The notes beneath the pieces were generated by a model. That model was not told the DNA's origin. It saw only the letters and a list, made by a program, of their open reading frames with translations, and did no database searches. Both the position numbers and the translations under genes were made by a program. From Candidatus Schekmanbacteria bacterium RIFCSPLOWO2_02_FULL_38_14 (GTDB lineage Bacteria; Schekmanbacteria; GWA2-38-11), in contig MGDH01000021.1 in the NCBI GenBank assembly GCA_001790855.1, positions 7,260 through 71,259 on the forward strand: 64,000 nucleotides of DNA. The letters run 5' to 3'. The first letter of the stretch is position 1. Each line of letters starts with the position of its first letter. Below, piece after piece: positions 1-64,000 of the stretch.

Positions 1-111
1 TATCTTCTTCTCTGAACCAAAGGCTCATGTTAGTTTGCCTAAAAATATATATAAAAATTTATCAGAAAGTTAGAAGCTTGACAACTTAAATGTTTGTTTT
101 TTAGGAAAGGA

Positions 112-143
112 TAAAAAAAACCGCACCCGGAAGGGTGCGGTTT
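112..143 (-). terminator. Rho-independent terminator of the PEP-CTERM gene
   Basis: An 8-bp perfect stem (121-128 with 133-140) closes a 4-base loop. Read on the minus strand it is followed by a run of T (complement of the A-run at 112-120). It lies about 35 bp after the stop codon of the PEP-CTERM gene, so it should end that transcript. The rest of 1-111 shows nothing I can support. Confidence 0.85.
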
Positions 144-176
144 CATGATTAACTAATGAGGAATTAAGCTATAAAA

Positions 177-896
177 TTACTTGCTGGATTTCTTTCTAAA
201 TAATGACATCCCTATAAGGGCAGTTCCTAAAAGCAGCAGAGTTGAAGGTTCTGGGACTGGATTCTCATTAGTGCTTTCAATGAAGTCCATAGTCATATCA
301 GCAGAAGCCCCCCCCATAATTAAAAGGCTGATAGCCCCAACATTGGCAAAGTCAGCTGCCGAGGTACCTCCCGTAGTAAAACTGGAAAACAGGGCATTTA
401 AAGTTAGTGGAATAGCATGTGGGGTACGGGTAAATGTGAAATAAGACCATTGGGTAGCACTTGTATAAACGCTTAGTGTTATTGGACTGGAATATAAATC
501 ATCATCATAGAGTACTCGCATGGCTATGTTATCATTAGCTCCGCTTTCCGTAAGGTCTGCCCCTCCAAGGCCTGTATAATCTATAGCTGGAAGTCCATCA
601 CCACCATCCCATACAATCTGGGCGGAGCCGGTAGTCGCTGAATCAAGATTAAATTTCAGGCTGAATGATGAAGGAGGGACATTAGATGTTAATGAACCGG
701 CGACACCACTACTTACTGTCAATTCCATATCCCGCTCGCCTCCAATACCCCCACTTACACTTGAGCTAGTATAACCAGGACTTGGTAGTGAAAGTGTCTG
801 AGATGTGGTAAACGAATCTATAAGAAGTGCCTGTGTATTGTTGGCAAGTATCACAGTAAATGCTGCTAAAAATATAATAACCTTTAGATATTTCAT
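177..896 (-). CDS. PEP-CTERM sorting domain protein, exported
   Basis: Secreted protein of about 239 residues with no recognised catalytic domain. It has an N-terminal signal peptide (Lys-Tyr-Leu-Lys followed by a hydrophobic stretch, about residues 1-24). The C-terminus is a classical PEP-CTERM tail: the motif VPEPSTLLLLGTALIG, then a basic end (RKKSSK). Known families with this tail are processed by exosortase and often associate with exopolysaccharide; no exosortase gene lies in this window. The middle is rich in Ser, Thr, Gly and Asp, typical of surface proteins. I chose the ATG at 896 over the GTG one codon earlier because AAGGAG sits 6 bases upstream of it. A sigma-54 promoter and two paired upstream sites precede it, and a strong terminator follows, so it is monocistronic. 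Confidence 0.9.
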   Translation of the reverse strand: MKYLKVIIFLAAFTVILANNTQALLIDSFTTSQTLSLPSPGYTSSSVSGGIGGERDMELTVSSGVAGSLTSNVPPSSFSLKFNLDSATTGSAQIVWDGGDGLPAIDYTGLGGADLTESGANDNIAMRVLYDDDLYSSPITLSVYTSATQWSYFTFTRTPHAIPLTLNALFSSFTTGGTSAADFANVGAISLLIMGGASADMTMDFIESTNENPVPEPSTLLLLGTALIGMSLFRKKSSK

Positions 897-954
897 CACA
901 AACTCCTTAGTTTAAAAAATTAAAATTACTCTAAACATCTTTAATTTTTGTTAA

Positions 955-970
955 TGCAATTTTTATGCCA
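955..970 (-). promoter_or_regulatory. Sigma-54 (RpoN) promoter, -24/-12
   Basis: Minus-strand reading is TGGCATAAAAATTGCA. This matches the RpoN consensus TGGCAC-N5-TTGCW at all positions but one, with the invariant GG and GC exactly 10 bases apart. The predicted start point is near 945, giving a leader of about 50 bases before the PEP-CTERM ATG. Sigma-54 promoters need a remote activator; two candidate activator sites lie about 120 and 180 bp upstream. Confidence 0.8.
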
Positions 971-1073
971 TTCTAAAATAGCATTCTATTTTTTCTTCTA
1001 ACCCATTGTAATAATTTATAAAAATTCTTTTTGATACTTGTATTCGGTTAAAGTTATTTTTTCTTTTTTAAGT

Positions 1074-1102
1074 AAAAAATGTTCAAAAACCCGACGTTTT
1101 TT
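1074..1102 (-). promoter_or_regulatory. Candidate activator (enhancer) site, proximal copy
   Basis: Contains TGTTCAAAAACCCGACG (plus strand) inside imperfect inverted arms (AAAAAATGT at 1074-1082, ACGTTTTTT at 1094-1102, one mismatch). The core is almost identical to the copy at 1136-1162. Its centre is about 120 bp upstream of the -24 element, the usual place for an NtrC-class binding site. The identity of the regulator is inference. Confidence 0.6.
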
Positions 1103-1135
1103 CTATAAAAATCTAACTCATTGAAATATAAGTCT

Positions 1136-1162
1136 AAAAAGTGTTCAAAATCCCGACACTTC
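1136..1162 (-). promoter_or_regulatory. Candidate activator (enhancer) site, distal copy
   Basis: Contains TGTTCAAAATCCCGACA with arms AAGTGT and ACACTT that pair perfectly. The two sites share the core TGTTCAAAA-CCCGAC but differ in the arm bases. In each site the arms stay complementary, as expected of a dimer-binding palindrome. Centre-to-centre spacing is about 62 bp, close to six helical turns. Confidence 0.6.
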
Positions 1163-1201
1163 TAAGAATGACTTATCAGAATAGGACAGGTTGTTGAATA
1201 G

Positions 1202-2356
1202 TTATACAATTGCCCTTAATCCCAGAACATTCTCTGCAATAATAAGCTTTTGAATCTGCGAGGTTCCTTCATAAATTGTAGCTACTCTTGCATCACGGTA
1301 ATACCTTTCAACAGGGAAATCATCACAATAACCGTATCCGCCGTGAATCTGGATGGCATCGTGGGAAGCCCTGACTGCTGCTTCTGTGCAGAAGTATTTT
1401 GCGATTGAGGTCTCAACAGTATTTCTGATTTTTTTATTCTTCAAATCTCCAGCCCTGTAAACAAGAAGCCGACCTGCATCCCTGTCAACCGCCATCTTTG
1501 CAATCATATCCTGAACAAGCTGGAACTCCCCGATTGGCTTGCCGAATGCTTTTCTTTCTCTTGCATAGGTTGTGCAGGCATCGATGCAACCCTGAATTAT
1601 TCCAACACACCCTGCTGCAACGCTGTACCTGCCGTTATCAAGGCAAGCCATTGCAATTTTAAATCCCTCTCCTACTTCTCCAAAAAGGCAGTTTTCAGGG
1701 ATTTCAACGTCTTCAAGAAAAAGGGCTGCGGTATTGCTTGCCCTGAGTCCCATTTTCCCTGTGATTTCGTTTGATGAGAAACCCCTGGTTTTTGTATCAA
1801 CGATGAATGCGGCAATCCCTTTATGTTTTTTGGCTTTGTCTGTTTGTGCAAAAAGAATGGCTATGTCTGCTATTCCGCCATTTGAAATCCACATCTTGCT
1901 GCCATTCAAAATCCATTTTCCGTTTTTATACCTTGCTGTTGTTGTTTGTTTTGAAGCATCACTTCCTGCGTCAGGTTCAGTCAGGGCAAAGCAGCCTATA
2001 ATTTCTCCTTTACAAAGAGCGGGGATATATTTTTTCTTCTGCTCTTCAGTTCCCCATTCAAGTATACCAAGCTCAATCAGGGAGATTTGAACAGATATTG
2101 TAGTCCTTATTGACGAGTCAACCCTGCCTATCTCCTCGCTCATTACTGCATAGCTGATATAATCAAAACCGCTTCCTCCGTATTCCTGCGGCACAGGTCC
2201 TCCGAGAAATCCAAGAGAAGCCATCTTTTTTAAAATATCCTCAGGGAAATGGCAATTCCTGTCATTTTCTTTTGCGTGGGGAGCTATTTCTTCATCAGCA
2301 AACTTTTTAGCCATCTTCCTTATCATTAACTGTTCTTCAGTGAAATCGAAGTTCAT
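1202..2356 (-). CDS. Acyl-CoA dehydrogenase (butyryl-CoA dehydrogenase-like)
   Basis: FAD-dependent enzyme of 384 residues that introduces a trans-2 double bond into acyl-CoA and passes electrons to ETF or, in anaerobes, sometimes an ETF-linked bifurcating system. Full family length. Visible signatures are the FAD-binding segment ALTEPDAGSDAS (about residues 130-140), WISNGG after it, and the C-terminal QIHGGYGY and IYEGTSQIQK, whose Glu is the expected catalytic base. A strong Shine-Dalgarno (AAAGGAGGG) precedes the ATG. No etfAB or enoyl-CoA hydratase is adjacent, so the natural chain length cannot be read from context. It sits downstream of, and on the same strand as, the arginine pair, but about 150 bp of repeat DNA separates them. 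Confidence 0.92.
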   Translation of the reverse strand: MNFDFTEEQLMIRKMAKKFADEEIAPHAKENDRNCHFPEDILKKMASLGFLGGPVPQEYGGSGFDYISYAVMSEEIGRVDSSIRTTISVQISLIELGILEWGTEEQKKKYIPALCKGEIIGCFALTEPDAGSDASKQTTTARYKNGKWILNGSKMWISNGGIADIAILFAQTDKAKKHKGIAAFIVDTKTRGFSSNEITGKMGLRASNTAALFLEDVEIPENCLFGEVGEGFKIAMACLDNGRYSVAAGCVGIIQGCIDACTTYARERKAFGKPIGEFQLVQDMIAKMAVDRDAGRLLVYRAGDLKNKKIRNTVETSIAKYFCTEAAVRASHDAIQIHGGYGYCDDFPVERYYRDARVATIYEGTSQIQKLIIAENVLGLRAIV

Positions 2357-2390
2357 AAAAAATCCCTCCTTTAATGAACAGCTGAAGTAA

Positions 2391-2484
2391 TGTCAAATTC
2401 TAAAACTCAAAGTTCAAATAACTAAAAATTTTGATATTTGAGTTTTGACATTCATTTGACATTTTGATTTTGACCTTTGCATTT
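2391..2484. repeat. A+T-rich imperfect hairpin repeat, copy 1
   Basis: Runs of the type TCAAA/AAACTCAAAG followed by complementary TTTGAGTTTTGACA form an imperfect inverted repeat. Very similar texts recur at about 6777, 20990, 53466, 55858, 57867 and 60498, always between genes. It has no coding content. Confidence 0.65.
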
Positions 2485-2505
2485 TATTCAATATAACATA
2501 TATAT

Positions 2506-3303
2506 CTAAATAAATAATACCAAACATTTTGCACTTCCGCCAGCCTTTATGAATTCAGAAAGATTGGTTTCAAATACCCTGTATTTTAATTTCAGCAGCT
2601 TGTTCTTCAAGCCATCACAGCCGGAGTTTAAAACAACATCCCTTCCTATGCATATTGCATTACACCCAAATTTTAATGCCTCGGTTTTTTTTACGGCTAT
2701 GCTTTTCTTGATATAATTTTTAATTATTTTCCTTCCAAACAAGTCAAATGCATATGGATAATATGCTATCTCACCATTGGAGAGAGGAAGAAAACAGGTG
2801 TCCAAGTGATAGAATTTCTGGTTTACCAACTCAAGCGAAAGGATTCTTTTATTTATAATTTTTGAGATTCTTGTATGTGCATTTATGTCAGACCTTATAA
2901 TATACCCTGCATAAAAATTTTCTCCGCATAGAAGAAGGTCTCCCTCTCCTTCAAAATTCGTTTCTTCAGGCAGTTCCTCTATCCTGTAACCGTTTTTCTT
3001 GAACCATTTTTCAAAAAACCCTGACTCCCCCTTCCTCTGTTTGAATCTGAAATTGCTTTTTATGAATGTATTGTTGAATACAAATCCGGCATTTGCAGTA
3101 AATACCATGTCAGGGTAATTTTTCTGAGGTTCAATTAATTTTATTTCAATGCCTATTTTCCTATTGATAAGGTTATATAAATCTTCCCATTGCTTCCTTG
3201 AGAGTTTCTTGTCAGAATCTTTTTTAACATCCATCCACGGATTAATTTCATACCTGATGCCGTAATAGTCAGGAGGGCACATTAATATAGATTTCTTTAT
3301 CAT
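2506..3303 (-). CDS. Arginine dihydrolase (ArgZ/AgrE N-domain type), amidinotransferase superfamily
   Basis: Protein of 265 residues with the guanidine-modifying fold signatures: PDMVFTANAG (residues 64-73), FEGEGD (117-122), YHLDTCF with His166, and GGSAKC with Cys260 just before the C-terminus. Asn71 lies in FTANAG, where ArgZ-type arginine dihydrolases carry an Asn important for the second hydrolysis. Such enzymes convert arginine to ornithine, CO2 and two NH3. The next gene upstream encodes a LOR/SDH-type ornithine cyclodeaminase. In cyanobacterial AgrE these two domains are fused in one protein, so the neighbourhood supports an arginine-to-proline route. An alternative is dimethylarginine hydrolase. 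No clear Shine-Dalgarno is visible. Confidence 0.75.
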   Translation of the reverse strand: MIKKSILMCPPDYYGIRYEINPWMDVKKDSDKKLSRKQWEDLYNLINRKIGIEIKLIEPQKNYPDMVFTANAGFVFNNTFIKSNFRFKQRKGESGFFEKWFKKNGYRIEELPEETNFEGEGDLLLCGENFYAGYIIRSDINAHTRISKIINKRILSLELVNQKFYHLDTCFLPLSNGEIAYYPYAFDLFGRKIIKNYIKKSIAVKKTEALKFGCNAICIGRDVVLNSGCDGLKNKLLKLKYRVFETNLSEFIKAGGSAKCLVLFI

Positions 3304-3328
3304 TGTTTATATTGTGGCTTTTGTGAAA

Positions 3329-3523
3329 TGTAGAAACAGGTCTTCAGACCTGTTAAAAAAAACAGATTTACAGAAATGTTATTGCGAGGAGCTATTTCGC
3401 GACGAAGCAATCTCTGCTTAGGGTTATAAGTTTTAAGTAGTAAGTTTTAATTGAGATTGCTTCGCTTCGCTCGCAATGACAGACATGAAATTGTCGGTCA
3501 TCCTGTGAAGGTCTGTTTCTACA
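3329..3523. repeat. Composite inverted-repeat element (MITE-like) between the arginine genes
   Basis: Outer arms TGTAGAAACAGGTCTTC (3329-3345) and GAAGGTCTGTTTCTACA (3507-3523) are complementary apart from two positions. Inside lies a second pair: ATTGCGAGGAGC...GAAGCAATCTC (3381-3414) against GAGATTGCTTCG...CGCAATGAC (3453-3480). A short perfect hairpin (AACAGGTCT/AGACCTGTT) sits at the left edge. The inner motif recurs at 4877-5088. No ORF is worth calling. Confidence 0.7.
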
Positions 3524-3569
3524 AATTATTTTTTTCAGGAAATTTATAATCTCCTGTTTAACAGCGTTT

Positions 3570-4796
3570 CTATATCTGGAACAGGTAATTAGTTAACTCC
3601 CTTAAAAAAAGTTCTGCATCGGTTACAAGACCAATAGCCTGAAAACTCCCCCTGTCAGCAAGCTTTGTTACCATTTCGGGATTTATGTCAACACATACTG
3701 TAGTAACAGATGAAGGAAGAATATTGCCTATTGCTATGGAGTGAAGCATTGATGCAATCATTATTGAAAGAGAAACATCTTTTATTTTGTTGCGCATCAG
3801 CGCCTGTGCTTCATTTGTATCTGTAATTACTTCAGGCAAAGGCCCATCATCTCGGATTGAACCTGCAAGAACGAAATCGACACCATTTTTTATGCAGGAA
3901 TACAGGATTCCTTCCCGCAGTATTCCCTTCTCAACAGCTTTTTTTATTCCACCAGCTTTTCTTATGGTGTTTATTGTCCTGAGATGATGTTCATGACCTC
4001 TTTTGGTCTGAACGCCCTCTTTTAAAGAGACACCAAGGGATGTCCCGAACAGCGAGGCTTCAATATCGTGGGTTGCAAACCCGTTTCCGGAAAACAGGAT
4101 GTCAATAAACCCTTCATTAATTAAGATTTCTAAATATTTTCTTGCTCCGGTATGGATAATTGCAGGTCCGCAGACAAAAAGGATTTTTCCTTTCCTCTTG
4201 CTTTTTATCTCTTTCATATTCTCTGCTATGTTTTTAATGATAAGCCATTTTGATTTCTCAGGAGATATTGAACTGCCCATAAACTCAAAGACACCCTTAT
4301 GCTTGATTCTTTTTCCTGGGTCAACCCTTACTCCATCATGACCTAAAACTATTTTATCTCCTCTTTTTACTTCATTCATTTTTATACAATATGCCTTCTT
4401 AAAGTCATTTGTGACTGCGATACCGCTGTCCATGCAGATATTTTCTACCTGAAGCCATTTCCCTTTAATATAAATTTCTGCTGGAAGATTGGTGGTTATG
4501 TGAAAGTTATCAGGAAAGATTCCATCATTTTCTGTTTCTTTTAATTTGACCTCTGTCTGCCTGACCGGAGCAGCGCCGAGCTTAAGGATTCTTGACATTA
4601 TGTTTTCAATGATTGGTTTTGATGGGGCTGTTACTTTTATTCTGGCGTAACTCGGGTCTTTTTTTGTCCTTCCTATTTTTATTTCCTCTGATTCGTAGTT
4701 TCCGCCGTGGTCCAGAATTTCATCAAAAATTTTGGGAAGGGTTAATGAATCAATGATGTGTCCTTTTATTTCAATAAGCTCTGAAAACTTTTTCAT
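3570..4796 (-). CDS. LOR/SDH-type ornithine cyclodeaminase (TIGR00300-like)
   Basis: Protein of 408 residues resembling the LOR/SDH bifunctional-enzyme conserved family, whose AgrE C-terminal domain converts ornithine to proline plus NH3 using bound NAD. The N-terminal 100 residues (HIIDSLTLPKIFDEILDHGG...) are the characteristic substrate domain. A nucleotide-binding Rossmann segment starts near residue 200 (GKILFVCGPAIIHTGA). It precedes the arginine dihydrolase on the same strand with a 266-bp gap filled by a MITE-like repeat, so co-transcription is possible but not assured. Upstream sequence shows no good Shine-Dalgarno. Other members of the family were once called lysine-ketoglutarate reductase/saccharopine dehydrogenase; that role is less likely here given the partner gene. 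Confidence 0.78.
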   Translation of the reverse strand: MKKFSELIEIKGHIIDSLTLPKIFDEILDHGGNYESEEIKIGRTKKDPSYARIKVTAPSKPIIENIMSRILKLGAAPVRQTEVKLKETENDGIFPDNFHITTNLPAEIYIKGKWLQVENICMDSGIAVTNDFKKAYCIKMNEVKRGDKIVLGHDGVRVDPGKRIKHKGVFEFMGSSISPEKSKWLIIKNIAENMKEIKSKRKGKILFVCGPAIIHTGARKYLEILINEGFIDILFSGNGFATHDIEASLFGTSLGVSLKEGVQTKRGHEHHLRTINTIRKAGGIKKAVEKGILREGILYSCIKNGVDFVLAGSIRDDGPLPEVITDTNEAQALMRNKIKDVSLSIMIASMLHSIAIGNILPSSVTTVCVDINPEMVTKLADRGSFQAIGLVTDAELFLRELTNYLFQI

Positions 4797-4852
4797 AAAT
4801 TTTAAAAAATATGTTTGACGTTTGAATTAAATGCGAATTTTTTGTAAAGACA

Positions 4853-5119
4853 AGCTAAACAGTCTGACCGAGAATGGTCATTGCGAGGAGCAAAGCGGTT
4901 GCGAGGCAAAGCCGAAGCAAACCCGGAGCAGATTCCTTCGCTTCGCTCGGAACAAGCTCCGCAATCTGACCCGAAGGGTCATTACGAGAGCCGATTTATC
5001 GGCTCGTGGTAATCTCATTAGATTGCTTCGCTTAAGCTCGCAACGACTTCGTCGGATTGCCACGCTCCCTTCGGTCGCTCGCAATGACAAAAGGGAATTC
5101 TCAGTCAGCCTGTTAAGCT
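4853..5119. repeat. Long inverted-repeat element (REP/MITE-like)
   Basis: Ends are GTCATTGCGAGGAGC (4877) and GCTCGCAATGAC (5077-5088). Both lie inside outer arms AGCTAAACAGTCTGACCGAGAAT (4853-4875) and its near complement at 5097-5119. Internal units (TTCGCTTCGCTCGG, GCCGATTTATCGGCTCG) are themselves palindromic. It fills the space between the divergently oriented cyclodeaminase and epimerase genes. Open frames across it on both strands are by-products of the repeat. Confidence 0.75.
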
Positions 5120-5267
5120 GCGTTAGCAAAAAGTTAAAATATATTTAATTATATATTAGTTATTGAAATTATAAAAGAGAAATATTTTGTTGTGAAGTTT
5201 TTTCATTGACGAAAAATATTGCCTGTGATAGCTGATTAAAAATAGTTTGAATGGAGGGAAAAGAGAG

Positions 5268-5723
5268 TTGATTGACGGAGTAAAAGTAAAAAAATTAAAG
5301 GTCATTCCTGATGAAAGAGGCAGGCTGATGGAAATTCTGCGCTGCGATGATGAATGTTTTATAAAGTTTGGACAGGTGTATATGACCACAGCATATCCAA
5401 ACGTGGTAAAGGCATGGCATTATCATAAAAATCAGGCGGATAATTTTGTTGTTGTAAAAGGGATGATGAAACTGGTTTTATTCGACCAGAGAAGTGATTC
5501 TCCAACCCATAAAGAGATAAACGAATTTTTCATTGGTGAACATAACCCAATGCTTGTACAGATTCCAAATTTGGTTGTTCACGGGTTTAAATGCATAGGG
5601 GAAACTGAAGCGCTTGTTCTCAACTGCCCTACAGAAAAATATGATTATAAAAATCCTGATGAGCACAGGATTGATCCATACAATAATGATATTCCTTATA
5701 ACTGGAATGTTAAGGAAGGGTAA
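5268..5723 (+). CDS. Cupin-type sugar epimerase (RmlC/dTDP-4-dehydrorhamnose 3,5-epimerase family)
   Basis: Cupin protein of about 151 residues. The text VIPDERGRLMEILR and the histidine-rich AWHYHKNQADNFVVVKG segment are typical of short RmlC-like epimerases acting on nucleotide sugars. I set the start at TTG 5268 (MIDGVKV...) because GGAGGG lies about 9 bases upstream and family members begin there; an earlier in-frame TTG at 5247 lacks a ribosome-binding site. It is followed after 15 bases by the polyprenyl synthase gene, so the two are probably one transcript. Sugar nucleotide and polyprenyl-lipid supply would fit cell-envelope glycan assembly, but the exact sugar is not determinable. Confidence 0.75.
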   Translation: MIDGVKVKKLKVIPDERGRLMEILRCDDECFIKFGQVYMTTAYPNVVKAWHYHKNQADNFVVVKGMMKLVLFDQRSDSPTHKEINEFFIGEHNPMLVQIPNLVVHGFKCIGETEALVLNCPTEKYDYKNPDEHRIDPYNNDIPYNWNVKEG

Positions 5724-5738
5724 GGACGGGAATCAGTT

Positions 5739-6707
5739 ATGCTTGATTTTTTAAAACCAATAGAGGAAGACCTTGAGTTTGTTGAAAGAGAGACATATGA
5801 AAGACTCAAAAACAATGTTTCTCTGATTTCAAACATAGGCATGCATATCGCAAAAAGCGGTGGCAAGAGGTTGAGGCCCGCACTCGTGCTCCTTTCAGCA
5901 AAACTATGCGGTTACACAGGAGAAAGGAGTATTGATATAGCTTGTGTGGTTGAATTTATCCATACTGCAACCCTTCTTCATGATGATGTGGTGGATGAAG
6001 CAGATATAAGAAGAGGGAGCCCTTCTGCGAATTCTAAATGGGGAAGCGAGGCAAGCATACTTGTTGGAGACTATCTATTTTCCAAGGCATTTTCGCTTCT
6101 GGTCAGGAGTTCAGACTTAAGAATAATGGAGTCGCTTTCAGGGGCTTCAATAAAAATGGCAGAGGGAGAGGTTCTGCAGTTATCAAAACGCCATGATATA
6201 AACATCTCCAAGGAATGCTACATTGATATAATAACACGAAAGACAGCAGAATTGATTTCTTCCTGCTGTGAGGTTGGCGCTATTATTGCAAAAGCCAAAA
6301 CAGAGGAAGAAGAGGCACTGGCATCTTACGGGAGAAATATTGGCATAGCTTTTCAGCTTGTTGATGATACTCTGGACTTTATAGCAAAAAGGGAGAAGCT
6401 CGGGAAGCCCCTTGGCAATGATTTGAAAGAGGGGAAGATCACAATGCCTCTTTTGAAGGTGGTAGAAAGCGAGTCAGAAGAAAATATAGAGAAAATAAAA
6501 AAGATTTTATCCCATTCAGGTTTAAATGGAAATGGCGTTGTGTTTATATTGGACCTTGTAAAAAAGCATAACGGAATTGAATATGCGCTTGACATGGCGG
6601 CAGATTACAGCCGGAAAGCAAAAGAAAACCTTGCAATATTTCCATTCTCAAAAGAAAAAGGGCTTTTACTTGAACTGGCTGATTATATAGTAAAAAGGGA
6701 CCACTAA
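5739..6707 (+). CDS. Trans-polyprenyl diphosphate synthase (IspB/HepT family)
   Basis: Long-chain E-prenyl diphosphate synthase of 322 residues, which adds isopentenyl units to an allylic primer to give the side chain of ubiquinone or menaquinone. Both aspartate-rich motifs are present: LLHDDVVDEADIRRG (first motif, residues 82-86) and QLVDDTLDF (second, 209-213). GGKRLRP near residue 41 is the usual substrate-binding start. Family length is normal. It lies 15 bases after the epimerase gene with AAGGA before the ATG. The chain length set by the residues before the first motif cannot be assigned with confidence. Confidence 0.92.
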   Translation: MLDFLKPIEEDLEFVERETYERLKNNVSLISNIGMHIAKSGGKRLRPALVLLSAKLCGYTGERSIDIACVVEFIHTATLLHDDVVDEADIRRGSPSANSKWGSEASILVGDYLFSKAFSLLVRSSDLRIMESLSGASIKMAEGEVLQLSKRHDINISKECYIDIITRKTAELISSCCEVGAIIAKAKTEEEEALASYGRNIGIAFQLVDDTLDFIAKREKLGKPLGNDLKEGKITMPLLKVVESESEENIEKIKKILSHSGLNGNGVVFILDLVKKHNGIEYALDMAADYSRKAKENLAIFPFSKEKGLLLELADYIVKRDH

Positions 6708-6776
6708 GGATTATTTCTGGTAAAGTGCTAATTGTCTAACAATCTCTTTAATATGATTTAAGCCATTCATAAAATT

Positions 6777-6842
6777 ACATTGAAAATTTCAAATATCAAA
6801 TTCCAAACAAATTTAAATTAACAAAATTCAAAGTTTGAAACA
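6777..6842. repeat. A+T-rich hairpin repeat, copy 2
   Basis: Short version of the TCAAATATCAAATTCC / AAATTCAAAGTTTGAAA repeat family also seen at 2391. Non-coding. Confidence 0.5.
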
Positions 6843-6864
6843 ATTTGGAGCATTCAAGTAGTGA

Positions 6865-6910
6865 AAATCCCCCCATCCCCCCTTTGACAAAGGGGGGTTA
6901 GGGGGGATTT
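6865..6910. repeat. C/G-run palindrome, possible bidirectional terminator
   Basis: AAATCCCCCC-AT-CCCCCCTTT at the left pairs with AAAGGGGGG-TTA-GGGGGGATTT at the right around a 3-base loop. The stem is very stable and ends in A/T runs. It follows the polyprenyl synthase gene by about 160 bp and precedes the DUF4911 gene, so it may insulate the two, but it also looks like a widespread dispersed repeat type. Confidence 0.65.
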
Positions 6911-6991
6911 AGATGACTCAATGGAATTGTCGGACAGCCTGCAAACTGCGTGGAGATTTAATTTAAATATTATTTAAAATTTATTATTATT

Positions 6992-7207
6992 ATGAATACT
7001 ATTCAGATTAAGGCAGTGGTTGACTCGAAAAATATTGTTTTTCTTCACTGGATAATAGAGTCATATGATGGTATTGCAATAATGAGTATTATGGACTCAA
7101 AGCAGGGATTGGTTGAATTTCATATTTCACCGGATTTAACTGAAACATTCAAAAAGCTCATAACCTCGCTTGATTTTAAGGTGGAAATGCTGGAATCATC
7201 TGGATAA
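6992..7207 (+). CDS. DUF4911-like small protein
   Basis: Protein of 71 residues, soluble, no signal or membrane segment. The pattern KNIVFLHWIIESYDGIAIMSIMD followed by GLVEFHISP resembles the DUF4911 family, small proteins of unknown function common in deltaproteobacteria-like genomes. It lies 97 bases upstream of tldD on the same strand. The ribosome-binding site is weak. Function unknown. Confidence 0.65.
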   Translation: MNTIQIKAVVDSKNIVFLHWIIESYDGIAIMSIMDSKQGLVEFHISPDLTETFKKLITSLDFKVEMLESSG

Positions 7208-7303
7208 AAGAATTCAATGTTTAAGTGGCACATTGAATATTCTCAATAAAAAAGGCATTTGCAAAAGGACCCTATAGAAAAATAATAAGGAGATTGCTGA
7301 AAA

Positions 7304-8716
7304 ATGATGTCAGAAATATTTTCTAAAATAGACTGCGGAAGAGTTTTAAGAGAAGCACTTTTAGGTGGCGGAGAATTTGCTGATGTCTTTCTGGAAATGA
7401 AACAGACAACTTCTATAATCATGGAAGATAATAAGATAGAAGAAGTTCTGACAGGATTTGAGCAGGGCGCCGGAATACGTGTTATTTCTGACTTTAAGAC
7501 ATTTTATGCTTACACAAATAATTTGACTGAAAAAGACCTTTTTCAGGTTGCTTCAGCTCTTAAGCAGGCAGTAAGTTCCGGGAAAAGCGATATTGTAGTT
7601 GATTTAAGCAGATCGGTTGTAAATGGCATGGGAGAAATAGAAAAACATCCTGAATCAATAACCACAGACAGAAAAGTAGAGATTGTGAAAAACGCAAACG
7701 AATGGATTCCGAAAGGCGAGAAAAGAATCCGTCAGGCAAAGATAGTATATGGTGATTCAATTCAGCAAATGGGAATAGCAAATTCTGAAGGGATGGCTGT
7801 AACTGATGAACGGGTAAATACAATCTTTCTTGTCCAGATTGTTGCTGGCAAAGACGGGATAATTCAGACAGGGTATGAGCCTGCAGGAGGGAGCATAGGC
7901 TTTGAGCTTTTTGATTCTGTATCAACAAAAGATATTGCGAGAAAAGCCCTCGAAAGGGCTTTTATGATGCTTGAAGCTCAAAAGGCACCCGGAGGGGAGA
8001 TGCCTGTGGTTATTTCAAGTGAAGCCGGTGGAACAATGGTTCATGAGGCAGTCGGACATGGGCTTGAGGGTGATTTCAACCATGAAAGGATTTCAGTCTA
8101 TTCGGGTAAAACCGGTTCTCTGATAGCCTCTCCACTTGTGACAGTTGTGGATGATTCAACAATTCCTAAAAAAAGGGGCTCTTTCAGGTTTGACGATGAG
8201 GGTGTTAGGGCGCAGAGGACAATGCTGATTGAGAACGGAGTTTTGAAAAATTTTTTATACGACAGGTTAACAGCCATGAAGGATGGAAAGACTTCTACAG
8301 GGAATGGCAGGAGACAATCCTTCCGCTATAAACCCATACCGCGGATGACCAATACCCTTATTGTTCCTGGCAGGCACAATCCAGAAGAGATAATTTCCAG
8401 TACTGAAAACGGTTTGTTTGTCAGAAAAATGGGTGGTGGACAGGTAAACCCCACAAATGGGGAATTCGTCTTTGAGGTTAGCGAGGGATATTTGATTGAA
8501 AACGGCAGAGTTACTAACCCGGTTAGAGGAGCTACTCTGGCAGGCAATGGCCCCCAGGTGCTCAGGGACATAGATATGGTTGGCAATGACCTCGGGTTTG
8601 CTATAGGCACCTGTGGCAAGGATGGACAGGGAGCTCCTGTCGCAGATGCCCAGCCTACACTTAGGATAAAGAAACTTGTAGTAGGGGGTGAAGGAAAGCC
8701 TCCGTGGAAAAGCTAA
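7304..8716 (+). CDS. tldD: TldD metalloprotease-family protein
   Basis: Protein of 470 residues (Met-Met start; AAGGAG is about 10 bases before the first ATG). The zinc motif HEAVGH (residues 247-252, HExxxH type) and the downstream GNGRRQSFRYKPIPRM and C-terminal GxCGKDGQGxPV texts are diagnostic of TldD. TldD normally works with TldE/PmbA as a heterodimeric protease that trims unfolded peptides or leader peptides of modified peptides. No tldE partner lies in this window, so the partner must be elsewhere or the protein acts alone. Downstream, 8717-8986 holds no gene and no clear terminator. Confidence 0.93.
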   Translation: MMSEIFSKIDCGRVLREALLGGGEFADVFLEMKQTTSIIMEDNKIEEVLTGFEQGAGIRVISDFKTFYAYTNNLTEKDLFQVASALKQAVSSGKSDIVVDLSRSVVNGMGEIEKHPESITTDRKVEIVKNANEWIPKGEKRIRQAKIVYGDSIQQMGIANSEGMAVTDERVNTIFLVQIVAGKDGIIQTGYEPAGGSIGFELFDSVSTKDIARKALERAFMMLEAQKAPGGEMPVVISSEAGGTMVHEAVGHGLEGDFNHERISVYSGKTGSLIASPLVTVVDDSTIPKKRGSFRFDDEGVRAQRTMLIENGVLKNFLYDRLTAMKDGKTSTGNGRRQSFRYKPIPRMTNTLIVPGRHNPEEIISSTENGLFVRKMGGGQVNPTNGEFVFEVSEGYLIENGRVTNPVRGATLAGNGPQVLRDIDMVGNDLGFAIGTCGKDGQGAPVADAQPTLRIKKLVVGGEGKPPWKS

Positions 8717-8986
8717 AAATGCACAACCTACGCATTGCCCGCAGTTTGCTGCAGGGAGCTTCAAATTCTAAAACCACAAACAAATTATTATTTATTTTCA
8801 GACAAGAAACAATCTTTATCCCTCCTCCAATATCCTTGACAAAGAGCCTGCGAATCACTTAAAATTTAATATTCAGAAGGCGAAAGTATAAATTTGAAGC
8901 CCTTAGAAGTAAGAAATTAAATTCCAAATCCGAAATCATAAGCTATATTAAACGAGAAAACTCAAAGATAAAATGATAGGAGTAAG

Positions 8987-10792
8987 ATGGCAAGGTTTGG
9001 AGAACTCTTAATCGAAGCAGGTCTGATTAACAATGAACAGTTGGAAGAGGCATTAAAGAGCCAGAAAGAGCTTGGCGGAAGACTGGGTTCCATATTAGTT
9101 AAAAGGGGGCTGATTTCTGAGGATACTGTTACCTCTTTCCTGAGCCAGCAGTACGGAGTTCCGTCAATCAACCTTGATGATTTTGAAATAGACCCTGCAA
9201 TCTGTAAGCTCATACCTGTGAAAACTGCATTGAAATATGAAGTAATCCCAATAAGCAGAGTTGGTTCAACGCTCACTGTTGCAATGGTTGACCCGTCAAA
9301 TGTTTTTGCAATAGATGATATCAAGTTTATGACAGGATACAATGTGGAACCAGTAGTTGCTCCTGAGACTGCAATTAAGGAGGCAATAAAGCGCTATTAT
9401 CACGTTGGCGTTGGAGTTGATAAGGGCAAGGATGAGCCTGAATCTGCACAGCTTGATGCAAAGGATTATGAGATAGAAGATAGTGATGCAATGGATGGGC
9501 TTGAAGGAATCGATGAAGGTCCTGTAGTAGATGTTGATGATTTTGACCAGCTGGTTTCAGGGGCAGTGGATACAGTGGAAGTTGTTCAGGAGCAGGAAGA
9601 TGAAAATGCTTTAAAAGATGTAGATGCCCCAGTAGTAAAGCTGGTTAATGGCATTCTCATAAAAGCCATTAAAATGAAGGTTTCAGATGTCCACATAGAA
9701 CCATATGAAAAGGTTTTCAGGGTCCGCTACAGAATGGATGGAGTATTGCATAAGGCAATGGGTTTACCATTGAGGATAAAGAATGCCATTACATCAAGAA
9801 TTAAGATAATGGCTAGGCTTGATATTTCTGAGAGGAGATTGCCGCAGGATGGAAGAATAAAACTTAAGCTTGGAAAAAACAAGGAGATGGATTTTCGTGT
9901 TTCGGTGCTGCCAACTCTTTTTGGCGAGAAAGTAGTTTTAAGGCTTCTTGACCAGTCAAATCTGCAGCTTGATATGACAAAGCTTGGTTTTGACAAGGAG
10001 CCCCTCAGTGAGTTTCAGGAGGCAATTCACCTTCCCTACGGAATGGTTTTGGTTACAGGTCCGACAGGTAGCGGCAAAACAACAACCCTTTATTCAGCAA
10101 TAAGTGAATTGAATAAAGTCAGTGAGAATATAATGACTGCAGAAGACCCGGTAGAATTTAACCTTCCAGGAGTAAATCAGGTGCAAATGCACGAGGATAT
10201 AGGGCTTAACTTTGCTGCTGCCCTTCGTTCCTTTCTGCGCCAGGACCCGGACATAATTCTGGTTGGAGAGATTAGGGACTATGAAACAGCAGAGATAGGA
10301 ATTAAGGCTTCTCTTACAGGGCATCTTGTCTTAAGTACTCTTCATACAAACAGCGCTCCAGAGACAATTAACAGACTCCTCAATATGGGGGTTGAGCCAT
10401 TTCTGGTAGCTTCTTCAGTAAATATGATTATAGCCCAGAGACTTGCAAGGAAGGTATGCGCAGGATGCAAGGAACCTGTGGATATAAAAAAAGAAGCACT
10501 TGTCGGACTGCAATTTAAAGAGGAAGATTGGGAAAAGGGTTTTACTGTTTATAAAGGCAAAGGGTGTTCTATATGCGGTGGGACCGGTTATAAGGGAAGA
10601 GTTGCGCTTTATGAAGTTATGTCGCTTAAAAGGGAAATTCGCGAATTAATCCTTCAGGGCTCCCAGACCCCGGAGATAAAAGCACAAGCAATAAAACTTG
10701 GAATGCAGTCACTCCGGAGGAGCGGTTTGAAAAAGATTATGGAAGGAACTACAACTCCGGAAGAGATTGTAAGGGTAACAATGCCAGATTAA
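8987..10792 (+). CDS. pilB: Type IV pilus extension ATPase PilB with MshEN (c-di-GMP) domain
   Basis: Hexameric motor ATPase of 601 residues that powers pilus extension at the inner membrane. Residues 3-26 and 32-55 are two 24-residue MshEN motifs (RFGELLIEAGLI..., RLGSILVKRGLI...) separated by the 5-residue spacer KELGG, the known c-di-GMP-binding arrangement. An acidic linker (about 145-215) follows. Walker A is GPTGSGKTT (358-366) and Walker B is DIILVGEIRD (422-431). A four-cysteine zinc site is at C491, C494, C527 and C530. It is followed after about 27 bases by pilC, then a PilS-like kinase and PilR-like regulator, in the same direction. PilT, PilA and PilMNOPQ are absent from the window. 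Confidence 0.95.
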   Translation: MARFGELLIEAGLINNEQLEEALKSQKELGGRLGSILVKRGLISEDTVTSFLSQQYGVPSINLDDFEIDPAICKLIPVKTALKYEVIPISRVGSTLTVAMVDPSNVFAIDDIKFMTGYNVEPVVAPETAIKEAIKRYYHVGVGVDKGKDEPESAQLDAKDYEIEDSDAMDGLEGIDEGPVVDVDDFDQLVSGAVDTVEVVQEQEDENALKDVDAPVVKLVNGILIKAIKMKVSDVHIEPYEKVFRVRYRMDGVLHKAMGLPLRIKNAITSRIKIMARLDISERRLPQDGRIKLKLGKNKEMDFRVSVLPTLFGEKVVLRLLDQSNLQLDMTKLGFDKEPLSEFQEAIHLPYGMVLVTGPTGSGKTTTLYSAISELNKVSENIMTAEDPVEFNLPGVNQVQMHEDIGLNFAAALRSFLRQDPDIILVGEIRDYETAEIGIKASLTGHLVLSTLHTNSAPETINRLLNMGVEPFLVASSVNMIIAQRLARKVCAGCKEPVDIKKEALVGLQFKEEDWEKGFTVYKGKGCSICGGTGYKGRVALYEVMSLKREIRELILQGSQTPEIKAQAIKLGMQSLRRSGLKKIMEGTTTPEEIVRVTMPD

Positions 10793-10819
10793 AAAAACTA
10801 ACATATAAGGAGGACTCCA

Positions 10820-12025
10820 ATGCCTGCTTTTGAATATGTTGGAAAAACTCTTAACAGAGAAGTTAGAAAAGGTGAAGTAGATGCTGCAAGCATAGAAGCT
10901 GCCAGAGGACTTCTGAGGGCACAGAAGATAATTGTTACTTCGATTAAAAAGAAATCACAGGGTTTAAAATTTCCAAAAAAAGAGGGTAAAGCAAAGGAAA
11001 AGGATATACTTATATTTACAAGGCAGTTTTCAACAATGATAGATGCAGGATTGCCTCTTGTTCAATGCCTTGGAATACTTGCTGCGCAATCTGACAAAGA
11101 GATATTAAAAACAACACTGACTAAAATAAAAGAAGATGTTGAAACAGGATCAACATTTTCTGAATCTTTAAGAAAGCATCCGAAAGTTTTTGATGATCTT
11201 TATGCAAACATGGTTGAGGCTGGAGAGACAGGAGGTATTCTTGATACAGTACTCAACCGTCTTGCCGCTTATATTGAGAAGGCATCAGCCTTAAAGGCAA
11301 AAGTCAAAAAGGCAGCGGTTTATCCAATTGCAATACTTTCAGTTGCAGTTGTAGTTGTTGCAGCTCTTTTGATATTTGTTATCCCGACCTTTGCAAAAAT
11401 GTTTTCAGATTTTGGCGGGACTCTTCCTGTTCCAACACAGATGGTAATCAATATGAGCCACTTTGCTGCAAGCTGGAAGGGATTAGTCGTAGTTGCTGTA
11501 GTAGTTGGAATAATATTTGCTATCAGAGCTTACGGAAAGACTTCTGCGGGGAGAAAAAACATAGATAAGCTCGTGTTAAAGTTACCGATTTTTGGAGACA
11601 TCATACGAAAGTCAGCAGTTGCAAAATTCACAAGAACGCTTGGGACATTAATCACAAGCGGAGTCCCTATTCTTGAGGGACTTGATATCGTAGCGAGAAC
11701 GGCAGGGAATGTAACGATTGCAGATGCAATAATGATGACCCGTATAAGCATTGCAGAAGGTAAGACAATATCCGAGCCATTGGAGAAGACAAAGGTGTTT
11801 CCCCCGATGGTTGTGCAGATGATATCGGTTGGAGAAGCAACAGGTTCCCTTGATGCAATGCTTGGAAAAATAGCTGACTTTTATGAGATAGAGGTTGATA
11901 ATGCAGTTGATGCGCTGACCTCTCTTATGGAACCAGCCCTGATGGTTGTTCTTGGAGGTGTTGTCGGGTTTATATTAATAGCCATGTATTTGCCTATCTT
12001 CACCCTTGCAACATCAATTTCATGA
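10820..12025 (+). CDS. pilC: Type IV pilus inner-membrane platform protein PilC
   Basis: Polytopic protein of 401 residues with two type II secretion F domains. The first (about 65-190) contains FTRQFSTMIDAGLPL, the second (about 265-390) FTRTLGTLITSGVPI. Membrane segments lie at about 170-195, 217-240 and at the C-terminus (MVVLGGVVGFILIAMYLPIF). It forms the platform that PilB turns. A strong Shine-Dalgarno (AAGGAGG) precedes the ATG. The next gene's open frame overlaps its end but the likely start of that gene lies downstream. Confidence 0.94.
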   Translation: MPAFEYVGKTLNREVRKGEVDAASIEAARGLLRAQKIIVTSIKKKSQGLKFPKKEGKAKEKDILIFTRQFSTMIDAGLPLVQCLGILAAQSDKEILKTTLTKIKEDVETGSTFSESLRKHPKVFDDLYANMVEAGETGGILDTVLNRLAAYIEKASALKAKVKKAAVYPIAILSVAVVVVAALLIFVIPTFAKMFSDFGGTLPVPTQMVINMSHFAASWKGLVVVAVVVGIIFAIRAYGKTSAGRKNIDKLVLKLPIFGDIIRKSAVAKFTRTLGTLITSGVPILEGLDIVARTAGNVTIADAIMMTRISIAEGKTISEPLEKTKVFPPMVVQMISVGEATGSLDAMLGKIADFYEIEVDNAVDALTSLMEPALMVVLGGVVGFILIAMYLPIFTLATSIS

Positions 12026-12068
12026 TTTAGAAGAGCAAGCAGGGAGAGAAATTCAAATTATAAATACC

Positions 12069-13775
12069 ATGGCAGAAATTAACTTCAGTTCGCTCAATCC
12101 TTCAGGAATCAAATGGCTCATGACTGCCAGGGTGATTGTTGTCACAGCCCTGCTCGGAACCACTATACTTGTAGAAGCCCAGCATGGTGGTTCTTATATT
12201 TCGCCCTATCTTTCTATCCTTTATTTTTTAATAATCGTTACATATTTTCTTACAATTCTTTATTCCCTGCTGCTGAACAGGATAAAAGCCCTTACTCTTT
12301 TTGCGTACATCCAGATATTTGGTGATTTGCTTTTTGACAGTACTTTAATCTATATTACAGGTGGGGTCGGGAGTCCTTTCATATTTCTCTATTTTCTGTC
12401 AATTATTGCATCGAGCGTAATTTTATTCAGGCAGGGAAGTTTGATTACTGCATCCCTGTCCTGTCTTCTTTTCAGCGCGCTGGCGATTTTTCAGTATAAT
12501 GATATTCTTCTTCTTCCAATACCAACAATACTTTTAGATATTTCTACCATTTCCCTTTCCCTTAACGCCTTATTTTTTAAAGTTTTTTTAAATATAGCTG
12601 CCTTTTATCTGGTTGCATTTTTCAGCAGCAGGGTATCTGAAAGCTTGAGGAGTACACACGAAGAACTTGAGGAGAAAAAAGGGATAGTAAAAGAACTGCA
12701 GAACCTTAATGAAAATATATTGCAAAGCCTGACAAACGGTCTCATAACCACAGATTTAAGCGGCATTATTATTTCATTCAACAAGGCTTCTGAGGAGATA
12801 ACCGGATGGAGAAGAGGGGAAGTGGTTGGAAAATGCTGGGACAACTTTTTTCCACAGTTTCCTGCAAGGGAATTGCTTTTAAAAGTCAAAGTATCTCAGG
12901 GGAATTCTTTTACATATGAGATAGAATTTTTAAAGAATCAGAACATGAAATATCTCGGGTTTACAGTTTCACTTCTTAAAGATGAAGGAGGAAATATTAC
13001 AGGGTTAATTGGCAATTTCAGAGACCTTACTGACATCAGAAAGATGGAAGAGTACCTGAAGCGGATTGACAGGCTTGCTGCCATAGGTGAGGTTGCGGCA
13101 GGAATGGCTCACGAAATAAGAAATCCGATGGCATCCATAAGCGGTTCCGTTCAGGTATTGAAGGAAAAGGTAGGGGATAATGGCATAACAGGAAGGCTTA
13201 TGGATATTGTAATAAAGGAATCTGAGAGGCTTGACGGAATAATTAATAATTTTCTTCAGTATGCAAGACCAAAACCTATACAGTTTGTTTTCTGCAATAT
13301 TAATTACATCTTGAACAGTGTAGTTACACTTCTTAAGAACAACCCAAAATACGGTTCAAACCTAAATATATCAATCAACTGTGAAACTGAAAACCTTTCT
13401 CTGATGGCTGACTCAAAACAGTTGGAGCAGGTTTTCTGGAACCTGGCAATAAATGCGATGGAAGCAATGCCAAACGGAGGAGACTTAAGGATATTGGTTT
13501 CAAGAGACAGGAGGAAAAATCATTTTTCAGAAAACTCAAAAAACGATATCCCATATATAAAATTTCTTTTTTCTGATACAGGTGTTGGAATAAGCCATAA
13601 CAACAGGGCTAAACTGTTTTCTCCATTTTATACCACAAAAGAGGGAGGGACGGGGCTTGGGCTTGCAATTGTTTACAGAATAGTAGAAGAGCATCACGGG
13701 ATAATAGAAGTTGAAAGCGAACCTGAAAAAGGGTCAAGGTTTATTATTTATCTTCCTGAAAAACAGATGTTATAG
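12069..13775 (+). CDS. pilS: PAS-domain sensor histidine kinase, PilS-like
   Basis: Membrane sensor kinase of about 568 residues. Six hydrophobic segments fill residues 17-190, followed by a PAS domain (215-325), a dimerisation/phosphoacceptor helix with His348 in AHEIRNPM, and an ATPase domain with NLAINAMEAM, DTGVGI and GGTGLGLAI. It should phosphorylate the regulator encoded 60 bases downstream. Start choice: an open frame begins at 12006 inside pilC, but ATG 12069 gives MAEINFSS... directly before the SGIKWLMTARVIVV segment typical of PilS. Neither start has a strong ribosome-binding site, so translation may be coupled to pilC. The pilS name is from context. Confidence 0.82.
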   Translation: MAEINFSSLNPSGIKWLMTARVIVVTALLGTTILVEAQHGGSYISPYLSILYFLIIVTYFLTILYSLLLNRIKALTLFAYIQIFGDLLFDSTLIYITGGVGSPFIFLYFLSIIASSVILFRQGSLITASLSCLLFSALAIFQYNDILLLPIPTILLDISTISLSLNALFFKVFLNIAAFYLVAFFSSRVSESLRSTHEELEEKKGIVKELQNLNENILQSLTNGLITTDLSGIIISFNKASEEITGWRRGEVVGKCWDNFFPQFPARELLLKVKVSQGNSFTYEIEFLKNQNMKYLGFTVSLLKDEGGNITGLIGNFRDLTDIRKMEEYLKRIDRLAAIGEVAAGMAHEIRNPMASISGSVQVLKEKVGDNGITGRLMDIVIKESERLDGIINNFLQYARPKPIQFVFCNINYILNSVVTLLKNNPKYGSNLNISINCETENLSLMADSKQLEQVFWNLAINAMEAMPNGGDLRILVSRDRRKNHFSENSKNDIPYIKFLFSDTGVGISHNNRAKLFSPFYTTKEGGTGLGLAIVYRIVEEHHGIIEVESEPEKGSRFIIYLPEKQML

Positions 13776-13835
13776 GATTCAAGGGTTAGAGAAGTCGATT
13801 TTGAAAGTAAGCTTGTATATAAAAGAGGAAACCTA

Positions 13836-15230
13836 ATGGCAAGAATTTTATTGGTTGATGATGAGAAAAACCTGCTTGAGTTTTTAAACATAATGCTTAC
13901 TCAGGAAGGCTATAATGTTACAGTAGCATACGGAGGCAGGGAGGCAATTGATATTCTTCATAAAAATGAATTTGATGTTGTTATAACTGATATCAAAATG
14001 CCAAGGGTCAACGGTCTTGAGGTGCTGAAATTTATAAAAGAAAATTCTCCTGATACAATAGTCATAATGATTACTGCCTTTGCATCTCATGAAACTGCTG
14101 TTGAAGCCATGAAAGCAGGCGCCTATGATTACATCACAAAACCTTTTAATAATGACCAGATAAAATTAGTAATAAAAAAAGCAGTTGAAAAAAGGTTGCT
14201 CGTTAGAGAGAACCTCTATCTTAAGAGAAAACTGGGGAAAGAAGCCGATTCCCGCGACATCATCGGGAAATCAGAGAAGATAAAGGAAGTTTTTGACCTT
14301 GTTGAAAAAGTTGCAAAAACTAATAGCACAGTGCTTATCTACGGAGAAAGCGGAACAGGAAAAGAGCTTGTGGCAAGAGCCATTCATCAAAATAGCAACC
14401 GCACTGATAAGCCCTTTGAGACAATCAACTGCGGAGCGCTTCTTGATACATTGCTTGAGAGTGAGCTTTTCGGGCATGAAAAGGGCGCTTTTACAGATGC
14501 TGTAAATCTCAAGGAAGGGCTTTTTGAAGTTGCTGACGGAGGGACATTGTTTCTTGATGAGATTGCTGAGACATCTCCCTCAACTCAGGTTAAGCTTCTC
14601 AGGGTTCTTCAGGAAATGGAATTAAAGCGAGTTGGAGGAACAAAGACAATAAAGGTTGATGTGAGAATAATAGTAGCTACAAATAAGAACCTGAGAGACA
14701 GGGTAATAAACGGTTCTTTCAGGGAAGACCTTTTTTACAGGATTAATGTATTCCCGATTTTTATGCCTCCGTTAAGGGAAAGAACAGAGGATATTGATAA
14801 CCTTGCGGAGTTTTTTGTTGACAGGTTCTGCCTTAAACTCGGAAGAAAACCTCCCCAGATTCTTCCTCAGACAATGGAGGGTTTAAAGTCTTATGCCTGG
14901 CCCGGGAATGTGAGAGAACTTGAGAATGTTATTGAGAGAGTAATGATTCTCTGTACCGGCAACAGGGTTTTTCCCAAGGATTTGCCGGAGGAGATTTTAA
15001 AAGGTGAAAAAGAAATTATTTCTAAAGTCAAGAGACAGGAAGAGGAATTAAAGATTCCTGAGATTGCATCTGAAGGAATAGATTTTGAAAAAGTTGTTGG
15101 AAATATAGAAAAAAATCTGCTCATGGAGGCTTTAAAAAAAACTGATGGAAGAAAAACAAAGGCAGCAGAACTTTTAAAAATAAGTTTCCGTTCTTTCAGG
15201 TATCTTCTGGATAAATATAATTTGGGATGA
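13836..15230 (+). CDS. pilR: NtrC-family sigma-54 response regulator, PilR-like
   Basis: Protein of 464 residues: receiver domain with phosphoacceptor Asp52 (VVITDIKMP) and Lys102; AAA+ domain with Walker A GESGTGKE (170-177) and the sigma-54 contact loop GAFTDA (217-222); C-terminal Fis-type helix-turn-helix (GRKTKAAELLKIS...). All elements needed to activate an RpoN promoter are intact. Its kinase is encoded immediately upstream. The classical target is the major pilin gene, not in this window. The window does contain one excellent RpoN promoter, at 955-970, but paired sites there need not belong to this regulator. Confidence 0.9.
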   Translation: MARILLVDDEKNLLEFLNIMLTQEGYNVTVAYGGREAIDILHKNEFDVVITDIKMPRVNGLEVLKFIKENSPDTIVIMITAFASHETAVEAMKAGAYDYITKPFNNDQIKLVIKKAVEKRLLVRENLYLKRKLGKEADSRDIIGKSEKIKEVFDLVEKVAKTNSTVLIYGESGTGKELVARAIHQNSNRTDKPFETINCGALLDTLLESELFGHEKGAFTDAVNLKEGLFEVADGGTLFLDEIAETSPSTQVKLLRVLQEMELKRVGGTKTIKVDVRIIVATNKNLRDRVINGSFREDLFYRINVFPIFMPPLRERTEDIDNLAEFFVDRFCLKLGRKPPQILPQTMEGLKSYAWPGNVRELENVIERVMILCTGNRVFPKDLPEEILKGEKEIISKVKRQEEELKIPEIASEGIDFEKVVGNIEKNLLMEALKKTDGRKTKAAELLKISFRSFRYLLDKYNLG

Positions 15231-15237
15231 AGAAATA

Positions 15238-15259
15238 AGGGGCGGCTTTAGTCGCTCCT
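15238..15259. terminator. Weak hairpin between convergent pilR and acs
   Basis: AGGGGCG (15238-15244) pairs with CGCTCCT (15253-15259) with one G-T pair. It sits in the 62-bp gap between two convergent genes, where a bidirectional terminator is expected, but no good T-run follows. It may instead be a copy of a dispersed hairpin repeat. Confidence 0.3.
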
Positions 15260-15292
15260 ATCTGCAGATTACAACTTATCGCTTATAACTTT

Positions 15293-17236
15293 TTATTCCT
15301 CTTCCTCATATCTTTTCTTTAAATCATTAATGACATTTGAATCAGCAAGCGTTGTGGTATCTCCAAGGGTTCGTCCCTCAGCAATATCACGGAGAAGCCT
15401 TCGCATTATTTTTCCGCTTCTTGTTTTTGGAAGTTCAGGGGAGAAGAAAAGGTCGTCAGGTCTTGCAAGGGCTCCAATCTTTTTCACAACATGCTCCTTG
15501 AGCTCATCAATAAGTTCTTTTGACTGTGTTACACCTTCTTTGAGTGTCACAAAAACTGCCAATGCCTGCCCCTTCAATTCGTGGCTTTTCCCTATGGCAG
15601 CAGCCTCAGCCACTGATTTGTGGTCAACAAGGGCACTTTCAACTTCCATTGTGCCTATTCTGTGGCCTGCAACATTTATTACATCATCAACCCTTCCCAT
15701 TATCCAGAAATATCCATCCTTATCTTTTTTTGCGCCATCTCCTGTAAAATAAATGTCCTTGTATTTGCTCCAGTACTGCTGGACATACCGGTCAGGGTCA
15801 CCGTATATTGTTCTCAGCATTGAGGGCCAGGGTTTTTTCAAAACTAGAAATCCTCCTGCATTCGAAGGCACCTCAATTCCCTTCTCATCAAGAACTGCAG
15901 CCTCAATCCCCGGGAATGGTATTGTTGCAGAACCAGGCTTTGTTGCCACTACTCCTGGGATAGGGGTTATCATAATCATACCTGTTTCAGTCTGCCACCA
16001 TGTATCAACAATCGGGCATTTTTCATTTCCTATGTTTTTCTGATACCACATCCAGGCTTCAGGGTTTATTGGTTCCCCAACTGTTCCAAGAAGTCTTAAT
16101 GATAAAAGGTTTCTCTTTTTGGGCCATTCCTCACCCCATTTCATAAATGTCCTGATTGCCGTAGGTGCTGTGTAGAAAACAGTAACTCCGTATTTTTCAA
16201 TAATTTGCCAGAATCTGTCTTTTTCAGGATAATCCGGGGCACCTTCATACATTACTGTTGTCTGCCCGTTTGCAAGCGGTCCGTAAACAATGTAGCTGTG
16301 ACCTGTTACCCAACCAATGTCAGCAGTGCACCAGAAAACATCTTCTTTCTTTAAATCAAAAACCCATTTTGTTGTAATATAAACACCTGTCAGGTATCCT
16401 CCGGTTGTGTGGACAATCCCTTTTGGCTTTCCAGTGGTTCCACTTGTATAGAGGATATAAAGCATATCCTCGCTGTCCATTTCTTCAGGCTTGCAGTAAA
16501 GCTCTGCTTCTTCCATCAAATCATTCCACCAGTGGTCTCTTCCATCCTTCATATGAGCCCCGGATTCCTCTCCGACTCTTTTCACAACTATTACATTTTC
16601 GATTGATGGTGTACTCTTCAGGGCTTCATCAACATTTCTCTTGAGGGGAAGAATATTTCCTCTTCTGTAACTTCCATCAGAAGTTATGAGGAGTTTTGAC
16701 TGTGAATCGTTGATTCTGTCTTTCAGGGACTCAGCGCTGAATCCACCGAAAACAACGCTGTGAGGCGCGCCGATTCTTGTGCAGGCAAGCATTGCTATCG
16801 GGAGTTCAGGAATCATTGGCATGTAAATAGTTATCCTGTCTCCCTTTTTAACCCCAAGTTTTTTCAGCACATTGGCAAACTTGTTGACTTCCCTGTAGAG
16901 GTCCCAGTAGGTCAGAACCTTTTCATCGCCGGGTTCTCCCTCCCATATTATTGCCGCCTTTGTTTTTTTGGGAGTGTTGATATGGCGGTCAAGACAATTG
17001 TATGAGACATTGATTTTTCCGTTAACAAACCACTTTGCCCACGGAGGATTCCACTCAAGGATTTTATCCCATTTTTTAAACCAGTGAAGTTCTCCTGCTA
17101 TCTTTTCCCAAAATGCCTCAGAGTTTTTCCCTTCTTCGTAGACTTTCTTTTTTGCAATAGCATTCTTCTTGAATTCCTTTGAAGGTTTAAATTTTCTGGT
17201 TTCAACAAGAAGAGCTTCTATTGGTTTTTGACTCAT
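15293..17236 (-). CDS. acsA: Acetyl-CoA synthetase (AMP-forming)
   Basis: Enzyme of 647 residues that activates acetate to acetyl-CoA through acetyl-AMP. Motifs: [18 protein letters not shown] (P-loop-like AMP-binding), WWQTETG, the YFTGDGA hinge region, and the C-terminal [12 protein letters not shown]. The Lys of the last motif is residue 609, the position acetylated to control Acs in other bacteria. No acetyltransferase or deacetylase gene is adjacent. Full length. AAAGGAGGAC lies before the ATG. It is convergent with pilR and on the same strand as the two lipoprotein genes upstream. Confidence 0.96.
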
Positions 17237-17293
17237 ACAGTCCTCCTTTAAAATAAAATATTAAATATTAAAAATAAAAATGTTGTATGATTT

Positions 17294-17653
17294 TCACTCG
17301 CCATAGATTATGAGGGTTTTTTGTTTGTAGAGTTCAAAAAGAGGGGTTCCAATATTAAGAATGCGTATATCCATATGATAAACTTGTGTCATTCCTGCTT
17401 CCTTCATGACTTCATTAATTTTGTCCATATCCCACTCTGCTGTTATTCCAAGACCGCTAAATGGTTCACGAAATCTATGTATTTTAATCTGGCATTTTTT
17501 AGAGCCAACCGGTGTGTTGTTATAATTTGTATCATAGGGGATGGTTACGTACTTAAAGATTCTCCCTCCGTTATTAAAAAAGAATCCGCATCCATTCAAT
17601 AACAATGTGACTAATAATAAAAAGAATAAAAAGTAATATTTTCTAGTCGCCAT
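17294..17653 (-). CDS. TRL-like lipoprotein, copy 2
   Basis: Predicted lipoprotein of 119 residues with lipobox LLLNGC (Cys at about residue 22). After processing, the mature part follows the TRL-like pattern: TNYNNTPVGSKKCQIKI, then ITAEWDMDKINEVMKEAGMTQVYHMD and a final TLIIYGE. The upstream gene encodes a related protein and the two overlap by 11 bases, so they are translationally linked tandem paralogues. TRL-like proteins have no established function. Divergence between the two copies is large outside the repeated pattern. Confidence 0.7.
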   Translation of the reverse strand: MATRKYYFLFFLLLVTLLLNGCGFFFNNGGRIFKYVTIPYDTNYNNTPVGSKKCQIKIHRFREPFSGLGITAEWDMDKINEVMKEAGMTQVYHMDIRILNIGTPLFELYKQKTLIIYGE

Positions 17654-17942
17654 ATACTATTGTTGTTCTTATTGCAAACAGACCGCTTAAAAATACTAAA
17701 TCTTTATAATCAGCATGCCTTATTATTTTAAGACCGCCGTTGTCTGCAGCAGCTTTTGAACCAGCGTTGCCAAAGGCGAAGAACCATAAAATTACATAGG
17801 CGGAAGCTTTTCCCTGTTTTGTTCCAAGCTCTGTCTTGCTGAAATCTATATCAAGCGGTTGCTGAACGTAGTAAAAACATCCCGAAAGAATGAAAGTTAA
17901 AAGGCTTAGAAAGATTACTGCATTAAACAAATTTTTTTTCAT
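17643..17942 (-). CDS. TRL-like lipoprotein, copy 1
   Basis: Predicted lipoprotein of 99 residues with lipobox FILSGC (Cys22). The mature part has TELGTKQGKASAYVILWFFAFGNAGSK..., AAADNGGLKIIRHADYKD and the terminal TTIVYGD, a clear match to TRL-like domains. First gene of a two-gene unit with the paralogue at 17294-17653. A weak A+T-rich promoter region of about 200 bp lies upstream, shared with the divergent flavoprotein gene. Confidence 0.75.
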   Translation of the reverse strand: MKKNLFNAVIFLSLLTFILSGCFYYVQQPLDIDFSKTELGTKQGKASAYVILWFFAFGNAGSKAAADNGGLKIIRHADYKDLVFLSGLFAIRTTIVYGD

Positions 17943-18140
17943 TAAATTACCTTTCTCTTTTAAAATGAAACTTGCAAATACTTTATTTCTTTTGATGAAA
18001 AGTCAAGAAAAAATTTTTATATAATGTTTGACTATGCAGGGGAAACGGCATAAATTAGAAAAAGAAAAAATAAATATTTATAAATGGCAAGTAAAATATT
18101 TTTTTAATTGTTTGTTTAAATTTTTTAAGGAGGTTGTTGC

Positions 18141-18659
18141 ATGGAAAAAACCAGAGAAGAGATTGAAAAGGAGATAACAAATTTTCTTGACGGAGGAGGA
18201 TACTGCGCGCTTGGGACGTGCAAGGATAATATTCCAAGGGTTACACCTGTTTCTTTTGAAAGCGAGGGTATGAATTTGTGGATAGTTGGAGACCCGGGCG
18301 GGAAAATTGAAAATATCAAGGCAAACCCGATGGTTTCAGCCGGTGTTTATTCAAGGATTGAAGATGACAAGGATAATATAAGCCTTCAGATATTCGGGAA
18401 AGCAGAACTTGTTACATACGACTCGAATCAGAATGAGTTTATGGACAGGGCAAAGAAAAGGGGAATGATTGATAGGCTTGAATCAAGGAGAAATAAGCAG
18501 ACAGGACTTGTATATTCTCCGTTCCTTAAAAAAGAGCTTCCAATGGAGGATATTCTGAGAAGGATTGCATTCATAAAAATTATTCCTGACGAGGTTGTAT
18601 ATCTTCATATTAAAACTCAGGGAGGAGGAACGTACAAGGCGAAATGGAAAAGGCAGTAA
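18141..18659 (+). CDS. Pyridoxamine 5'-phosphate oxidase-family flavin-binding protein
   Basis: Protein of 172 residues with a split-barrel flavin-binding pattern: FLDGGGYCALGTCKDNIPRVTPVSFE, LWIVGDPGGKIENIKANP, then a C-terminal KIIPDEVVYLHIK strand. Such proteins bind FMN or F420 and reduce or bind diverse substrates; the substrate here cannot be told. Not a true PdxH, which has a longer sequence and a typical C-terminal motif. AAGGAGG is 7 bases before the ATG. Stands alone between divergent lipoproteins and a repeat-flanked methyltransferase. Confidence 0.75.
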   Translation: MEKTREEIEKEITNFLDGGGYCALGTCKDNIPRVTPVSFESEGMNLWIVGDPGGKIENIKANPMVSAGVYSRIEDDKDNISLQIFGKAELVTYDSNQNEFMDRAKKRGMIDRLESRRNKQTGLVYSPFLKKELPMEDILRRIAFIKIIPDEVVYLHIKTQGGGTYKAKWKRQ

Positions 18660-18754
18660 GAGAGTAAGGGTTTAGAAATGGGAATTAATTATTAGCATCT
18701 TTTTGAAAAAGAAATTGGAACTTCCTGCGGCAAGCTTCAGGAAATTTTCGAAAA

Positions 18755-18782
18755 GTAGGGGCGTTAAATTTAACGCCCCTAC
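18755..18782. repeat. Perfect 28-bp palindrome
   Basis: GTAGGGGCGTTAAA followed directly by its exact reverse complement. It lies about 95 bp after the flavoprotein gene and immediately before the left 64-bp inverted repeat. There is no T-run, so a terminator role is uncertain; it resembles a dispersed palindromic repeat. Confidence 0.75.
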
Positions 18783-18784
18783 TT

Positions 18785-18848
18785 AACGCAGGCTACCTGT
18801 CCCTGCCTGCGGTAGGCAGGTGCCGACAGGCAGGAAGTCTGCGGCTAC
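18785..18848 (+). repeat. 64-bp repeat, left copy, flanking methyltransferase
   Basis: The reverse complement of 19676-19739 with 62 of 64 positions identical. It consists of an outer palindrome GCAGGCTA / AAG(C/T)CTGC into which a 39-bp G+C-rich unit (18796-18834, CCTGTC...CAGGCAGG) is inserted. The empty form of the outer palindrome is at 23222-23237. Confidence 0.85.
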
Positions 18849-18873
18849 CTGCAAGGAATTTGGATAATCAAAA

Positions 18874-19626
18874 ATGGAAGAGCATAGAATGAGAAGACCA
18901 AGTCTCGGAGGGGACCCCGGTGCATGGAAGGGGAAGGAAGTTTCACAATATGACACGATGCAGAACATTGTCATTCCTAAAAAGGATGAAATGCTTGATG
19001 TGATTGTGTCTATGATTCCTTTTAAAAGCGACAAACCCCTTAAGATAATGGAAATAGGCTCAGGACTTGGCGCGCTTACCCAGAGATTGTTGGGCAAATA
19101 TCCTAAGGCAGGTTTTTTATGTCTTGATGGTTCAGAGGAGATGATTAGAAATGGAGGAGAACGGCTCAGGAATTTTCAGGAAAGGATCAGATTCCAGCTG
19201 ATAAATTTTAACAACCCAAAATGGATAAATGGGATTGAAGGGAAACTTGATCTTGTTTGTTCCTCACTCACGCTTCACTACCTTGCAACAAGGAGAAGAA
19301 AGGAATTTTTCAAAGAGGTTTCCGGAATCTTGAAGAAGAATGGTATGTTAATATATTCCTGCGCTGTAAGGGCTAATTCTCCGTTTGTTCAGAAAATTTT
19401 TGTAAAAGTTCACAGGCAATACTTGCTGGATAAAATTTTTGAAGTCATGGGTATGAGACTGACTGATAAGGAATTGGATGAAAAATTTAAAAAGAGAAGA
19501 GATAAGATGGGAATTAACCCAATGACTCCTGAAAACCATCTTGAATACATGAGAAAAGCTAAATTTTCAAAGGCAGAATTTATCTGGAAGCACAGGCATT
19601 ATGCGATTTTTATGGGAGTGAAATAA
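18874..19626 (+). CDS. Class I SAM-dependent methyltransferase
   Basis: Protein of 250 residues with Rossmann motif I IMEIGSGLGALTQ, an acidic motif II end (LCLDGSEEMIRNG) and a motif IV-like region LDLVCSSLTLHYL. Substrate unknown; the fold type includes enzymes for small molecules, quinones and lipids. The gene sits alone between two 64-bp inverted repeats (18785-18848 and 19676-19739). Its ATG is 26 bases after the left repeat and lacks a well-placed Shine-Dalgarno (AAGGA is about 16 bases away). The first 30 residues look unusual for the family, so the true start may be later. Confidence 0.78.
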   Translation: MEEHRMRRPSLGGDPGAWKGKEVSQYDTMQNIVIPKKDEMLDVIVSMIPFKSDKPLKIMEIGSGLGALTQRLLGKYPKAGFLCLDGSEEMIRNGGERLRNFQERIRFQLINFNNPKWINGIEGKLDLVCSSLTLHYLATRRRKEFFKEVSGILKKNGMLIYSCAVRANSPFVQKIFVKVHRQYLLDKIFEVMGMRLTDKELDEKFKKRRDKMGINPMTPENHLEYMRKAKFSKAEFIWKHRHYAIFMGVK

Positions 19627-19675
19627 TTAACTAATAACTTATAACCAGCGACTAATAACAAAAATTAAAAATGGG

Positions 19676-19739
19676 GTAGCCGCAGGCTTCCTGCCTGTCG
19701 GCACCTGCCTGCCGCAGGCAGGGACAGGTAGCCTGCGTT
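19676..19739 (-). repeat. 64-bp repeat, right copy (inverted)
   Basis: Inverted partner of 18785-18848, two mismatches. The inner 39-bp unit is at 19690-19728. Together the two copies bracket about 830 bp holding only the methyltransferase gene. Confidence 0.85.
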
Positions 19740-19805
19740 TTTTAGCATGAAAAAATTTGGGAAAAACAAAATGAGAGGTTCATTTCGTTAACAATTGATT
19801 AGTAG

Positions 19806-19833
19806 GTCAGGCGTCTCGCCTGACTATTTTCTT
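19806..19833 (+). terminator. Hairpin terminator after the methyltransferase
   Basis: GTCAGGCG (19806-19813), loop TCT, CGCCTGAC (19817-19824), then TATTTTCTTT. It fits an intrinsic terminator for plus-strand transcription and lies in the gap between the methyltransferase and the convergent dehydrogenase gene. Confidence 0.6.
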
Positions 19834-19870
19834 TCGCTGAAATGACATAAAGAAACATATAACATCATAT

Positions 19871-20923
19871 TCACGGTTGAAGCAGAACCTTCAGCGAATT
19901 CCTGCTGTTTGCAAGCCTGAATCCTTCTTCCCATTCACTTAAAGGGAGAATATCAGAGATAATTGGTTTAAGGTTGAGTTTTCCTGTTTCAAGAAGCCTT
20001 AAAGTCTTAATCCACGCAATAGTCGGGTCGCCCCTGCAGCCAAGCAGGTCTATCTGCTTCACCATTATTTTTTTTGAGGCATCAATTTCTACAGCATGAT
20101 ATCCTGCTCCTGCCAAGACCACCCTGCCGCAGGTTTTTACTATATCAAGAGCCTGATTGACTGCTTTCCCAGAGCCTGCAATCTCTACAACAACATCAAA
20201 TCCTTCAAAATTTGTTATATCCTTTGTTCTCTGAAAAAGGTCTTCCTCGTCTACATTTATGGTAAAATCTGCTCCGAGAGTTTTTGCAATCTCAAGCCTT
20301 TTTTCATCAGCCTTAAGTCCTGTTACTACAACTGGCCAGGCACCTGACAGTTTTGCAATCTGCAACAAGCACAGACCTATTGGTCCCGGTCCAAGTATTG
20401 CCACTGATTCGCCTGTCTTAACCTTTGCTCTCAGTTCAAGGGCGTTTATTGCTATTGCGAGAGGCTGACAGAGGGCTGCTTCTTCGAATGAGGTTTTATC
20501 AGGAATCTTGTGAACATTCTTTGCAGGAAGCGGAAGATATTTTGAAAATGCTCCCTGATAGAGCATAAAAGAACTGGCAAATTTGCAGAGGTTATTTCTT
20601 CCGCTTAAGCAGAGCGGGCAGATGCCGCAGGAATCAATTGAGACTTCTGCAACGACTCTGTCTCCCTTGTTGATTCCGCTTGCCTTTTCTCCTGCTTCAA
20701 TTACAACTCCGGAGAGTTCGTGCCCAAGCCCAACCTGTTTTACATTTAATATACTTTTTGGAAATCCGTCTCTCCATATGTTCAACTCAGTTCCACAGAT
20801 TCCGCAGAGTTTCACTTCAACTATGACATCTTCAGGCGAATAGACGGTCTTTCCAATTACAGGCTCTGGAATTTCTTCAAGCAAAAAGCTTGAGTCTTCT
20901 ATATGGCAAACAAGTGATTGCAT
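19871..20923 (-). CDS. Zinc-dependent medium-chain dehydrogenase (alcohol/sorbitol/threonine type)
   Basis: NAD(P)-dependent MDR-family protein of 350 residues. Catalytic zinc ligands are seen in KLCGICGTE (Cys40) and GLGHE (His68, Glu69). The structural zinc is bound by CGICPLCLSGRNNLC (C99, C102, C105, C113). The cofactor Rossmann motif is VAILGPGPIGLCLLQIAK. The family oxidises secondary alcohols or polyols; the substrate is not set by sequence. It follows a molybdopterin oxidoreductase and a TPP enzyme on the same strand, which may form a catabolic group, though about 190 bp of repeat DNA separates it from the oxidoreductase gene. Confidence 0.88.
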   Translation of the reverse strand: MQSLVCHIEDSSFLLEEIPEPVIGKTVYSPEDVIVEVKLCGICGTELNIWRDGFPKSILNVKQVGLGHELSGVVIEAGEKASGINKGDRVVAEVSIDSCGICPLCLSGRNNLCKFASSFMLYQGAFSKYLPLPAKNVHKIPDKTSFEEAALCQPLAIAINALELRAKVKTGESVAILGPGPIGLCLLQIAKLSGAWPVVVTGLKADEKRLEIAKTLGADFTINVDEEDLFQRTKDITNFEGFDVVVEIAGSGKAVNQALDIVKTCGRVVLAGAGYHAVEIDASKKIMVKQIDLLGCRGDPTIAWIKTLRLLETGKLNLKPIISDILPLSEWEEGFRLANSRNSLKVLLQP

Positions 20924-20989
20924 ATCAAATCCCTATTTTTTAAAATACTGTATTTGGTGAGTGAGCTAATGTCAATTGTCAAAGCATAG

Positions 20990-21095
20990 GGCATTAAAAA
21001 ATCCAAATGACAAAGCCCAAAGTTCAAATGAAATCCAAATCCCAAATGACTAAAACTTTTGGTATTTGGGTTTAAGAATTTGAACTTAAAAGCTT
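20990..21095. repeat. A+T-rich hairpin repeat, copy 3
   Basis: CCAAATGACAAAGCCCAAAGTT at the left is matched by TTTGGTATTTGGGTTT and TTTGAACTT at the right, an imperfect inverted repeat of the family seen at 2391. Lies between the dehydrogenase and oxidoreductase genes. Confidence 0.55.
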
Positions 21096-21112
21096 TTTGA
21101 AGTAACGTTTGG

Positions 21113-23149
21113 CTAAGATGTTTTCCTGATTCTGCACAAAAGTGATTTGAGGCTTGGGAATCCTGAAACAGGATCTCTTGCGTCAATATCAGTGAGAAGG
21201 TTAACATTTGCTTCTTTCCAGCCATGCGTGATGTGAGCAACACCCTTTTTAATTTTTTCAGTTAGCCTGACTCTGATTTTTATACTCCCCCTTAGAGATT
21301 CAACCAAAACAGTTTCACCGTCAGAAACATTTAACTTGCCGGCAGTTTCAGAATTAATCTCTACAAATGGTTCAGGATAAAGTTCAAGAAGTTCGGGGAT
21401 ATTTCTCATTTGAGAGTGTGTAAGGGATGGAATCCTTCCGCCTGAGGTAAGTATTATTGGATAATCTTTTGCAATGTCAGGACTGCTTACTGGTGATTCA
21501 AAGGGTTCTGTGTATGCTGGAATTGAATTATAGCCTGTTGCTTTTAAGATTTCAGATGAAAGCTCAATCTTTCCTGTTTTTGTAGGAAACCCTTTTTCTC
21601 TGATTATTCCGGGGATTGCCTGTGCAGACTTAAAACCGAATGGATTTTCATCAATCTGTCTGTAATTCAGATTTAGAGGTTTTAATAGAAAATTTATAGC
21701 ATTTTCTTCATCATCCCATAAATCCTCGGTATTAAGGTTAAGCCGTTTTATTAATTCATGATAAAACTTCCAGTCGGGAAGGCTTTCTCCGACCTGAATG
21801 AATTTGAGTTGAAGTGTTGGAGGATTGTTTGTGTTGAGTTCAACCCTTTCAAGAAAGCTTGAGGCAGGAAGAACTATGTGAGCGCATTTTGCAGTATTTG
21901 TCATAAAGGTATCCATAACTACAAGGAATTCAAGTCCTCTCAGGAATTCTTCTGTTTTTTTGGAGTCAGGCCAGGTCATTGCAGGGTTTGCTCCGCTGAA
22001 AATCATGGCCCTTAACGGATACGGACTTTTTGTTTTTAAAACCTCTGGCATTACCATTGCCTGAGCCTGCCTGAAGAATTGCGTAAAGAGCGGATGTTCC
22101 TTTGTTCCAAATGGTTTTTTCTCCCCTGTAGGCTGGACGGGTCTTGGCTGGGCTGTCTGAGGGAAGTTTGAGAATATGTTTCCTCCTGCGACATCAAGGT
22201 TGCCGGTTACAGCAAGAAGGCAAACAACAGCCCTTACATTCTGGATGCTGTTTGTGTGCTGTTCAAGGGCGCTTCCCTGGTCAATTGATGCAGGGGATAT
22301 ATTTGCAAAATATCTTGCAACTCTGATAATCTCTTCAGGAGGAATAGTTGTTATTTTAGAAACTTTTTCTGGTGTATAGATAGAGGCTTCTTTTTTAAGT
22401 TCTTCAAAACCGCTCGTGTATTTTTCAACATATTTTTTGTTGTAAAGCTCTTCAGCAATAATCACATTAAGCATACACATTGCAAGTGCGCCATCTGTTC
22501 CGGGTCTTGGCTGCAGAAAAATATCAGCAAGCCTTGCTGATTGTGTCTGTCGTGGGTCAATAACAATGATTTTGCATCCGCGGTTTTTTGCGTTAAAGAG
22601 TTTAATCCTTGTACGGACACTGCTTGCAACAGGGTTTGTTCCCCAAAGGATTATACACTTTGTGTTCTCATAATCAGGAGATGCCCATCCGCCATATGTG
22701 AGAATGTTAGCCTGGACTTTTGATATGTTGCACAAGGAGCCAGTGCAACAAAGATTATTTGTGCCATAGAGGTTACAGAAGAACTTCATATGGTACATGG
22801 CAAGACCCTGAAAGGTTATTGGGTCGCCAAAATAGACTGCAAGGCTTTCAGGACCTGATTCATCCTTTATTTTTTTCAGATTGCCACAAATAATATCCAG
22901 TGCTTCATCCCATAAGATTTTTTTAAAATTTGAACCGTCTCGTTTAAGTGGTGAGGTAAGTCTGTCAGGTGAAAGGGCAATTTCTCTGGAATATATTCCT
23001 TTTACACAAAGTTCACCTTTTGTAAAAGGGTGTTCAGGAGCGCCTTTTACCTTTTTTATTTTTCCATCCTCCATTTCAACAAGCATGCCACAGCTATCAA
23101 AGCAGAGGTTACAGATTGTAGAAAAAGTTCCGTTTTTTGTTTTTTTCAT
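21113..23149 (-). CDS. Molybdopterin-dependent oxidoreductase with 4Fe-4S cluster
   Basis: Catalytic subunit of 678 residues of the bis-MGD (DMSO reductase) superfamily. The N-terminal cluster ligands are C13, C16, C20 and C48 (CNLCFDSC...GELCVKG). Cysteines in NLCCTGSLC (C134, C135, C140) are candidates for the metal ligand. The C-terminal cofactor domain has LTSGGRIPSLTHSQMRNIP and a GWKEANVNLLTD segment. No twin-arginine signal, so it is cytoplasmic. No electron-transfer or membrane-anchor subunit adjoins, unlike respiratory reductases, which suggests a soluble enzyme such as those related to formate dehydrogenase or acetylene hydratase. Exact reaction unknown. It lies 125 bp downstream of a TPP enzyme gene. 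Confidence 0.85.
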   Translation of the reverse strand: MKKTKNGTFSTICNLCFDSCGMLVEMEDGKIKKVKGAPEHPFTKGELCVKGIYSREIALSPDRLTSPLKRDGSNFKKILWDEALDIICGNLKKIKDESGPESLAVYFGDPITFQGLAMYHMKFFCNLYGTNNLCCTGSLCNISKVQANILTYGGWASPDYENTKCIILWGTNPVASSVRTRIKLFNAKNRGCKIIVIDPRQTQSARLADIFLQPRPGTDGALAMCMLNVIIAEELYNKKYVEKYTSGFEELKKEASIYTPEKVSKITTIPPEEIIRVARYFANISPASIDQGSALEQHTNSIQNVRAVVCLLAVTGNLDVAGGNIFSNFPQTAQPRPVQPTGEKKPFGTKEHPLFTQFFRQAQAMVMPEVLKTKSPYPLRAMIFSGANPAMTWPDSKKTEEFLRGLEFLVVMDTFMTNTAKCAHIVLPASSFLERVELNTNNPPTLQLKFIQVGESLPDWKFYHELIKRLNLNTEDLWDDEENAINFLLKPLNLNYRQIDENPFGFKSAQAIPGIIREKGFPTKTGKIELSSEILKATGYNSIPAYTEPFESPVSSPDIAKDYPIILTSGGRIPSLTHSQMRNIPELLELYPEPFVEINSETAGKLNVSDGETVLVESLRGSIKIRVRLTEKIKKGVAHITHGWKEANVNLLTDIDARDPVSGFPSLKSLLCRIRKTS

Positions 23150-23221
23150 AGGATATCCTTAAGAAGTATTGGTTGGCTTTGTACATGCCCAATGAGAACT
23201 CAAAACATTGAAACTCATTAC

Positions 23222-23243
23222 GCAGGCTAAAGCCTGCGGCTAC
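23222..23243. repeat. Palindrome GCAGGCTA/AAGCCTGC, empty site of the 39-bp unit
   Basis: GCAGGCTAAAGCCTGC at 23222-23237, followed by GGCTAC. The two 64-bp repeats around the methyltransferase are this same sequence split exactly after GCAGGCTA by a 39-bp insertion. This copy therefore shows the pre-insertion state. Confidence 0.75.
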
Positions 23244-23274
23244 TAAATACTCTTCACTATCCACGGATGATTAC

Positions 23275-24939
23275 CTATATTGCCTTTTTCAAAAGCTTCT
23301 GCATTACGTCTTTTCTAAGGGTTGGCATGTTTTTAACCCGGACTGCTATTACAGACGGACCATTTTCTCTCAGAGCTTTGAAAAGAATATCTTCAAGCTC
23401 ATTTTCATTTCTTATTAAAAATCCCTTTGCTCCAAAACCTTCTGCAAGTTTTAAAAAGTCGATTGGTTTCCAGTCAACTGCAGTGCTTTTTCCCTGAAGC
23501 ATATTTTTTTCAAGTTCTTTTATTGAGCCGTAACCATCATTAACCATTATAATCTGGTATAGATTTTTAAGGCTGTAATCCGTACAGGAGGCTATTTCCT
23601 GACAGTTAAAAAGAAAGGCACCATCACCAGAAAGGCTTATAATTTTTTTCTGCGGGTTTGCAACTGCTGCTCCAATTCCTGCAGGAAATGCAAAACCAAG
23701 GCATCCAAAAGAACGGATGCAGGCAAAGGAATAGGGTTTCAGGATTTTTGGAAAAAGATATGTGGATGGAATCCATACAGAATCAGAAAGGAATATGAAA
23801 TCCTTTCCTCTTAAAATTTCAGAAAGTTTTTTGAATAGCGCCGGTGGTGAGATTAATCCGTTGTCAGATTTTGATGCTTGCTCATAATAATTTCTATAGT
23901 CAATCAGGGCTGAGCTGAATTTTTCCATTATCCTGTTTTTTTTGGGGACAATCTTTTTCTTGTCAATTTCTTTCAAAAGCTCAGCAAGAAACTCCCTACA
24001 GTCAGACTTAATGTTCAGGGTAACTTTGTATTTGCTCTTTTTTTCAGGGCTGGCATCAACCCTCACTATTGTCTTGGGAAGGTTAAGGGTTTCCATTTTT
24101 GTATTAACAGGATTAAGCCTTGCACCAATTACTAAGGCTAAATCGGCTTCAGTGAGGTATTCAAATGAAAAATCAAAACTTGGCGAGGCAATTGAAAGAG
24201 GATGGCTTTCAGGTATTGCGCCCTTGCCGCCCAAAGTTGTCATTACAGGTATCTGAAGTTTTTCTGCAAGTTTCTGAAGTTCAGAGGTTGCCTCTGCTCT
24301 TAAAACCCCGCTTCCTGCAAATATTATTGGGCTTTTCGATTTTTCAAGAAGCTCTGCTACTTTCCTGAGTTTCACCTTATCAACTTTTGGTTTCCGGTTT
24401 CTAACTACTGGCTTCTGGCTTATGTTTCCTGCTTTTATTTCTTCTTTCAGCAGGTGTGCTGGAATATTTATATATACTGGTCCCGGTTTTCCATCCTTTG
24501 AATACAAAATTGCCTTTTGTATTGCCGGGATAACTTCAACCGCCTTTTGAGGGTTTAAAATGAGCTTTGTAACAGGTTTCAGCATAGTGAATGAATCAAG
24601 CTCGTGAAAGGCTTCGCTTCCGAGATTTTTTCTTGGGTGGTCTGCTGTTATGATTACCATTGGTACTGACTGGTAATAGGCTTCAGCAATTGCTGAGACA
24701 AGATTTGTAACTCCCGGACCGGGCATTACCATTACCACGCCGGGTTTATTTGTTGTCAGCGCATAGCCCATTGCAGCAAAACCTGCACCTTGTTCATGGC
24801 GAAGAAGAATATGTTTGATAGATGAACTGTTGTTTATGATTGCGCCGTAAACAGGAATAATTTGAGAACCGGGGAGCCCGAAGATTGTATCAATTTTTTC
24901 AGAGATAAGAGTATTGACTATAGCTTCGGAGATGTTCAT
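23275..24939 (-). CDS. Thiamine diphosphate-dependent enzyme (acetolactate synthase-like)
   Basis: Protein of 554 residues with the three-domain TPP enzyme layout. The cofactor-activating Glu is residue 49 in RHEQGAGFAAMGYA. The C-terminal TPP/metal motif is GDGAFLFNCQEIASC...YQIIMVNDGYG. Related to acetolactate synthase large subunits, benzoylformate decarboxylases and similar. No small regulatory subunit (ilvN) or other branched-chain gene adjoins, so an anabolic IlvB role is doubtful; a 2-oxoacid decarboxylase or lyase of catabolism fits the dehydrogenase/oxidoreductase neighbours. Substrate unknown. Confidence 0.85.
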   Translation of the reverse strand: MNISEAIVNTLISEKIDTIFGLPGSQIIPVYGAIINNSSSIKHILLRHEQGAGFAAMGYALTTNKPGVVMVMPGPGVTNLVSAIAEAYYQSVPMVIITADHPRKNLGSEAFHELDSFTMLKPVTKLILNPQKAVEVIPAIQKAILYSKDGKPGPVYINIPAHLLKEEIKAGNISQKPVVRNRKPKVDKVKLRKVAELLEKSKSPIIFAGSGVLRAEATSELQKLAEKLQIPVMTTLGGKGAIPESHPLSIASPSFDFSFEYLTEADLALVIGARLNPVNTKMETLNLPKTIVRVDASPEKKSKYKVTLNIKSDCREFLAELLKEIDKKKIVPKKNRIMEKFSSALIDYRNYYEQASKSDNGLISPPALFKKLSEILRGKDFIFLSDSVWIPSTYLFPKILKPYSFACIRSFGCLGFAFPAGIGAAVANPQKKIISLSGDGAFLFNCQEIASCTDYSLKNLYQIIMVNDGYGSIKELEKNMLQGKSTAVDWKPIDFLKLAEGFGAKGFLIRNENELEDILFKALRENGPSVIAVRVKNMPTLRKDVMQKLLKKAI

Positions 24940-25144
24940 TGATGATGCCTTTCTGTTTTGGAATAGTAGATGGTATAAATAGAAATATTAAATCTAAAAT
25001 TTATATAGTATTGTTACAATTAATATTGTTTATGTATATTCATTTTATTAAAAAATCAACATCAAAAATCCCTTTACAAGTATTAAAATAAAAGCTAATT
25101 AAAAAAAATATTATGAAATTGATAAATCAATAAGGAGTTTTGAA

Positions 25145-25630
25145 ATGAAAAATGGAAAAGTAGGAATAGTCCTTGCTGCGCACGGCGACGTGCCATTTGA
25201 TTATATTGAAGAGAACAGGGAGTTTTTCGAGGGTGTTGAGGAGCATATGTATCATCTGTCAGATATTGTAAAGGACATTCCAAGGACAAAAGAAACTGAC
25301 CCATACAAATTTGAAGCTGAGGATTTGATAGATATAATAAAACAAAAAACTGGATATCAGGTTGTTGAAGCAGGATATATGAATTTCTGTTCTCCTACAA
25401 TTGAAGACTGCATAAAGAGAATGATTGCCAATGGTGCAAAGAAAATAGTTGTGGTTCCAAAATTTTTAGACAAAAACGGTCATTCACTCCGCGATCTACC
25501 AAAAATTATAAGTAAAATGAAAGAGGAACATCATGGTGTTGAAATAGTTTATACTACTCCGGAACTTGACAGAGAGATTCAGGAAAAAGTTGCAGAATTG
25601 ATTATTAAAAGACTAAAAAATGTAATTTGA
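25145..25630 (+). CDS. CbiX/SirB-type chelatase-family protein
   Basis: Protein of 161 residues resembling small class II chelatases (CbiX/SirB fold), which insert Co or Fe into sirohydrochlorin. Visible features: N-terminal VGIVLAAHGD with its metal-binding His, GYMNFCSPTIEDCI, and VVVPKFLDKNGHSLRDLP with a second conserved His. No tetrapyrrole genes adjoin, so the physiological substrate is uncertain. AAGGAG lies 7 bases before the ATG. The gene is divergent from the TPP enzyme and is followed by a stretch of gene remnants. Confidence 0.75.
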   Translation: MKNGKVGIVLAAHGDVPFDYIEENREFFEGVEEHMYHLSDIVKDIPRTKETDPYKFEAEDLIDIIKQKTGYQVVEAGYMNFCSPTIEDCIKRMIANGAKKIVVVPKFLDKNGHSLRDLPKIISKMKEEHHGVEIVYTTPELDREIQEKVAELIIKRLKNVI

Positions 25631-25647
25631 AAATAAGAAAGATTTTC

Positions 25648-25692
25648 TATTCCCTTGCCAGCAAGTTATAAAGCATTGTTTGGTTTTAAAAT
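25648..25692 (-). pseudogene. Possible 3' tail of a second DUF362-ferredoxin gene
   Basis: About 45 bases resemble the 3' end of the intact DUF362 gene at 37439-38596 (shared text includes AGCAA, then ATAAAGCATT). The segment has a stop in the matching frame. It is short, and the reading may be chance; it is listed because the following 400 bp are clearly a graveyard of gene ends. Confidence 0.3.
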
Positions 25693-25768
25693 AAACAAAA
25701 AGAGTTAGCTGATTGCTGAACATAACCAATAGCGCCCAAGAAGATATAGTGGAAAAAGAGAAATTTAA

Positions 25769-25926
25769 AAAAACTTACATCATATTTTTATTATCCTTTT
25801 TATTTTTCTAAGATTAGACTATTTAACTATTTCTATGGAAGAAACGGATTATGGACTGTCGTTAGAGGAAAGATGGAATGGAACTATAACTCTTGAGATA
25901 ATGAATGGTCTTAAAATGCCATCCCA
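25769..25926 (+). pseudogene. N-terminal remnant of a membrane glycosyltransferase
   Basis: An open frame reads a hydrophobic stretch, FLRLDYLTISMEETDYG, and ends in EIMNGLKMP. This resembles the start of the 770-residue transferase at 34960-37272, which has a similarly placed acidic motif (ITNDELYIG) and the near-identical EILMGLKMP. The coding similarity stops abruptly at about 25926, where the text becomes the tail of a different gene. A frame starting at ATG 25835 runs on to 26076 but is a fusion across this junction, not a functional gene. Confidence 0.55.
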
Positions 25927-26079
25927 AAAAGACTGTTTGAAAAACCTGTTTCTGATGGCCCTAAAAAAGGAGAAGTTGCAGTTCTTGAGCCAATTCTCGA
26001 AGAATACTACATACTCAGAGGATAGGATAAAAACGGATTACCAACTCAGGACAAGCTTAAGGAGCTTGGGATAAAATGA
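25921..26079 (+). pseudogene. C-terminal remnant of aldehyde:ferredoxin oxidoreductase
   Basis: In the frame starting at 25921 the translation is IPKRLFEKPVSDGPKKG..., then EEYYILRG, a TAG stop, and DKNGLPTQDKLKELGIK before a TGA. This is the diagnostic end of tungsten aldehyde:ferredoxin oxidoreductases, which read EYYxxRGWDxxGxPTxxKLxELG. The TAG at 26023-26025 stands exactly where the family has Trp (TGG). Only about 50 codons remain, so this is a dead fragment; it indicates that an AOR gene once existed here or was carried in. Confidence 0.75.
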
Positions 26080-26086
26080 GGAAACT

Positions 26087-27661
26087 ATGAATTTTCATAA
26101 TAGGGAAGAAAATTTAATAAAGTCAATTTCTGTTTTACTCCTTACTTTTGTGGTATATAGAAATGCGTGGTTGTGTGATGACGCTTATATAACTTTCAGA
26201 ACGGTTTATAACTTTGTAAATGGATATGGATTAACCTGGAATATAGCTGAAAGGGTACAGGTCTATACTAACCCGCTATGGATGTTCCTTATTTCAGGTT
26301 TTTACTTTATAACAAATGAAATTTATTATACAAGTATAATTCTTTCTATAACAATTACCTTTGTAACCGCATTTCTGATTGCATTCAAAATAGCTCCGAC
26401 CACAAGTACTGCTGTAGTCAGTCTTATTACTTTAACCTTTTCAAAAGCATTTATAGATTACTCAACTTCAGGGCTTGAAAACCCACTGACATTTTTTCTT
26501 TTATCTTTATATCTCTTTGTCTATTTTAAGCATGAAATCAGCTGCAAAGTAATTTTTTTCCTATCTCTCATAGCTGCTTTTGGAGTCCTTGACAGAATTG
26601 ATACAGTTCTCTTATTTATACCATCACTCGCATATGCACTTATTAAGTTAAAAAAAAAGAAAGGAATACTTGCATCACTTGCCGGGCTTATTCCCTTCAT
26701 TTTGTGGGAATGTTTCTCTCTTCTTTATTATGGTTTTTTAATACCAAACACTGCTTATGCCAAGCTGAATACCGGCATTAACTGGCAACTTCTCGGGAAA
26801 CAGGGACTTTTTTATATTGCAAACTCTCTTAAAATTGATCCATTAACGGTTACAGTGATTATTTTTTCTATAATAGTCACAATCCTGTCAAAAGACAGAA
26901 AGGTCATTTCAGCAACAGCAGGTGTCATCCTTTATCTTCTATATGTAATTAGAGTCGGTGGGGATTTTATGAGTAGCAGGTTTCTGGTAGCTCCTTTTTT
27001 ATTTTCAGTTATTATTCTTTCCCAAAGTCGTTTAATTATAAACAAATTAATCTGGCTACCTACTCTGATTTCAGTGCTTCTAATAGGTTTCCTGTCTCCA
27101 TACCCTCCTATTCTAAACACAGCATCCTACGGAAAAGATAAAAACCTTTCTGATATCAGAGATAGACATGGAGTTACAGATGAACGTGCTTTTTATTATC
27201 AAAACACCGGACTTTTAACAGATAGTCCCCACAAAAGAGCCAGACAATGGTGGAAGTTAAAGAATACTCCGGTTCTGACTTCCGCATCTGATAAAAACGG
27301 AGGACAAGAAATGAACCAAAAAGTTGAAAAAAGATGGTTAATCGGAATGCATGGTTTTTACGGTGGACCAGAAGTATATATAGTTGATATGTTCTGCCTT
27401 GCAGACCCTCTTAGGGCAAGGCTTCCTTCAAGAAAAGATAAACCATGGATGATCGGCCATTTCGAGCGCATAATACCGGATGGATACCTTGAATCACTGG
27501 CTTGCGGACAAAATAAAATTAAAGACAAAAAACTTGCTGCCTACTATGATAAACTTTGTATAATTACTCGTGGTAAGCTTTTCAGCATTAACAGACTTAT
27601 AGAGATATGGAAAATGAATACTGGCTACTATGATAATTATTTAAGCTTATACGAACGGTAG
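26087..27661 (+). CDS. Membrane glycosyltransferase (arabinofuranosyltransferase-like)
   Basis: Polytopic protein of 524 residues, about 10 hydrophobic segments. The first loop carries the acidic pair in WLCDDAYITFRTVYNFVNGYGLTW and then RVQVYTNPLW, hallmarks of GT-C transferases of the AftB-like group, which use polyprenyl-phosphate sugars. The last 150 residues form a soluble tail containing GMHGFYGG and DMFCLADPLRARLP. It probably adds a sugar to a periplasmic or surface glycan. It lies only 8 bases after the AOR remnant, so its original upstream context has been lost. GAGGAAAC lies just before the ATG. Confidence 0.75.
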   Translation: MNFHNREENLIKSISVLLLTFVVYRNAWLCDDAYITFRTVYNFVNGYGLTWNIAERVQVYTNPLWMFLISGFYFITNEIYYTSIILSITITFVTAFLIAFKIAPTTSTAVVSLITLTFSKAFIDYSTSGLENPLTFFLLSLYLFVYFKHEISCKVIFFLSLIAAFGVLDRIDTVLLFIPSLAYALIKLKKKKGILASLAGLIPFILWECFSLLYYGFLIPNTAYAKLNTGINWQLLGKQGLFYIANSLKIDPLTVTVIIFSIIVTILSKDRKVISATAGVILYLLYVIRVGGDFMSSRFLVAPFLFSVIILSQSRLIINKLIWLPTLISVLLIGFLSPYPPILNTASYGKDKNLSDIRDRHGVTDERAFYYQNTGLLTDSPHKRARQWWKLKNTPVLTSASDKNGGQEMNQKVEKRWLIGMHGFYGGPEVYIVDMFCLADPLRARLPSRKDKPWMIGHFERIIPDGYLESLACGQNKIKDKKLAAYYDKLCIITRGKLFSINRLIEIWKMNTGYYDNYLSLYER

Positions 27662-27791
27662 AAAAGACAATTCATTTGGAGTTACCTGCTAGTTCAGATT
27701 TCCCCGGTTTGAAACAATCATAATTATTTTAGAAATATACCATAATTGTATAATCTTGTTCTTAAAAGTTTTTAACCGGAAATCTTTTGAG

Positions 27792-28166
27792 TTATAGAAT
27801 AAATACTGTACAAAGTTTCCAATTGAAATAATCAATCAATACTATTTTTTTAGGTATGTATATGAATCCTGGTCGTATTCTGAAACCAGTAACTGGCCAA
27901 AATACGTTTGGATTATCAGAAACTCTTCTTTGCCTTTTATAATATTTCTCAATTATTTCTGAGTACCAAGGTGTTTCTCTGTCAATGACTATAGCGCTAA
28001 ATTTTTTCTCTTGTATAGCATGAATTATCTCATCTCCCAATCTAATTTTTGCTTGGCCTTTGCTCATAAACCAAACATCATCAATTGGCGTTAGGTGTGC
28101 ATAACTTTTTTTGCCAGCCAAAGTTGAGAAATGTCCATGTTGTAGTATAGAAATATCTCCTTTTAT
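27792..28166 (-). pseudogene. C-terminal fragment of a membrane glycosyltransferase
   Basis: A 109-codon frame begins at TTG 28121 (AGKKSYAH...), but coding-like text in the same frame continues upstream to about 28166 (KGDISILQHGHFSTLAGKK). The pattern of G-H-loop, LAGKKSYAH, then FWPVTGFRIRP and IYIPK resembles the soluble tail of large GT-C transferases. The membrane portion is absent, so this is a truncated gene. No ribosome-binding site is seen. Confidence 0.6.
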
Positions 28167-28251
28167 AAAAAAATAATTGACATATAAACCATATCTACAT
28201 ATATCGTTATCACTTTAGAAATAAGTATAAAAGTAAATATTAAGATTTCTC

Positions 28252-29586
28252 ATGAAAAGAGTACTCAATCGCCATATCAAAATTGCGTTAATCTTGGTCG
28301 CTTCCTGGTTTGGATCGTGTCTCTGCTTCGAGACAGGGGGAAAGTATCTCATCAAGAGCGCCTACTGCAAAACCTTTCCTATAAGCGGCTTGAAACAAAT
28401 CTTTTCCGGCCTCAACATGCATTCACAAGTGGACTATATTACATACGCAGATCAGTTGTTTTTCCAATATTCAAAGTGGGTCCTTTTTCTTTCTTTGACA
28501 ATTGTGCTCGTTTCATTCATAGTTTACATGGCAATTTTCTTTGGTATTTTCAAAGAACTGACCCTTTCTATCTGTACGACAATACTGTTTCTCCTCTTGT
28601 TGGAGGTCTTTTTCCGCTTGTTTAGCATCAGTGGATATCACCTGCCAAGAACAAGACAATGGTCACATGCATTACTCTCTAAATCTGAACGACTTCCCTG
28701 CGTTTCGATACAGTTCAAACCGTATTCCACATTTCGTTTCCAATATGACAACAATCCCCGAGGATACTTCGATAAGGATAATGGCATTACTTACCGTTTG
28801 AATAATTACGGCTTTCGTGACCACGACTATAATCAGGAAAAACCTGAAGGAGTCAAACGTATCATAGTACTAGGCGACTCGTTCGCTTTTGGAGAAGGGG
28901 TCAGGCAGGAACATACCTTTTGCAACCGGCTTGAGCAGTTGTTGTCTAAAGTAGGCTTCTCAGTTGAGGTATTAAACTTCTCAGTAAGTGGTTGGGGTAC
29001 GCGTGCCGAAATTTGTTATCTCAAGAATATGGCTATGAAGTTCTCTCCGGATCTTATTCTCGTAGCATATGTCCTTAACGATGCTGACTACGCAGGAAAG
29101 TTGGATGTATGGGAAGAATTCATACGGCAGTACGAAAAAAGCTCCCTTCGGTTTTCATATCTTTTCAGCTACACCTACGCCAAGACAGCTCAACGGCTAT
29201 ATGTAAAAAGCTATGTCGAAAATATGACGAATTTTTCAATAAAAGAGACATACAAATGGACGTTTTCATTTAGGCAACTCGACCAAGGCAAGAAGCTTGC
29301 AGACTCTCACGGAGTTCAATTTGCTGTGATAATTTTGCCGTTTATGTACGATCTAACACATAGTCATCCCTTTCTTCCGATTCACCACATGATTGAGGAA
29401 CACTGTAAGCAAAGCAATATACCTGTGTATGACCTCCTCCCTGTTTTCATAGGTCATGACTACGTGCAGTTGTGGGTTCATTCAAGCGATCCACATCCAA
29501 ATGAGAAAGGCCACAAAATCATTGCTAAAGCACTCGCTGATTTTGTGATCACCAAAAAGCTGTTAGAAAGTCCTAAGAATGATTGA
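28252..29586 (+). CDS. Membrane-anchored SGNH/GDSL-type hydrolase
   Basis: Protein of 444 residues: three hydrophobic segments in the first 130 residues, then an extracytoplasmic SGNH domain. Block I is VLGDSFAFGEG (nucleophile Ser), an Asn-containing block is near YVLNDADYAG, and the catalytic Asp-His pair is in DPHPNEKGH near the C-terminus. Such proteins add or remove acyl groups on cell-wall or exopolysaccharide sugars. Neighbours are membrane transferases, consistent with polysaccharide modification. Base composition is visibly higher in G+C than the flanking genes, a hint of separate origin. Confidence 0.75.
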   Translation: MKRVLNRHIKIALILVASWFGSCLCFETGGKYLIKSAYCKTFPISGLKQIFSGLNMHSQVDYITYADQLFFQYSKWVLFLSLTIVLVSFIVYMAIFFGIFKELTLSICTTILFLLLLEVFFRLFSISGYHLPRTRQWSHALLSKSERLPCVSIQFKPYSTFRFQYDNNPRGYFDKDNGITYRLNNYGFRDHDYNQEKPEGVKRIIVLGDSFAFGEGVRQEHTFCNRLEQLLSKVGFSVEVLNFSVSGWGTRAEICYLKNMAMKFSPDLILVAYVLNDADYAGKLDVWEEFIRQYEKSSLRFSYLFSYTYAKTAQRLYVKSYVENMTNFSIKETYKWTFSFRQLDQGKKLADSHGVQFAVIILPFMYDLTHSHPFLPIHHMIEEHCKQSNIPVYDLLPVFIGHDYVQLWVHSSDPHPNEKGHKIIAKALADFVITKKLLESPKND

Positions 29587-29724
29587 AAGGATAATCCTAA
29601 CAATTCGCTTAAGTTGACCAAAAACGGAGCAACGAAGTTGGTTACTGAATAACAGTGCTTGGTGTCTGTTTGTCCCTTGCTTAACAGACAATAGAAAATT
29701 CTCATTTACAAAAGTTAAGGTAGG

Positions 29725-30045
29725 TTCAATAATCTAACGCAACACTTTGGTATCATAGAGGGTAGCCAAAGGAGGCGTTTAGATTATGAGAATAAAATCG
29801 TATAAGCGGCTTAGCGCGGAAGAACGGGAAGAAATCAGTCGTTGTTTGGCAAACGGGGAATCGTTTCAAGATATTGCGAGGCTGCTCGGCAGGGCCGTTT
29901 CGACGATAACGTGGGAAGTGTGTAGCGCAGGGGCAAATCGTTGGACATACCGTGCAGGATCTGCTCAACGGCAGGCCGAGAAAAGTATTAAACTGGGAAA
30001 CACCGTTTGAAGTATTGGGAAGAAGTGTTGCGTTAAAATCTTGAA
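29725..30045 (+). mobile_element. Internally deleted IS30-family element (321 bp, MITE-like)
   Basis: Terminal inverted repeats are visible: left TTCAATAATCTAACGCAACACTT (29725) against the reverse complement of the right end, TTCAAGATTTTAACGCAACACTT (30045). Between them is the first 40-50 codons of an IS30 transposase joined to its last 30 or so codons. An intact IS30 element is about 1.0-1.2 kb, so roughly 0.7 kb is missing. It ends 10 bp from the stop codon of ccsA. Confidence 0.8.
29786..30044 (+). pseudogene. IS30 transposase, N- and C-termini joined
   Basis: AAAGGAGG precedes the ATG. The N-terminal helix-turn-helix reads YKRLSAEEREEISRCLANG... through RAVSTITWEV. The central DDE domain is missing. 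In the +2 frame the C-terminal end NGRPRKVLNWETPFEV is readable up to TGA 30042-30044. The two halves are in different frames, so no transposase can be made. It could still be moved by an intact relative in trans. Confidence 0.8.
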
Positions 30046-30055
30046 TCCAAGTAAG

Positions 30056-30895
30056 TTAGAAAATGGCATGAACTCCTGTAATAATAAGATTTACTGCAAA
30101 GAAAAGAATAAGAGAAAAACTAAACCCTATTATCGAAATAATAGCACTCCTTGTTCCCACCCATCCATAATTAAGACGTAAATGGAGAAAGGTTGCATAA
30201 ATAAGCCATGTAAGCAGCATGCCTGTATCTTTTGAGGACCAATCCCAGTATGTTCCATATAAATAATAAGACCAATATGCTCCTGAAAACATCCCTATAG
30301 TCCAAAAAGAAAATCCAAACGCAATCACCTTATAATTTACTAAATCTAATTCCTTAACATTTGGTAAACGAGATAAAAAAGATTCTTCCTCTTTTCCTTC
30401 CTTCTTCTCTACCCTTATCTTAAACAAAGATATAATACTTATAGTGAAAGCAATAGTAAAGGCAGCATATCCCAAAAAACATGTTATCGCATGGGCATAC
30501 AACCAATAGCTCTGTAGTTGTGGGATTATCGGTTTGATCTCATCTGATAAAAAAGTGCTATAAACAAGGGCTATTATGGATAAAGGAATAACAAAGGCTC
30601 CTAAAACTTTATATTTATATATATATTCAACACCTATATATATAAGTACAACGAGCCATGAGAACAAAATAATAGCCTCAAAAAGACTAGTTAAAGGAAT
30701 GTGTCCGAAACCTAAATCATATGATTCTTTCCATCTCAATACAATCCCGACTGTATGGCAGAGGAATGTCGAAACAATTATTCTTGTTGCAAATTTGCCT
30801 AAATTTTCCTTATTCAGAAAAAGATAAAATATGTAGGTAAGGGTTGCAGCAACATAGAGTATAAGAGAGATTTCAAAAAACCTTGTGCTTAACAT
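30056..30895 (-). CDS. ccsA: Cytochrome c biogenesis protein CcsA/CcsB (ResC-like)
   Basis: Polytopic protein of 279 residues, about eight membrane segments, from System II cytochrome c maturation; it handles haem across the membrane together with ResB. The family's tryptophan-rich motif is seen as YGTYWDWSSKDTGMLLTWLIY, with a Ser-Ser in place of the common Asp-Pro. Histidines occur at expected haem-ligand places (TCFLGYAAFT region and GVHAIF end). The start overlaps the resB stop by 7 bases, so the two are co-translated. Confidence 0.88.
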   Translation of the reverse strand: MLSTRFFEISLILYVAATLTYIFYLFLNKENLGKFATRIIVSTFLCHTVGIVLRWKESYDLGFGHIPLTSLFEAIILFSWLVVLIYIGVEYIYKYKVLGAFVIPLSIIALVYSTFLSDEIKPIIPQLQSYWLYAHAITCFLGYAAFTIAFTISIISLFKIRVEKKEGKEEESFLSRLPNVKELDLVNYKVIAFGFSFWTIGMFSGAYWSYYLYGTYWDWSSKDTGMLLTWLIYATFLHLRLNYGWVGTRSAIISIIGFSFSLILFFAVNLIITGVHAIF

Positions 30896-32379
30896 GTTAA
30901 ACTCCTTTTTAAATCTGATACTAACTCCTTCATTTCTATCTCAAAAGAAATTTTATTTTTGCTTGTTGTTCCACCCACACTCACGCCTTGAGAGTCAAGT
31001 TTTACCCATACCCTTTTATGTGGAACAAAGAATGCTATGAAAATTCCTATTGTCATAATCCCAAACCCTATCCAAATCAAACCAATACCAGGAGCATAGA
31101 CTGCTCTAATATTTGCTGCAGGACTCTTATCCGCTAAGGCTATTAATCTAAATTTATACTCACTTTTCTCAAAGGGATGCAAATCAGTATTATTTTTAAA
31201 AAGCCATGTAGTATAGACTTTCTCTCCATCTATAATCTCAAGTTGCACAGCCGGCTTATTTGGTTTTTCAGAACGAAAAACCACTTCTTTCCCACGCAAC
31301 ACAAAATCAGGAATAATCCTCTTTAACCTTGCTTTGACGCCCTTTGAAACTTGAAATTCTTCACCCACGTTGAGAATAAAGCGTTTTATCTCATTCTCGC
31401 TTCGGTACTTAGATAAAACATCGATAACTGCATTATTACTTTCCATATTCCCTATTGTACCAGCACATCTTGTGCCAAAACGGGCTTGTAAAAAAGTAAT
31501 ACCATTATAAGTTAAAGCTTCATTAGCTTTTATTGTCTTGGATAATACTTTCTTTCCTTCTTTAATTACTGATAATTCGGTATACACTTCCTCAAGGGTT
31601 GCATTATCGTAATATGTAATATAATTTTTTTCGCATTTGATAGCGAATCCAAATGGGTTATATTTGTAATTAATTATGTCCTTCAAGCCATAGCTTAGTT
31701 TACCTTCTGAAAGCTGACAAACTCCTTTGAATCCCCATTCAGAATTTATTATAGCACCCAATAATATAAGAAAAACACTTATATGGGTTATCAATACTCC
31801 GAGTCTTCCCAATTTCCCTTTTTCAAAGAGGAGAAATATTTCCTCACCATCCATTATCTTTTTAAGAGAATAGAACTTATTTTTTAAATTGTAAATCAAC
31901 TTATCCTTCAATTCATAAATAGAACAATTGACTTCAAAATTTTTCAGATAATTCATTCTGATATCTGTCTCAACAAATTTAATTTTAGGTTCTATAAAAT
32001 ATTTCAAAATTGGAGGAAGAATCTTAATGGTACAAAGGAAGAGATTTATGGAGAAAAAAAATAGTAAAGTTGTAAATACCTTAGAATGATATATATCAGT
32101 TAATCCAAACCTATTTAAGATTTTATATGCTTTCTCCCCATAGGATAAGACCTCATTCATTGAGCGAGGTTCTGGGATAAGATGAAAAAATTTTAAGAAA
32201 ATAACACTTTTGCTAAGGTTTAAAATGATTTTATCATAATTTTCACTACCTTCTTGTTGGACAATTAGTCCAACCATAGAAAACAAGATTAGAATAGCAA
32301 ATATATATATAGCAAACTTAACAGAACCTAAAAAATTTATTGTTTTTCCCAAAAGCCCATATTTTTGTTTTTTCTTCAT
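30889..32379 (-). CDS. resB: Cytochrome c biogenesis protein ResB (Ccs1)
   Basis: Protein of 496 residues: three N-terminal membrane segments, a large periplasmic domain and a final membrane segment (GIGLIWIGFGIMTIGIFIAFFVPHKRVWV), the ResB layout. N-terminal text KTINFLGSVKFAIYIFAILILFSMVG and LGRLGVLITHISVFLILLGAIIN are family features. It forms the haem-delivery/cyt c synthetase with CcsA downstream. The promoter region (32380-32486) abuts a decayed IS30 element, which may have altered its upstream control. Confidence 0.88.
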   Translation of the reverse strand: MKKKQKYGLLGKTINFLGSVKFAIYIFAILILFSMVGLIVQQEGSENYDKIILNLSKSVIFLKFFHLIPEPRSMNEVLSYGEKAYKILNRFGLTDIYHSKVFTTLLFFFSINLFLCTIKILPPILKYFIEPKIKFVETDIRMNYLKNFEVNCSIYELKDKLIYNLKNKFYSLKKIMDGEEIFLLFEKGKLGRLGVLITHISVFLILLGAIINSEWGFKGVCQLSEGKLSYGLKDIINYKYNPFGFAIKCEKNYITYYDNATLEEVYTELSVIKEGKKVLSKTIKANEALTYNGITFLQARFGTRCAGTIGNMESNNAVIDVLSKYRSENEIKRFILNVGEEFQVSKGVKARLKRIIPDFVLRGKEVVFRSEKPNKPAVQLEIIDGEKVYTTWLFKNNTDLHPFEKSEYKFRLIALADKSPAANIRAVYAPGIGLIWIGFGIMTIGIFIAFFVPHKRVWVKLDSQGVSVGGTTSKNKISFEIEMKELVSDLKRSLTC

Positions 32380-32411
32380 TACATAATTTCTATATAAAGT
32401 GTTTATAAAAT

Positions 32412-32446
32412 CAGTAAATTACTACCGACCTTGTCGGCGGTTTTAG
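32412..32446. repeat. Short repeat with CCGAC-CTT-GTCGG hairpin, copy 1
   Basis: CAGTAAATTACTACCGACC...CGGCGGTTTTA; a similar 34-bp text occurs at 37343-37376 (about 27 of 34 positions shared). Both lie just upstream of minus-strand genes. Origin unknown; possibly a decayed element end. Confidence 0.5.
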
Positions 32447-32487
32447 AGATAAATAAATAGTATATTACATTTGAAATAATCCCACAT

Positions 32488-33194
32488 TCAACCTCGAAGT
32501 GCAACAAATAAGGAAGCGACCTCAATTGGTATTTTAAACCCCAGGCATTTCCTGGGGCGGTTGTTTATCAGCGACTCTATCTGAGATATCTGCTCTTCAC
32601 TGATATTACTGCAATCAGTACCTTTAGGCAAGTACCATCTTATCAGACCGTTTATATGCTCATTTGTACCACGCTCCCATGATGCATACGGATGGGCAAA
32701 GAAACACTTAATCAAGGCTTGATGTTATTTCCTGATGTTGGGCATTTTCTGTCCCATTATCCATAGTGAGCGTTCTTCTTCCTTTTGAAGGGAATACCTC
32801 TAAGCGTCTAACAACTGCATCCTTTGTTTCTATTGCGCCCTTACGGTCTAACTTGGTAAGCATAAGCAGATGGCTCTTCCTCTCTGTAAGGCTGTTTAAT
32901 GCTGCCAAACTCTTCCTGGATACAAAAGACTGTCGCCTTCCCAGTGTCCAAACTCCTGACGTGCCTCTACTGACTTTGGCCTCTCGTCTACCTGTCTGCG
33001 TGCGGACACGCACAGGCAGGTAAGTATTTCTTGTATTCCGGAGAAGAGTTCCGCTCTAACTCCCGTGAGATAGTGCTCTTGTCCCTGCCGGGGGCTTTAG
33101 CTATCTCACTAACTTTCTTCCCTTCCCAGAGCATCTGGGTGATTTGATCTCTCTCGGCCAGGTTTAAATGAACATAGTTTTTTCCCATAACCAC
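32488..33194 (-). pseudogene. IS30 transposase, multiply broken
   Basis: Three pieces are readable. The N-terminal helix-turn-helix (GKNYVHLNLAERDQITQML..., KSTISRELERN) runs 33194 to about 33020. A DDE part has FGHWEGDSL readable in one frame and LTERKSHLLMLTKL plus LTMDNGTENAQHQE in another. The end is CFFAHPYASWERGTNEHINGL...RPRKCLGF. Lesions are a palindromic insertion at 32991-33020, a frameshift near 32920, and a frameshift near 32710. About 60-80 codons between the N-terminal and DDE parts are missing. Confidence 0.85.
32991..33020. repeat. G+C-rich 30-bp palindromic unit inside the transposase
   Basis: CCTGTCTGCGTGCGGACACG then CACAGGCAGG. It begins CCTGTC and ends CAGGCAGG like the 39-bp units at 18796 and 19690 and the 20-bp unit at 60618. 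It is flanked by TA on both sides and interrupts the transposase frame. Confidence 0.65.
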
Positions 33195-33352
33195 TTAGTA
33201 TAGCATCCTTTCTGCTTTCCCAAGTGGTGCACTTCATTGTTGAACCGGCGAATATAAAATTGTTTCTGATGACAAAATATACCTTAGTAACTTAGATGCA
33301 TATTTTAATATATTTGATTTCATTTCCCTGTAAGAACTAATTACTTATCTTT

Positions 33353-34846
33353 TTAGCAATGTTCATTTTTTAAACCCAATCGCGAAATAAATAGCGATTG
33401 TTCTGGCTTGATAAGACAAACCAACATTACCAGTCCAACAACTCGATGATAACTAAATGGAAAAACATCAAATGTCGGTAAAACATAAATTAAAAACATA
33501 CTTGTTCCAACCTGCCATGGTTTATCTCGCCCCATTATACTGATACTCCAAATGGCGATTGGCAAACTTATAATATAATGATGTTCCCACACCATTGGAG
33601 ACAGAAGAAGCATAATACCAATACCATCTAAAACATGACCACAGATTCTATAAAAATCAGCCTTGTCATTAATTGACAACTTATCTTGATTCACTATACC
33701 ATGAAACATCCTTTCTCGGAGAATAAAGCGAATTCCAAACCAGACAATTACAAAAAATGATTCTATGAATACCATAATCTGCGCTACTAATTGTTTTGAT
33801 GTATATTTAAGATTAAGTTTCAGAAAATAGGAGATAAGAGAGACTATATTGTACGAAAAACTATGAAGGCTATTATTTCTGAATGAAGCATCTTTAGGAA
33901 AAGAAGAAGTAAAAAAAACAAGAAAATCACTCCATAATTGCCAATTCTGTCCCCAACGGGTTTGAATTAGTAAGATGAAGCAGGCTCCAATAATAGTCCA
34001 TAATAGAACAATCCGTTTTTTTGCAAAAAATAATACTATTCCAATAAGTAATGGATAAAGTTTGATATGGGTTCCTATCGCTAAAGCTAATCCACTAACA
34101 ATTGGATATTCTGGCAAACATAAGACAGCTATTAGTATTGATGTTAGGACATATAGATTTACTTGGTTAAAGCTTAAAGTTCTAATAAGAGAATTATTAA
34201 AAAGGAATAGCGTGGTAACTATAATGAGGGATTGTAAGCTTGTTAAATTTACTTTACATGCAAAACGATAGCAAAGAAAATAAGATAAAATCACAAGAAA
34301 AAACTGCATGCACTGGAATAAATAAAAAACAAATTGCCAGGATGTGTATTCTAACTTCTGATGATTTAAATTTAAAAATAATATTCCCGAACGAAATAGT
34401 TTGAAGGTTAATGCCATGATTTGGGCAGTGAAAGGAGGATAAAAGTAATTTGTGTTTTCGTAAAGATTGCTTTTAGCGATTACAGCCTTTGCTGCTTGTT
34501 CGTAGCGTTCATAATCCCGAGATTTATTCGAGTGTTCGACAACTTGGATAAGAAAGAAGAAACACACTAAAACAGGGAGAACAATCTCTATTGCTTTTTC
34601 AAGTGATAGGACAGGTTGTTTTCTTAATTTTGTATATACAATAACCAGTGTTACAAGAGAACAGGAAAATCCAAACAGTTCAAAAATTCCGTAGTCAAAT
34701 CCATAGGTAAATCCTATAATTGGTCTAAAGAACTTCCTGAGCACAAGTGGTAAGATTACTGCAAAGCCTACTAAGAACCCATAGTAGAATACATTAATGA
34801 TATAGCTTTTGTAATCACTTTTTGTTGAACGCAGGTTATGTTCCAT
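33353..34846 (-). CDS. GT87-type (DUF2029) membrane glycosyltransferase
   Basis: Polytopic protein of 497 residues, about 11 hydrophobic segments. The loop LYENTNYFYPPFTAQIMAL and the helix SGLALAIGTHIKLYPLLIGIVLF are typical of GT87 polyprenyl-phosphate-mannose-dependent transferases. WEHHYIISLPIAIW near the C-terminus is another family text. It probably transfers hexose to an envelope glycolipid or glycan outside the membrane. Stands between the decayed IS30 element and the 770-residue transferase on the same strand. The start at 34846 lacks a strong Shine-Dalgarno. Confidence 0.78.
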   Translation of the reverse strand: MEHNLRSTKSDYKSYIINVFYYGFLVGFAVILPLVLRKFFRPIIGFTYGFDYGIFELFGFSCSLVTLVIVYTKLRKQPVLSLEKAIEIVLPVLVCFFFLIQVVEHSNKSRDYERYEQAAKAVIAKSNLYENTNYFYPPFTAQIMALTFKLFRSGILFLNLNHQKLEYTSWQFVFYLFQCMQFFLVILSYFLCYRFACKVNLTSLQSLIIVTTLFLFNNSLIRTLSFNQVNLYVLTSILIAVLCLPEYPIVSGLALAIGTHIKLYPLLIGIVLFFAKKRIVLLWTIIGACFILLIQTRWGQNWQLWSDFLVFFTSSFPKDASFRNNSLHSFSYNIVSLISYFLKLNLKYTSKQLVAQIMVFIESFFVIVWFGIRFILRERMFHGIVNQDKLSINDKADFYRICGHVLDGIGIMLLLSPMVWEHHYIISLPIAIWSISIMGRDKPWQVGTSMFLIYVLPTFDVFPFSYHRVVGLVMLVCLIKPEQSLFISRLGLKNEHC

Positions 34847-34959
34847 TATTTAAGTCCATTATTTTTAATACCCCAACAACAAGCATCATCCTATGCTTGG
34901 AGTGCTGCTATTTGCATGTATCTTTTGGAGGATTTTATCATTAAATGTATATTAGAGTT

Positions 34960-37272
34960 TTAAATAACCTGTTTAATTTCTTCATCCGCTTCTCTTTGAA
35001 TGAGAGGTTTAATGTCTGATGGTAATTTATTTATAATATAATTAAATGATTCAGGATCGCCACCAAATCTCAGAGCTATCTGAGATCCTACCCCTTCATA
35101 ACAAAACGCTCTATAATGAGGCGGAATTATTTTTAAAAAATCTGAACAATTTTTGAAATTGAAGCCATATTTCTCGGCAACTGATCGGCCAAGACCTTTG
35201 TAAAAACCGTCCTTGTTGAATCCAGCAATGCTATCTGAGATTTCTTTTATCATATGAACAAGTTGCTGATTTGTAAAACCAACAGATATAACATAATCTT
35301 CATAAAAAAAGATTGATTCACCAAGACCTTCGCAAAGAAATACTTTAGAACTTTCAGGAAAAAGTTTTACTAATTTATTAAACTTGGTGATATCGTAATC
35401 TGAAAACTTGAAAAGCAGATATCCTATCCCTTTGCAAACACCGGGTTTTTCATATTCTTTCAAACCATTTACAGTAGCAATAACTTCTTCAATATTTTTA
35501 CTCTTTTTCAAGATATATCCTCCCATCAATGGATAGAATAATTTCTTGTGTTTTATATCAATAGCATCTACAATTTTAATTATATCTATATTAATTCCTG
35601 CTTCTTTTTCTAAAACCTTAGCCATGCCGAGAAAAGCATAGGATTGAATGTTTGGAGGAAGTTTATTTTCTATTCTATAGATTGATGGCTTCCATTGGTT
35701 ATATACAGAGTTAGAACTGATTGAATAACCAATTCCTTCATAATAATAAGATCTATCTATTGGTTCAATTTTGCTTAATTTTTTTTGTAATATTTCGTGT
35801 TTTTCAAAATGCTTTTTAAAAATAAGACCTCTTCCACCGATTTCCCTGCCTAATGCATAATAATAGTAGTGTTTATAATCCTGATCTATTTTTTCTGCTG
35901 ACTCTTTATATTTATTTAGATCATTTCTAAATCTTTTTTGAACCGATAGTCCCTGGGCTTCATAAGAAAAACCTTCAAGACTGAAAAAATTGAATTTCCC
36001 AAACTTTGAAACAGATATATTGCTGAAAAAACCTAATGTTATTAATGAGACGAGGGTTCCGTAGCCGAGAATTTTAATTATTATTTTTTTATCATCAGTT
36101 AATCGTGAAAGAAAAAGAGCAATTACTATGAAAAAAATATAGTAAAGAGGAGTTATATATCTATGCGAGTCATAAATACTTGGCTCGAAATTAAATGGTA
36201 AAGTTTCTTTAGAAGAAAGCAAATACATTAATGAAAAAAATATAAAATTTGCCACAAAGAAAATATCCTTCGATATTTCATTAGGATAGATTTTAATTTT
36301 TTTTAATAGACTCAAATATTTTATATTTTTTATAATTAGAAAGAGAAAAGATAGAAATAATATTAGGGAACAAAAAACGCGAATTATTATATTGAGGTAT
36401 GGTGTCTTAATATAGGAAAAATAAAACAAAAAAGGAATATCATAAAACAAATATTTAAGTAGCTTTGTTTGTAAAGTATGCTGCCCCGCTACGCCGGTAG
36501 CTCTTAATTTAATAATGTCTAACCCCCTAAAAGAGTGAGTTGAATTGTAATATATCAAAGGAGTTAATCCTGACACAAGGGACACACAAAATATTATGAA
36601 ATGCTTTTTTAAAAAAAATATTTTATCAAATAAGAACCAGAAAAAAATACATGTCAGTAAGGAATATATATATATATAAGCAAAAAATATAGAAAAAGCT
36701 GATATCGCTCCCAAAATAACTAACCAAATATAGGTTTTGTTTTTTTCTTCAGAGGATTCTTTTTGTTCATGGAAAAAAATCTCAAAAAAAATAAATGTAG
36801 TGACAATGGAGAAGAAAATTGATTCGCAGTGATTTCCTCTGGTTACTACGGATGAACCTGCATAATGAGGTGGAGGAAAAATAAAAAGGAGGGAAGCAAA
36901 ACTTGCTGTTTTAAGACCAAAATGTTTATTCAAAAAAACAAAAACTAATATTAAGCTTCCCAAAGATAGTGTAAGAGCAACAAGTTTTAGCGCACCATAC
37001 GAACTTCCAAAGACTAAGAAAAAAGGGACTGCAAAAATTCCAGAGATTAAAGTTCCTCCTGCGTATGGGTCCTGCAAATAATCAAATAGAGGCATTTTTA
37101 GTCCCATTAAAATCTCTCTTGCAACAGTACCGATATATAATTCATCATTAGTAATTCTAAAAGGATAAGAGTAGATTAATTGGAGTCTAGTCATAAGAAA
37201 AAGAATAGAGAATATAGAAAGTAAAATTTTATCCCTTGTCTTATGGTTTATTTTCGGACTATAAAAGTTCAT
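34960..37272 (-). CDS. Large membrane glycosyltransferase fused to an eight-copy repeat domain
   Basis: Protein of 770 residues. Residues 1-420 are a polytopic GT-C/PMT-like module with the acidic loop motif ITNDELYIGTVAREIL (about 40-55) and PPPHYAGSSVVTRGNHCES. Residues 465-770 are soluble and built of about eight degenerate units of 33-45 residues. Each is marked by an aromatic-Gly text: YYYALGREI (470), YYYEGIGYSI (509), YAFLGMAKVL (545), FYPLMGGYIL (579), VCKGIGYLLF (612), FLCEGLGESI (645), FYKGLGRSVA (690), FCYEGVGSQI (723). I do not recognise this repeat as a named family; a helical solenoid is likely. It may bind the acceptor or partner on the far side of the membrane. Substrate unknown. 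Confidence 0.7.
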   Translation of the reverse strand: MNFYSPKINHKTRDKILLSIFSILFLMTRLQLIYSYPFRITNDELYIGTVAREILMGLKMPLFDYLQDPYAGGTLISGIFAVPFFLVFGSSYGALKLVALTLSLGSLILVFVFLNKHFGLKTASFASLLFIFPPPHYAGSSVVTRGNHCESIFFSIVTTFIFFEIFFHEQKESSEEKNKTYIWLVILGAISAFSIFFAYIYIYSLLTCIFFWFLFDKIFFLKKHFIIFCVSLVSGLTPLIYYNSTHSFRGLDIIKLRATGVAGQHTLQTKLLKYLFYDIPFLFYFSYIKTPYLNIIIRVFCSLILFLSFLFLIIKNIKYLSLLKKIKIYPNEISKDIFFVANFIFFSLMYLLSSKETLPFNFEPSIYDSHRYITPLYYIFFIVIALFLSRLTDDKKIIIKILGYGTLVSLITLGFFSNISVSKFGKFNFFSLEGFSYEAQGLSVQKRFRNDLNKYKESAEKIDQDYKHYYYYALGREIGGRGLIFKKHFEKHEILQKKLSKIEPIDRSYYYEGIGYSISSNSVYNQWKPSIYRIENKLPPNIQSYAFLGMAKVLEKEAGINIDIIKIVDAIDIKHKKLFYPLMGGYILKKSKNIEEVIATVNGLKEYEKPGVCKGIGYLLFKFSDYDITKFNKLVKLFPESSKVFLCEGLGESIFFYEDYVISVGFTNQQLVHMIKEISDSIAGFNKDGFYKGLGRSVAEKYGFNFKNCSDFLKIIPPHYRAFCYEGVGSQIALRFGGDPESFNYIINKLPSDIKPLIQREADEEIKQVI

Positions 37273-37342
37273 AAATATTTCTTATAGTTAACTCATAACA
37301 TTAACTTATTTGAAGTTAAATAATAAAATAAATAGATAAATG

Positions 37343-37376
37343 CAGTAAACTACCATCGACCTTGTAGGGGGCTTTA
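37343..37376. repeat. Short hairpin repeat, copy 2
   Basis: CAGTAAACTACCATCGACCTT...GGGGGCTTTA, related to 32412-32446; the central palindrome is degenerate here. About 70 bp upstream of the 770-residue transferase gene. Confidence 0.45.
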
Positions 37377-37438
37377 ATCATACGGCAAGACTTCGGACAT
37401 TTTCCTTAGTCTTGTCTAAGAACTAACTAAAACAATTT

Positions 37439-38596
37439 TTATCCCTTTGCAAGCAAACCATAAAGCATTCCTTTCTTTAAAGTAATCGCCCCATCAGGAC
37501 ATACTTCCTGACAGCAGTAACAGCGTATACAGGGATTGTAGTCAATTACTGCACCATTTCTACCAAGCGTTATGGCATTTGCAGGGCAGTTTTCAACGCA
37601 GGTATTGCACTTCGTGCATTTTTTAGGTTTCACAACAGGCTTTGCAGTTGTTCTGCTTCTGAATGTTTTTATTATAAACCTGAAAAGAGGGCTTGTTGAG
37701 ACATCTGATTCAAGCACCCGAAAGTCTTTTATCAGGAATTTTTCTACCTTTTCACCGAGGATTTCAATATTTTCAGGATTTGCAATTCCTCTTCCCTGTT
37801 CTTCTGCAAGCTTGCAGGTGGTGAGGGAATAGGGACTTCTGCTGACAATCTGGCATGCAACAGAGTCAACTGCAACTCCATCAACTCCGGCAATTATTGC
37901 TCCTATTTTTCTTGGATTTCCGCTTCCTGGTCCATTGCCGTCCATACCAACAACTCCATCCATTATGTTTATGACAATTCTTGGTTTTATTAGTGTGTAG
38001 AGGTCAACAATCATCTGGCTGAATTCCTGCCTGTGAGGTACACGCATATGAAGCTGACCTTTTAACAACCCTGGGATACATCCAAAAAGGTTTTTAAGGC
38101 TTCCTGTAAGAAGTGCAAGACCGTGGGTTTTTAATTTTGGCAGGTTTATAATTACATCAACTTTTGACAATTCTCCTGTAATGGTGAATTTTTTAAAAGC
38201 GTGTGCATCAGGATTTGTTACATCTATCCGCGAAGAGTTGAAATGAAGAATCTGAATTCCTGTTTCATCAGCTACCTGTTTTATTCCGGCAGTAGTTAAA
38301 ATTTTTATATATTTTTCGTAATTATTATTTCCTTCAGATGCGGGGCTATCGCCAATTATGGAGGTTGCGCCTGCCTCTTTCACCAGATTTATCATTCCCC
38401 TGACAATGGTTGGATGAGTTGTTACGGCTTTTTCGGGCTCTTTCCCTGAGAGAAGGTTTATTTTGAGAAGTACTTTCTGTCCGGGTTTGATGAATTTATT
38501 GATTCCGTCAAGAAGGTCAAAAGCCTTTTTTAATGAAGCGTCAACAAGGCTCTGATCATATTCCCTACACTCTACCAATGCTACAGAAGTTTTCAT
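37439..38596 (-). CDS. DUF362 protein with two 4Fe-4S ferredoxin motifs
   Basis: Protein of 385 residues. The first 290 form a DUF362 domain (VLLKINLLSGKEPEKAVTTHPTI..., DVIINLPKLKTHGLALLTGSLKN), the rest a ferredoxin domain with two CxxCxxCxxxC(P) sets (CTKCNTCVENCP and CIRCYCCQEVCP). A role in electron transfer is expected; specific partners are unknown. It begins 2 bases after the stop of hisC on the same strand, so the two are co-transcribed. Cytoplasmic, no signal peptide. Confidence 0.85.
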   Translation of the reverse strand: MKTSVALVECREYDQSLVDASLKKAFDLLDGINKFIKPGQKVLLKINLLSGKEPEKAVTTHPTIVRGMINLVKEAGATSIIGDSPASEGNNNYEKYIKILTTAGIKQVADETGIQILHFNSSRIDVTNPDAHAFKKFTITGELSKVDVIINLPKLKTHGLALLTGSLKNLFGCIPGLLKGQLHMRVPHRQEFSQMIVDLYTLIKPRIVINIMDGVVGMDGNGPGSGNPRKIGAIIAGVDGVAVDSVACQIVSRSPYSLTTCKLAEEQGRGIANPENIEILGEKVEKFLIKDFRVLESDVSTSPLFRFIIKTFRSRTTAKPVVKPKKCTKCNTCVENCPANAITLGRNGAVIDYNPCIRCYCCQEVCPDGAITLKKGMLYGLLAKG

Positions 38597-38598
38597 TT

Positions 38599-39684
38599 CT
38601 ATTCACCACTTTTTTTATTAATAACTTTTTTCAGGGCTGTCAAGAATTTACGGTTTTCTTCAGGAGTTCCAACTGTTACCCTAAGACAGTTGTTCAACGA
38701 TTGATTCCCTGTAAAACATCTTACAGCGATATCCTCTTTTATCAGTTTGTTATAGACCGTGGAATTATCGTTTTTTGTTTTAAAAAGAATAAAGTTTGCA
38801 TCTGATGGATATGGCAGAATACCGTTATTTTTTTTCATTTCCATAAAGAGAAAGTCTCTTTCTGCTATTGTTGTTCTGATCTGTTTGTTTAAAAGGGAGA
38901 AATTATCGAGAAATATTTTTGCTGCTGCCTGAGTAAAACTGTTTAAGTTATAGGGGAGTCTTACTTTTTCAAGAGTCTCTATCACATCTCTGTTTGCCAG
39001 AGCCATTCCTATTCTCAAACTGCTCATTCCTATTTTTGAAAGAGTTTTGAGAATAATCAGGTTTTTATATTTTTTTATATGCGAGAGAAAACTTCTGTCA
39101 GAAAAATCAGAATAAGCCTCATCAATCACAACAATTGAGCTGGAGTCTTTAAGTATTTCAAATATAGCTTTGCCTGAAAAACATTTCCCTGTTGGGTTAT
39201 TTGGATAACTTAGAAATATAATTTTGGTGCCTTTAGCGGACAGTTTCTTCTTAAAAGCCCTGATATCAATATCAAATTCTTTTGTTAATGGAATTTCAAC
39301 AGGTTTTTGTCCATGGCTTATTGAAATTATTTTATACATTGCAAATGTTGGAACCGGGAAGAGCACTTTCCCTCCGGAGTTTCCGAAGGCTGAAATTATA
39401 TATGATATAATCTCATCTGAGCCGTTGCCAAGAAGGATAGAATTAACAGGGGTATTTAATTTTTTCGAAATGGCTTTTTTCAGCTCTGCAGCTGAAGGGT
39501 CAGGATATCTGTTAAAAGAGAGAAAAGAAGCTTCTTTAATCACCAGTTTCCTGATTTTTGACGGAACAGGAAAAGGGCTTTCGTTAGCATCCAATCTTAT
39601 TCTGCAGTTTGGAACAGAGGCTTGATAGGCTTTTAAGTTTTTAAGCTCGGGCTTTATGAATTTTTGAAGGTTGAATCTGATAAT
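38599..39684 (-). CDS. hisC: Histidinol-phosphate aminotransferase, probable ATT start
   Basis: PLP-dependent aminotransferase converting imidazole acetol phosphate to histidinol phosphate. Motifs: RLDANESPFP, LGNGSDEII, LSYPNNPTGK, VIDEAYSDF, and the cofactor Lys in KTLSKIGMSSLRIG. An ATG/GTG/TTG start would be TTG 39594, inside the conserved RLDANE text, which drops about 30 residues. The same frame is open upstream and reads NLQKFIKPELKNLKAYQA before it, which fits HisC N-termini. The only reasonable start there is ATT at 39684, preceded by AGGG at 6-base spacing. ATT is a rare but known start codon. A sequencing change of a single base in an ATG is the alternative. DUF362 gene follows. 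Confidence 0.8.
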   Translation of the reverse strand: MIRFNLQKFIKPELKNLKAYQASVPNCRIRLDANESPFPVPSKIRKLVIKEASFLSFNRYPDPSAAELKKAISKKLNTPVNSILLGNGSDEIISYIISAFGNSGGKVLFPVPTFAMYKIISISHGQKPVEIPLTKEFDIDIRAFKKKLSAKGTKIIFLSYPNNPTGKCFSGKAIFEILKDSSSIVVIDEAYSDFSDRSFLSHIKKYKNLIILKTLSKIGMSSLRIGMALANRDVIETLEKVRLPYNLNSFTQAAAKIFLDNFSLLNKQIRTTIAERDFLFMEMKKNNGILPYPSDANFILFKTKNDNSTVYNKLIKEDIAVRCFTGNQSLNNCLRVTVGTPEENRKFLTALKKVINKKSGE

Positions 39685-39873
39685 ATTTTTCCCTGTTACG
39701 CTTTTCTAAATTCTGTTATAATTCTTATTTTTATTAAAAACATGCAGTTTGTCAAATAAATTGTTATTAACCCGAAGAATCTGAACTGTTTTTTCTTTTT
39801 ATCTTGTTTTGAAGGAATCAATCTGATAAATCTATTATTTAATCAATGAAATTGCTTCAGGAGAAAGAGATTT

Positions 39874-40527
39874 ATGGAGATAATAAAGGCTTTTATTGAG
39901 ATGGTTCTGCATCTTGACAAGCATCTTTTTGATTTAGTCAGTCAATATGGAACATGGACTTATGCAATTTTGTTCTTAATTATTTTTTGTGAAACAGGAC
40001 TTGTGGTAACACCACTTCTTCCTGGAGATTCGCTTCTCTTTGCCGCAGGCGCAATAGCCGCACTCGGAGCACTCAGATGCGATGTTCTTTTTATAATTCT
40101 CAGCATTGCGGCAATAGCAGGAGATACCGTGAATTACTGGATTGGGCATTTAATTGGTCCAAGCGTTTTTCATAAGGAGAACTCTCGTATTTTTAAAAAA
40201 GAGTATCTTGAAAAAACCCATAATTTTTATGAAAAGTACGGTAGCAAGACCATAATATTGGCAAGGTTTGTTCCGATTGTCCGTACCTTTGCACCTTTTG
40301 TTGCCGGTATTGGAAGCATGACTTACGGGCGTTTCATCAATTACAATATCATTGGAGGAGTTGCCTGGATTGCAGTTTTTATCTTTGGTGGTTATTATTT
40401 TGGAAATATTCCTATCATAAAAAGAAATTTTACGATTGTAATTCTGGCAATCATAGTTATTTCAATTATGCCTGGAGTGATTGAATATTTGCGCCACAGA
40501 TACAGATCATCAAAAGTTCCAAATTAA
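39874..40527 (+). CDS. DedA-family (SNARE-associated) membrane protein
   Basis: Inner-membrane protein of 217 residues. Texts [46 protein letters not shown] and [20 protein letters not shown] are diagnostic of DedA. Members act in undecaprenyl-phosphate or phospholipid recycling, proton homeostasis and envelope integrity. GGAGAAAGAG lies upstream of the ATG. Its 3' end is followed within 20 bases by the truncated radical SAM gene, so the region downstream has been rearranged. Confidence 0.9.
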
Positions 40528-40546
40528 AACAATCCCAGAATTTTTG

Positions 40547-41110
40547 ATGAGCATACCATTGAAAAATAAAATATTTTTTCTCAAAGATGATGGAAGGGTC
40601 TCTCAAATCTTAGAAGATACAGTTAGTCTTGCTGAAGATTTAGGTGTGGATTCTCTTACTTTCCAGCATTCCATGTTCAGCAATGAAGAGGTGAGAAAAG
40701 AATATGTCGATGGTGTTGAAGCTGACAGGGTTAACCAGATAAATATCCTCGGTTTCACTTATAAGGGTGGAATAAATACAGATTCCATGATTAGACAGAT
40801 TAGGAACATTCAAAAAAGGAAGTTAAAAATACCCGTAGGTTTTTACCCGAGCATAAAAGTAGATGAAATCAAGTTCTGTTATAATGATTTTAATTATGAG
40901 TTCAGAGACAGATGTTTATCAGCATGGAGGAAAGCTGTTATTACTCCAAAAGGGGATATAGGTCCCTGTGTCAACCATCTATTAGACAATATAGGAAATA
41001 AGAGCTTTAATGAAATTTGGAACAGCAAGAGATATAAAGGATTCAGAAAGGAACTGAAAACAAGGGGATTGATGCCATCTTGTCTTAGATGCTGCCTCAG
41101 GGAATATTAA
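40547..41110 (+). pseudogene. Truncated radical SAM enzyme: C-terminal half with SPASM domain
   Basis: About 188 residues from ATG 40547 (an upstream frame begins at 40481 inside the DedA gene). The C-terminus has SPASM-type cysteines: CLSAWRKAVITPKGDIGPC, NIGNKSFNEIWNS, then CLRCCLREY. The N-terminal radical SAM core with the CxxxCxxC cluster is missing, so the protein lacks the catalytic iron-sulfur site. It is most likely a remnant, though translation as a stand-alone accessory protein is not excluded. It is followed by a glycosyltransferase gene. Confidence 0.65.
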
Positions 41111-41154
41111 AAAATCATAATTTAGGAATCATAAATTAGTATTAATGGTGAAAA

Positions 41155-42966
41155 ATGAAGCAAGATTTGAAAGTTAATATAAATTATCAGATCTTCAGTT
41201 TAGTTGTTGCTGTTGTGGCTCTTATCATTTTCATTAAAATCTCTTTCCTGCCAATTGATTCATTTTTATTGAGAAGAACAAACGAGGTTATTTTTTTAAC
41301 AGGGATTTTTTTTATTTCAGTCTTTTTGTCAACAATTTTAAGGTATCAGTTGAGAAAAGCTACAAGGTTTTTAATGGAGATTAGTTATCTGAAGTATATA
41401 TGTATGATAGGCTTTCTTGTTTTCCTTATTTCATCATTCTTTTCAGTCTTTGTTCTTCAAGGAATTCCCCACATTCAGGATGAAACAGTCTATCTTTTTC
41501 AGGCAAAAGTGTTTGCAATGGGAAAACTATATGCTATTCCCAACAAACTTGGAGAGTTCTTCGATTATGAGTTTATAATAAACGAAGGAGGAAAATGGTA
41601 TGGAAAATATTTTTTTGGCTTCCCTCTATTGCTTTCTCTTGGTGTAATTTTAGGCTATCCATTGATAATAAATCCATTAATTGGAGGCATTTCAATAATT
41701 TTTATATCCCTTTTCGGGAGAGAATTTTTAGGAAAAGAAACAGAAAGATTTTTGCCATTACTTTGCCTTTTATCTCCTTTCTATCTTTTTATGTGTGCAA
41801 CACATCTTTCTCATCCGAGCGCACTGCTATTCTCAAGTATTTTTATAATCTATTTTTTAGAATCAATTAAAAAACATTCGTGGAAATACTCTTTTCTTTC
41901 AGGAGCAGCCTTAGGATTTAACTTTAACATAAGACCTTATGATTCTGTCTTGATAGCGGCACCGTTTTTTATCTACGGAATTTATCATTTAATGAAAAAA
42001 GAAATAAAATTGAAACAGGTTGTTTTTTTTATTGCATCTTTTCTTTTTTTCTTCATGCTTTTTTTGCTTTATAATTTTACTCTGACAGGAGATGCTTTTC
42101 AGACTCCGTTCAATAAATATTGCCCTACTGACCGTCTCGGGTTTGGCAAGGAAATCGGACTTCCATATTTAAAGGAGTACGGGCATACTTTTTGGGATGG
42201 TCTTGATAATACAAGAAAAAATTTAAAGCTTATTAGCGAGGGGTTGCTTGGCTGGCCGATTTTAACATTCTTTTTAATAATTGTTCCTTTTCTGTTCAAG
42301 TCTAAAAACAAGTGGGACTGGATATCTCTCTCGTCCTTTTCTGCAGTAGTATTCGGGTATATTTTCTATTATTTTGATGGAATCGCTTTTGGAGCAAGGT
42401 ATTATTTTATAACATTACCAATGCTTCTTGTTCTTACAATCAGAGGGATAACCTTTATTGATGAGCCAATCAAAAAACTGACCCAGAAATATTTTAAATT
42501 ATCACCTTTTTCTGCTGAAAATGTATTGCCAATCATTATCTTTTTTTTAATTTCAAGAAACATAATTTTTTATATTCCAGAAAGAATTGCTGAGTACGGA
42601 AACAGATACTGGAATATAGATAAGGTATTAGAACAAGAAGTAAAAAAGAGCAGTATCCATAATGCGGTAATATTTATAAAATCAGGAAATTTCAGAAAAG
42701 GGGAAGCTGCACCAAATTACTATGGAGCAGGTTTCATGTTGAATTCTCCGCAGCTTGATACTGATATAATTTATGCAAGAGATTTGGGTGATGAAAAGAA
42801 TGAAAAATTAATGAGAGAGTTCAGTAAAAGAAAATATTTCAGATTTATATATGGTAAATCATTAATAACTTCTGAAAGAAATTATATTGTAAACTTATCA
42901 CCTGTCATTTATGAATTGCCAAAACCAGAGATTGGTTCAAAAAACCTTTTTGAATATTTCCCTTAA
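41155..42966 (+). CDS. Polytopic GT39/PMT-like glycosyltransferase
   Basis: Membrane protein of 603 residues, about 11 hydrophobic segments. The first extracytoplasmic loop has the acidic motif HIQDETVYLFQAKVFAMGK, in the place of the catalytic Asp/Glu of GT-C enzymes. GKWYGKYFFGFPLLLSLG follows, and ATHLSHPSALLFSSIF is a later family text. The C-terminal about 80 residues are soluble. Substrate unknown. Neighbours are the SPASM fragment and, converging, a truncated membrane protein whose end lies only 3 bases away. Confidence 0.72.
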   Translation: MKQDLKVNINYQIFSLVVAVVALIIFIKISFLPIDSFLLRRTNEVIFLTGIFFISVFLSTILRYQLRKATRFLMEISYLKYICMIGFLVFLISSFFSVFVLQGIPHIQDETVYLFQAKVFAMGKLYAIPNKLGEFFDYEFIINEGGKWYGKYFFGFPLLLSLGVILGYPLIINPLIGGISIIFISLFGREFLGKETERFLPLLCLLSPFYLFMCATHLSHPSALLFSSIFIIYFLESIKKHSWKYSFLSGAALGFNFNIRPYDSVLIAAPFFIYGIYHLMKKEIKLKQVVFFIASFLFFFMLFLLYNFTLTGDAFQTPFNKYCPTDRLGFGKEIGLPYLKEYGHTFWDGLDNTRKNLKLISEGLLGWPILTFFLIIVPFLFKSKNKWDWISLSSFSAVVFGYIFYYFDGIAFGARYYFITLPMLLVLTIRGITFIDEPIKKLTQKYFKLSPFSAENVLPIIIFFLISRNIIFYIPERIAEYGNRYWNIDKVLEQEVKKSSIHNAVIFIKSGNFRKGEAAPNYYGAGFMLNSPQLDTDIIYARDLGDEKNEKLMREFSKRKYFRFIYGKSLITSERNYIVNLSPVIYELPKPEIGSKNLFEYFP

Positions 42967-42969
42967 CGT

Positions 42970-43416
42970 TTAATTATTTCCTGATATAAACTGTGGCATA
43001 AGTTCTGAGTAATTAGAAAGAAGGTAATCTATTTTATTGTTAAAGTTTACTGCAACATTAAAAAAGCTTGTTGAGCTTTCTTCAGTGATTCTAAAACTCA
43101 GAAAGAGTATTCCTTCCTTATATAAAAAAGCAATACTCATCAAAAACAGGAAACTTAACAATACCAATGTTGTAAGGGTTAACAGCTCTTTTTTCAGTGA
43201 AAGAATATTTTTATAGACTGAAAAGAGATAGTAGACAAATGAAAGATAAATCAGGAAAACAAAAAATGGAAACCATAGCTTACTATAAGTTCCAAGTGGA
43301 GAATATTTCCAGTTCCATTCTTCAGGACCAGTGAGCAAAGGAGAAAAGTTATATGAAATAAGCAGTAGTAAAATTAATGTTAAAGAGGAAGAAAAAAAAC
43401 AGGAAAAACCGTTCAC
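42970..43416 (-). pseudogene. N-terminal fragment of a membrane glycosyltransferase
   Basis: A 148-codon frame with GTG start: four hydrophobic segments, an extracytoplasmic TGPEEWNWKYSP text and a second loop ending in LMPQFISGNN, then a stop. The pattern looks like the start of a larger GT-C family enzyme that has been cut off near residue 148. The stop is 3 bases from the end of the neighbouring convergent gene, so the junction coincides with that gene's end. Could be a small membrane protein, but truncation is more likely. Confidence 0.5.
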
Positions 43417-43629
43417 CTTTTATTTTATCTGAATTTTTTTCCATGAAATATCCTGTAAGTTTTTATCAGGTAGACTGTGTTCCTGTCAATGATTTAGACT
43501 CAGATATTGTTCTGTCATGATATTTTTGTTTGAACTAAAAAAGAATATCTGATATTAATATTTTCTGTTGAATATGTTTATCAGAAATTTAAACTTGAAA
43601 CTGAATATTGTTATTAAGGAGGTTTTTAA

Positions 43630-45093
43630 ATGCAAAAATTTCACAAATTCTGTTTAAAAATATTTATTGTATTTATAATTTTTTATCTTCAGGGTTGTAG
43701 CAAAGGTTGCAGAAGCGGAGAAGATAACAAACTTAAAGAAGTTGGAAAACTAATCCAAAAAAGCGAACTAAAAGAGGCTTCTAAAATTTTATATGAGATA
43801 ATAAAAAATAACCCTAAAAGTGACAAGGCTTATGAAATGAGAATAAAACTCTATTCTCAGCTTAAAAGAGATGGAGATCTCCTTGATGATTATGACAAAA
43901 TTGCAGAAATAAGAGGGGCTGAGCAGCTCCCTCTGCTGAAAGAAATCTGCCTTGGTTTTATAAGGACTTCTTTTGATAATGATGACGTAGATGTTAAAAT
44001 AGATACTGTTAAAGCTGTTACAGATTTAAATGAGAGTTTTTTTATTCCTGATTTGCAAAAATTGATTGGTGATGAAGATTATGATGTAAGGGATGAAGCA
44101 GCATCAGCATTAAAGAAGTTTAATGTATTACCCTCTCAAGCCAGATTGAATGAAATGTTTAACAGCAGCAATGAATGGAACAGGAAATATGCTGTAAAGG
44201 TATGGGGTGAAGACAAAAATGTTTCCTCTATACCTGAATTTAAAAAAGCACTTTATGATAGTGATATTACTGTCAAAATTGAAGCAATTAAAGCCTTGGG
44301 GAAAAAGGGTGATAAATCTGCGATATTGGAGTTGAAACGGTTATTAAATGCAGATGAACCTGAAATAAAACTTTATGCTGCTGAAGGTTTGGTTAAGCTT
44401 GGGGAAGTTTCTGCATATAAAGAATTATTTGGAGCTTTGGATGAAGATGATTATGATATAAGAATTCTGGCAATAAAAATTCTTGGAGAAACAGGAGGGG
44501 TAGATGTTACAAAAAGACTTAGAAGCGTTTTGGAAGAAGATGATGAAATCGTGAGAAAAGAGGCTATAGACACCATAGCAAAGCTAGGGGACAAAAAGGT
44601 TATTCCTGCGCTTCTTAAATTTACAAAAGATGATGATTATGATGTCAGAATATCAGCATTTCTTGCTTTGTATAAACTTGGGGAACCATCTGTTGTTGAA
44701 AGGCTTAAAAATGGTTTGAATAATGATGATTTTGAAATCAGGAGCTCTGCTGTTTCGGTTATTGGAGAAATAGGGAGTAAAGCAATAACGCTGGATGAGC
44801 TGATTAAAATCAGACAACTTTTACAGGATAATGATCCTGAGGTCAGAATCGCAGCAGTACATTCCTTAGGACTGATAGGGAGTAAGGAAGATGTTAAGGA
44901 ATTCAGAAAGGCTTTAAAGGATGAGGATGACGAGGTGAAGCTTGAGGCAGTTATTGCCTTAGGTAAGATTGGAGATGGTCAGGTTATAAAGGAGTTAAGG
45001 GATATATTGAGGAAAAAGATAATGAGCCCTGACTTCAAAATCCAGACAGCTCTTGCCTTAGGGAAAATAATTAAAGCCGCAGGAATTCATTAA
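43630..45093 (+). CDS. HEAT-repeat lipoprotein
   Basis: Predicted lipoprotein of 487 residues, lipobox YLQGC (Cys23). Residues 35-95 resemble a TPR-like segment (GKLIQKSELKEASKILYEII). From about 115 to the end the protein is a chain of HEAT/PBS-lyase-type repeats of about 31 residues with the text DEDYDVRDEAASAL, DSDITVKIEAIKALG, DEDDEIVRKEAIDTIA and similar. Such solenoids act as scaffolds. AAGGAGG is 8 bases before the ATG. The gene stands alone on its strand. A non-coding gap of 412 bp follows. Confidence 0.82.
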   Translation: MQKFHKFCLKIFIVFIIFYLQGCSKGCRSGEDNKLKEVGKLIQKSELKEASKILYEIIKNNPKSDKAYEMRIKLYSQLKRDGDLLDDYDKIAEIRGAEQLPLLKEICLGFIRTSFDNDDVDVKIDTVKAVTDLNESFFIPDLQKLIGDEDYDVRDEAASALKKFNVLPSQARLNEMFNSSNEWNRKYAVKVWGEDKNVSSIPEFKKALYDSDITVKIEAIKALGKKGDKSAILELKRLLNADEPEIKLYAAEGLVKLGEVSAYKELFGALDEDDYDIRILAIKILGETGGVDVTKRLRSVLEEDDEIVRKEAIDTIAKLGDKKVIPALLKFTKDDDYDVRISAFLALYKLGEPSVVERLKNGLNNDDFEIRSSAVSVIGEIGSKAITLDELIKIRQLLQDNDPEVRIAAVHSLGLIGSKEDVKEFRKALKDEDDEVKLEAVIALGKIGDGQVIKELRDILRKKIMSPDFKIQTALALGKIIKAAGIH

Positions 45094-45104
45094 TTTTAGC
45101 ACTG

Positions 45105-45225
45105 TCAACTTAACTGGGTCTGATTTTTCTTTGAGAAAAAGCTAACCAGTGTAAGTTGTCAATATTAACATCAGCAAATTCTATAGGAGCCTTACCGTTC
45201 CTATGAGATTCTCTGTAACATTGTT
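45105..45225 (-). pseudogene. Possible transposase C-terminal remnant
   Basis: In the gap 45094-45505 a minus-strand frame reads RNGKAPIEFADVNIDNLHWLAF followed by QRKIRPS and a stop, similar to the ends of some transposases. The sequence TGTCAACTTAACTGG at 45104-45119 and its near complement CCAGTGTAAGTTGTCA at 45146-45161 could be part of an element end. The remainder of the gap (45226-45505) holds nothing I can support. Confidence 0.35.
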
Positions 45226-45505
45226 ATCCCTTACAAAAAAAGGGATTATGGAAACGGGCAGTTAAAAGATCAAAGTATCTTTCTAATGAGTTTATAACTC
45301 TTTTATGGTAAGGGGCTTTAAATAGGTTTCTGGGTAATAAGAGTTTCTTGATTTCCTTTTATTTACCAATTATTTTTTCAGGTTGTTTAAAAACAAGATA
45401 AAATTAAAATCAACACTAAAGGATAAGACTGCATTAACTGATGTTTTTTATTTCACAGCCACTGGCGTTCAACTGAACTCACTTTAGTCTGCGAAGAGGT
45501 TTCTT

Positions 45506-46696
45506 ATGAAAATTGCTTTTTTTGACTGTTTTTCCGGCATAAGCGGAGACATGGCTGTAGGGGCCCTTATAGATTTAGGGCTTGATTTTGAATATTTAAA
45601 AAAGGAATTAAGGAAATTACAGATTACAGATTACAGATTACAGATTACAAAAGTAAGAAGAAGTGGCATAAGGGGAATAAAGTTTAATGTTGATGTCAAT
45701 CTTCATAAACAGCATCACAGGGATTTAGAAGAGATAAATGGAATCATAAATAAAAGCAAATTAAATGATGAAGTAAAAAGTTTAAGCAAAGCCATCTTTT
45801 ATAAAATTGCAAAGGCTGAAGCAAAAGTCCACGGAGTAAAAGTCAAGAATGTACATTTTCATGAGATAGGCGCAGTTGATTCAATAATTGATATTGTAGC
45901 TTTTTCAATTGGATTAAATTATTTAAAAATTGATAAGGTCATAAGCTCTCCCATAAATGTTGGGGAAGGGTTTGTTAAAACAGAACACGGACTTCTCCCT
46001 ATGCCAGCCCCTGCAACTGCTGAAATTTTAAAAGGCATACCATTTTACAGCAATGGTACAAAAATGGAGTTAGCAACTCCAACAGGCGCAGCCATTATTG
46101 CAACAGTCGCTGAGGGCTTTATGAACTTACCAGCAATTATGGCAGAAAAAATCGGATACGGAGCAGGCTCAAGAGAAATCAACGGGACTCCAAACCTTTT
46201 AAGAATATTTCTTGCTCAGGAAAACAGGAGAAACTCTTCCGGCTATGACAACGATATGATAACTGTCATTGAAACAAACATTGACGACCTCCCCTCTCAG
46301 GTCTATGAAGAGTTAATGGAAAATGTTCTTGAAGCCGGAGCCCTTGACATATTCCTGACTCCTATCATAATGAAAAAAAACAGACCTGCAGTTAAAGTCT
46401 CAATTCTTACAGAAAAGGAAAAGGCATTAAGAGTCTGCGATATCTTATTTAAAGAGACCAGCACGTTTGGAATCAGGACTTATGAAGCCTTCAGATATAA
46501 ACTTGAAAGAGAAGGGAAAAAAATAAAGACAAGCCTTGGCAATGTTGAAATCAAATCAGGGAAAATCGGTGGAAAAATATTTAAGGTAGCACCTGAATAT
46601 GAAAACATTAAAAAGATTTCAAGAGACAAGGGAATACCTCTCCTGAAAGTATTGAAAAAAGTTGAGGCAGAAATTAATAAAAGATTCAAGCTGTAA
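45506..46696 (+). CDS. larC: LarC, nickel-pincer cofactor assembly protein
   Basis: Protein of 396 residues that inserts nickel to complete the pincer cofactor of lactate racemase-type enzymes. N-terminus FFDCFSGISGDMAVGALIDLG, then NVHFHEIGAVDSIIDIVAF, MPAPATAEILKG and ATPTGAAIIA are diagnostic. The C-terminal metal-binding domain (ETNIDDLPSQVYEELM...) is in frame, so unlike some species there is no frameshift between the two halves. larA, larB and larE are not in the window. Residues about 37-48 are encoded by a GATTACA heptamer microsatellite (see separate entry). The start ATG has AAGAGG upstream. Confidence 0.92.
   Translation: MKIAFFDCFSGISGDMAVGALIDLGLDFEYLKKELRKLQITDYRLQITKVRRSGIRGIKFNVDVNLHKQHHRDLEEINGIINKSKLNDEVKSLSKAIFYKIAKAEAKVHGVKVKNVHFHEIGAVDSIIDIVAFSIGLNYLKIDKVISSPINVGEGFVKTEHGLLPMPAPATAEILKGIPFYSNGTKMELATPTGAAIIATVAEGFMNLPAIMAEKIGYGAGSREINGTPNLLRIFLAQENRRNSSGYDNDMITVIETNIDDLPSQVYEELMENVLEAGALDIFLTPIIMKKNRPAVKVSILTEKEKALRVCDILFKETSTFGIRTYEAFRYKLEREGKKIKTSLGNVEIKSGKIGGKIFKVAPEYENIKKISRDKGIPLLKVLKKVEAEINKRFKL
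45614..45649 (+). repeat. GATTACA heptanucleotide microsatellite within larC
   Basis: Four perfect tandem AGATTAC units (45621-45648) preceded by one imperfect unit (AAATTAC, 45614-45620). It encodes LQITDYRLQIT. Because 7 is not a multiple of 3, gain or loss of one unit shifts the reading frame after codon 37 or so, so the gene could switch on and off by slipped-strand mispairing. Confidence 0.9.
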
Positions 46697-46728
46697 GCTG
46701 TTTAAAAATTTGTGGTTTGAGAATCGGA

Positions 46729-48453
46729 CTATTTCGGGTTTGGTGGCATAATTTCATTAAGCTTCTTCTTTGCTCCTGCATTTTTACTGTCAATCTCAAG
46801 GGATTTCTTCCATTCAGAAATTGCCATCTCTTTCTGATTAAGCTTTATGTATATATCACCCATATGTTCTCTTATTGTCGGGTCATTAGGAGAGAATTTT
46901 ATGGCTTCAAGAATCTTTTCTCTTGCAAGTTTAATTTCACCTTTTTTAAAATATGCCCACCCCAGGCTGTCAAGAAAGAACCCATTTTCAGGCTCAATTT
47001 CAAGTGCTTTTTTAACAAGTTCTACTGCTTCATCAAGGTTAATACCTTTATCAGCAAAAAGATAACCAAGATAGTTATAAGCATTTGCATGTTTGTTGTC
47101 TGTTTTTATAGCCTCTCTCAATTCTTTTACAGTATTATCCGTATCACCAAGTTTGTCATAGGCTGTAGCCAGATTAAAGTAATAATCAGCATTTCCGGGA
47201 TCAAGCTCGATGGCTTTTTTAAAAGAATCAACAGCCTTATCATATTTCTCGCTCTTGTAGAGAGCAAGTCCTTTATAAAAATAAAGTCTTGAATTCTGTG
47301 GTTCTATTTCCAAAGCCTTATCAATTGGCTCTATTGATTTTTCATTAAGATTCATACTTTGGTAAATAAAGCTCTGATGCACTCTTGCAACCACTGAGTA
47401 TGGGTCAATTTCCAAAAGATTATTAGTCTCTTCCATAGCTTTATCATATTGTTTAAGATCTTCAAGCGTCATAATCACATAAACAATTGTCTGCATATCT
47501 TTTGAATTATATTTTAAAAATTCCCTGAAAGAAGTCAGAGCATTTTCAAACTCTTTTTTTTCAAAATAAATTACTCCTATCTGGTAATGACTGGACGGGT
47601 CATTTGGATATATTTTTTTCAGATTGAGGAACTGTCCTAATGCCTCATCAAACATATTCTGCTCTATATACAGCTCTGCAAGGTTTTTAATTCCTGCATC
47701 ATTTTCCGGATTAAGCTCAATAAACTTCTTGAAAAACTCCTCAGCTTCCTCAAATTTTTTTTTCTCACTATAAAGATTCGCAAGATTATAAAGAGCTGAA
47801 TCCATCTGAGGGTTTATTTCAATTGCTTTTTTAAAGGCTTCTACTGCATCGTCGTATCTGTCCAGATTAGCATAAGCCTGACCCAAATAAAAATAACCTA
47901 TTAGTATACCGGAATTCACAGAAATTAACCTTTTATATATTCTAACAGATTCTTCGAAATCTTTTTTACCGTTATATATTGAACCCAAAAGCAGATAGGC
48001 TTCAATAGTTGATGGCTCAATTTCTATAATTTTTCTGTAAGCCTCTTCTGCCTTTGAAATATTGCCCGATTTTCCGAAAATCTCACCAATGATATAGTAT
48101 ATTTGCGGAAACTGAGGATTTAATTTCATTGCTTCGTTTGCGTGCTTCTCAGCTTCTTTAAAATTTCCTGTATTGTAGTATAATGCGGCAAGATTGGCGT
48201 GCAGGTACGAAGAAGAGGAATCAGCTTCTGTTGCCTTTAATGCTTCGTCAATAGCCTCAATTAAATCTCCTTTAAACCTGCTGGTTTCAGATAAAAGAAA
48301 ATGGTAGATTGCCTGTGACTTAGTTTCAGTTGCTTTCTTAGAAAAGTAAGAATCCGGTTCTCCGACGGAATCAACCCCGCCTTCAGCATTTTTAAAAACA
48401 AAAGCAAGATTAAAAAGTGCAGTAATAAGAATAAATATTATAAGTTTTTTCAA
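46729..48453 (-). CDS. Exported TPR-repeat protein
   Basis: Protein of 574 residues with an N-terminal signal-like segment (LIIFILITALFNLAFVF) and about 14 consecutive 34-residue tetratricopeptide repeats (for example PQFPQIYYIIGEIFGKSGN, AYYNLG-type texts and NADYYFNLATAYDKLGD). Such proteins are scaffolds for protein assemblies in the envelope. It follows tatC by 23 bases on the same strand, so tatA-tatC-TPR may be one operon. Convergent with larC. Specific role unknown. Confidence 0.85.
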   Translation of the reverse strand: MKKLIIFILITALFNLAFVFKNAEGGVDSVGEPDSYFSKKATETKSQAIYHFLLSETSRFKGDLIEAIDEALKATEADSSSSYLHANLAALYYNTGNFKEAEKHANEAMKLNPQFPQIYYIIGEIFGKSGNISKAEEAYRKIIEIEPSTIEAYLLLGSIYNGKKDFEESVRIYKRLISVNSGILIGYFYLGQAYANLDRYDDAVEAFKKAIEINPQMDSALYNLANLYSEKKKFEEAEEFFKKFIELNPENDAGIKNLAELYIEQNMFDEALGQFLNLKKIYPNDPSSHYQIGVIYFEKKEFENALTSFREFLKYNSKDMQTIVYVIMTLEDLKQYDKAMEETNNLLEIDPYSVVARVHQSFIYQSMNLNEKSIEPIDKALEIEPQNSRLYFYKGLALYKSEKYDKAVDSFKKAIELDPGNADYYFNLATAYDKLGDTDNTVKELREAIKTDNKHANAYNYLGYLFADKGINLDEAVELVKKALEIEPENGFFLDSLGWAYFKKGEIKLAREKILEAIKFSPNDPTIREHMGDIYIKLNQKEMAISEWKKSLEIDSKNAGAKKKLNEIMPPNPK

Positions 48454-48476
48454 TATTTTCCCCTGTTTGAAATTTG

Positions 48477-49244
48477 TTATACTGATTTCTCAGCAGGCTT
48501 ATTTACAAATATTTTAATTAATATAATACTAATCTCATATAAAATATACAATGGAATTGCAAGGGTACATTGAGTAAACATATCAGGGGTTGGTGTTACA
48601 ACCGCTGCAATTAGAAAACTTATCAAAAGCGCGTACTTTCTGTTTTTAGTAAGAATTGCCAGAGATATTATTCCCATTTTAGCCATCAAAAGTAAAAACA
48701 CCGGAAGCTCAAAGCATATCCCCAGCCCAAAAAGCAACCAGGAAATGAGAGAAAGGGCATCATTTATTGTTATCATTGGAATCAGCCCCTCTGCAAATTT
48801 TAGCAGGAAACTGAAACTAATTGGAAGAAGAACAAAATACCCGAAAGATGCTCCGCCTATGAAGAAAAAAATGGAAAGCAGCAAAAAAACAAGCGAATAT
48901 TTTTTTTCATTCTTGTAAAGCCCCGGAGAAACAAATCTCCAGAGCTGAAATAATATTAACGGCGAAACAATGAATACCCCGACAATAAGAGCTACTTTTA
49001 AATAGACCATAAAAGGTTGTACCGGATTGGTAAAAACAAGCTGTTGCTGGCTTTTTGGCAATATTATTAGAAGAGGCTTCATCAGAAGGAAGAAAAGTTC
49101 TCTGGAGTAAATATAGCAGATTATAAACCCGGCAAAAACCGCGATAGCGCATGTAATAATTCTTTTTCTGAGCTCTTCAAGATGCTCAAAAAAGGTCATC
49201 TCTTTGTCATTGCTTTTCTTAGGACTTTTTTTCTCCGTTTCCAA
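48477..49244 (-). CDS. tatC: Twin-arginine translocase subunit TatC
   Basis: Polytopic protein of 255 residues with six membrane segments. MTFFEHLEELRKRIITC (signal-binding N-terminus with conserved Glu), FVTPxxP-type text seen as VFTNPVQPFMVYLKVALI, and AAVVTPTPDMFTQ are diagnostic. It recognises twin-arginine signal peptides of folded proteins. Its start overlaps the tatA gene by 26 bases, and a TPR protein gene follows closely. Confidence 0.94.
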   Translation of the reverse strand: METEKKSPKKSNDKEMTFFEHLEELRKRIITCAIAVFAGFIICYIYSRELFFLLMKPLLIILPKSQQQLVFTNPVQPFMVYLKVALIVGVFIVSPLILFQLWRFVSPGLYKNEKKYSLVFLLLSIFFFIGGASFGYFVLLPISFSFLLKFAEGLIPMITINDALSLISWLLFGLGICFELPVFLLLMAKMGIISLAILTKNRKYALLISFLIAAVVTPTPDMFTQCTLAIPLYILYEISIILIKIFVNKPAEKSV

Positions 49245-49485
49245 CCTTTTCCTCTAAATCAATATTTACCGAACTCTTCATATCTTCGTATTCATCCTTT
49301 AAAAGTTTTTTCTCTTCCTTGAACATCTCTTCATTAACCGTTTCCTTTACATCTTCAACGGCTCGTTTAAATTCAGCAAGAGTCTTCCCAATGGCTTTAG
49401 CAACATCAGGCAGCCTTTTGGGCCCAATAAGCACTAAAGCCAGCACAACTATCACCAGCATTTCCTGAAAACCGATTCCAAACAT
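49219..49485 (-). CDS. tatA: Twin-arginine translocase subunit TatA/TatB
   Basis: Protein of 88 residues: N-terminal membrane helix (FGIGFQEMLVIVVLALVLIGPKRLP), amphipathic helix DVAKAIGKTLAEFKRAVEDV and an acidic tail. The GPKRLP hinge and length fit TatA; the long charged tail resembles TatB, and single TatA proteins can serve both roles. Overlaps tatC by 26 bases in another frame. Confidence 0.9.
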   Translation of the reverse strand: MFGIGFQEMLVIVVLALVLIGPKRLPDVAKAIGKTLAEFKRAVEDVKETVNEEMFKEEKKLLKDEYEDMKSSVNIDLEEKVGNGEKKS

Positions 49486-49692
49486 AGCTTTTACCTTAAT
49501 TGCTCATATCTCTTCAGGGAAAAATTACGTTAAATTCATAAGATTGTCAATTCAAAAGCTCTTTCTGTTTAAAAACATAAATATCAAATTTTTGAATAAA
49601 AATATATAGATGTTTCTTTATTTCAAATTTCATATTTAACTTTTGGTTCAAATGTGTTAAAAAAATCTAAGATTTAAGTCTCTTTTAATATT

Positions 49693-50934
49693 ATGAAAAA
49701 CAAATGGAATTTTAATAACCTTATAAATTCTTCTATTGCCAGAAGAATTATCATTATCCTGATTGTTGCCGGATTGATAGGGATAGGAATTAATGCTGGC
49801 TACAGGGCAACAAAAAATACTGATTTCAACGACTACTATGATGCTGCAAAAGCATTCCGCAGCGGAAAATGGATTTTTGAAATAAGGGGATATAAGTATC
49901 CGCAGTTCTTTGCAATAATATTTTCCGCCTTTACATTCATTCCTCCATTCCCGTCAGCCATAATCTGGTATGTTCTGAACATATTTTTTTTAGCTTGGTC
50001 TGTTATTCTGAGTGTAAAAATTGTCAACAATGATTACAAAAGAAAAAAAAATATCCTTTATGTAATCCCTTTGCTTATCACATCTTTATTCTGGATAGAC
50101 AATCTTATGCTCGGACAGGTTAACATCTTAATCCTCCTTCTTGTCTGTACAACCTTCTATCTCTTTAAAATCAGGAAAGACTGCCTTGCAGGCATTTTTC
50201 TTGCTTGCAGCATTTCAATCAAAATAACCCCGGCACTTTTCATTCTCTACTTCATTTACAAGAAACAATATAAAATAATTGCCGGAGTTGTTCTCGGGTT
50301 AATTATATTTCTTATAATATTCCCTTCCCTTTTTCTTGGATTTGAGAAAAATACGGCAGAGCTTAAAGGATGGAGCAAAAAAATGTTAATTCCTTTTATT
50401 TCTGAAGGAAAAGTGAAACAGAGATTTAACAACCAGTCACTCCCGGCTGCGCTTAACCGTTTTTTAAGGAAAGTAAATGCAGGGAAAACTAGCAATCCAA
50501 TATATGTAAATTTCGTGGATTTGGAAAAAGGAGTTGTAACCAAAACAGTTTTACTCTTTTACTGTCTGATTATGTTAGCTTTAATTGCAGTATGCAGGAT
50601 AAACCTTTCAGACAGGGATAATCCGCTTTTACCTTTTGAATTTTCCTCTGTCCTTATGGCTACGCTTTTCATCTCAGCAACCTCATGGACATTCCATTTC
50701 TCTATTCTTCTTTTTCCTTATACTGCAGGAATAAATTATCTTTTGAAAACTGAAAAGACAGAGACGCCATACAAGATAATGCTTGGTTCGATTATAATAT
50801 CTGCGATTTTTTATTTTCTCACGATTTCAGACTTAATGAGGGCATTAAGCTGCATCCTTGCAGGGACTCTGGTTTTCTGGATTGGAACAATAGCAGTAAT
50901 GTATCTGAATCTGCATAAATCCATTAAAACATAG
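49693..50934 (+). CDS. GT87 (DUF2029)-type membrane glycosyltransferase
   Basis: Polytopic protein of 413 residues. NTDFNDYYDAAKAFRSGKW with acidic residues in the first loop and the helix texts FLACSISIKITPALFILYF and LMLGQVNILILLLVC are typical of GT87 enzymes. The substrate sugar is probably mannose or another hexose from a polyprenyl carrier, but this is inference. It converges on a GT4 transferase 12 bases away and lies near a WaaP-like kinase, suggesting lipopolysaccharide-core or similar glycan assembly. The ATG has only a weak ribosome-binding site. Confidence 0.8.
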   Translation: MKNKWNFNNLINSSIARRIIIILIVAGLIGIGINAGYRATKNTDFNDYYDAAKAFRSGKWIFEIRGYKYPQFFAIIFSAFTFIPPFPSAIIWYVLNIFFLAWSVILSVKIVNNDYKRKKNILYVIPLLITSLFWIDNLMLGQVNILILLLVCTTFYLFKIRKDCLAGIFLACSISIKITPALFILYFIYKKQYKIIAGVVLGLIIFLIIFPSLFLGFEKNTAELKGWSKKMLIPFISEGKVKQRFNNQSLPAALNRFLRKVNAGKTSNPIYVNFVDLEKGVVTKTVLLFYCLIMLALIAVCRINLSDRDNPLLPFEFSSVLMATLFISATSWTFHFSILLFPYTAGINYLLKTEKTETPYKIMLGSIIISAIFYFLTISDLMRALSCILAGTLVFWIGTIAVMYLNLHKSIKT

Positions 50935-50945
50935 AAAGCAGAAAA

Positions 50946-52088
50946 TCATTTCTTTTCATTGGATGAAACAACTTCAAAGAAAAGCCTTTCATTTTTCTCA
51001 ACCCATACATTGAAATTAAATTTTTTCATTAAGGAATTACAGGCTGCTTCGCCAAGTTTTTTAGCTCCATCCCTGTCTTTAAGAGTCCTTATAATCGCTA
51101 CAGCCATTGCTTCTGAATCCATTTCAGAAATAAGCATTCCTGTAATTCCATCTTCAATTATCTCAGGTATTATTCCCACTTTTGTTGCGATAATAGGTTT
51201 CTTCATTGCCATAAACTCATAACACGCGCGGCTTGACCCCTCTGACCCTTTGGAAGAAATAACTGCAACATCAAAGGAAGCAACAATTTCTGGAATGTCA
51301 TCCCTGAAACCGGTAAAAATTATACTCTCTTTGATACCAAGCTTTTCAATTATAGATTGGAGATGGGTTAAAAAATTCCTGTCTCTAAAATCTCCTGCAA
51401 AGATAAATTTAGCATCAGGAAACTCCTTTTTTATTGCTGGAACAGCATTGAGCACGAATCTGTGCCCCTTTATAGGAGTTATCCTTCCAACAACACCTAT
51501 AACAGGAGAACTCTCAGATATTCTAAACTCTCTTCTTATTTTTTCACCTGACAACCTGTAATCAAAAAGCCCTGTATCCGCGCCTGTATAAATAACCTCT
51601 AATTTTTTTTCATTGAACCTGTTATTGCTGATAAGATTATCTCTTATATGGTTTGCCACACAGATAATCTTATCAGTCTTATAATTATAAAGCCATTTGT
51701 TGAAAATATGGTTTTTTACCGCAACATTGACATGCCTTGTTCTCATGAGAGGTATTTTTTTTCTTGAAATTGAAAGAGCTAAAGCTGCAAGCCAGTGGTC
51801 ATGGCCTCTGTGTGAATGGACAATATCAATCTTCTGGTTTCTGAAAATTGCAACAAGCCTTGAAATATCCTCAAAATTATCTCTTATATTAAAATGACCA
51901 TTCATATTCAGAGGTATATTTGGCAAACCTGCCTCGTCAGCCTTTTTGCTCAGCTCCCATCCACGCCTTGTAATGAGAAAAACTTTATGACCTCTCTGGA
52001 TAAGTCTGCTGGAAAGGTTAAACACATGAGCTGCTTCACCTATCCATCTGCGGCTGCTGATGATTTCTAATATGCTAAGACTTTTCAA
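50946..52088 (-). CDS. Glycosyltransferase family 4
   Basis: Cytoplasmic protein of 380 residues with a GT-B fold. N-terminal acceptor-domain text AAHVFNLSSRLIQRGHKVFLITR and HSHRGHDHWLAALAL; C-terminal nucleotide-sugar domain with VIGVVGRITPIKGH and the EX7E-type region EGSSRACYEFMAMKKPIIATKVGIIPEI. It adds a sugar to a lipid-linked or core glycan. Divergent from the kinase gene with 145 bp between starts, and convergent with the GT87 gene. Donor sugar unknown. Confidence 0.88.
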   Translation of the reverse strand: MKSLSILEIISSRRWIGEAAHVFNLSSRLIQRGHKVFLITRRGWELSKKADEAGLPNIPLNMNGHFNIRDNFEDISRLVAIFRNQKIDIVHSHRGHDHWLAALALSISRKKIPLMRTRHVNVAVKNHIFNKWLYNYKTDKIICVANHIRDNLISNNRFNEKKLEVIYTGADTGLFDYRLSGEKIRREFRISESSPVIGVVGRITPIKGHRFVLNAVPAIKKEFPDAKFIFAGDFRDRNFLTHLQSIIEKLGIKESIIFTGFRDDIPEIVASFDVAVISSKGSEGSSRACYEFMAMKKPIIATKVGIIPEIIEDGITGMLISEMDSEAMAVAIIRTLKDRDGAKKLGEAACNSLMKKFNFNVWVEKNERLFFEVVSSNEKK

Positions 52089-52233
52089 TGATACCTCTTA
52101 GAATGTAATTCAAGGGTTCAAGGGTTGTTCCGGAACACTTTCAACAATTAAATAAAGCTATTTCCAAATTATTCCCTTGTCAACAAAATACAAAGATGGT
52201 AAAAAAATAAGACTTTGTTTTAAAAAGGGATTT

Positions 52234-53157
52234 ATGAATTTGTTATTTAGAAATCTTATTTGTATTTTAGAAAGTAATTTCAATTACCTTTCACAGATGC
52301 TTTTTAAAAATGATAATTCTCACTTTCTGTATCAGGACGGTATGAGAATTTTCTGGACAGATGAAATCTCATCTGAAACAGCAAGATCAATAAATTCTAT
52401 ATTAGATTTAAGCCTCAGTGAAAATGGCTCGCTTGTAAAATCAAGCAGGTCAAGGACTGTAATTACTGTTTCTCTCCCCCAAAAAAATTCTGAAAGCAAA
52501 AAGATTTTTATAAAAAAATATGTAGTCAAGAACAGACTGAAAGGATTTGTGAACCTCTTTGCCCCATCAAAAGCCTGGAGAGAGATGTATCTGATGCGCA
52601 AGATGGTTGAGTCAGGAATTCCAAGCACAAAACCGCTTATAGTTGCTGAAAAAAGATATAATTCAATGCTTAAGGAAAGCTATCTCATTACTGAAGAAGT
52701 TCCAAACTCCCAGAACTTCCTATCCTTTATTAAACAGAATTTCTCGGAGAAAGAAAAAAGAGAACCCCTGCTGAAACTGGCAAACTTTATCTCCTGGATT
52801 CATAATAAAGGGTTTTTCCATTCTGACTTAACGCTTAAAAACATTTTAGTTTCTGCCACAAATGGAAATGATGAAAATCTTTTAATAATGGATTTAGACA
52901 ATGCTATTTTTACAAAAGGGAATATCTCTATATGGAACAGGGCTAAAAACCTTTTTCAACTGTCAAGGCTTATGAGCAGTGAAAACTCTTTTACAGAAGA
53001 GGACAGAAAATTTTTTGTTGATAGTTATTGCAGAATTTCAAATTCCCTTCCAGTTAAAAAAATTCTAAAAAAAATAGAAATGGTAAAATTATATTCAAGT
53101 TTGAAGGATAGTTACAGAAAATTTGAAAAAATGTTATCAAGAAAATCAAATAGTTAG
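52234..53157 (+). CDS. Lipopolysaccharide-type (WaaP/Kdo kinase-like) kinase
   Basis: Protein of about 307 residues with a kinase-fold pattern. Key texts are FIKKYVVKNRLKGFVNLFAPSKAWREMYLM (ATP-binding Lys region), GFFHSDLTLKNIL (catalytic HxDLxxxN) and LLIMDLDNAIF (metal-binding Asp). WaaP-like kinases phosphorylate heptose or Kdo of the LPS core. I chose ATG 52234 because AAGGGA lies just before it; an open frame starts at TTG 52177, in the next start-like position, without a site. Neighbours (GT4, GT87) support an LPS-core role. Confidence 0.78.
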   Translation: MNLLFRNLICILESNFNYLSQMLFKNDNSHFLYQDGMRIFWTDEISSETARSINSILDLSLSENGSLVKSSRSRTVITVSLPQKNSESKKIFIKKYVVKNRLKGFVNLFAPSKAWREMYLMRKMVESGIPSTKPLIVAEKRYNSMLKESYLITEEVPNSQNFLSFIKQNFSEKEKREPLLKLANFISWIHNKGFFHSDLTLKNILVSATNGNDENLLIMDLDNAIFTKGNISIWNRAKNLFQLSRLMSSENSFTEEDRKFFVDSYCRISNSLPVKKILKKIEMVKLYSSLKDSYRKFEKMLSRKSNS

Positions 53158-53242
53158 CTTTAAGACTATTATTTCCTTTGACATTTTGAGTTTGATATTT
53201 AAACTATTAAAGTTATTTAAGCAATCAAAGGAGGTGTTTCGG

Positions 53243-53431
53243 GTGGCACAAAGATGCGATATCTGTGGGAAGGGACCAATGTATGGCCACAACATAAGCC
53301 ATGCCCACAATGTTTCAAATAGAAGATTTAATCCAAATCTTCAAAACCGTAAGGTCCTCATTAATGGAACTAAAAAGACCATAAAAGTCTGTACAAGATG
53401 TATCCGTTCAGGTGCAGTTGTTGCAGCTTAG
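53243..53431 (+). CDS. rpmB: Ribosomal protein L28 (zinc-ribbon, C+ form)
   Basis: Protein of 63 residues starting at GTG 53243 (MAQRCDICGKGPMYGHN...). AAGGAGG at 53228-53234 sits 8 bases upstream, which fixes the start; the longer open frame from 53123 would include unrelated upstream text. Two CxxC pairs (CDIC and CTRC) give the zinc-binding form. SHAHNVSNRRFNPNLQ is the family signature. Part of the large ribosomal subunit. It stands alone, followed by a hairpin with T-run. Confidence 0.93.
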   Translation: MAQRCDICGKGPMYGHNISHAHNVSNRRFNPNLQNRKVLINGTKKTIKVCTRCIRSGAVVAA

Positions 53432-53465
53432 ATATATTTAGTGTTTAAAGATTCTGAGGGGAAGG

Positions 53466-53553
53466 CTAAAAACCCCAGACGCAAAGTTCAAAGCTAAAAC
53501 TCAAAATTAAAAACTTTAAACTTTAGTTTTGAATTTTTCTTTTGGGGTTTTTA
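53466..53553 (+). repeat. A+T-rich hairpin repeat, copy 4; likely rpmB terminator
   Basis: CTAAAAACCCC at the left pairs with GGGGTTTTTAA at the right, with the TCAAAG...CTTTAGTTTTGA core of the dispersed family between. The pairing with a final T-run makes it a plausible terminator for rpmB. Confidence 0.6.
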
Positions 53554-53629
53554 ACTGGCTCAAATTCTTGTTTCCTCAGAAACTGAACCATATTATTTTT
53601 GAATCACTATACATTTTCAAGCCTCTATT

Positions 53630-54166
53630 ATGGTTTCTGAAAACGAAAAGGAGATAAGGGAAAGAGTACAGGAAATCCTGGCACAGGAAGAAAAAAGAAA
53701 AAAAATCATTAAAATAGTTCCTGTTCTGTTTCTATATGCAATCGGGATAATAACTGTGGTTGCAATTCTTGGTATATTTATTAACCTGATAAAAACCAAG
53801 GAAAAACCTGAAGAAATAAAAAAATCGCACATTACAGAAACCATAAAACCAGACACTGAACAGTTCAACACTGTTTTCAAATCAAAATTTCTTAAAAAAA
53901 CAGAACAAGCAGAATTCATTGATTCATGGTCACTTAATAAAGAAAGAAATAAACTCACAATAAAAGTCAATAAAAAGTGGTATCAGATGAAGGACCATAC
54001 CAAGATAAAAGCTTTAAAGATTTTCAGAGAAGAATTTTTAAAAATATATTCAGAATCAAACCTGTCAGAAAAAACTGATAAATCTCCCGAGATTAATGTA
54101 ATTAATTTTAATGGCAATACCATAGCCGTTTGTGATGAAAATGGAACTTCTTTAAGAAAACCTTAG
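53630..54166 (+). CDS. Unknown membrane-anchored protein
   Basis: Protein of 178 residues: a charged N-terminus (SENEKEIRERVQEILAQEEKRKK), one membrane helix (IVPVLFLYAIGIITVVAILGIFINLI, about residues 28-53) and a Lys/Glu-rich soluble domain. That domain contains KLTIKVNKKWYQMKDHTKIKALKIFREEFLKIY and a closing NTIAVCDENGTSL. I recognise no family. It may be one operon with the next gene, 48 bases downstream. No good ribosome-binding site at the ATG; the start is uncertain. Confidence 0.55.
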   Translation: MVSENEKEIRERVQEILAQEEKRKKIIKIVPVLFLYAIGIITVVAILGIFINLIKTKEKPEEIKKSHITETIKPDTEQFNTVFKSKFLKKTEQAEFIDSWSLNKERNKLTIKVNKKWYQMKDHTKIKALKIFREEFLKIYSESNLSEKTDKSPEINVINFNGNTIAVCDENGTSLRKP

Positions 54167-54214
54167 AATCAAGAATTTTTCTTTATTTTAAATTTTAAAT
54201 AAGAGGAGGTTTTA

Positions 54215-54604
54215 ATGGAAGAATTCTTTGCCTTTGCCGGATTTGTTATAGCAATTTTTTGGGGATTAAGGGTTAAATTATTCCGTGATAAAGAAAAACG
54301 TATCAGTGATGCTCTATATCTTGTTGGAATGATAATACTAATTTTTGGCGCAAGCGCCAGCCTGTCTTTGTTTTTTGAGACTTATGCTAAATATTCAAAG
54401 ACCTCTTATTATCTGAAACAGAACCCTGACTCCATAATAAGCTATTTTGACTTTATCCAGTGGCGGTATGCAAAAGTTATATTTGTTGCAGGATTTGTCG
54501 GGAGTATTGTGTGCGGGTTTTTCTTTATAGCTTTAACAAAACTAATTGGTTCCCTTGATGAAATAAGCAAGTCTCTTAAAGAAAACATCCGGAAAACAGA
54601 CTGA
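54215..54604 (+). CDS. Unknown three-helix membrane protein
   Basis: Protein of 129 residues with three hydrophobic stretches (about 3-20, 37-58, 87-110) and a basic-acidic tail (DEISKSLKENIRKTD). No family recognised. AGGAGG lies 7 bases before the ATG, so translation is likely strong. It is convergent with the Nudix-methyltransferase gene, whose stop is 8 bases away. Confidence 0.6.
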   Translation: MEEFFAFAGFVIAIFWGLRVKLFRDKEKRISDALYLVGMIILIFGASASLSLFFETYAKYSKTSYYLKQNPDSIISYFDFIQWRYAKVIFVAGFVGSIVCGFFFIALTKLIGSLDEISKSLKENIRKTD

Positions 54605-54612
54605 GCTTTTAT

Positions 54613-55830
54613 CTAATAGCTTTTCTCCCACCAGATTACAGCACCCTGTTTATTAACCACAGTTTTGAACCCGTAAGGCGTTTTAAATAGTTTCTTTTTT
54701 AAAAAAGATTTTAACTTTTTATCATAATCCCTGCCTTTGATATTCAGATATTCTTTCCAGAAATCAACAGCCTCATCAAGGCTCTTAAAAGGCTGGTCCA
54801 TATTGTAACTAATTATCTTTATGTTTGCATAAACACCAAGATGATGAAGACTGTCATAAATCTGGAGGTAATCATTTTTTTCAGGAAATATTTTTCTGAA
54901 AATAAGAGGGTACAGCTCTTTAAAATAAAATTTATCTTTTTTGGAATCCACTCCATGAATTAAAAAAACAAGTCTCGGTTTGATTTTGTCCAAATCTTCA
55001 AGGAATAGTTTCATATCCTTTAAAACCTTTGGAACATTTGCCAGAAATAATATGCTGTGAACTGATAACTTCGTTTTCCCCCATAGAGCATTTACAAAAT
55101 TTATATTCTTTAACCCTTTTTTCAAAGCCTCTCTTCTCATAATATTCATCATTGGTTTTGATGGTTCTAAAGCTGTAACTTTTTTTACCCTTTCTGCAAG
55201 AGGAATTGTCAGTGCTCCACAACCAGCGCCTATATCAAGAACAGAGTCGCTATTCCTGACTAAAGGCATTACTGCTGCCATTACCATCTCTGAAAAATCA
55301 CTTTCCCGAAGAGCCCTGAAATACCATTTCGCCTTTTTCTGATTCCAGTCAGTAAATATTTCAGGGGCGTATGGCTTAATAGGTTTCTTGTTGATTGAGC
55401 ATCCAAGCGCTTTTTCAATAACATTCCTTGTAGCCGGATTGAGACTGAAAGCATCAAGCTTCTCAGGAGATACAAATCGTGCCTCAACAATATCAGAAGA
55501 AGCTTTCAGCTTTCCGCCAAGACATTTACCGCAATAATCAATTAAAACGTAGTGATACCTTACTCGATTATCCAAATCAGAGGAAATCCTTTCCAGAAGC
55601 TCAACAGGCTCTTCAACAAAAATATCAAGCCCCGTCTCTTCCTTTATTTCTCTTGCTGCTGCTACCTTAAGCGATTCGCCGACATTTACTGCCCCACCCG
55701 GGATACTCCATTCCCCTCGGCTTGGATTCTTTCCCCTTTTCACAAGAAGGACTTTCCCATCCTTTACTACTACTACTCCAACGCCAACTACAGGCTGTGA
55801 TGGATATTCTCTCTTTATTCTTTTGGTCAT
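54613..55830 (-). CDS. Nudix hydrolase fused to SAM methyltransferase
   Basis: Protein of about 405 residues from ATG 55830. Residues 15-135 are a Nudix domain with the full box (Gly46 to Leu68, GAVNVGESL...REIKEETGL) for hydrolysis of a nucleoside-diphosphate-linked compound. Residues 165-405 are a class I methyltransferase with motif I LDIGAGCGALT (198-208) and a following ALEPS. An upstream in-frame start at 55884 would add 18 residues without a ribosome-binding site. The fusion is unusual; the combined substrate is unknown. Convergent with the small membrane protein gene. Confidence 0.82.
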   Translation of the reverse strand: MTKRIKREYPSQPVVGVGVVVVKDGKVLLVKRGKNPSRGEWSIPGGAVNVGESLKVAAAREIKEETGLDIFVEEPVELLERISSDLDNRVRYHYVLIDYCGKCLGGKLKASSDIVEARFVSPEKLDAFSLNPATRNVIEKALGCSINKKPIKPYAPEIFTDWNQKKAKWYFRALRESDFSEMVMAAVMPLVRNSDSVLDIGAGCGALTIPLAERVKKVTALEPSKPMMNIMRREALKKGLKNINFVNALWGKTKLSVHSILFLANVPKVLKDMKLFLEDLDKIKPRLVFLIHGVDSKKDKFYFKELYPLIFRKIFPEKNDYLQIYDSLHHLGVYANIKIISYNMDQPFKSLDEAVDFWKEYLNIKGRDYDKKLKSFLKKKLFKTPYGFKTVVNKQGAVIWWEKSY

Positions 55831-55857
55831 AATTTCTCTCGATTGCAGGCAAAGAAA

Positions 55858-55935
55858 AATATAAAATATAAGTTCAAATATCAAAGTCCAAATGTCAAAT
55901 CAAGTTCAAAACTTTGAGCTTTGATATTTGACATT
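55858..55935. repeat. A+T-rich hairpin repeat, copy 5
   Basis: AAGTTCAAATATCAAAGTCC at the left matched by TTTGAGCTTTGATATTTGACA at the right. Lies in the shared upstream region of the Nudix fusion and inositol monophosphatase genes. Confidence 0.6.
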
Positions 55936-56088
55936 AGTTTATCTGCCAACTATAGTTTAATCTATTGAAAGTTATGGCAGCAGAATTTTTTATTTTGACT
56001 TCTAATTTGTCATTTTGAATTTTGATAGAATCCATGACCCCTCAACCCCTTGAACCCTTTTAATACTTTTTTGAGAGAAAGGAAGAAG

Positions 56089-56862
56089 ATGGATGAATTG
56101 CAGAAAGTAGCCATAGAAGCAGCTTTAAAGGCAGGAAAAATATTGAGGGATAATGTTGATAAGAAATTTTCTATTGACTACAAGTCAGAAAAAAATCTTG
56201 TTACTGCGATAGACACTGCTGCAGAGAAAGCGATACTTGGGATAATTAATGAAAAGTTTCCATCACACAGTATTTTGACTGAAGAAAATGGTGAGGAAAC
56301 CAGAGACTCAAATTTTAAATGGATAATAGACCCCCTTGACGGTACTACCAATTACGCTCATGGATTCAGAATGTTCTGTGTTTCAATCGGCATAGAAAAA
56401 AATGGAGAAGTGATTTTTGGAGTTGTTTATGACCCTATAGCAGATGAGTTATTTACAGGGATTAAAAACTCAGGAGCTTTTTTAAACAACAAAAGAATCT
56501 TTGTTTCAAAGATAAAATCTCTATCTGACAGCCTGCTTGCAACAGGCTTTCCTTATGACATAGAGAAAAACCCAAAAAACAACCTTAACCACTTCAGCAG
56601 ATTTTCCTTTAATGCACAGGCAATAAGAAGGGCAGGCTCAGCAGCCCTTGACCTGTGCTATGTTGCCTGCGGAAGATTTGATGGTTTCTGGGAATCAGGC
56701 TTAAACCCGTGGGATGTAGCGGCAGGAGGGCTCATAGTAAGTGAAGCCAGAGGCATGGTGAGTGATTTTTCAGGAAAGGATTTCAGCATCTACAGAAGAG
56801 AAACCCTTGCAAGCAATGGAAAGATTCATCAGCAGATGATGAAAACACTCTCCAAAAAGTAA
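56089..56862 (+). CDS. suhB: Inositol monophosphatase-family phosphatase (SuhB-like)
   Basis: Mg-dependent sugar phosphatase of 257 residues. Metal site texts: LTEENGEE (Glu65/66), WIIDPLDGTTNYAHG (Asp81, Asp84) and NPWDVAAGGLI near the C-terminus. It removes phosphate from inositol 1-phosphate or related substrates. ATG 56089 is chosen because AAAGGAAG sits 6 bases before it; an upstream frame from 56050 adds 13 residues of repeat-derived text. Gene stands alone before lipA. Confidence 0.9.
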   Translation: MDELQKVAIEAALKAGKILRDNVDKKFSIDYKSEKNLVTAIDTAAEKAILGIINEKFPSHSILTEENGEETRDSNFKWIIDPLDGTTNYAHGFRMFCVSIGIEKNGEVIFGVVYDPIADELFTGIKNSGAFLNNKRIFVSKIKSLSDSLLATGFPYDIEKNPKNNLNHFSRFSFNAQAIRRAGSAALDLCYVACGRFDGFWESGLNPWDVAAGGLIVSEARGMVSDFSGKDFSIYRRETLASNGKIHQQMMKTLSKK

Positions 56863-57011
56863 AAACATATATTTACGTATGTTAGTTATAAATTAAAATT
56901 AACAGGTCTAAACCTGTTGCTACAGAAAATTAGTTAGTAAAATTTCTTGATGTTTTAGAAACTCTTTATTATTATAATTAAATTTTAACTTTTTGGAAAG
57001 AAGATATTATC

Positions 57012-57860
57012 TTGAAAAGAAACGTTCCCAATTGGCTTGTAAAACGTGGCTTTGATATTTCCCAGCTACACGATGTAAAAACCCTGCTGAGAAAAAAAGG
57101 GCTACATACTGTCTGTGAAGAAGCAAGATGCCCGAACATCGGAGAGTGTTTTAAAAAGCCAACGGCAACCTTTATGATAATGGGAAACACCTGCACAAGA
57201 AGTTGCAGGTTTTGCGCGGTAACACAGGGGAATCCCGAGCCGCTGGAAAAGAGTGAACCCTCAAGAATTGCAGAGGCAGTAATGGAATTAAAACTTAGAC
57301 ATGTTGTTGTAACCTCTGTAACAAGGGATGATATCAGCGACGGAGGAGCATCCCATTTTGCAGAAACAGTTAAGGAGATTAGAAAACTCAATAAGGATAT
57401 TGCAATTGAAGTTCTGATACCTGATTTCAAAGGTTCATCTGAGAGTCTTTCAAAGGTATGCAAATCAGAGCCTGATATAATCAACCACAACCTTGAAACA
57501 GTACCGCGCCTTTACAGGGATATAAGGCCTGAAGCAGATTATTTGCGCTCACTTGATCTGATTAAAAAAGTTAAAGACTTGTTTTCAGGAGCATTGACAA
57601 AATCAGGAATTATGGTTGGCCTTGGAGAAACAAAAAAAGAAGTAGTTTCTGTTTTAGAGGACTTAAGAAATTTTAATTGCGATATGGTAACAATCGGACA
57701 GTATTTAAGTCCGGAAAAAGACAGCTTTCCTGTACAGGAATATGTTCCGCCTGACACCTTTGAGTATTACAGAAAGACAGGAGAGATGATGGGTTTTAAG
57801 AATATTGCATCTGCGCCATTTGTAAGAAGTTCATATATGGCAGAAGAACAGATGCTATAA
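57012..57860 (+). CDS. lipA: Lipoyl synthase
   Basis: Radical SAM enzyme of 282 residues that inserts two sulfur atoms into octanoyl groups on lipoyl domains. The auxiliary cluster is CxxxxCxxxxxC (C35, C40, C46 in CEEARCPNIGEC), the SAM cluster CTRSCRFC (C61, C65, C68). The C-terminal RSSY text (Ser ligand) is present. The start is TTG 57012 with GGAAAGAAG upstream. No lipB is adjacent. Confidence 0.95.
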   Translation: MKRNVPNWLVKRGFDISQLHDVKTLLRKKGLHTVCEEARCPNIGECFKKPTATFMIMGNTCTRSCRFCAVTQGNPEPLEKSEPSRIAEAVMELKLRHVVVTSVTRDDISDGGASHFAETVKEIRKLNKDIAIEVLIPDFKGSSESLSKVCKSEPDIINHNLETVPRLYRDIRPEADYLRSLDLIKKVKDLFSGALTKSGIMVGLGETKKEVVSVLEDLRNFNCDMVTIGQYLSPEKDSFPVQEYVPPDTFEYYRKTGEMMGFKNIASAPFVRSSYMAEEQML

Positions 57861-57866
57861 ATAAAG

Positions 57867-57998
57867 TTTAGAACTCAAAGTGCAAAATGCAAAGTTAAAG
57901 TTTAAAGATAAAAGTTGCTTTATCTGAAACAATTGAAAGATAATCTTAAAGTTTTGAACTTTGAGTTTTAGTTTTACACTTTGTATTTTATACTTTAC
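57867..57998. repeat. A+T-rich hairpin repeat, copy 6
   Basis: AACTCAAAGTGCAAAATGCAAAG at the left against CTTTGAGTTTTAGTTTTACACTTTG at the right; long imperfect inverted repeat between lipA and the aminotransferase. Confidence 0.6.
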
Positions 57999-58008
57999 AC
58001 TAACAAAG

Positions 58009-59178
58009 ATGGAAGAATTCCACAGAATAAAGAGGCTTCCGCCCTATGTTTTCGCCATCATTGATGAGATGAAATTTAAGGCAAGAAGAAAGGGTGAGGA
58101 CATAATTGACCTTGGGATGGGGAATCCTGATCTGGAAACCCCCAAACCGATAGTTGAGAAATTGGTGGAGGCAGTAAGAAATCCAAAAAACCACAGGTAT
58201 TCCGTTTCAAGGGGAATTTATAAACTCCGCATAGCAATCTCCGACTGGTATAAAAGAAAATATAATGTTGACATTGACCCGGATACAGAAGCAATTGTGA
58301 CAATAGGGGTAAAAGAAGGGCTCTCGCATCTGGCACTTGCAATCATAGAGCCGGGAGATGTCGCTCTTGTTCCAAGCCCAACATATCCAATCCATTCCTT
58401 CTGCGTAGTTATAGCAGGTGGAAGCCTGAAAAGCGTAAAACTCTCAAGGGATTCAGATTTTTTTGAAAACCTTGTCAAAGCCTATGAAGAAAGCTGGCCA
58501 AGACCCAAACTTCTTATTCTTAGCTTTCCTCATAATCCAACAACAGAGGTTGTTGATATAAACTTTTTCAATAAAGTTGTTGATTTTGCCAGAGAACACG
58601 AGATGCTTGTAATCCACGATTTTGCCTATGCAGATTTTACCTTTGAAGATTACAAGGCGCCAAGCCTCATGCAGGTAAAAGGTGCAAAGGAAATCGGAGT
58701 TGAATTCTATACTATGTCCAAAAGCTACAGTATGCCCGGATGGAGGGTTGGATTCTGTGTCGGAAACAAAAAAGTAATCCACGCCCTGACAAGGCTTAAG
58801 AGCTATTTTGATTATGGAATCTTCCAGCCCGTCCAGATTGCAAGTATCATTGCTTTAAATGAATACGGTTCGTGCGTGAGTGAAATAGTCAAAACATATG
58901 AACTGCGTTGCGATACACTGATTTCAGGGCTGAAAAGAGCTGGGTGGAAAATAGAAAAACCAAAAGGGACAATGTTTGTATGGGCAGAACTCCCTGATGA
59001 ATTTAAAAAGATGGGCTCTCTGGAATTTTCCAAACTTCTGCTTACAGAAGGGAAAGTAGCTGTATCACCGGGCATCGGTTTTGGCCCCTATGGAAACGGA
59101 TTTGTAAGATTTGCACTTGTTGAGAATGAACACAGAATAAAGCAGGCAGTAAAAGGAATAAAAAAGATATTTCAGTAA
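58009..59178 (+). CDS. Class I aminotransferase (AlaC/LL-DAP aminotransferase-like)
   Basis: PLP enzyme of about 389 residues from ATG 58009; a longer open frame from 57961 runs through repeat DNA and is discounted. Texts: [43 protein letters not shown], and the cofactor Lys in [15 protein letters not shown]. Related proteins make alanine or convert oxoacids in amino-acid synthesis. It is followed after 17 bases by homoserine dehydrogenase, then the phosphoglycerate mutase homologue and aspartate kinase, so it probably serves the aspartate-family pathway. Confidence 0.85.
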
Positions 59179-59195
59179 AAAAAGAGGATGGAAAG

Positions 59196-60497
59196 ATGAG
59201 ACAGGTAAATGTTGGAATTATCGGATTCGGCACTGTTGGAAAAGGAACCGTTAAGGTTCTTTTAAACAATAAAGAAATTATAAGTGAGAGGCTTGGTGCA
59301 GAAATCAAAATAAAAAAAATTGCTGACCTTGACATAACTGCTTCAAGGGGAATAGAGATAAAAAAAGAACTCCTCACAAAAGATGCCCTTCAAGTCATAA
59401 ATGACCCTGAGATTGACATTGTTGCTGAACTTATTGGCGGCTACAGTCCTGCAAAGGAATTTATTCTAAAAGCCCTGAAGAACAAAAAACGTGTTGTAAC
59501 TGCAAACAAAGCCCTCCTTGCCCTTGAAGGGTATGAAATTTTCAAATGTGCACAGGAAAACAACATGAGTGTTGGTTTTGAGGCAAGTGTTGCAGGAGGC
59601 ATCCCAATCATCAAAGCAATTAAAGAGGGACTTGTTGCAAACCACATTCAGTCAATATACGGGATAATAAACGGTACTTCAAATTACATACTCACAAAGA
59701 TGACTGATGAAGGGAAAGAGTTCGGCGAGGTTCTGAAAAAAGCGCAGGAGATGGGTTTTGCAGAAGCAGATCCTACCTTTGATATTGAAGGAATTGATAC
59801 ATCACATAAAATTGCAATTCTGGCAACCTTAGCCTATGGAACCAGAGTTAACCTGAAAGAAGTCTATACAGAGGGAATTACTAAGGTTTCCCCTCTTGAT
59901 ATAAAATATGCCATGGAACTGGGTTATAAGATTAAACTCCTTGCAATTGCCAAGGATGTAAACGGTGAGATTGATGTAAGAGTTCATCCGACAATGGTTT
60001 CTCTTTCAAATCCTCTTTCTACAGTTGGAGGGGTATTTAACGCGATACGCGTTACAGGAGATGCAGTTGGTGAAACAATTTTTTATGGAAGAGGAGCAGG
60101 TGAATTACCGACAGCAAGCGCTGTTGTTGCAGATATAGTTGAAATAAGCCGTGATATCCTGACAGGCTCCAAGAACCGTGTGCCTCTGCTGTCGTTTCAG
60201 CCTGATTGCATAAAGGATAAAAAGATAAGAAAGATAAGCAAGGGCAGGTCAAGGTTTTATTTCAGATTTTCAGTGATTGACCAGCCAGGAGTTCTTTCCA
60301 AAATATCAGGCATTCTTGGAGATAACAATATCAGCATCGCATCAGTAATTCAGAAAGAAAGGAAAGAGGGAGAAGAGGTCTCTGTTGTTATAATGGCACA
60401 TGAAGCCCTCGAAAAAGATGTTGAAAAAGCATTAAACCTCACAAACAAACTGCCTGTGGTGCTGAAGGATACGGTGTTGATAAGAGTCGAAGAGTAA
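59196..60497 (+). CDS. hom: Homoserine dehydrogenase
   Basis: NAD(P)-dependent enzyme of 433 residues reducing aspartate semialdehyde to homoserine. Cofactor motif GIIGFGTVGKG, substrate-site texts VTANKALLA, ASVAGGIPIIKAI and the GTSNYILTKM segment, FAEADPTFDIEG, and a C-terminal ACT domain (about 352-430; FRFSVIDQPGVLSKISGIL) that usually senses threonine. Overall length matches the monofunctional type. GGATGGAAAG upstream. Likely one operon with the aminotransferase. Confidence 0.95.
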   Translation: MRQVNVGIIGFGTVGKGTVKVLLNNKEIISERLGAEIKIKKIADLDITASRGIEIKKELLTKDALQVINDPEIDIVAELIGGYSPAKEFILKALKNKKRVVTANKALLALEGYEIFKCAQENNMSVGFEASVAGGIPIIKAIKEGLVANHIQSIYGIINGTSNYILTKMTDEGKEFGEVLKKAQEMGFAEADPTFDIEGIDTSHKIAILATLAYGTRVNLKEVYTEGITKVSPLDIKYAMELGYKIKLLAIAKDVNGEIDVRVHPTMVSLSNPLSTVGGVFNAIRVTGDAVGETIFYGRGAGELPTASAVVADIVEISRDILTGSKNRVPLLSFQPDCIKDKKIRKISKGRSRFYFRFSVIDQPGVLSKISGILGDNNISIASVIQKERKEGEEVSVVIMAHEALEKDVEKALNLTNKLPVVLKDTVLIRVEE

Positions 60498-60662
60498 ATT
60501 AAAACGGAGTTTAAAATCCTAAAACATAAATCCCAAATTCTAAACAATATCAAAATACAAAATTCCAATTTTCAAAACTACTTTGAATTTATCTAATTTA
60601 AATTTTGAATTTGTTTGCCTGTCTGCCGGCAGGCAGGGAATTTAGATATTAGAATTTAGAAT
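60498..60662. repeat. A+T-rich hairpin repeat, copy 7, with inserted palindrome
   Basis: TTTAAAATCCTAAAACATAAATCCC... against ...ATTTAGATATTAGAATTT. A 20-bp G+C-rich unit (60618-60637, CCTGTCTGCCGGCAGGCAGG) is inserted in the right arm. Between hom and the mutase homologue. Confidence 0.6.
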
Positions 60663-60675
60663 TTTTAAAAGATAA

Positions 60676-61872
60676 ATGGCTCAAAGCATGAAGTACATAG
60701 TTTTACTTGGGGACGGGATGTCAGATTATCCCATTGCAGAACTCGGGGGCAAGACCCCCCTTCAGGTTGCAAAAGTACCAAACCTTGATTTTATAGCAAG
60801 AGAGGGAGTAGCAGGGGTGGTAAGGACAATTCCGCGCGGGATGGACCCCGGAAGTGACATTGGTACGCTCTCTGTTTTTGGCTATAACCCGAAAACCTGC
60901 TACACGGGGAGAGCTCCGCTTGAGGCTGCAAGCATTGGAGTAAATCTTGAAGCCTCGGATGTGGCATTCCGCTGCAACCTTGTCACAATTAAAAATGGCA
61001 TCATGGATGATTACAGCGCAGGACATATAAAAACCGAAGATGCACGTGAGTTCATAAAACTTATAAACAGTTCTTTGTCTGATAATGAAATGAAATTCTA
61101 TCCGGGGAAAAGTTACAGGCACTTAATGGTCTGGAAAAATGGAGAAGACAAGCTGAAACTTACTTCCCCTCATTCAATATCAGGAAAAGAAGCAAATGCT
61201 TATCTTCCAAAAGGAAGCAAAGCAGAAAAACTGCTGGCACTTATGGAAAAGTCCCAGAAGCTTCTTTCCTCTTCAGAACTCAACCGTTTAAGGATTGAAA
61301 AAAACAATAAGCCTGTCACAAGTATATGGCTGTGGGGGCAGGGGAAAAGACCGTCATTTAAAACCTTTAAGGAAAGATTCGGAAAAAGCGGAGCAGTGAT
61401 ATCAGCAGTAGATTTAATAAAAGGGATTGCAGTTTATCTCGGTTTTGATAATATTGAAGTCCCCGGAGCAACAGGATACCTTGACACAAACTATAGGGGT
61501 AAGGCAGAATATGCGCTTAATGCCCTTGAAGAAAAAGATTTTGTGTTTCTCCATGTTGAAGCCCCTGATGAGGCAGGACACAACGGGGATTTGAAAGCTA
61601 AGATAAAAGCTATTGAAGACTTTGATGGAAAGGTGGTAGGAGTAGTGCTTGAAGGAATTAAAAAACATAAAAAATATAAAGTTATGGCTCTTCCTGACCA
61701 TCCAACTTCGCTGAGGTTAAGAGACCACACAGGAGAGCCTGTTCCCTTTGCAATATACAGCTCCTGCAATACTAAAGATGGCGCAAAATGTTTTGATGAA
61801 GAAGAAGCAAAAAAAGGCTCGTTAAAATTTGAAGAAGGACATAAATTAATGGAATATTTTTTAGGAATTTAA
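60676..61872 (+). CDS. Archaeal-type phosphoglycerate mutase homologue, proposed homoserine kinase
   Basis: Protein of 398 residues of the alkaline-phosphatase-like metalloenzyme superfamily: metal-site LLGDGMSDYP near the start and HPTSLRLRDHTGEPVPF near the C-terminus; PGSDIGTLSVFGY (Ser60) where the phosphoserine nucleophile is expected. Two annotations exist: cofactor-independent phosphoglycerate mutase (archaeal type), and a proposed homoserine kinase (TIGR02535), suggested because such genes sit beside hom in species without thrB. Here it lies between hom and lysC, and no thrB is in the window, which favours the kinase proposal by context only. Confidence 0.8.
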   Translation: MAQSMKYIVLLGDGMSDYPIAELGGKTPLQVAKVPNLDFIAREGVAGVVRTIPRGMDPGSDIGTLSVFGYNPKTCYTGRAPLEAASIGVNLEASDVAFRCNLVTIKNGIMDDYSAGHIKTEDAREFIKLINSSLSDNEMKFYPGKSYRHLMVWKNGEDKLKLTSPHSISGKEANAYLPKGSKAEKLLALMEKSQKLLSSSELNRLRIEKNNKPVTSIWLWGQGKRPSFKTFKERFGKSGAVISAVDLIKGIAVYLGFDNIEVPGATGYLDTNYRGKAEYALNALEEKDFVFLHVEAPDEAGHNGDLKAKIKAIEDFDGKVVGVVLEGIKKHKKYKVMALPDHPTSLRLRDHTGEPVPFAIYSSCNTKDGAKCFDEEEAKKGSLKFEEGHKLMEYFLGI

Positions 61873-61888
61873 AACTAACTTAATAATA

Positions 61889-61909
61889 GGACAGGCGGGA
61901 TGCCTGTCC
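61889..61909. repeat. Hairpin GGACAGGC / GCCTGTCC before lysC
   Basis: 8-bp perfect stem and a 5-base loop between the mutase homologue and lysC; no T-run. A similar G+C-rich hairpin type follows lysC. Confidence 0.5.
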
Positions 61910-61941
61910 ATAAAATATGAATATTTTGGAGGTGAATTGAT

Positions 61942-63159
61942 ATGGCATTGGTTGTACAGAAATATGGCGGAACTTCAGTCGGTGACATTGAAAGAATTAA
62001 AAATGTTGCCAGAAAAATCGCTGAAGCCCGCAAAAAAGGGGATGATGTAATTGTTGTTGTCTCTGCAATGGCGGGAGAAACTGATAAGCTTGTAAACCTT
62101 GCTTACCAGATAACGGATTCACCAAATGAAAGGGAAATGGACGTGCTTTTATCCTCCGGAGAAAGGGTCTCCATTGCCCTTGTAGCAATTGCCCTGCATG
62201 CAATGGGAGTTAAAGCGCAGTCCTTCACAGGAAGGCAGGTTGGCATGATTACCGACAGCGCCCATACAAAAGCACGCATAGAAAAAATAACAGCAGAAAG
62301 AATCAAAGAGGCTTTGAAAGATGGTGCCGTTGCAATTGTTGCCGGATTCCAGGGCATAACTGCTGAAGGAGATGTTACAACCCTCGGCAGAGGCGGTTCT
62401 GATACTTCAGCAGTAGCGATTGCAGCAGCGCTTAGGGCTGATGTCTGCGAAATATACACTGATGTTGACGGTGTTTACACCACTGACCCAAAAATTGTTC
62501 CTGAGGCAAGAAGGATTGATAAAATTTCCTATGACGAGATGCTTGAGATGGCAAGCCTTGGAGCAAAGGTTCTTCAGATAAGGTCAGTAGAATTTGCAAA
62601 GAAATACGAAGTACCGTTATATGTAAAATCAAGTTTCTTTGAAGGCAAAGGAACATTAGTTACAAAGGAGAGTGATAGTATGGAACAGGTTTCAGTAACT
62701 GCAGTTACCTATAAAAAAGATGAATCTAAAATTTCAGTTAGAAGGGCGCCGGACAAACCCGGAGTTGCGGCAAAGATTTTTGGCGCCCTGGCTGATGCAA
62801 ACATTGTAGTTGATACAATAGTGCAAAACATTAGCGTTGACGGCCACACCGACATAACTTTCACAGTGGCAAAAATTGAATCAAAAAAATCCCTTGATAT
62901 AGTTAAAAAAATTGCAAAGGAGATAGGTGCAGTTGATGTCAGCATTGATGATAACATTGCAAAGGTTTCAATTGTTGGCTCAGGAATGAGAAGCCACTCA
63001 GGAGTTGCATCCAAGATGTTCTCGGCCCTTTCAAAAGACGGAATTAATATTCAGATGATTAGCACATCTGAAATTAAAGTAACCTGCGTAATTGAAGCCA
63101 AATACACAGAGCTTGCAGTAAGGGTTCTCCACGATACATTTAATCTTGAGAAGGAATAA
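61942..63159 (+). CDS. lysC: Aspartate kinase
   Basis: Enzyme of 405 residues phosphorylating aspartate, the first step to lysine, threonine and methionine. KYGGTSVGD near the start, [26 protein letters not shown] and two C-terminal ACT domains (about 265-340 and 345-405). The last domains usually carry allosteric sites for lysine or threonine. AGGTGAATTG upstream. Ends the aspartate-family block. Confidence 0.96.
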
Positions 63160-63186
63160 TCCTTCCAACGCCACAGAAAAATAATG

Positions 63187-63230
63187 GGGCAGGGCTTGTT
63201 CCTGCCCTCGGACAGCCATAAAGGCTGTCC
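63187..63230. repeat. Two tandem G+C-rich hairpins after lysC
   Basis: GGGCAGG/CCTGCCC (63187-63207) and GGACAGCC/GGCTGTCC (63210-63230). May aid termination of lysC, but no T-run follows. The rest of 63231-63381 shows nothing I can support. Confidence 0.55.
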
Positions 63231-63381
63231 CTACAAAATAAATTTATAGAAAGAGATTTTTCATGTTTTGGGAATTTTCAGAGGCACAAGATAAAATTTT
63301 TAAAACGGGCTCCCCTCTACAAATCATTTGGGAAAAGATGGATTAAAGGATCTCTGGAAAAATAGTTTTTCTTAAGAGCTG

Positions 63382-63633
63382 TTAAAGCTCCTCAGACTCC
63401 TTTGTCCATGGGGGAGCGCTTTTTCCCTCAGCACAGCTCACCATTAGACCGCAGATATCAGATTTTACTATATCCTTCTGCAGAATCGATCTTAAGGCCT
63501 CTTTTAGCCTATCTTTAAATTCTGGGTCTGGTTCTTTCTCATCTCTTTCGGCTATAAGGGAAAGCGCTACCACTACCAACTCTTCTAAAAGTTTATCAAG
63601 GCTTATCTCAATCTTTAGGTGAAACTTTGCCAT
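63382..63633 (-). CDS. Unknown small acidic protein
   Basis: Protein of 83 residues, no signal or membrane segment, rich in Lys, Glu and Leu (KIEISLDKLLEELVVVALSLIAERDEKE). Ends at GKSAPPWTKESEEL. Family not recognised. AAGGAGG lies before the ATG. It starts 12 bases after the stop of the gene upstream, so probably in one transcript with it. Confidence 0.6.
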   Translation of the reverse strand: MAKFHLKIEISLDKLLEELVVVALSLIAERDEKEPDPEFKDRLKEALRSILQKDIVKSDICGLMVSCAEGKSAPPWTKESEEL

Positions 63634-63645
63634 CTCAATCCTCCT

Positions 63646-64000
63646 TTAAAAGACCTTTTTTCTTACCTCTATATCTTTTACAAAATTTATCTTACCCTTT
63701 TCTACCTCTACATCAGGGTCAAGACGCAGGCGCCTTATCCATGTTTCTTGGGAAGGGGGCTTCCAGAGGATTTTATATTTTCCTACAGGGATATTCAAAA
63801 ATTTATAATAGCCATCATTATCTGTGGTGGTCTCAAAAACTACCCCTACCTTTATCTCTTTGAATATGCCAAAAAAGGAATCTGCCTGAAGGATCTTTGC
63901 TATCTTCACCCTGCAACCTTGAAGGGGTCTGCCAGAAGAAAGAATCCTTCCTGCCACATCTCCTACCTCTACTGGCTCTTCCTTTTCCCTTTCTGCTATC
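63646..64000 (-). CDS. Partial: transthyretin/carboxypeptidase-regulatory-like protein
   Basis: The gene continues past the right edge of the window: a GTG at 63957 begins one frame but the same frame is open through 64000 (ERE KEEPVEVGD upstream). The visible part resembles a carboxypeptidase-regulatory-like or transthyretin fold: GRILSSGRPLQGCRVKI, TTDNDGYYKFLNIPVGKYKI, typical of extracellular beta-sandwich domains. A signal peptide, if any, would lie outside the window. Same strand as the small protein that follows. Confidence 0.6.
   Translation of the reverse strand, partial: IAEREKEEPVEVGDVAGRILSSGRPLQGCRVKIAKILQADSFFGIFKEIKVGVVFETTTDNDGYYKFLNIPVGKYKILWKPPSQETWIRRLRLDPDVEVEKGKINFVKDIEVRKKVF

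Follow-up and report, generated by a model that had tools for sequence, protein, structure and literature searches.

The region upstream of a PEP-CTERM protein gene in Candidatus Schekmanbacteria is probably a three-part enhancer of a PrsK/PrsR-sigma-54 regulon, in which an IHF-type bend would join PrsR dimers. It lies in a 64 kb stretch of DNA, the window, taken from a genome of 2.68 Mb (the home genome, labelled G000), and comprises two 17-bp boxes, an IHF-like site between them and a sigma-54 promoter, all on the minus strand.

The gene itself (177..896, minus strand) encodes 239 residues from an ATG at 896, the open reading frame being called from a GTG at 899. Its N-terminus is signal peptide-like and its C-terminus reads VPEPSTLLLLGTALIGMSLFRKK, with scores above cut-off for both TIGR02595 (28.5 bits, cut-off 16) and PF07589 (29.5 bits, cut-off 20.7). 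The product thus named has the C-terminal PEP motif, membrane helix and basic tail of an exosortase substrate, and the genome encodes an exosortase. The transcription unit consists of this one gene, closed by an intrinsic terminator with a 12-pair stem and a T-run (117..144, minus strand) and preceded by a ribosome-binding site read directly from the sequence, CTAAGGAGTT (901..910, minus strand). The near-consensus sigma-54 promoter proposed by the first-pass annotation is indeed present: the -24/-12 element TGGCATAAAAATTGCA (955..970, minus strand) has no mismatch to the TGGCAYNNNNNTTGCA pattern, and promoter geometry, 12 nt past the -12 GC, predicts a transcription start at 943..945 on the minus strand, near 944. 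Elsewhere in the window, at 4831-5148, frames of the two strands overlap and contain SLRATEGSVAI/ARNDK-like peptides, which suggest a mobile or repeat-derived element; neither internal repeats (4780-5200) nor a second copy in the window were found.

The two 17-bp cores that the same annotation had noticed upstream of the gene were recovered as a proximal box, CGTCGGGTTTTTGAACA (1080..1096, minus strand, 26.6 bits), and a distal box, TGTCGGGATTTTGAACA (1142..1158, minus strand, 25.5 bits), both scored with a 39-site matrix. They stand exactly 62 bp apart. Measured from the sigma-54 element, their starts lie 126 and 188 bp upstream; measured from the predicted transcription start, their centres lie about 144 and 206 bp upstream. 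Their description as palindromes needs qualification: a dyad, TGTC...GRACA, is there, but it is imperfect, and the box is nearly always oriented toward the promoter. Likewise, the flanking arms are complementary at the distal box (AAGTGT/ACACTT), but those of the proximal box consist largely of A/T runs, and the outermost position of its core is mismatched. Allowing three mismatches or fewer, the window holds four box matches against 0.5 expected, a number reached in none of 100 shuffles.

Inverted repeats in such a place could also be terminators of the upstream gene, here an acyl-CoA dehydrogenase-like gene (named from reading its sequence; 1202..2356, minus strand) that is outside the system and whose stop lies 44 bp before the distal box. 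This box and its flank do fold as RNA (-9.8 kcal/mol, z = -2.2) and are followed by a T-run. The proximal box, on the other hand, shows no fold (z = 0.2), boxes are present on contigs C22, C24 and C25 of the home genome despite a divergent neighbour gene, and conservation extends to the loop sequence and to the way the boxes face sigma-54. The terminator explanation is therefore largely refuted and very improbable, a second function of the distal box being possible.

Across the home genome, a search with the box core found a box and a sigma-54 site in the same orientation at 10 promoters, that of the window and nine others (C24:14182, C25:50171, C26:44133, C28:61681, C22:32607, C28:11769, C23:21005, C29:22574 and C37:3895). 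The box points at a sigma-54 promoter in all four box-bearing PEP-CTERM units and at no fewer than six other promoters. Six PEP-CTERM matches were found in this genome, four being first genes behind a box region and one the second gene of a tandem. The remaining match is a 44-aa frame (G000:C9:82660-82731, minus strand) just downstream of prsR, whose end is a good PEP-CTERM, VPEPSTFALLGIGILAGIVIKKRVS. It has neither box nor sigma-54 site and may be what is left of a gene, or else encode a cargo protein of very small size. With one mismatch or none, seven box matches were obtained in the home genome versus one for a reversed-pattern control. The box marks a specific subset of sigma-54 promoters and is no general feature of them, since among the 22 perfect TGGCAYNNNNNTTGCA sites of the genome just six have a strong box, the others scoring 8.5 bits or less.

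The survey was widened to four Schekmanbacteria genomes, counting sites with up to two mismatches and at least 300 bp of downstream sequence. A near-consensus sigma-54 site was found 30-300 bp downstream of 7/7, 11/12 and 21/39 box sites with zero, one and two mismatches, respectively, and on the wrong side of 0, 1 and 1 of them. Pooling sites with one mismatch or none, 18 of 19 point at a sigma-54 promoter, so good matches seldom occur without one downstream, and the proposal that the motif could serve as a genome-wide search key is borne out. In total, 35 distinct box promoters were identified. The unit counted here is the promoter, not the independent event, though sequence similarity from promoter to promoter is low; common descent of copied promoters, considered as a source of the fixed layout, was largely excluded because the 100 bp upstream average 33% identity, with a maximum of 62%.

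As the first-pass annotation had anticipated, the motif also stands upstream of other PEP-CTERM transcription units. In genome G003, ten PEP-CTERM genes are preceded by enough sequence for this comparison; nine have the region, and the tenth is in tandem beside another PEP-CTERM gene. Most targets have signal-peptide-like starts, and several of them lack a PEP-CTERM (a subtilase, an FG-GAP protein and lipoprotein-like proteins). Two targets of the home genome stand out. One is an 85-aa protein (G000:C22:32897-33154, plus strand) without a signal peptide or a Pfam match, in contrast to the other targets; its gene stands behind a full region with paired boxes, IHF-like site and sigma-54 promoter. 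The other is the box-driven secreted protein of the G000:C29:22574 region, of 155 aa, which ends in a long aspartate run (polyD tail).

Pairing of the boxes is the rule. With a matrix trained on the first boxes of the same promoters, a second box was detected at 28 of 34 promoters and, with the threshold unchanged, in 4.8% of shuffles; a few promoters have only one detectable box. The spacing is 62-68 bp at 19 of the 28 (23, 31, 85, 88, 110, 118 or 139 bp at the remainder). A strict pair pattern, tuned to the box of this phylum and so missing variants elsewhere, occurred in 4 of 386 sampled genomes, exactly the four Schekmanbacteria, and in none of the other 382. Phasing of boxes to promoter by 10.5 bp is suggestive only (Rayleigh p 0.005 for the strongest box at each promoter, best period about 10.75 bp). 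In genome G001, two head-to-head boxes 63 bp apart (C69:2925-3004) form a pair readable from both sides, with a sigma-54 site on one side only.

That the region is of the enhancer type was a correct call, but its third part had been overlooked, namely a conserved IHF-like element between the boxes. In the window this is TTTCAATGAGTTA (1114..1126, minus strand), 32 bp from the start of the distal box, and it fits the form of an IHF site, WATCAANNNNTTR preceded on the 5' side by an A/T tract, with one mismatch. The tract is CTTTTTA (1135..1141, minus strand), which flanks the distal box 8 bp ahead of the IHF-like core and is kept in most box pairs. In the lambda H' site an A-tract likewise lies about 8 bp before the core. 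Of the 22 pairs spaced by 62-65 bp, 17 have an exact CAANNNNTTR core 34-36 bp from where the distal box starts, whereas shuffled spacers gave 0.09 expected at that offset and a maximum of two in 2000 shuffles. The IHF-like site is mostly inverted, at an offset of 20-21, in 66-68-bp pairs, and inverted at 50-51 with no mismatch in 118-bp pairs. No position-locked IHF-like site was seen nearer the promoter.

These data also bear on the possibility that the motif arose by chance in AT-rich intergenic DNA. Sites with two or three mismatches are indeed largely background, but the window shuffles, the reversed-pattern control, the association with sigma-54, the second-box rate and the fixed offset of the IHF core all speak against it, and the four-genome survey refutes this possibility with hardly any residual doubt.

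A more serious question is whether the middle element, lying between what would be two ordinary PrsR boxes, binds some other regulator or simply serves as structural spacing. WATCAA is incompletely kept, position 33 being half A and half T; T38 and G41 are conserved outside the IHF consensus; and in an AT-rich genome weak IHF matches are frequent (a mean of 3.7 in 20 shuffled spacers). Against this, the conserved CAA-N4-TTR is the core of IHF sites and keeps its offset in most pairs, the inversion and shift in 66-68-bp pairs are possible for the site of a bending protein, and an IHF-alpha-like protein is encoded on contig C11 (NF001401, 112.1 bits, cut-off 111; under the cut-off of TIGR00987). 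No IHF-beta was detected in the portion of the home genome that was read. In the IHF consensus WATCAANNNNTTR, given as WATCARxxxxTTR in PMC3897727, CAA-N4-TTR makes up the conserved portion. On balance, we regard a middle element unrelated to IHF as rather unlikely, and an IHF-type site as the better description.

The link of PEP-CTERM genes to RpoN and a PrsR-like activator, also part of the first-pass annotation, is supported in this genome. One PrsR exceeds its NCBIfam cut-off (TIGR02915, 570.7, cut-off 502.6), as it does in each of the four genomes of the phylum, and its best match among named genomes is from Candidatus Schekmanbacteria GWA2_38_11 (73% identity). The PrsR gene (C9:83142-84509, minus strand) is adjacent to those of PrsK (TIGR02916, 426.6, cut-off 300), EpsI and an exosortase (TIGR02602, 169 bits, cut-off 105.55; under the XrtA-specific cut-off), with PrsT (TIGR02917, 565, cut-off 312.2) close by and rpoN elsewhere in the genome. 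About a dozen NtrC-like regulators are encoded in all. The recognition helix of PrsR, SRGTLYDL, is nearer those of a Desulfovibrio vulgaris regulator (SRPTFYDL) and of Vibrio PrsR (TRPTLYHL) than those of other NtrC-type regulators listed from the home genome.

Next to prsT in the exopolysaccharide locus lies another regulator of the NtrC type, itself flanked by a kinase (G000:C9:76962-79537), and a counterpart regulator occupies the same place in G003 (L229:17358-18743). The same architecture might thus serve a different NtrC-family activator, this prsT neighbour for example, given that regulator and kinase share the locus. Its recognition helix, TRATLIYRMEKY, however, resembles that of an unrelated regulator of a metal-efflux locus and not that of PrsR, and the box half TGTCGG is common to the PrsR-type box of Vibrio and Photobacterium. 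We consider such an activator improbable and retain PrsR as the candidate.

We propose the following mechanism. Phosphorylated PrsR dimers would bind both 17-bp boxes, while IHF, or a bender of the IHF/HU type, would bind between them and fold the segment of about 63 bp. The two dimers would meet at the fold and seed an AAA+ hexamer, which would contact sigma-54 RNA polymerase at 970-955 by DNA looping. The PEP-CTERM gene would then be switched on, along with at least nine other promoters, mostly of secreted proteins. Binding of PrsR to the boxes and of IHF to the middle site, as well as activation by such binding, are inferred from the elements and proteins encoded. The joining of two PrsR dimers by the bend is our reading because the bend site lies between the activator sites and not between activator and promoter. 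We lean, by a small degree, towards a distinct Schekmanbacteria enhancer in which IHF would assemble the activator oligomer itself, beyond merely assisting looping, and which would control PEP-CTERM proteins and further secreted proteins as one regulon throughout the phylum. If the role of IHF is true, the spacings of 62, 63, 64, 66, 68, 85, 110 and 118 bp form a natural series for probing bending and helical phase in the building of AAA+ hexamers, usually a matter of work on single promoters.

The binding site was said to be readable here, and it is; it has in fact been readable since Haft et al. 2006 (PMC1569441), who described in Proteobacteria a 17-nt motif 1, sometimes repeated, together with a sigma-54 motif 2 at an average spacer of 62.8 nt (32-92), and predicted PrsR as its binder. 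The two systems share a 17-nt box upstream of the sigma-54 promoter of mostly single-gene PEP-CTERM units, encoded PrsR, PrsK and PrsT, and a TGTC(G/A)G left half found in both the Schekmanbacteria box and the Vibrionaceae examples. Indeed, in Vibrio and Photobacterium replicons with PrsR, TGTC..TTTTACA boxes and sigma-54 sites precede all four above-cut-off PEP-CTERM genes, and weak one-mismatch IHF-like matches occur at differing positions between box and promoter at three of the four promoters. The Schekmanbacteria box, in contrast, ends in TTTTGRACA, with a right half GRACA in place of TTTACA/TTACA; the box closest to the sigma-54 site usually begins 93-137 bp from it, a spacer of mostly 76-120 nt versus 32-92; most promoters have two boxes with an IHF-like site between; the regulon includes secreted proteins without PEP-CTERM; and the motif was seen by Haft et al. 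only in Proteobacteria. We class the region, which is related to that system and would act in a similar manner, as a variant of it because its right half-site, distance, pairing and middle element differ.

In D. vulgaris, the available portions of two reports (PMC3333781, PMC4641369) describe DVUA0057, a PrsR-like regulator beside exosortase and EpsI genes that bound predicted PEP-CTERM targets in DAP-chip and shares its predicted motif with DVU0110; its sigma-54 promoters and PEP-CTERM/exopolysaccharide targets are alike, while a layout of paired boxes and IHF is not reported in those portions. RpoN is required for pepA of Aquincola (PMC9850573). Activators of sigma-54 must oligomerise before acting, a step that multiple sites favour, and the usual position of IHF is between the activator site and the promoter (PMC6296734, PMC7057263). 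The IHF-assisted orp promoter of D. vulgaris (PMC3897727) and CbrB targets of P. putida (PMC6296734) likewise combine an enhancer-binding protein, IHF and sigma-54 RNA polymerase, with IHF between activator site and promoter, whereas in Schekmanbacteria the locked site is between two activator sites.

No paper joining 'Schekmanbacteria' and 'exosortase' was found in the non-subscription literature searched, where the three-part layout likewise appears to be a new variant as regards IHF between paired activator sites. By sequence resemblance, the box is the Schekmanbacteria form of Haft's motif 1 and predicted PrsR site, and the basic finding is of a known kind. Through it, the control of exosortase cargo by PrsK, PrsR and sigma-54 reaches an uncultured phylum, for whose regulon there is now an exact search key. 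What is new is the occurrence of the box outside Proteobacteria with the whole regulatory set, the presence of two boxes at most promoters, usually 62-68 bp apart, and the IHF-type core at a fixed place between them.
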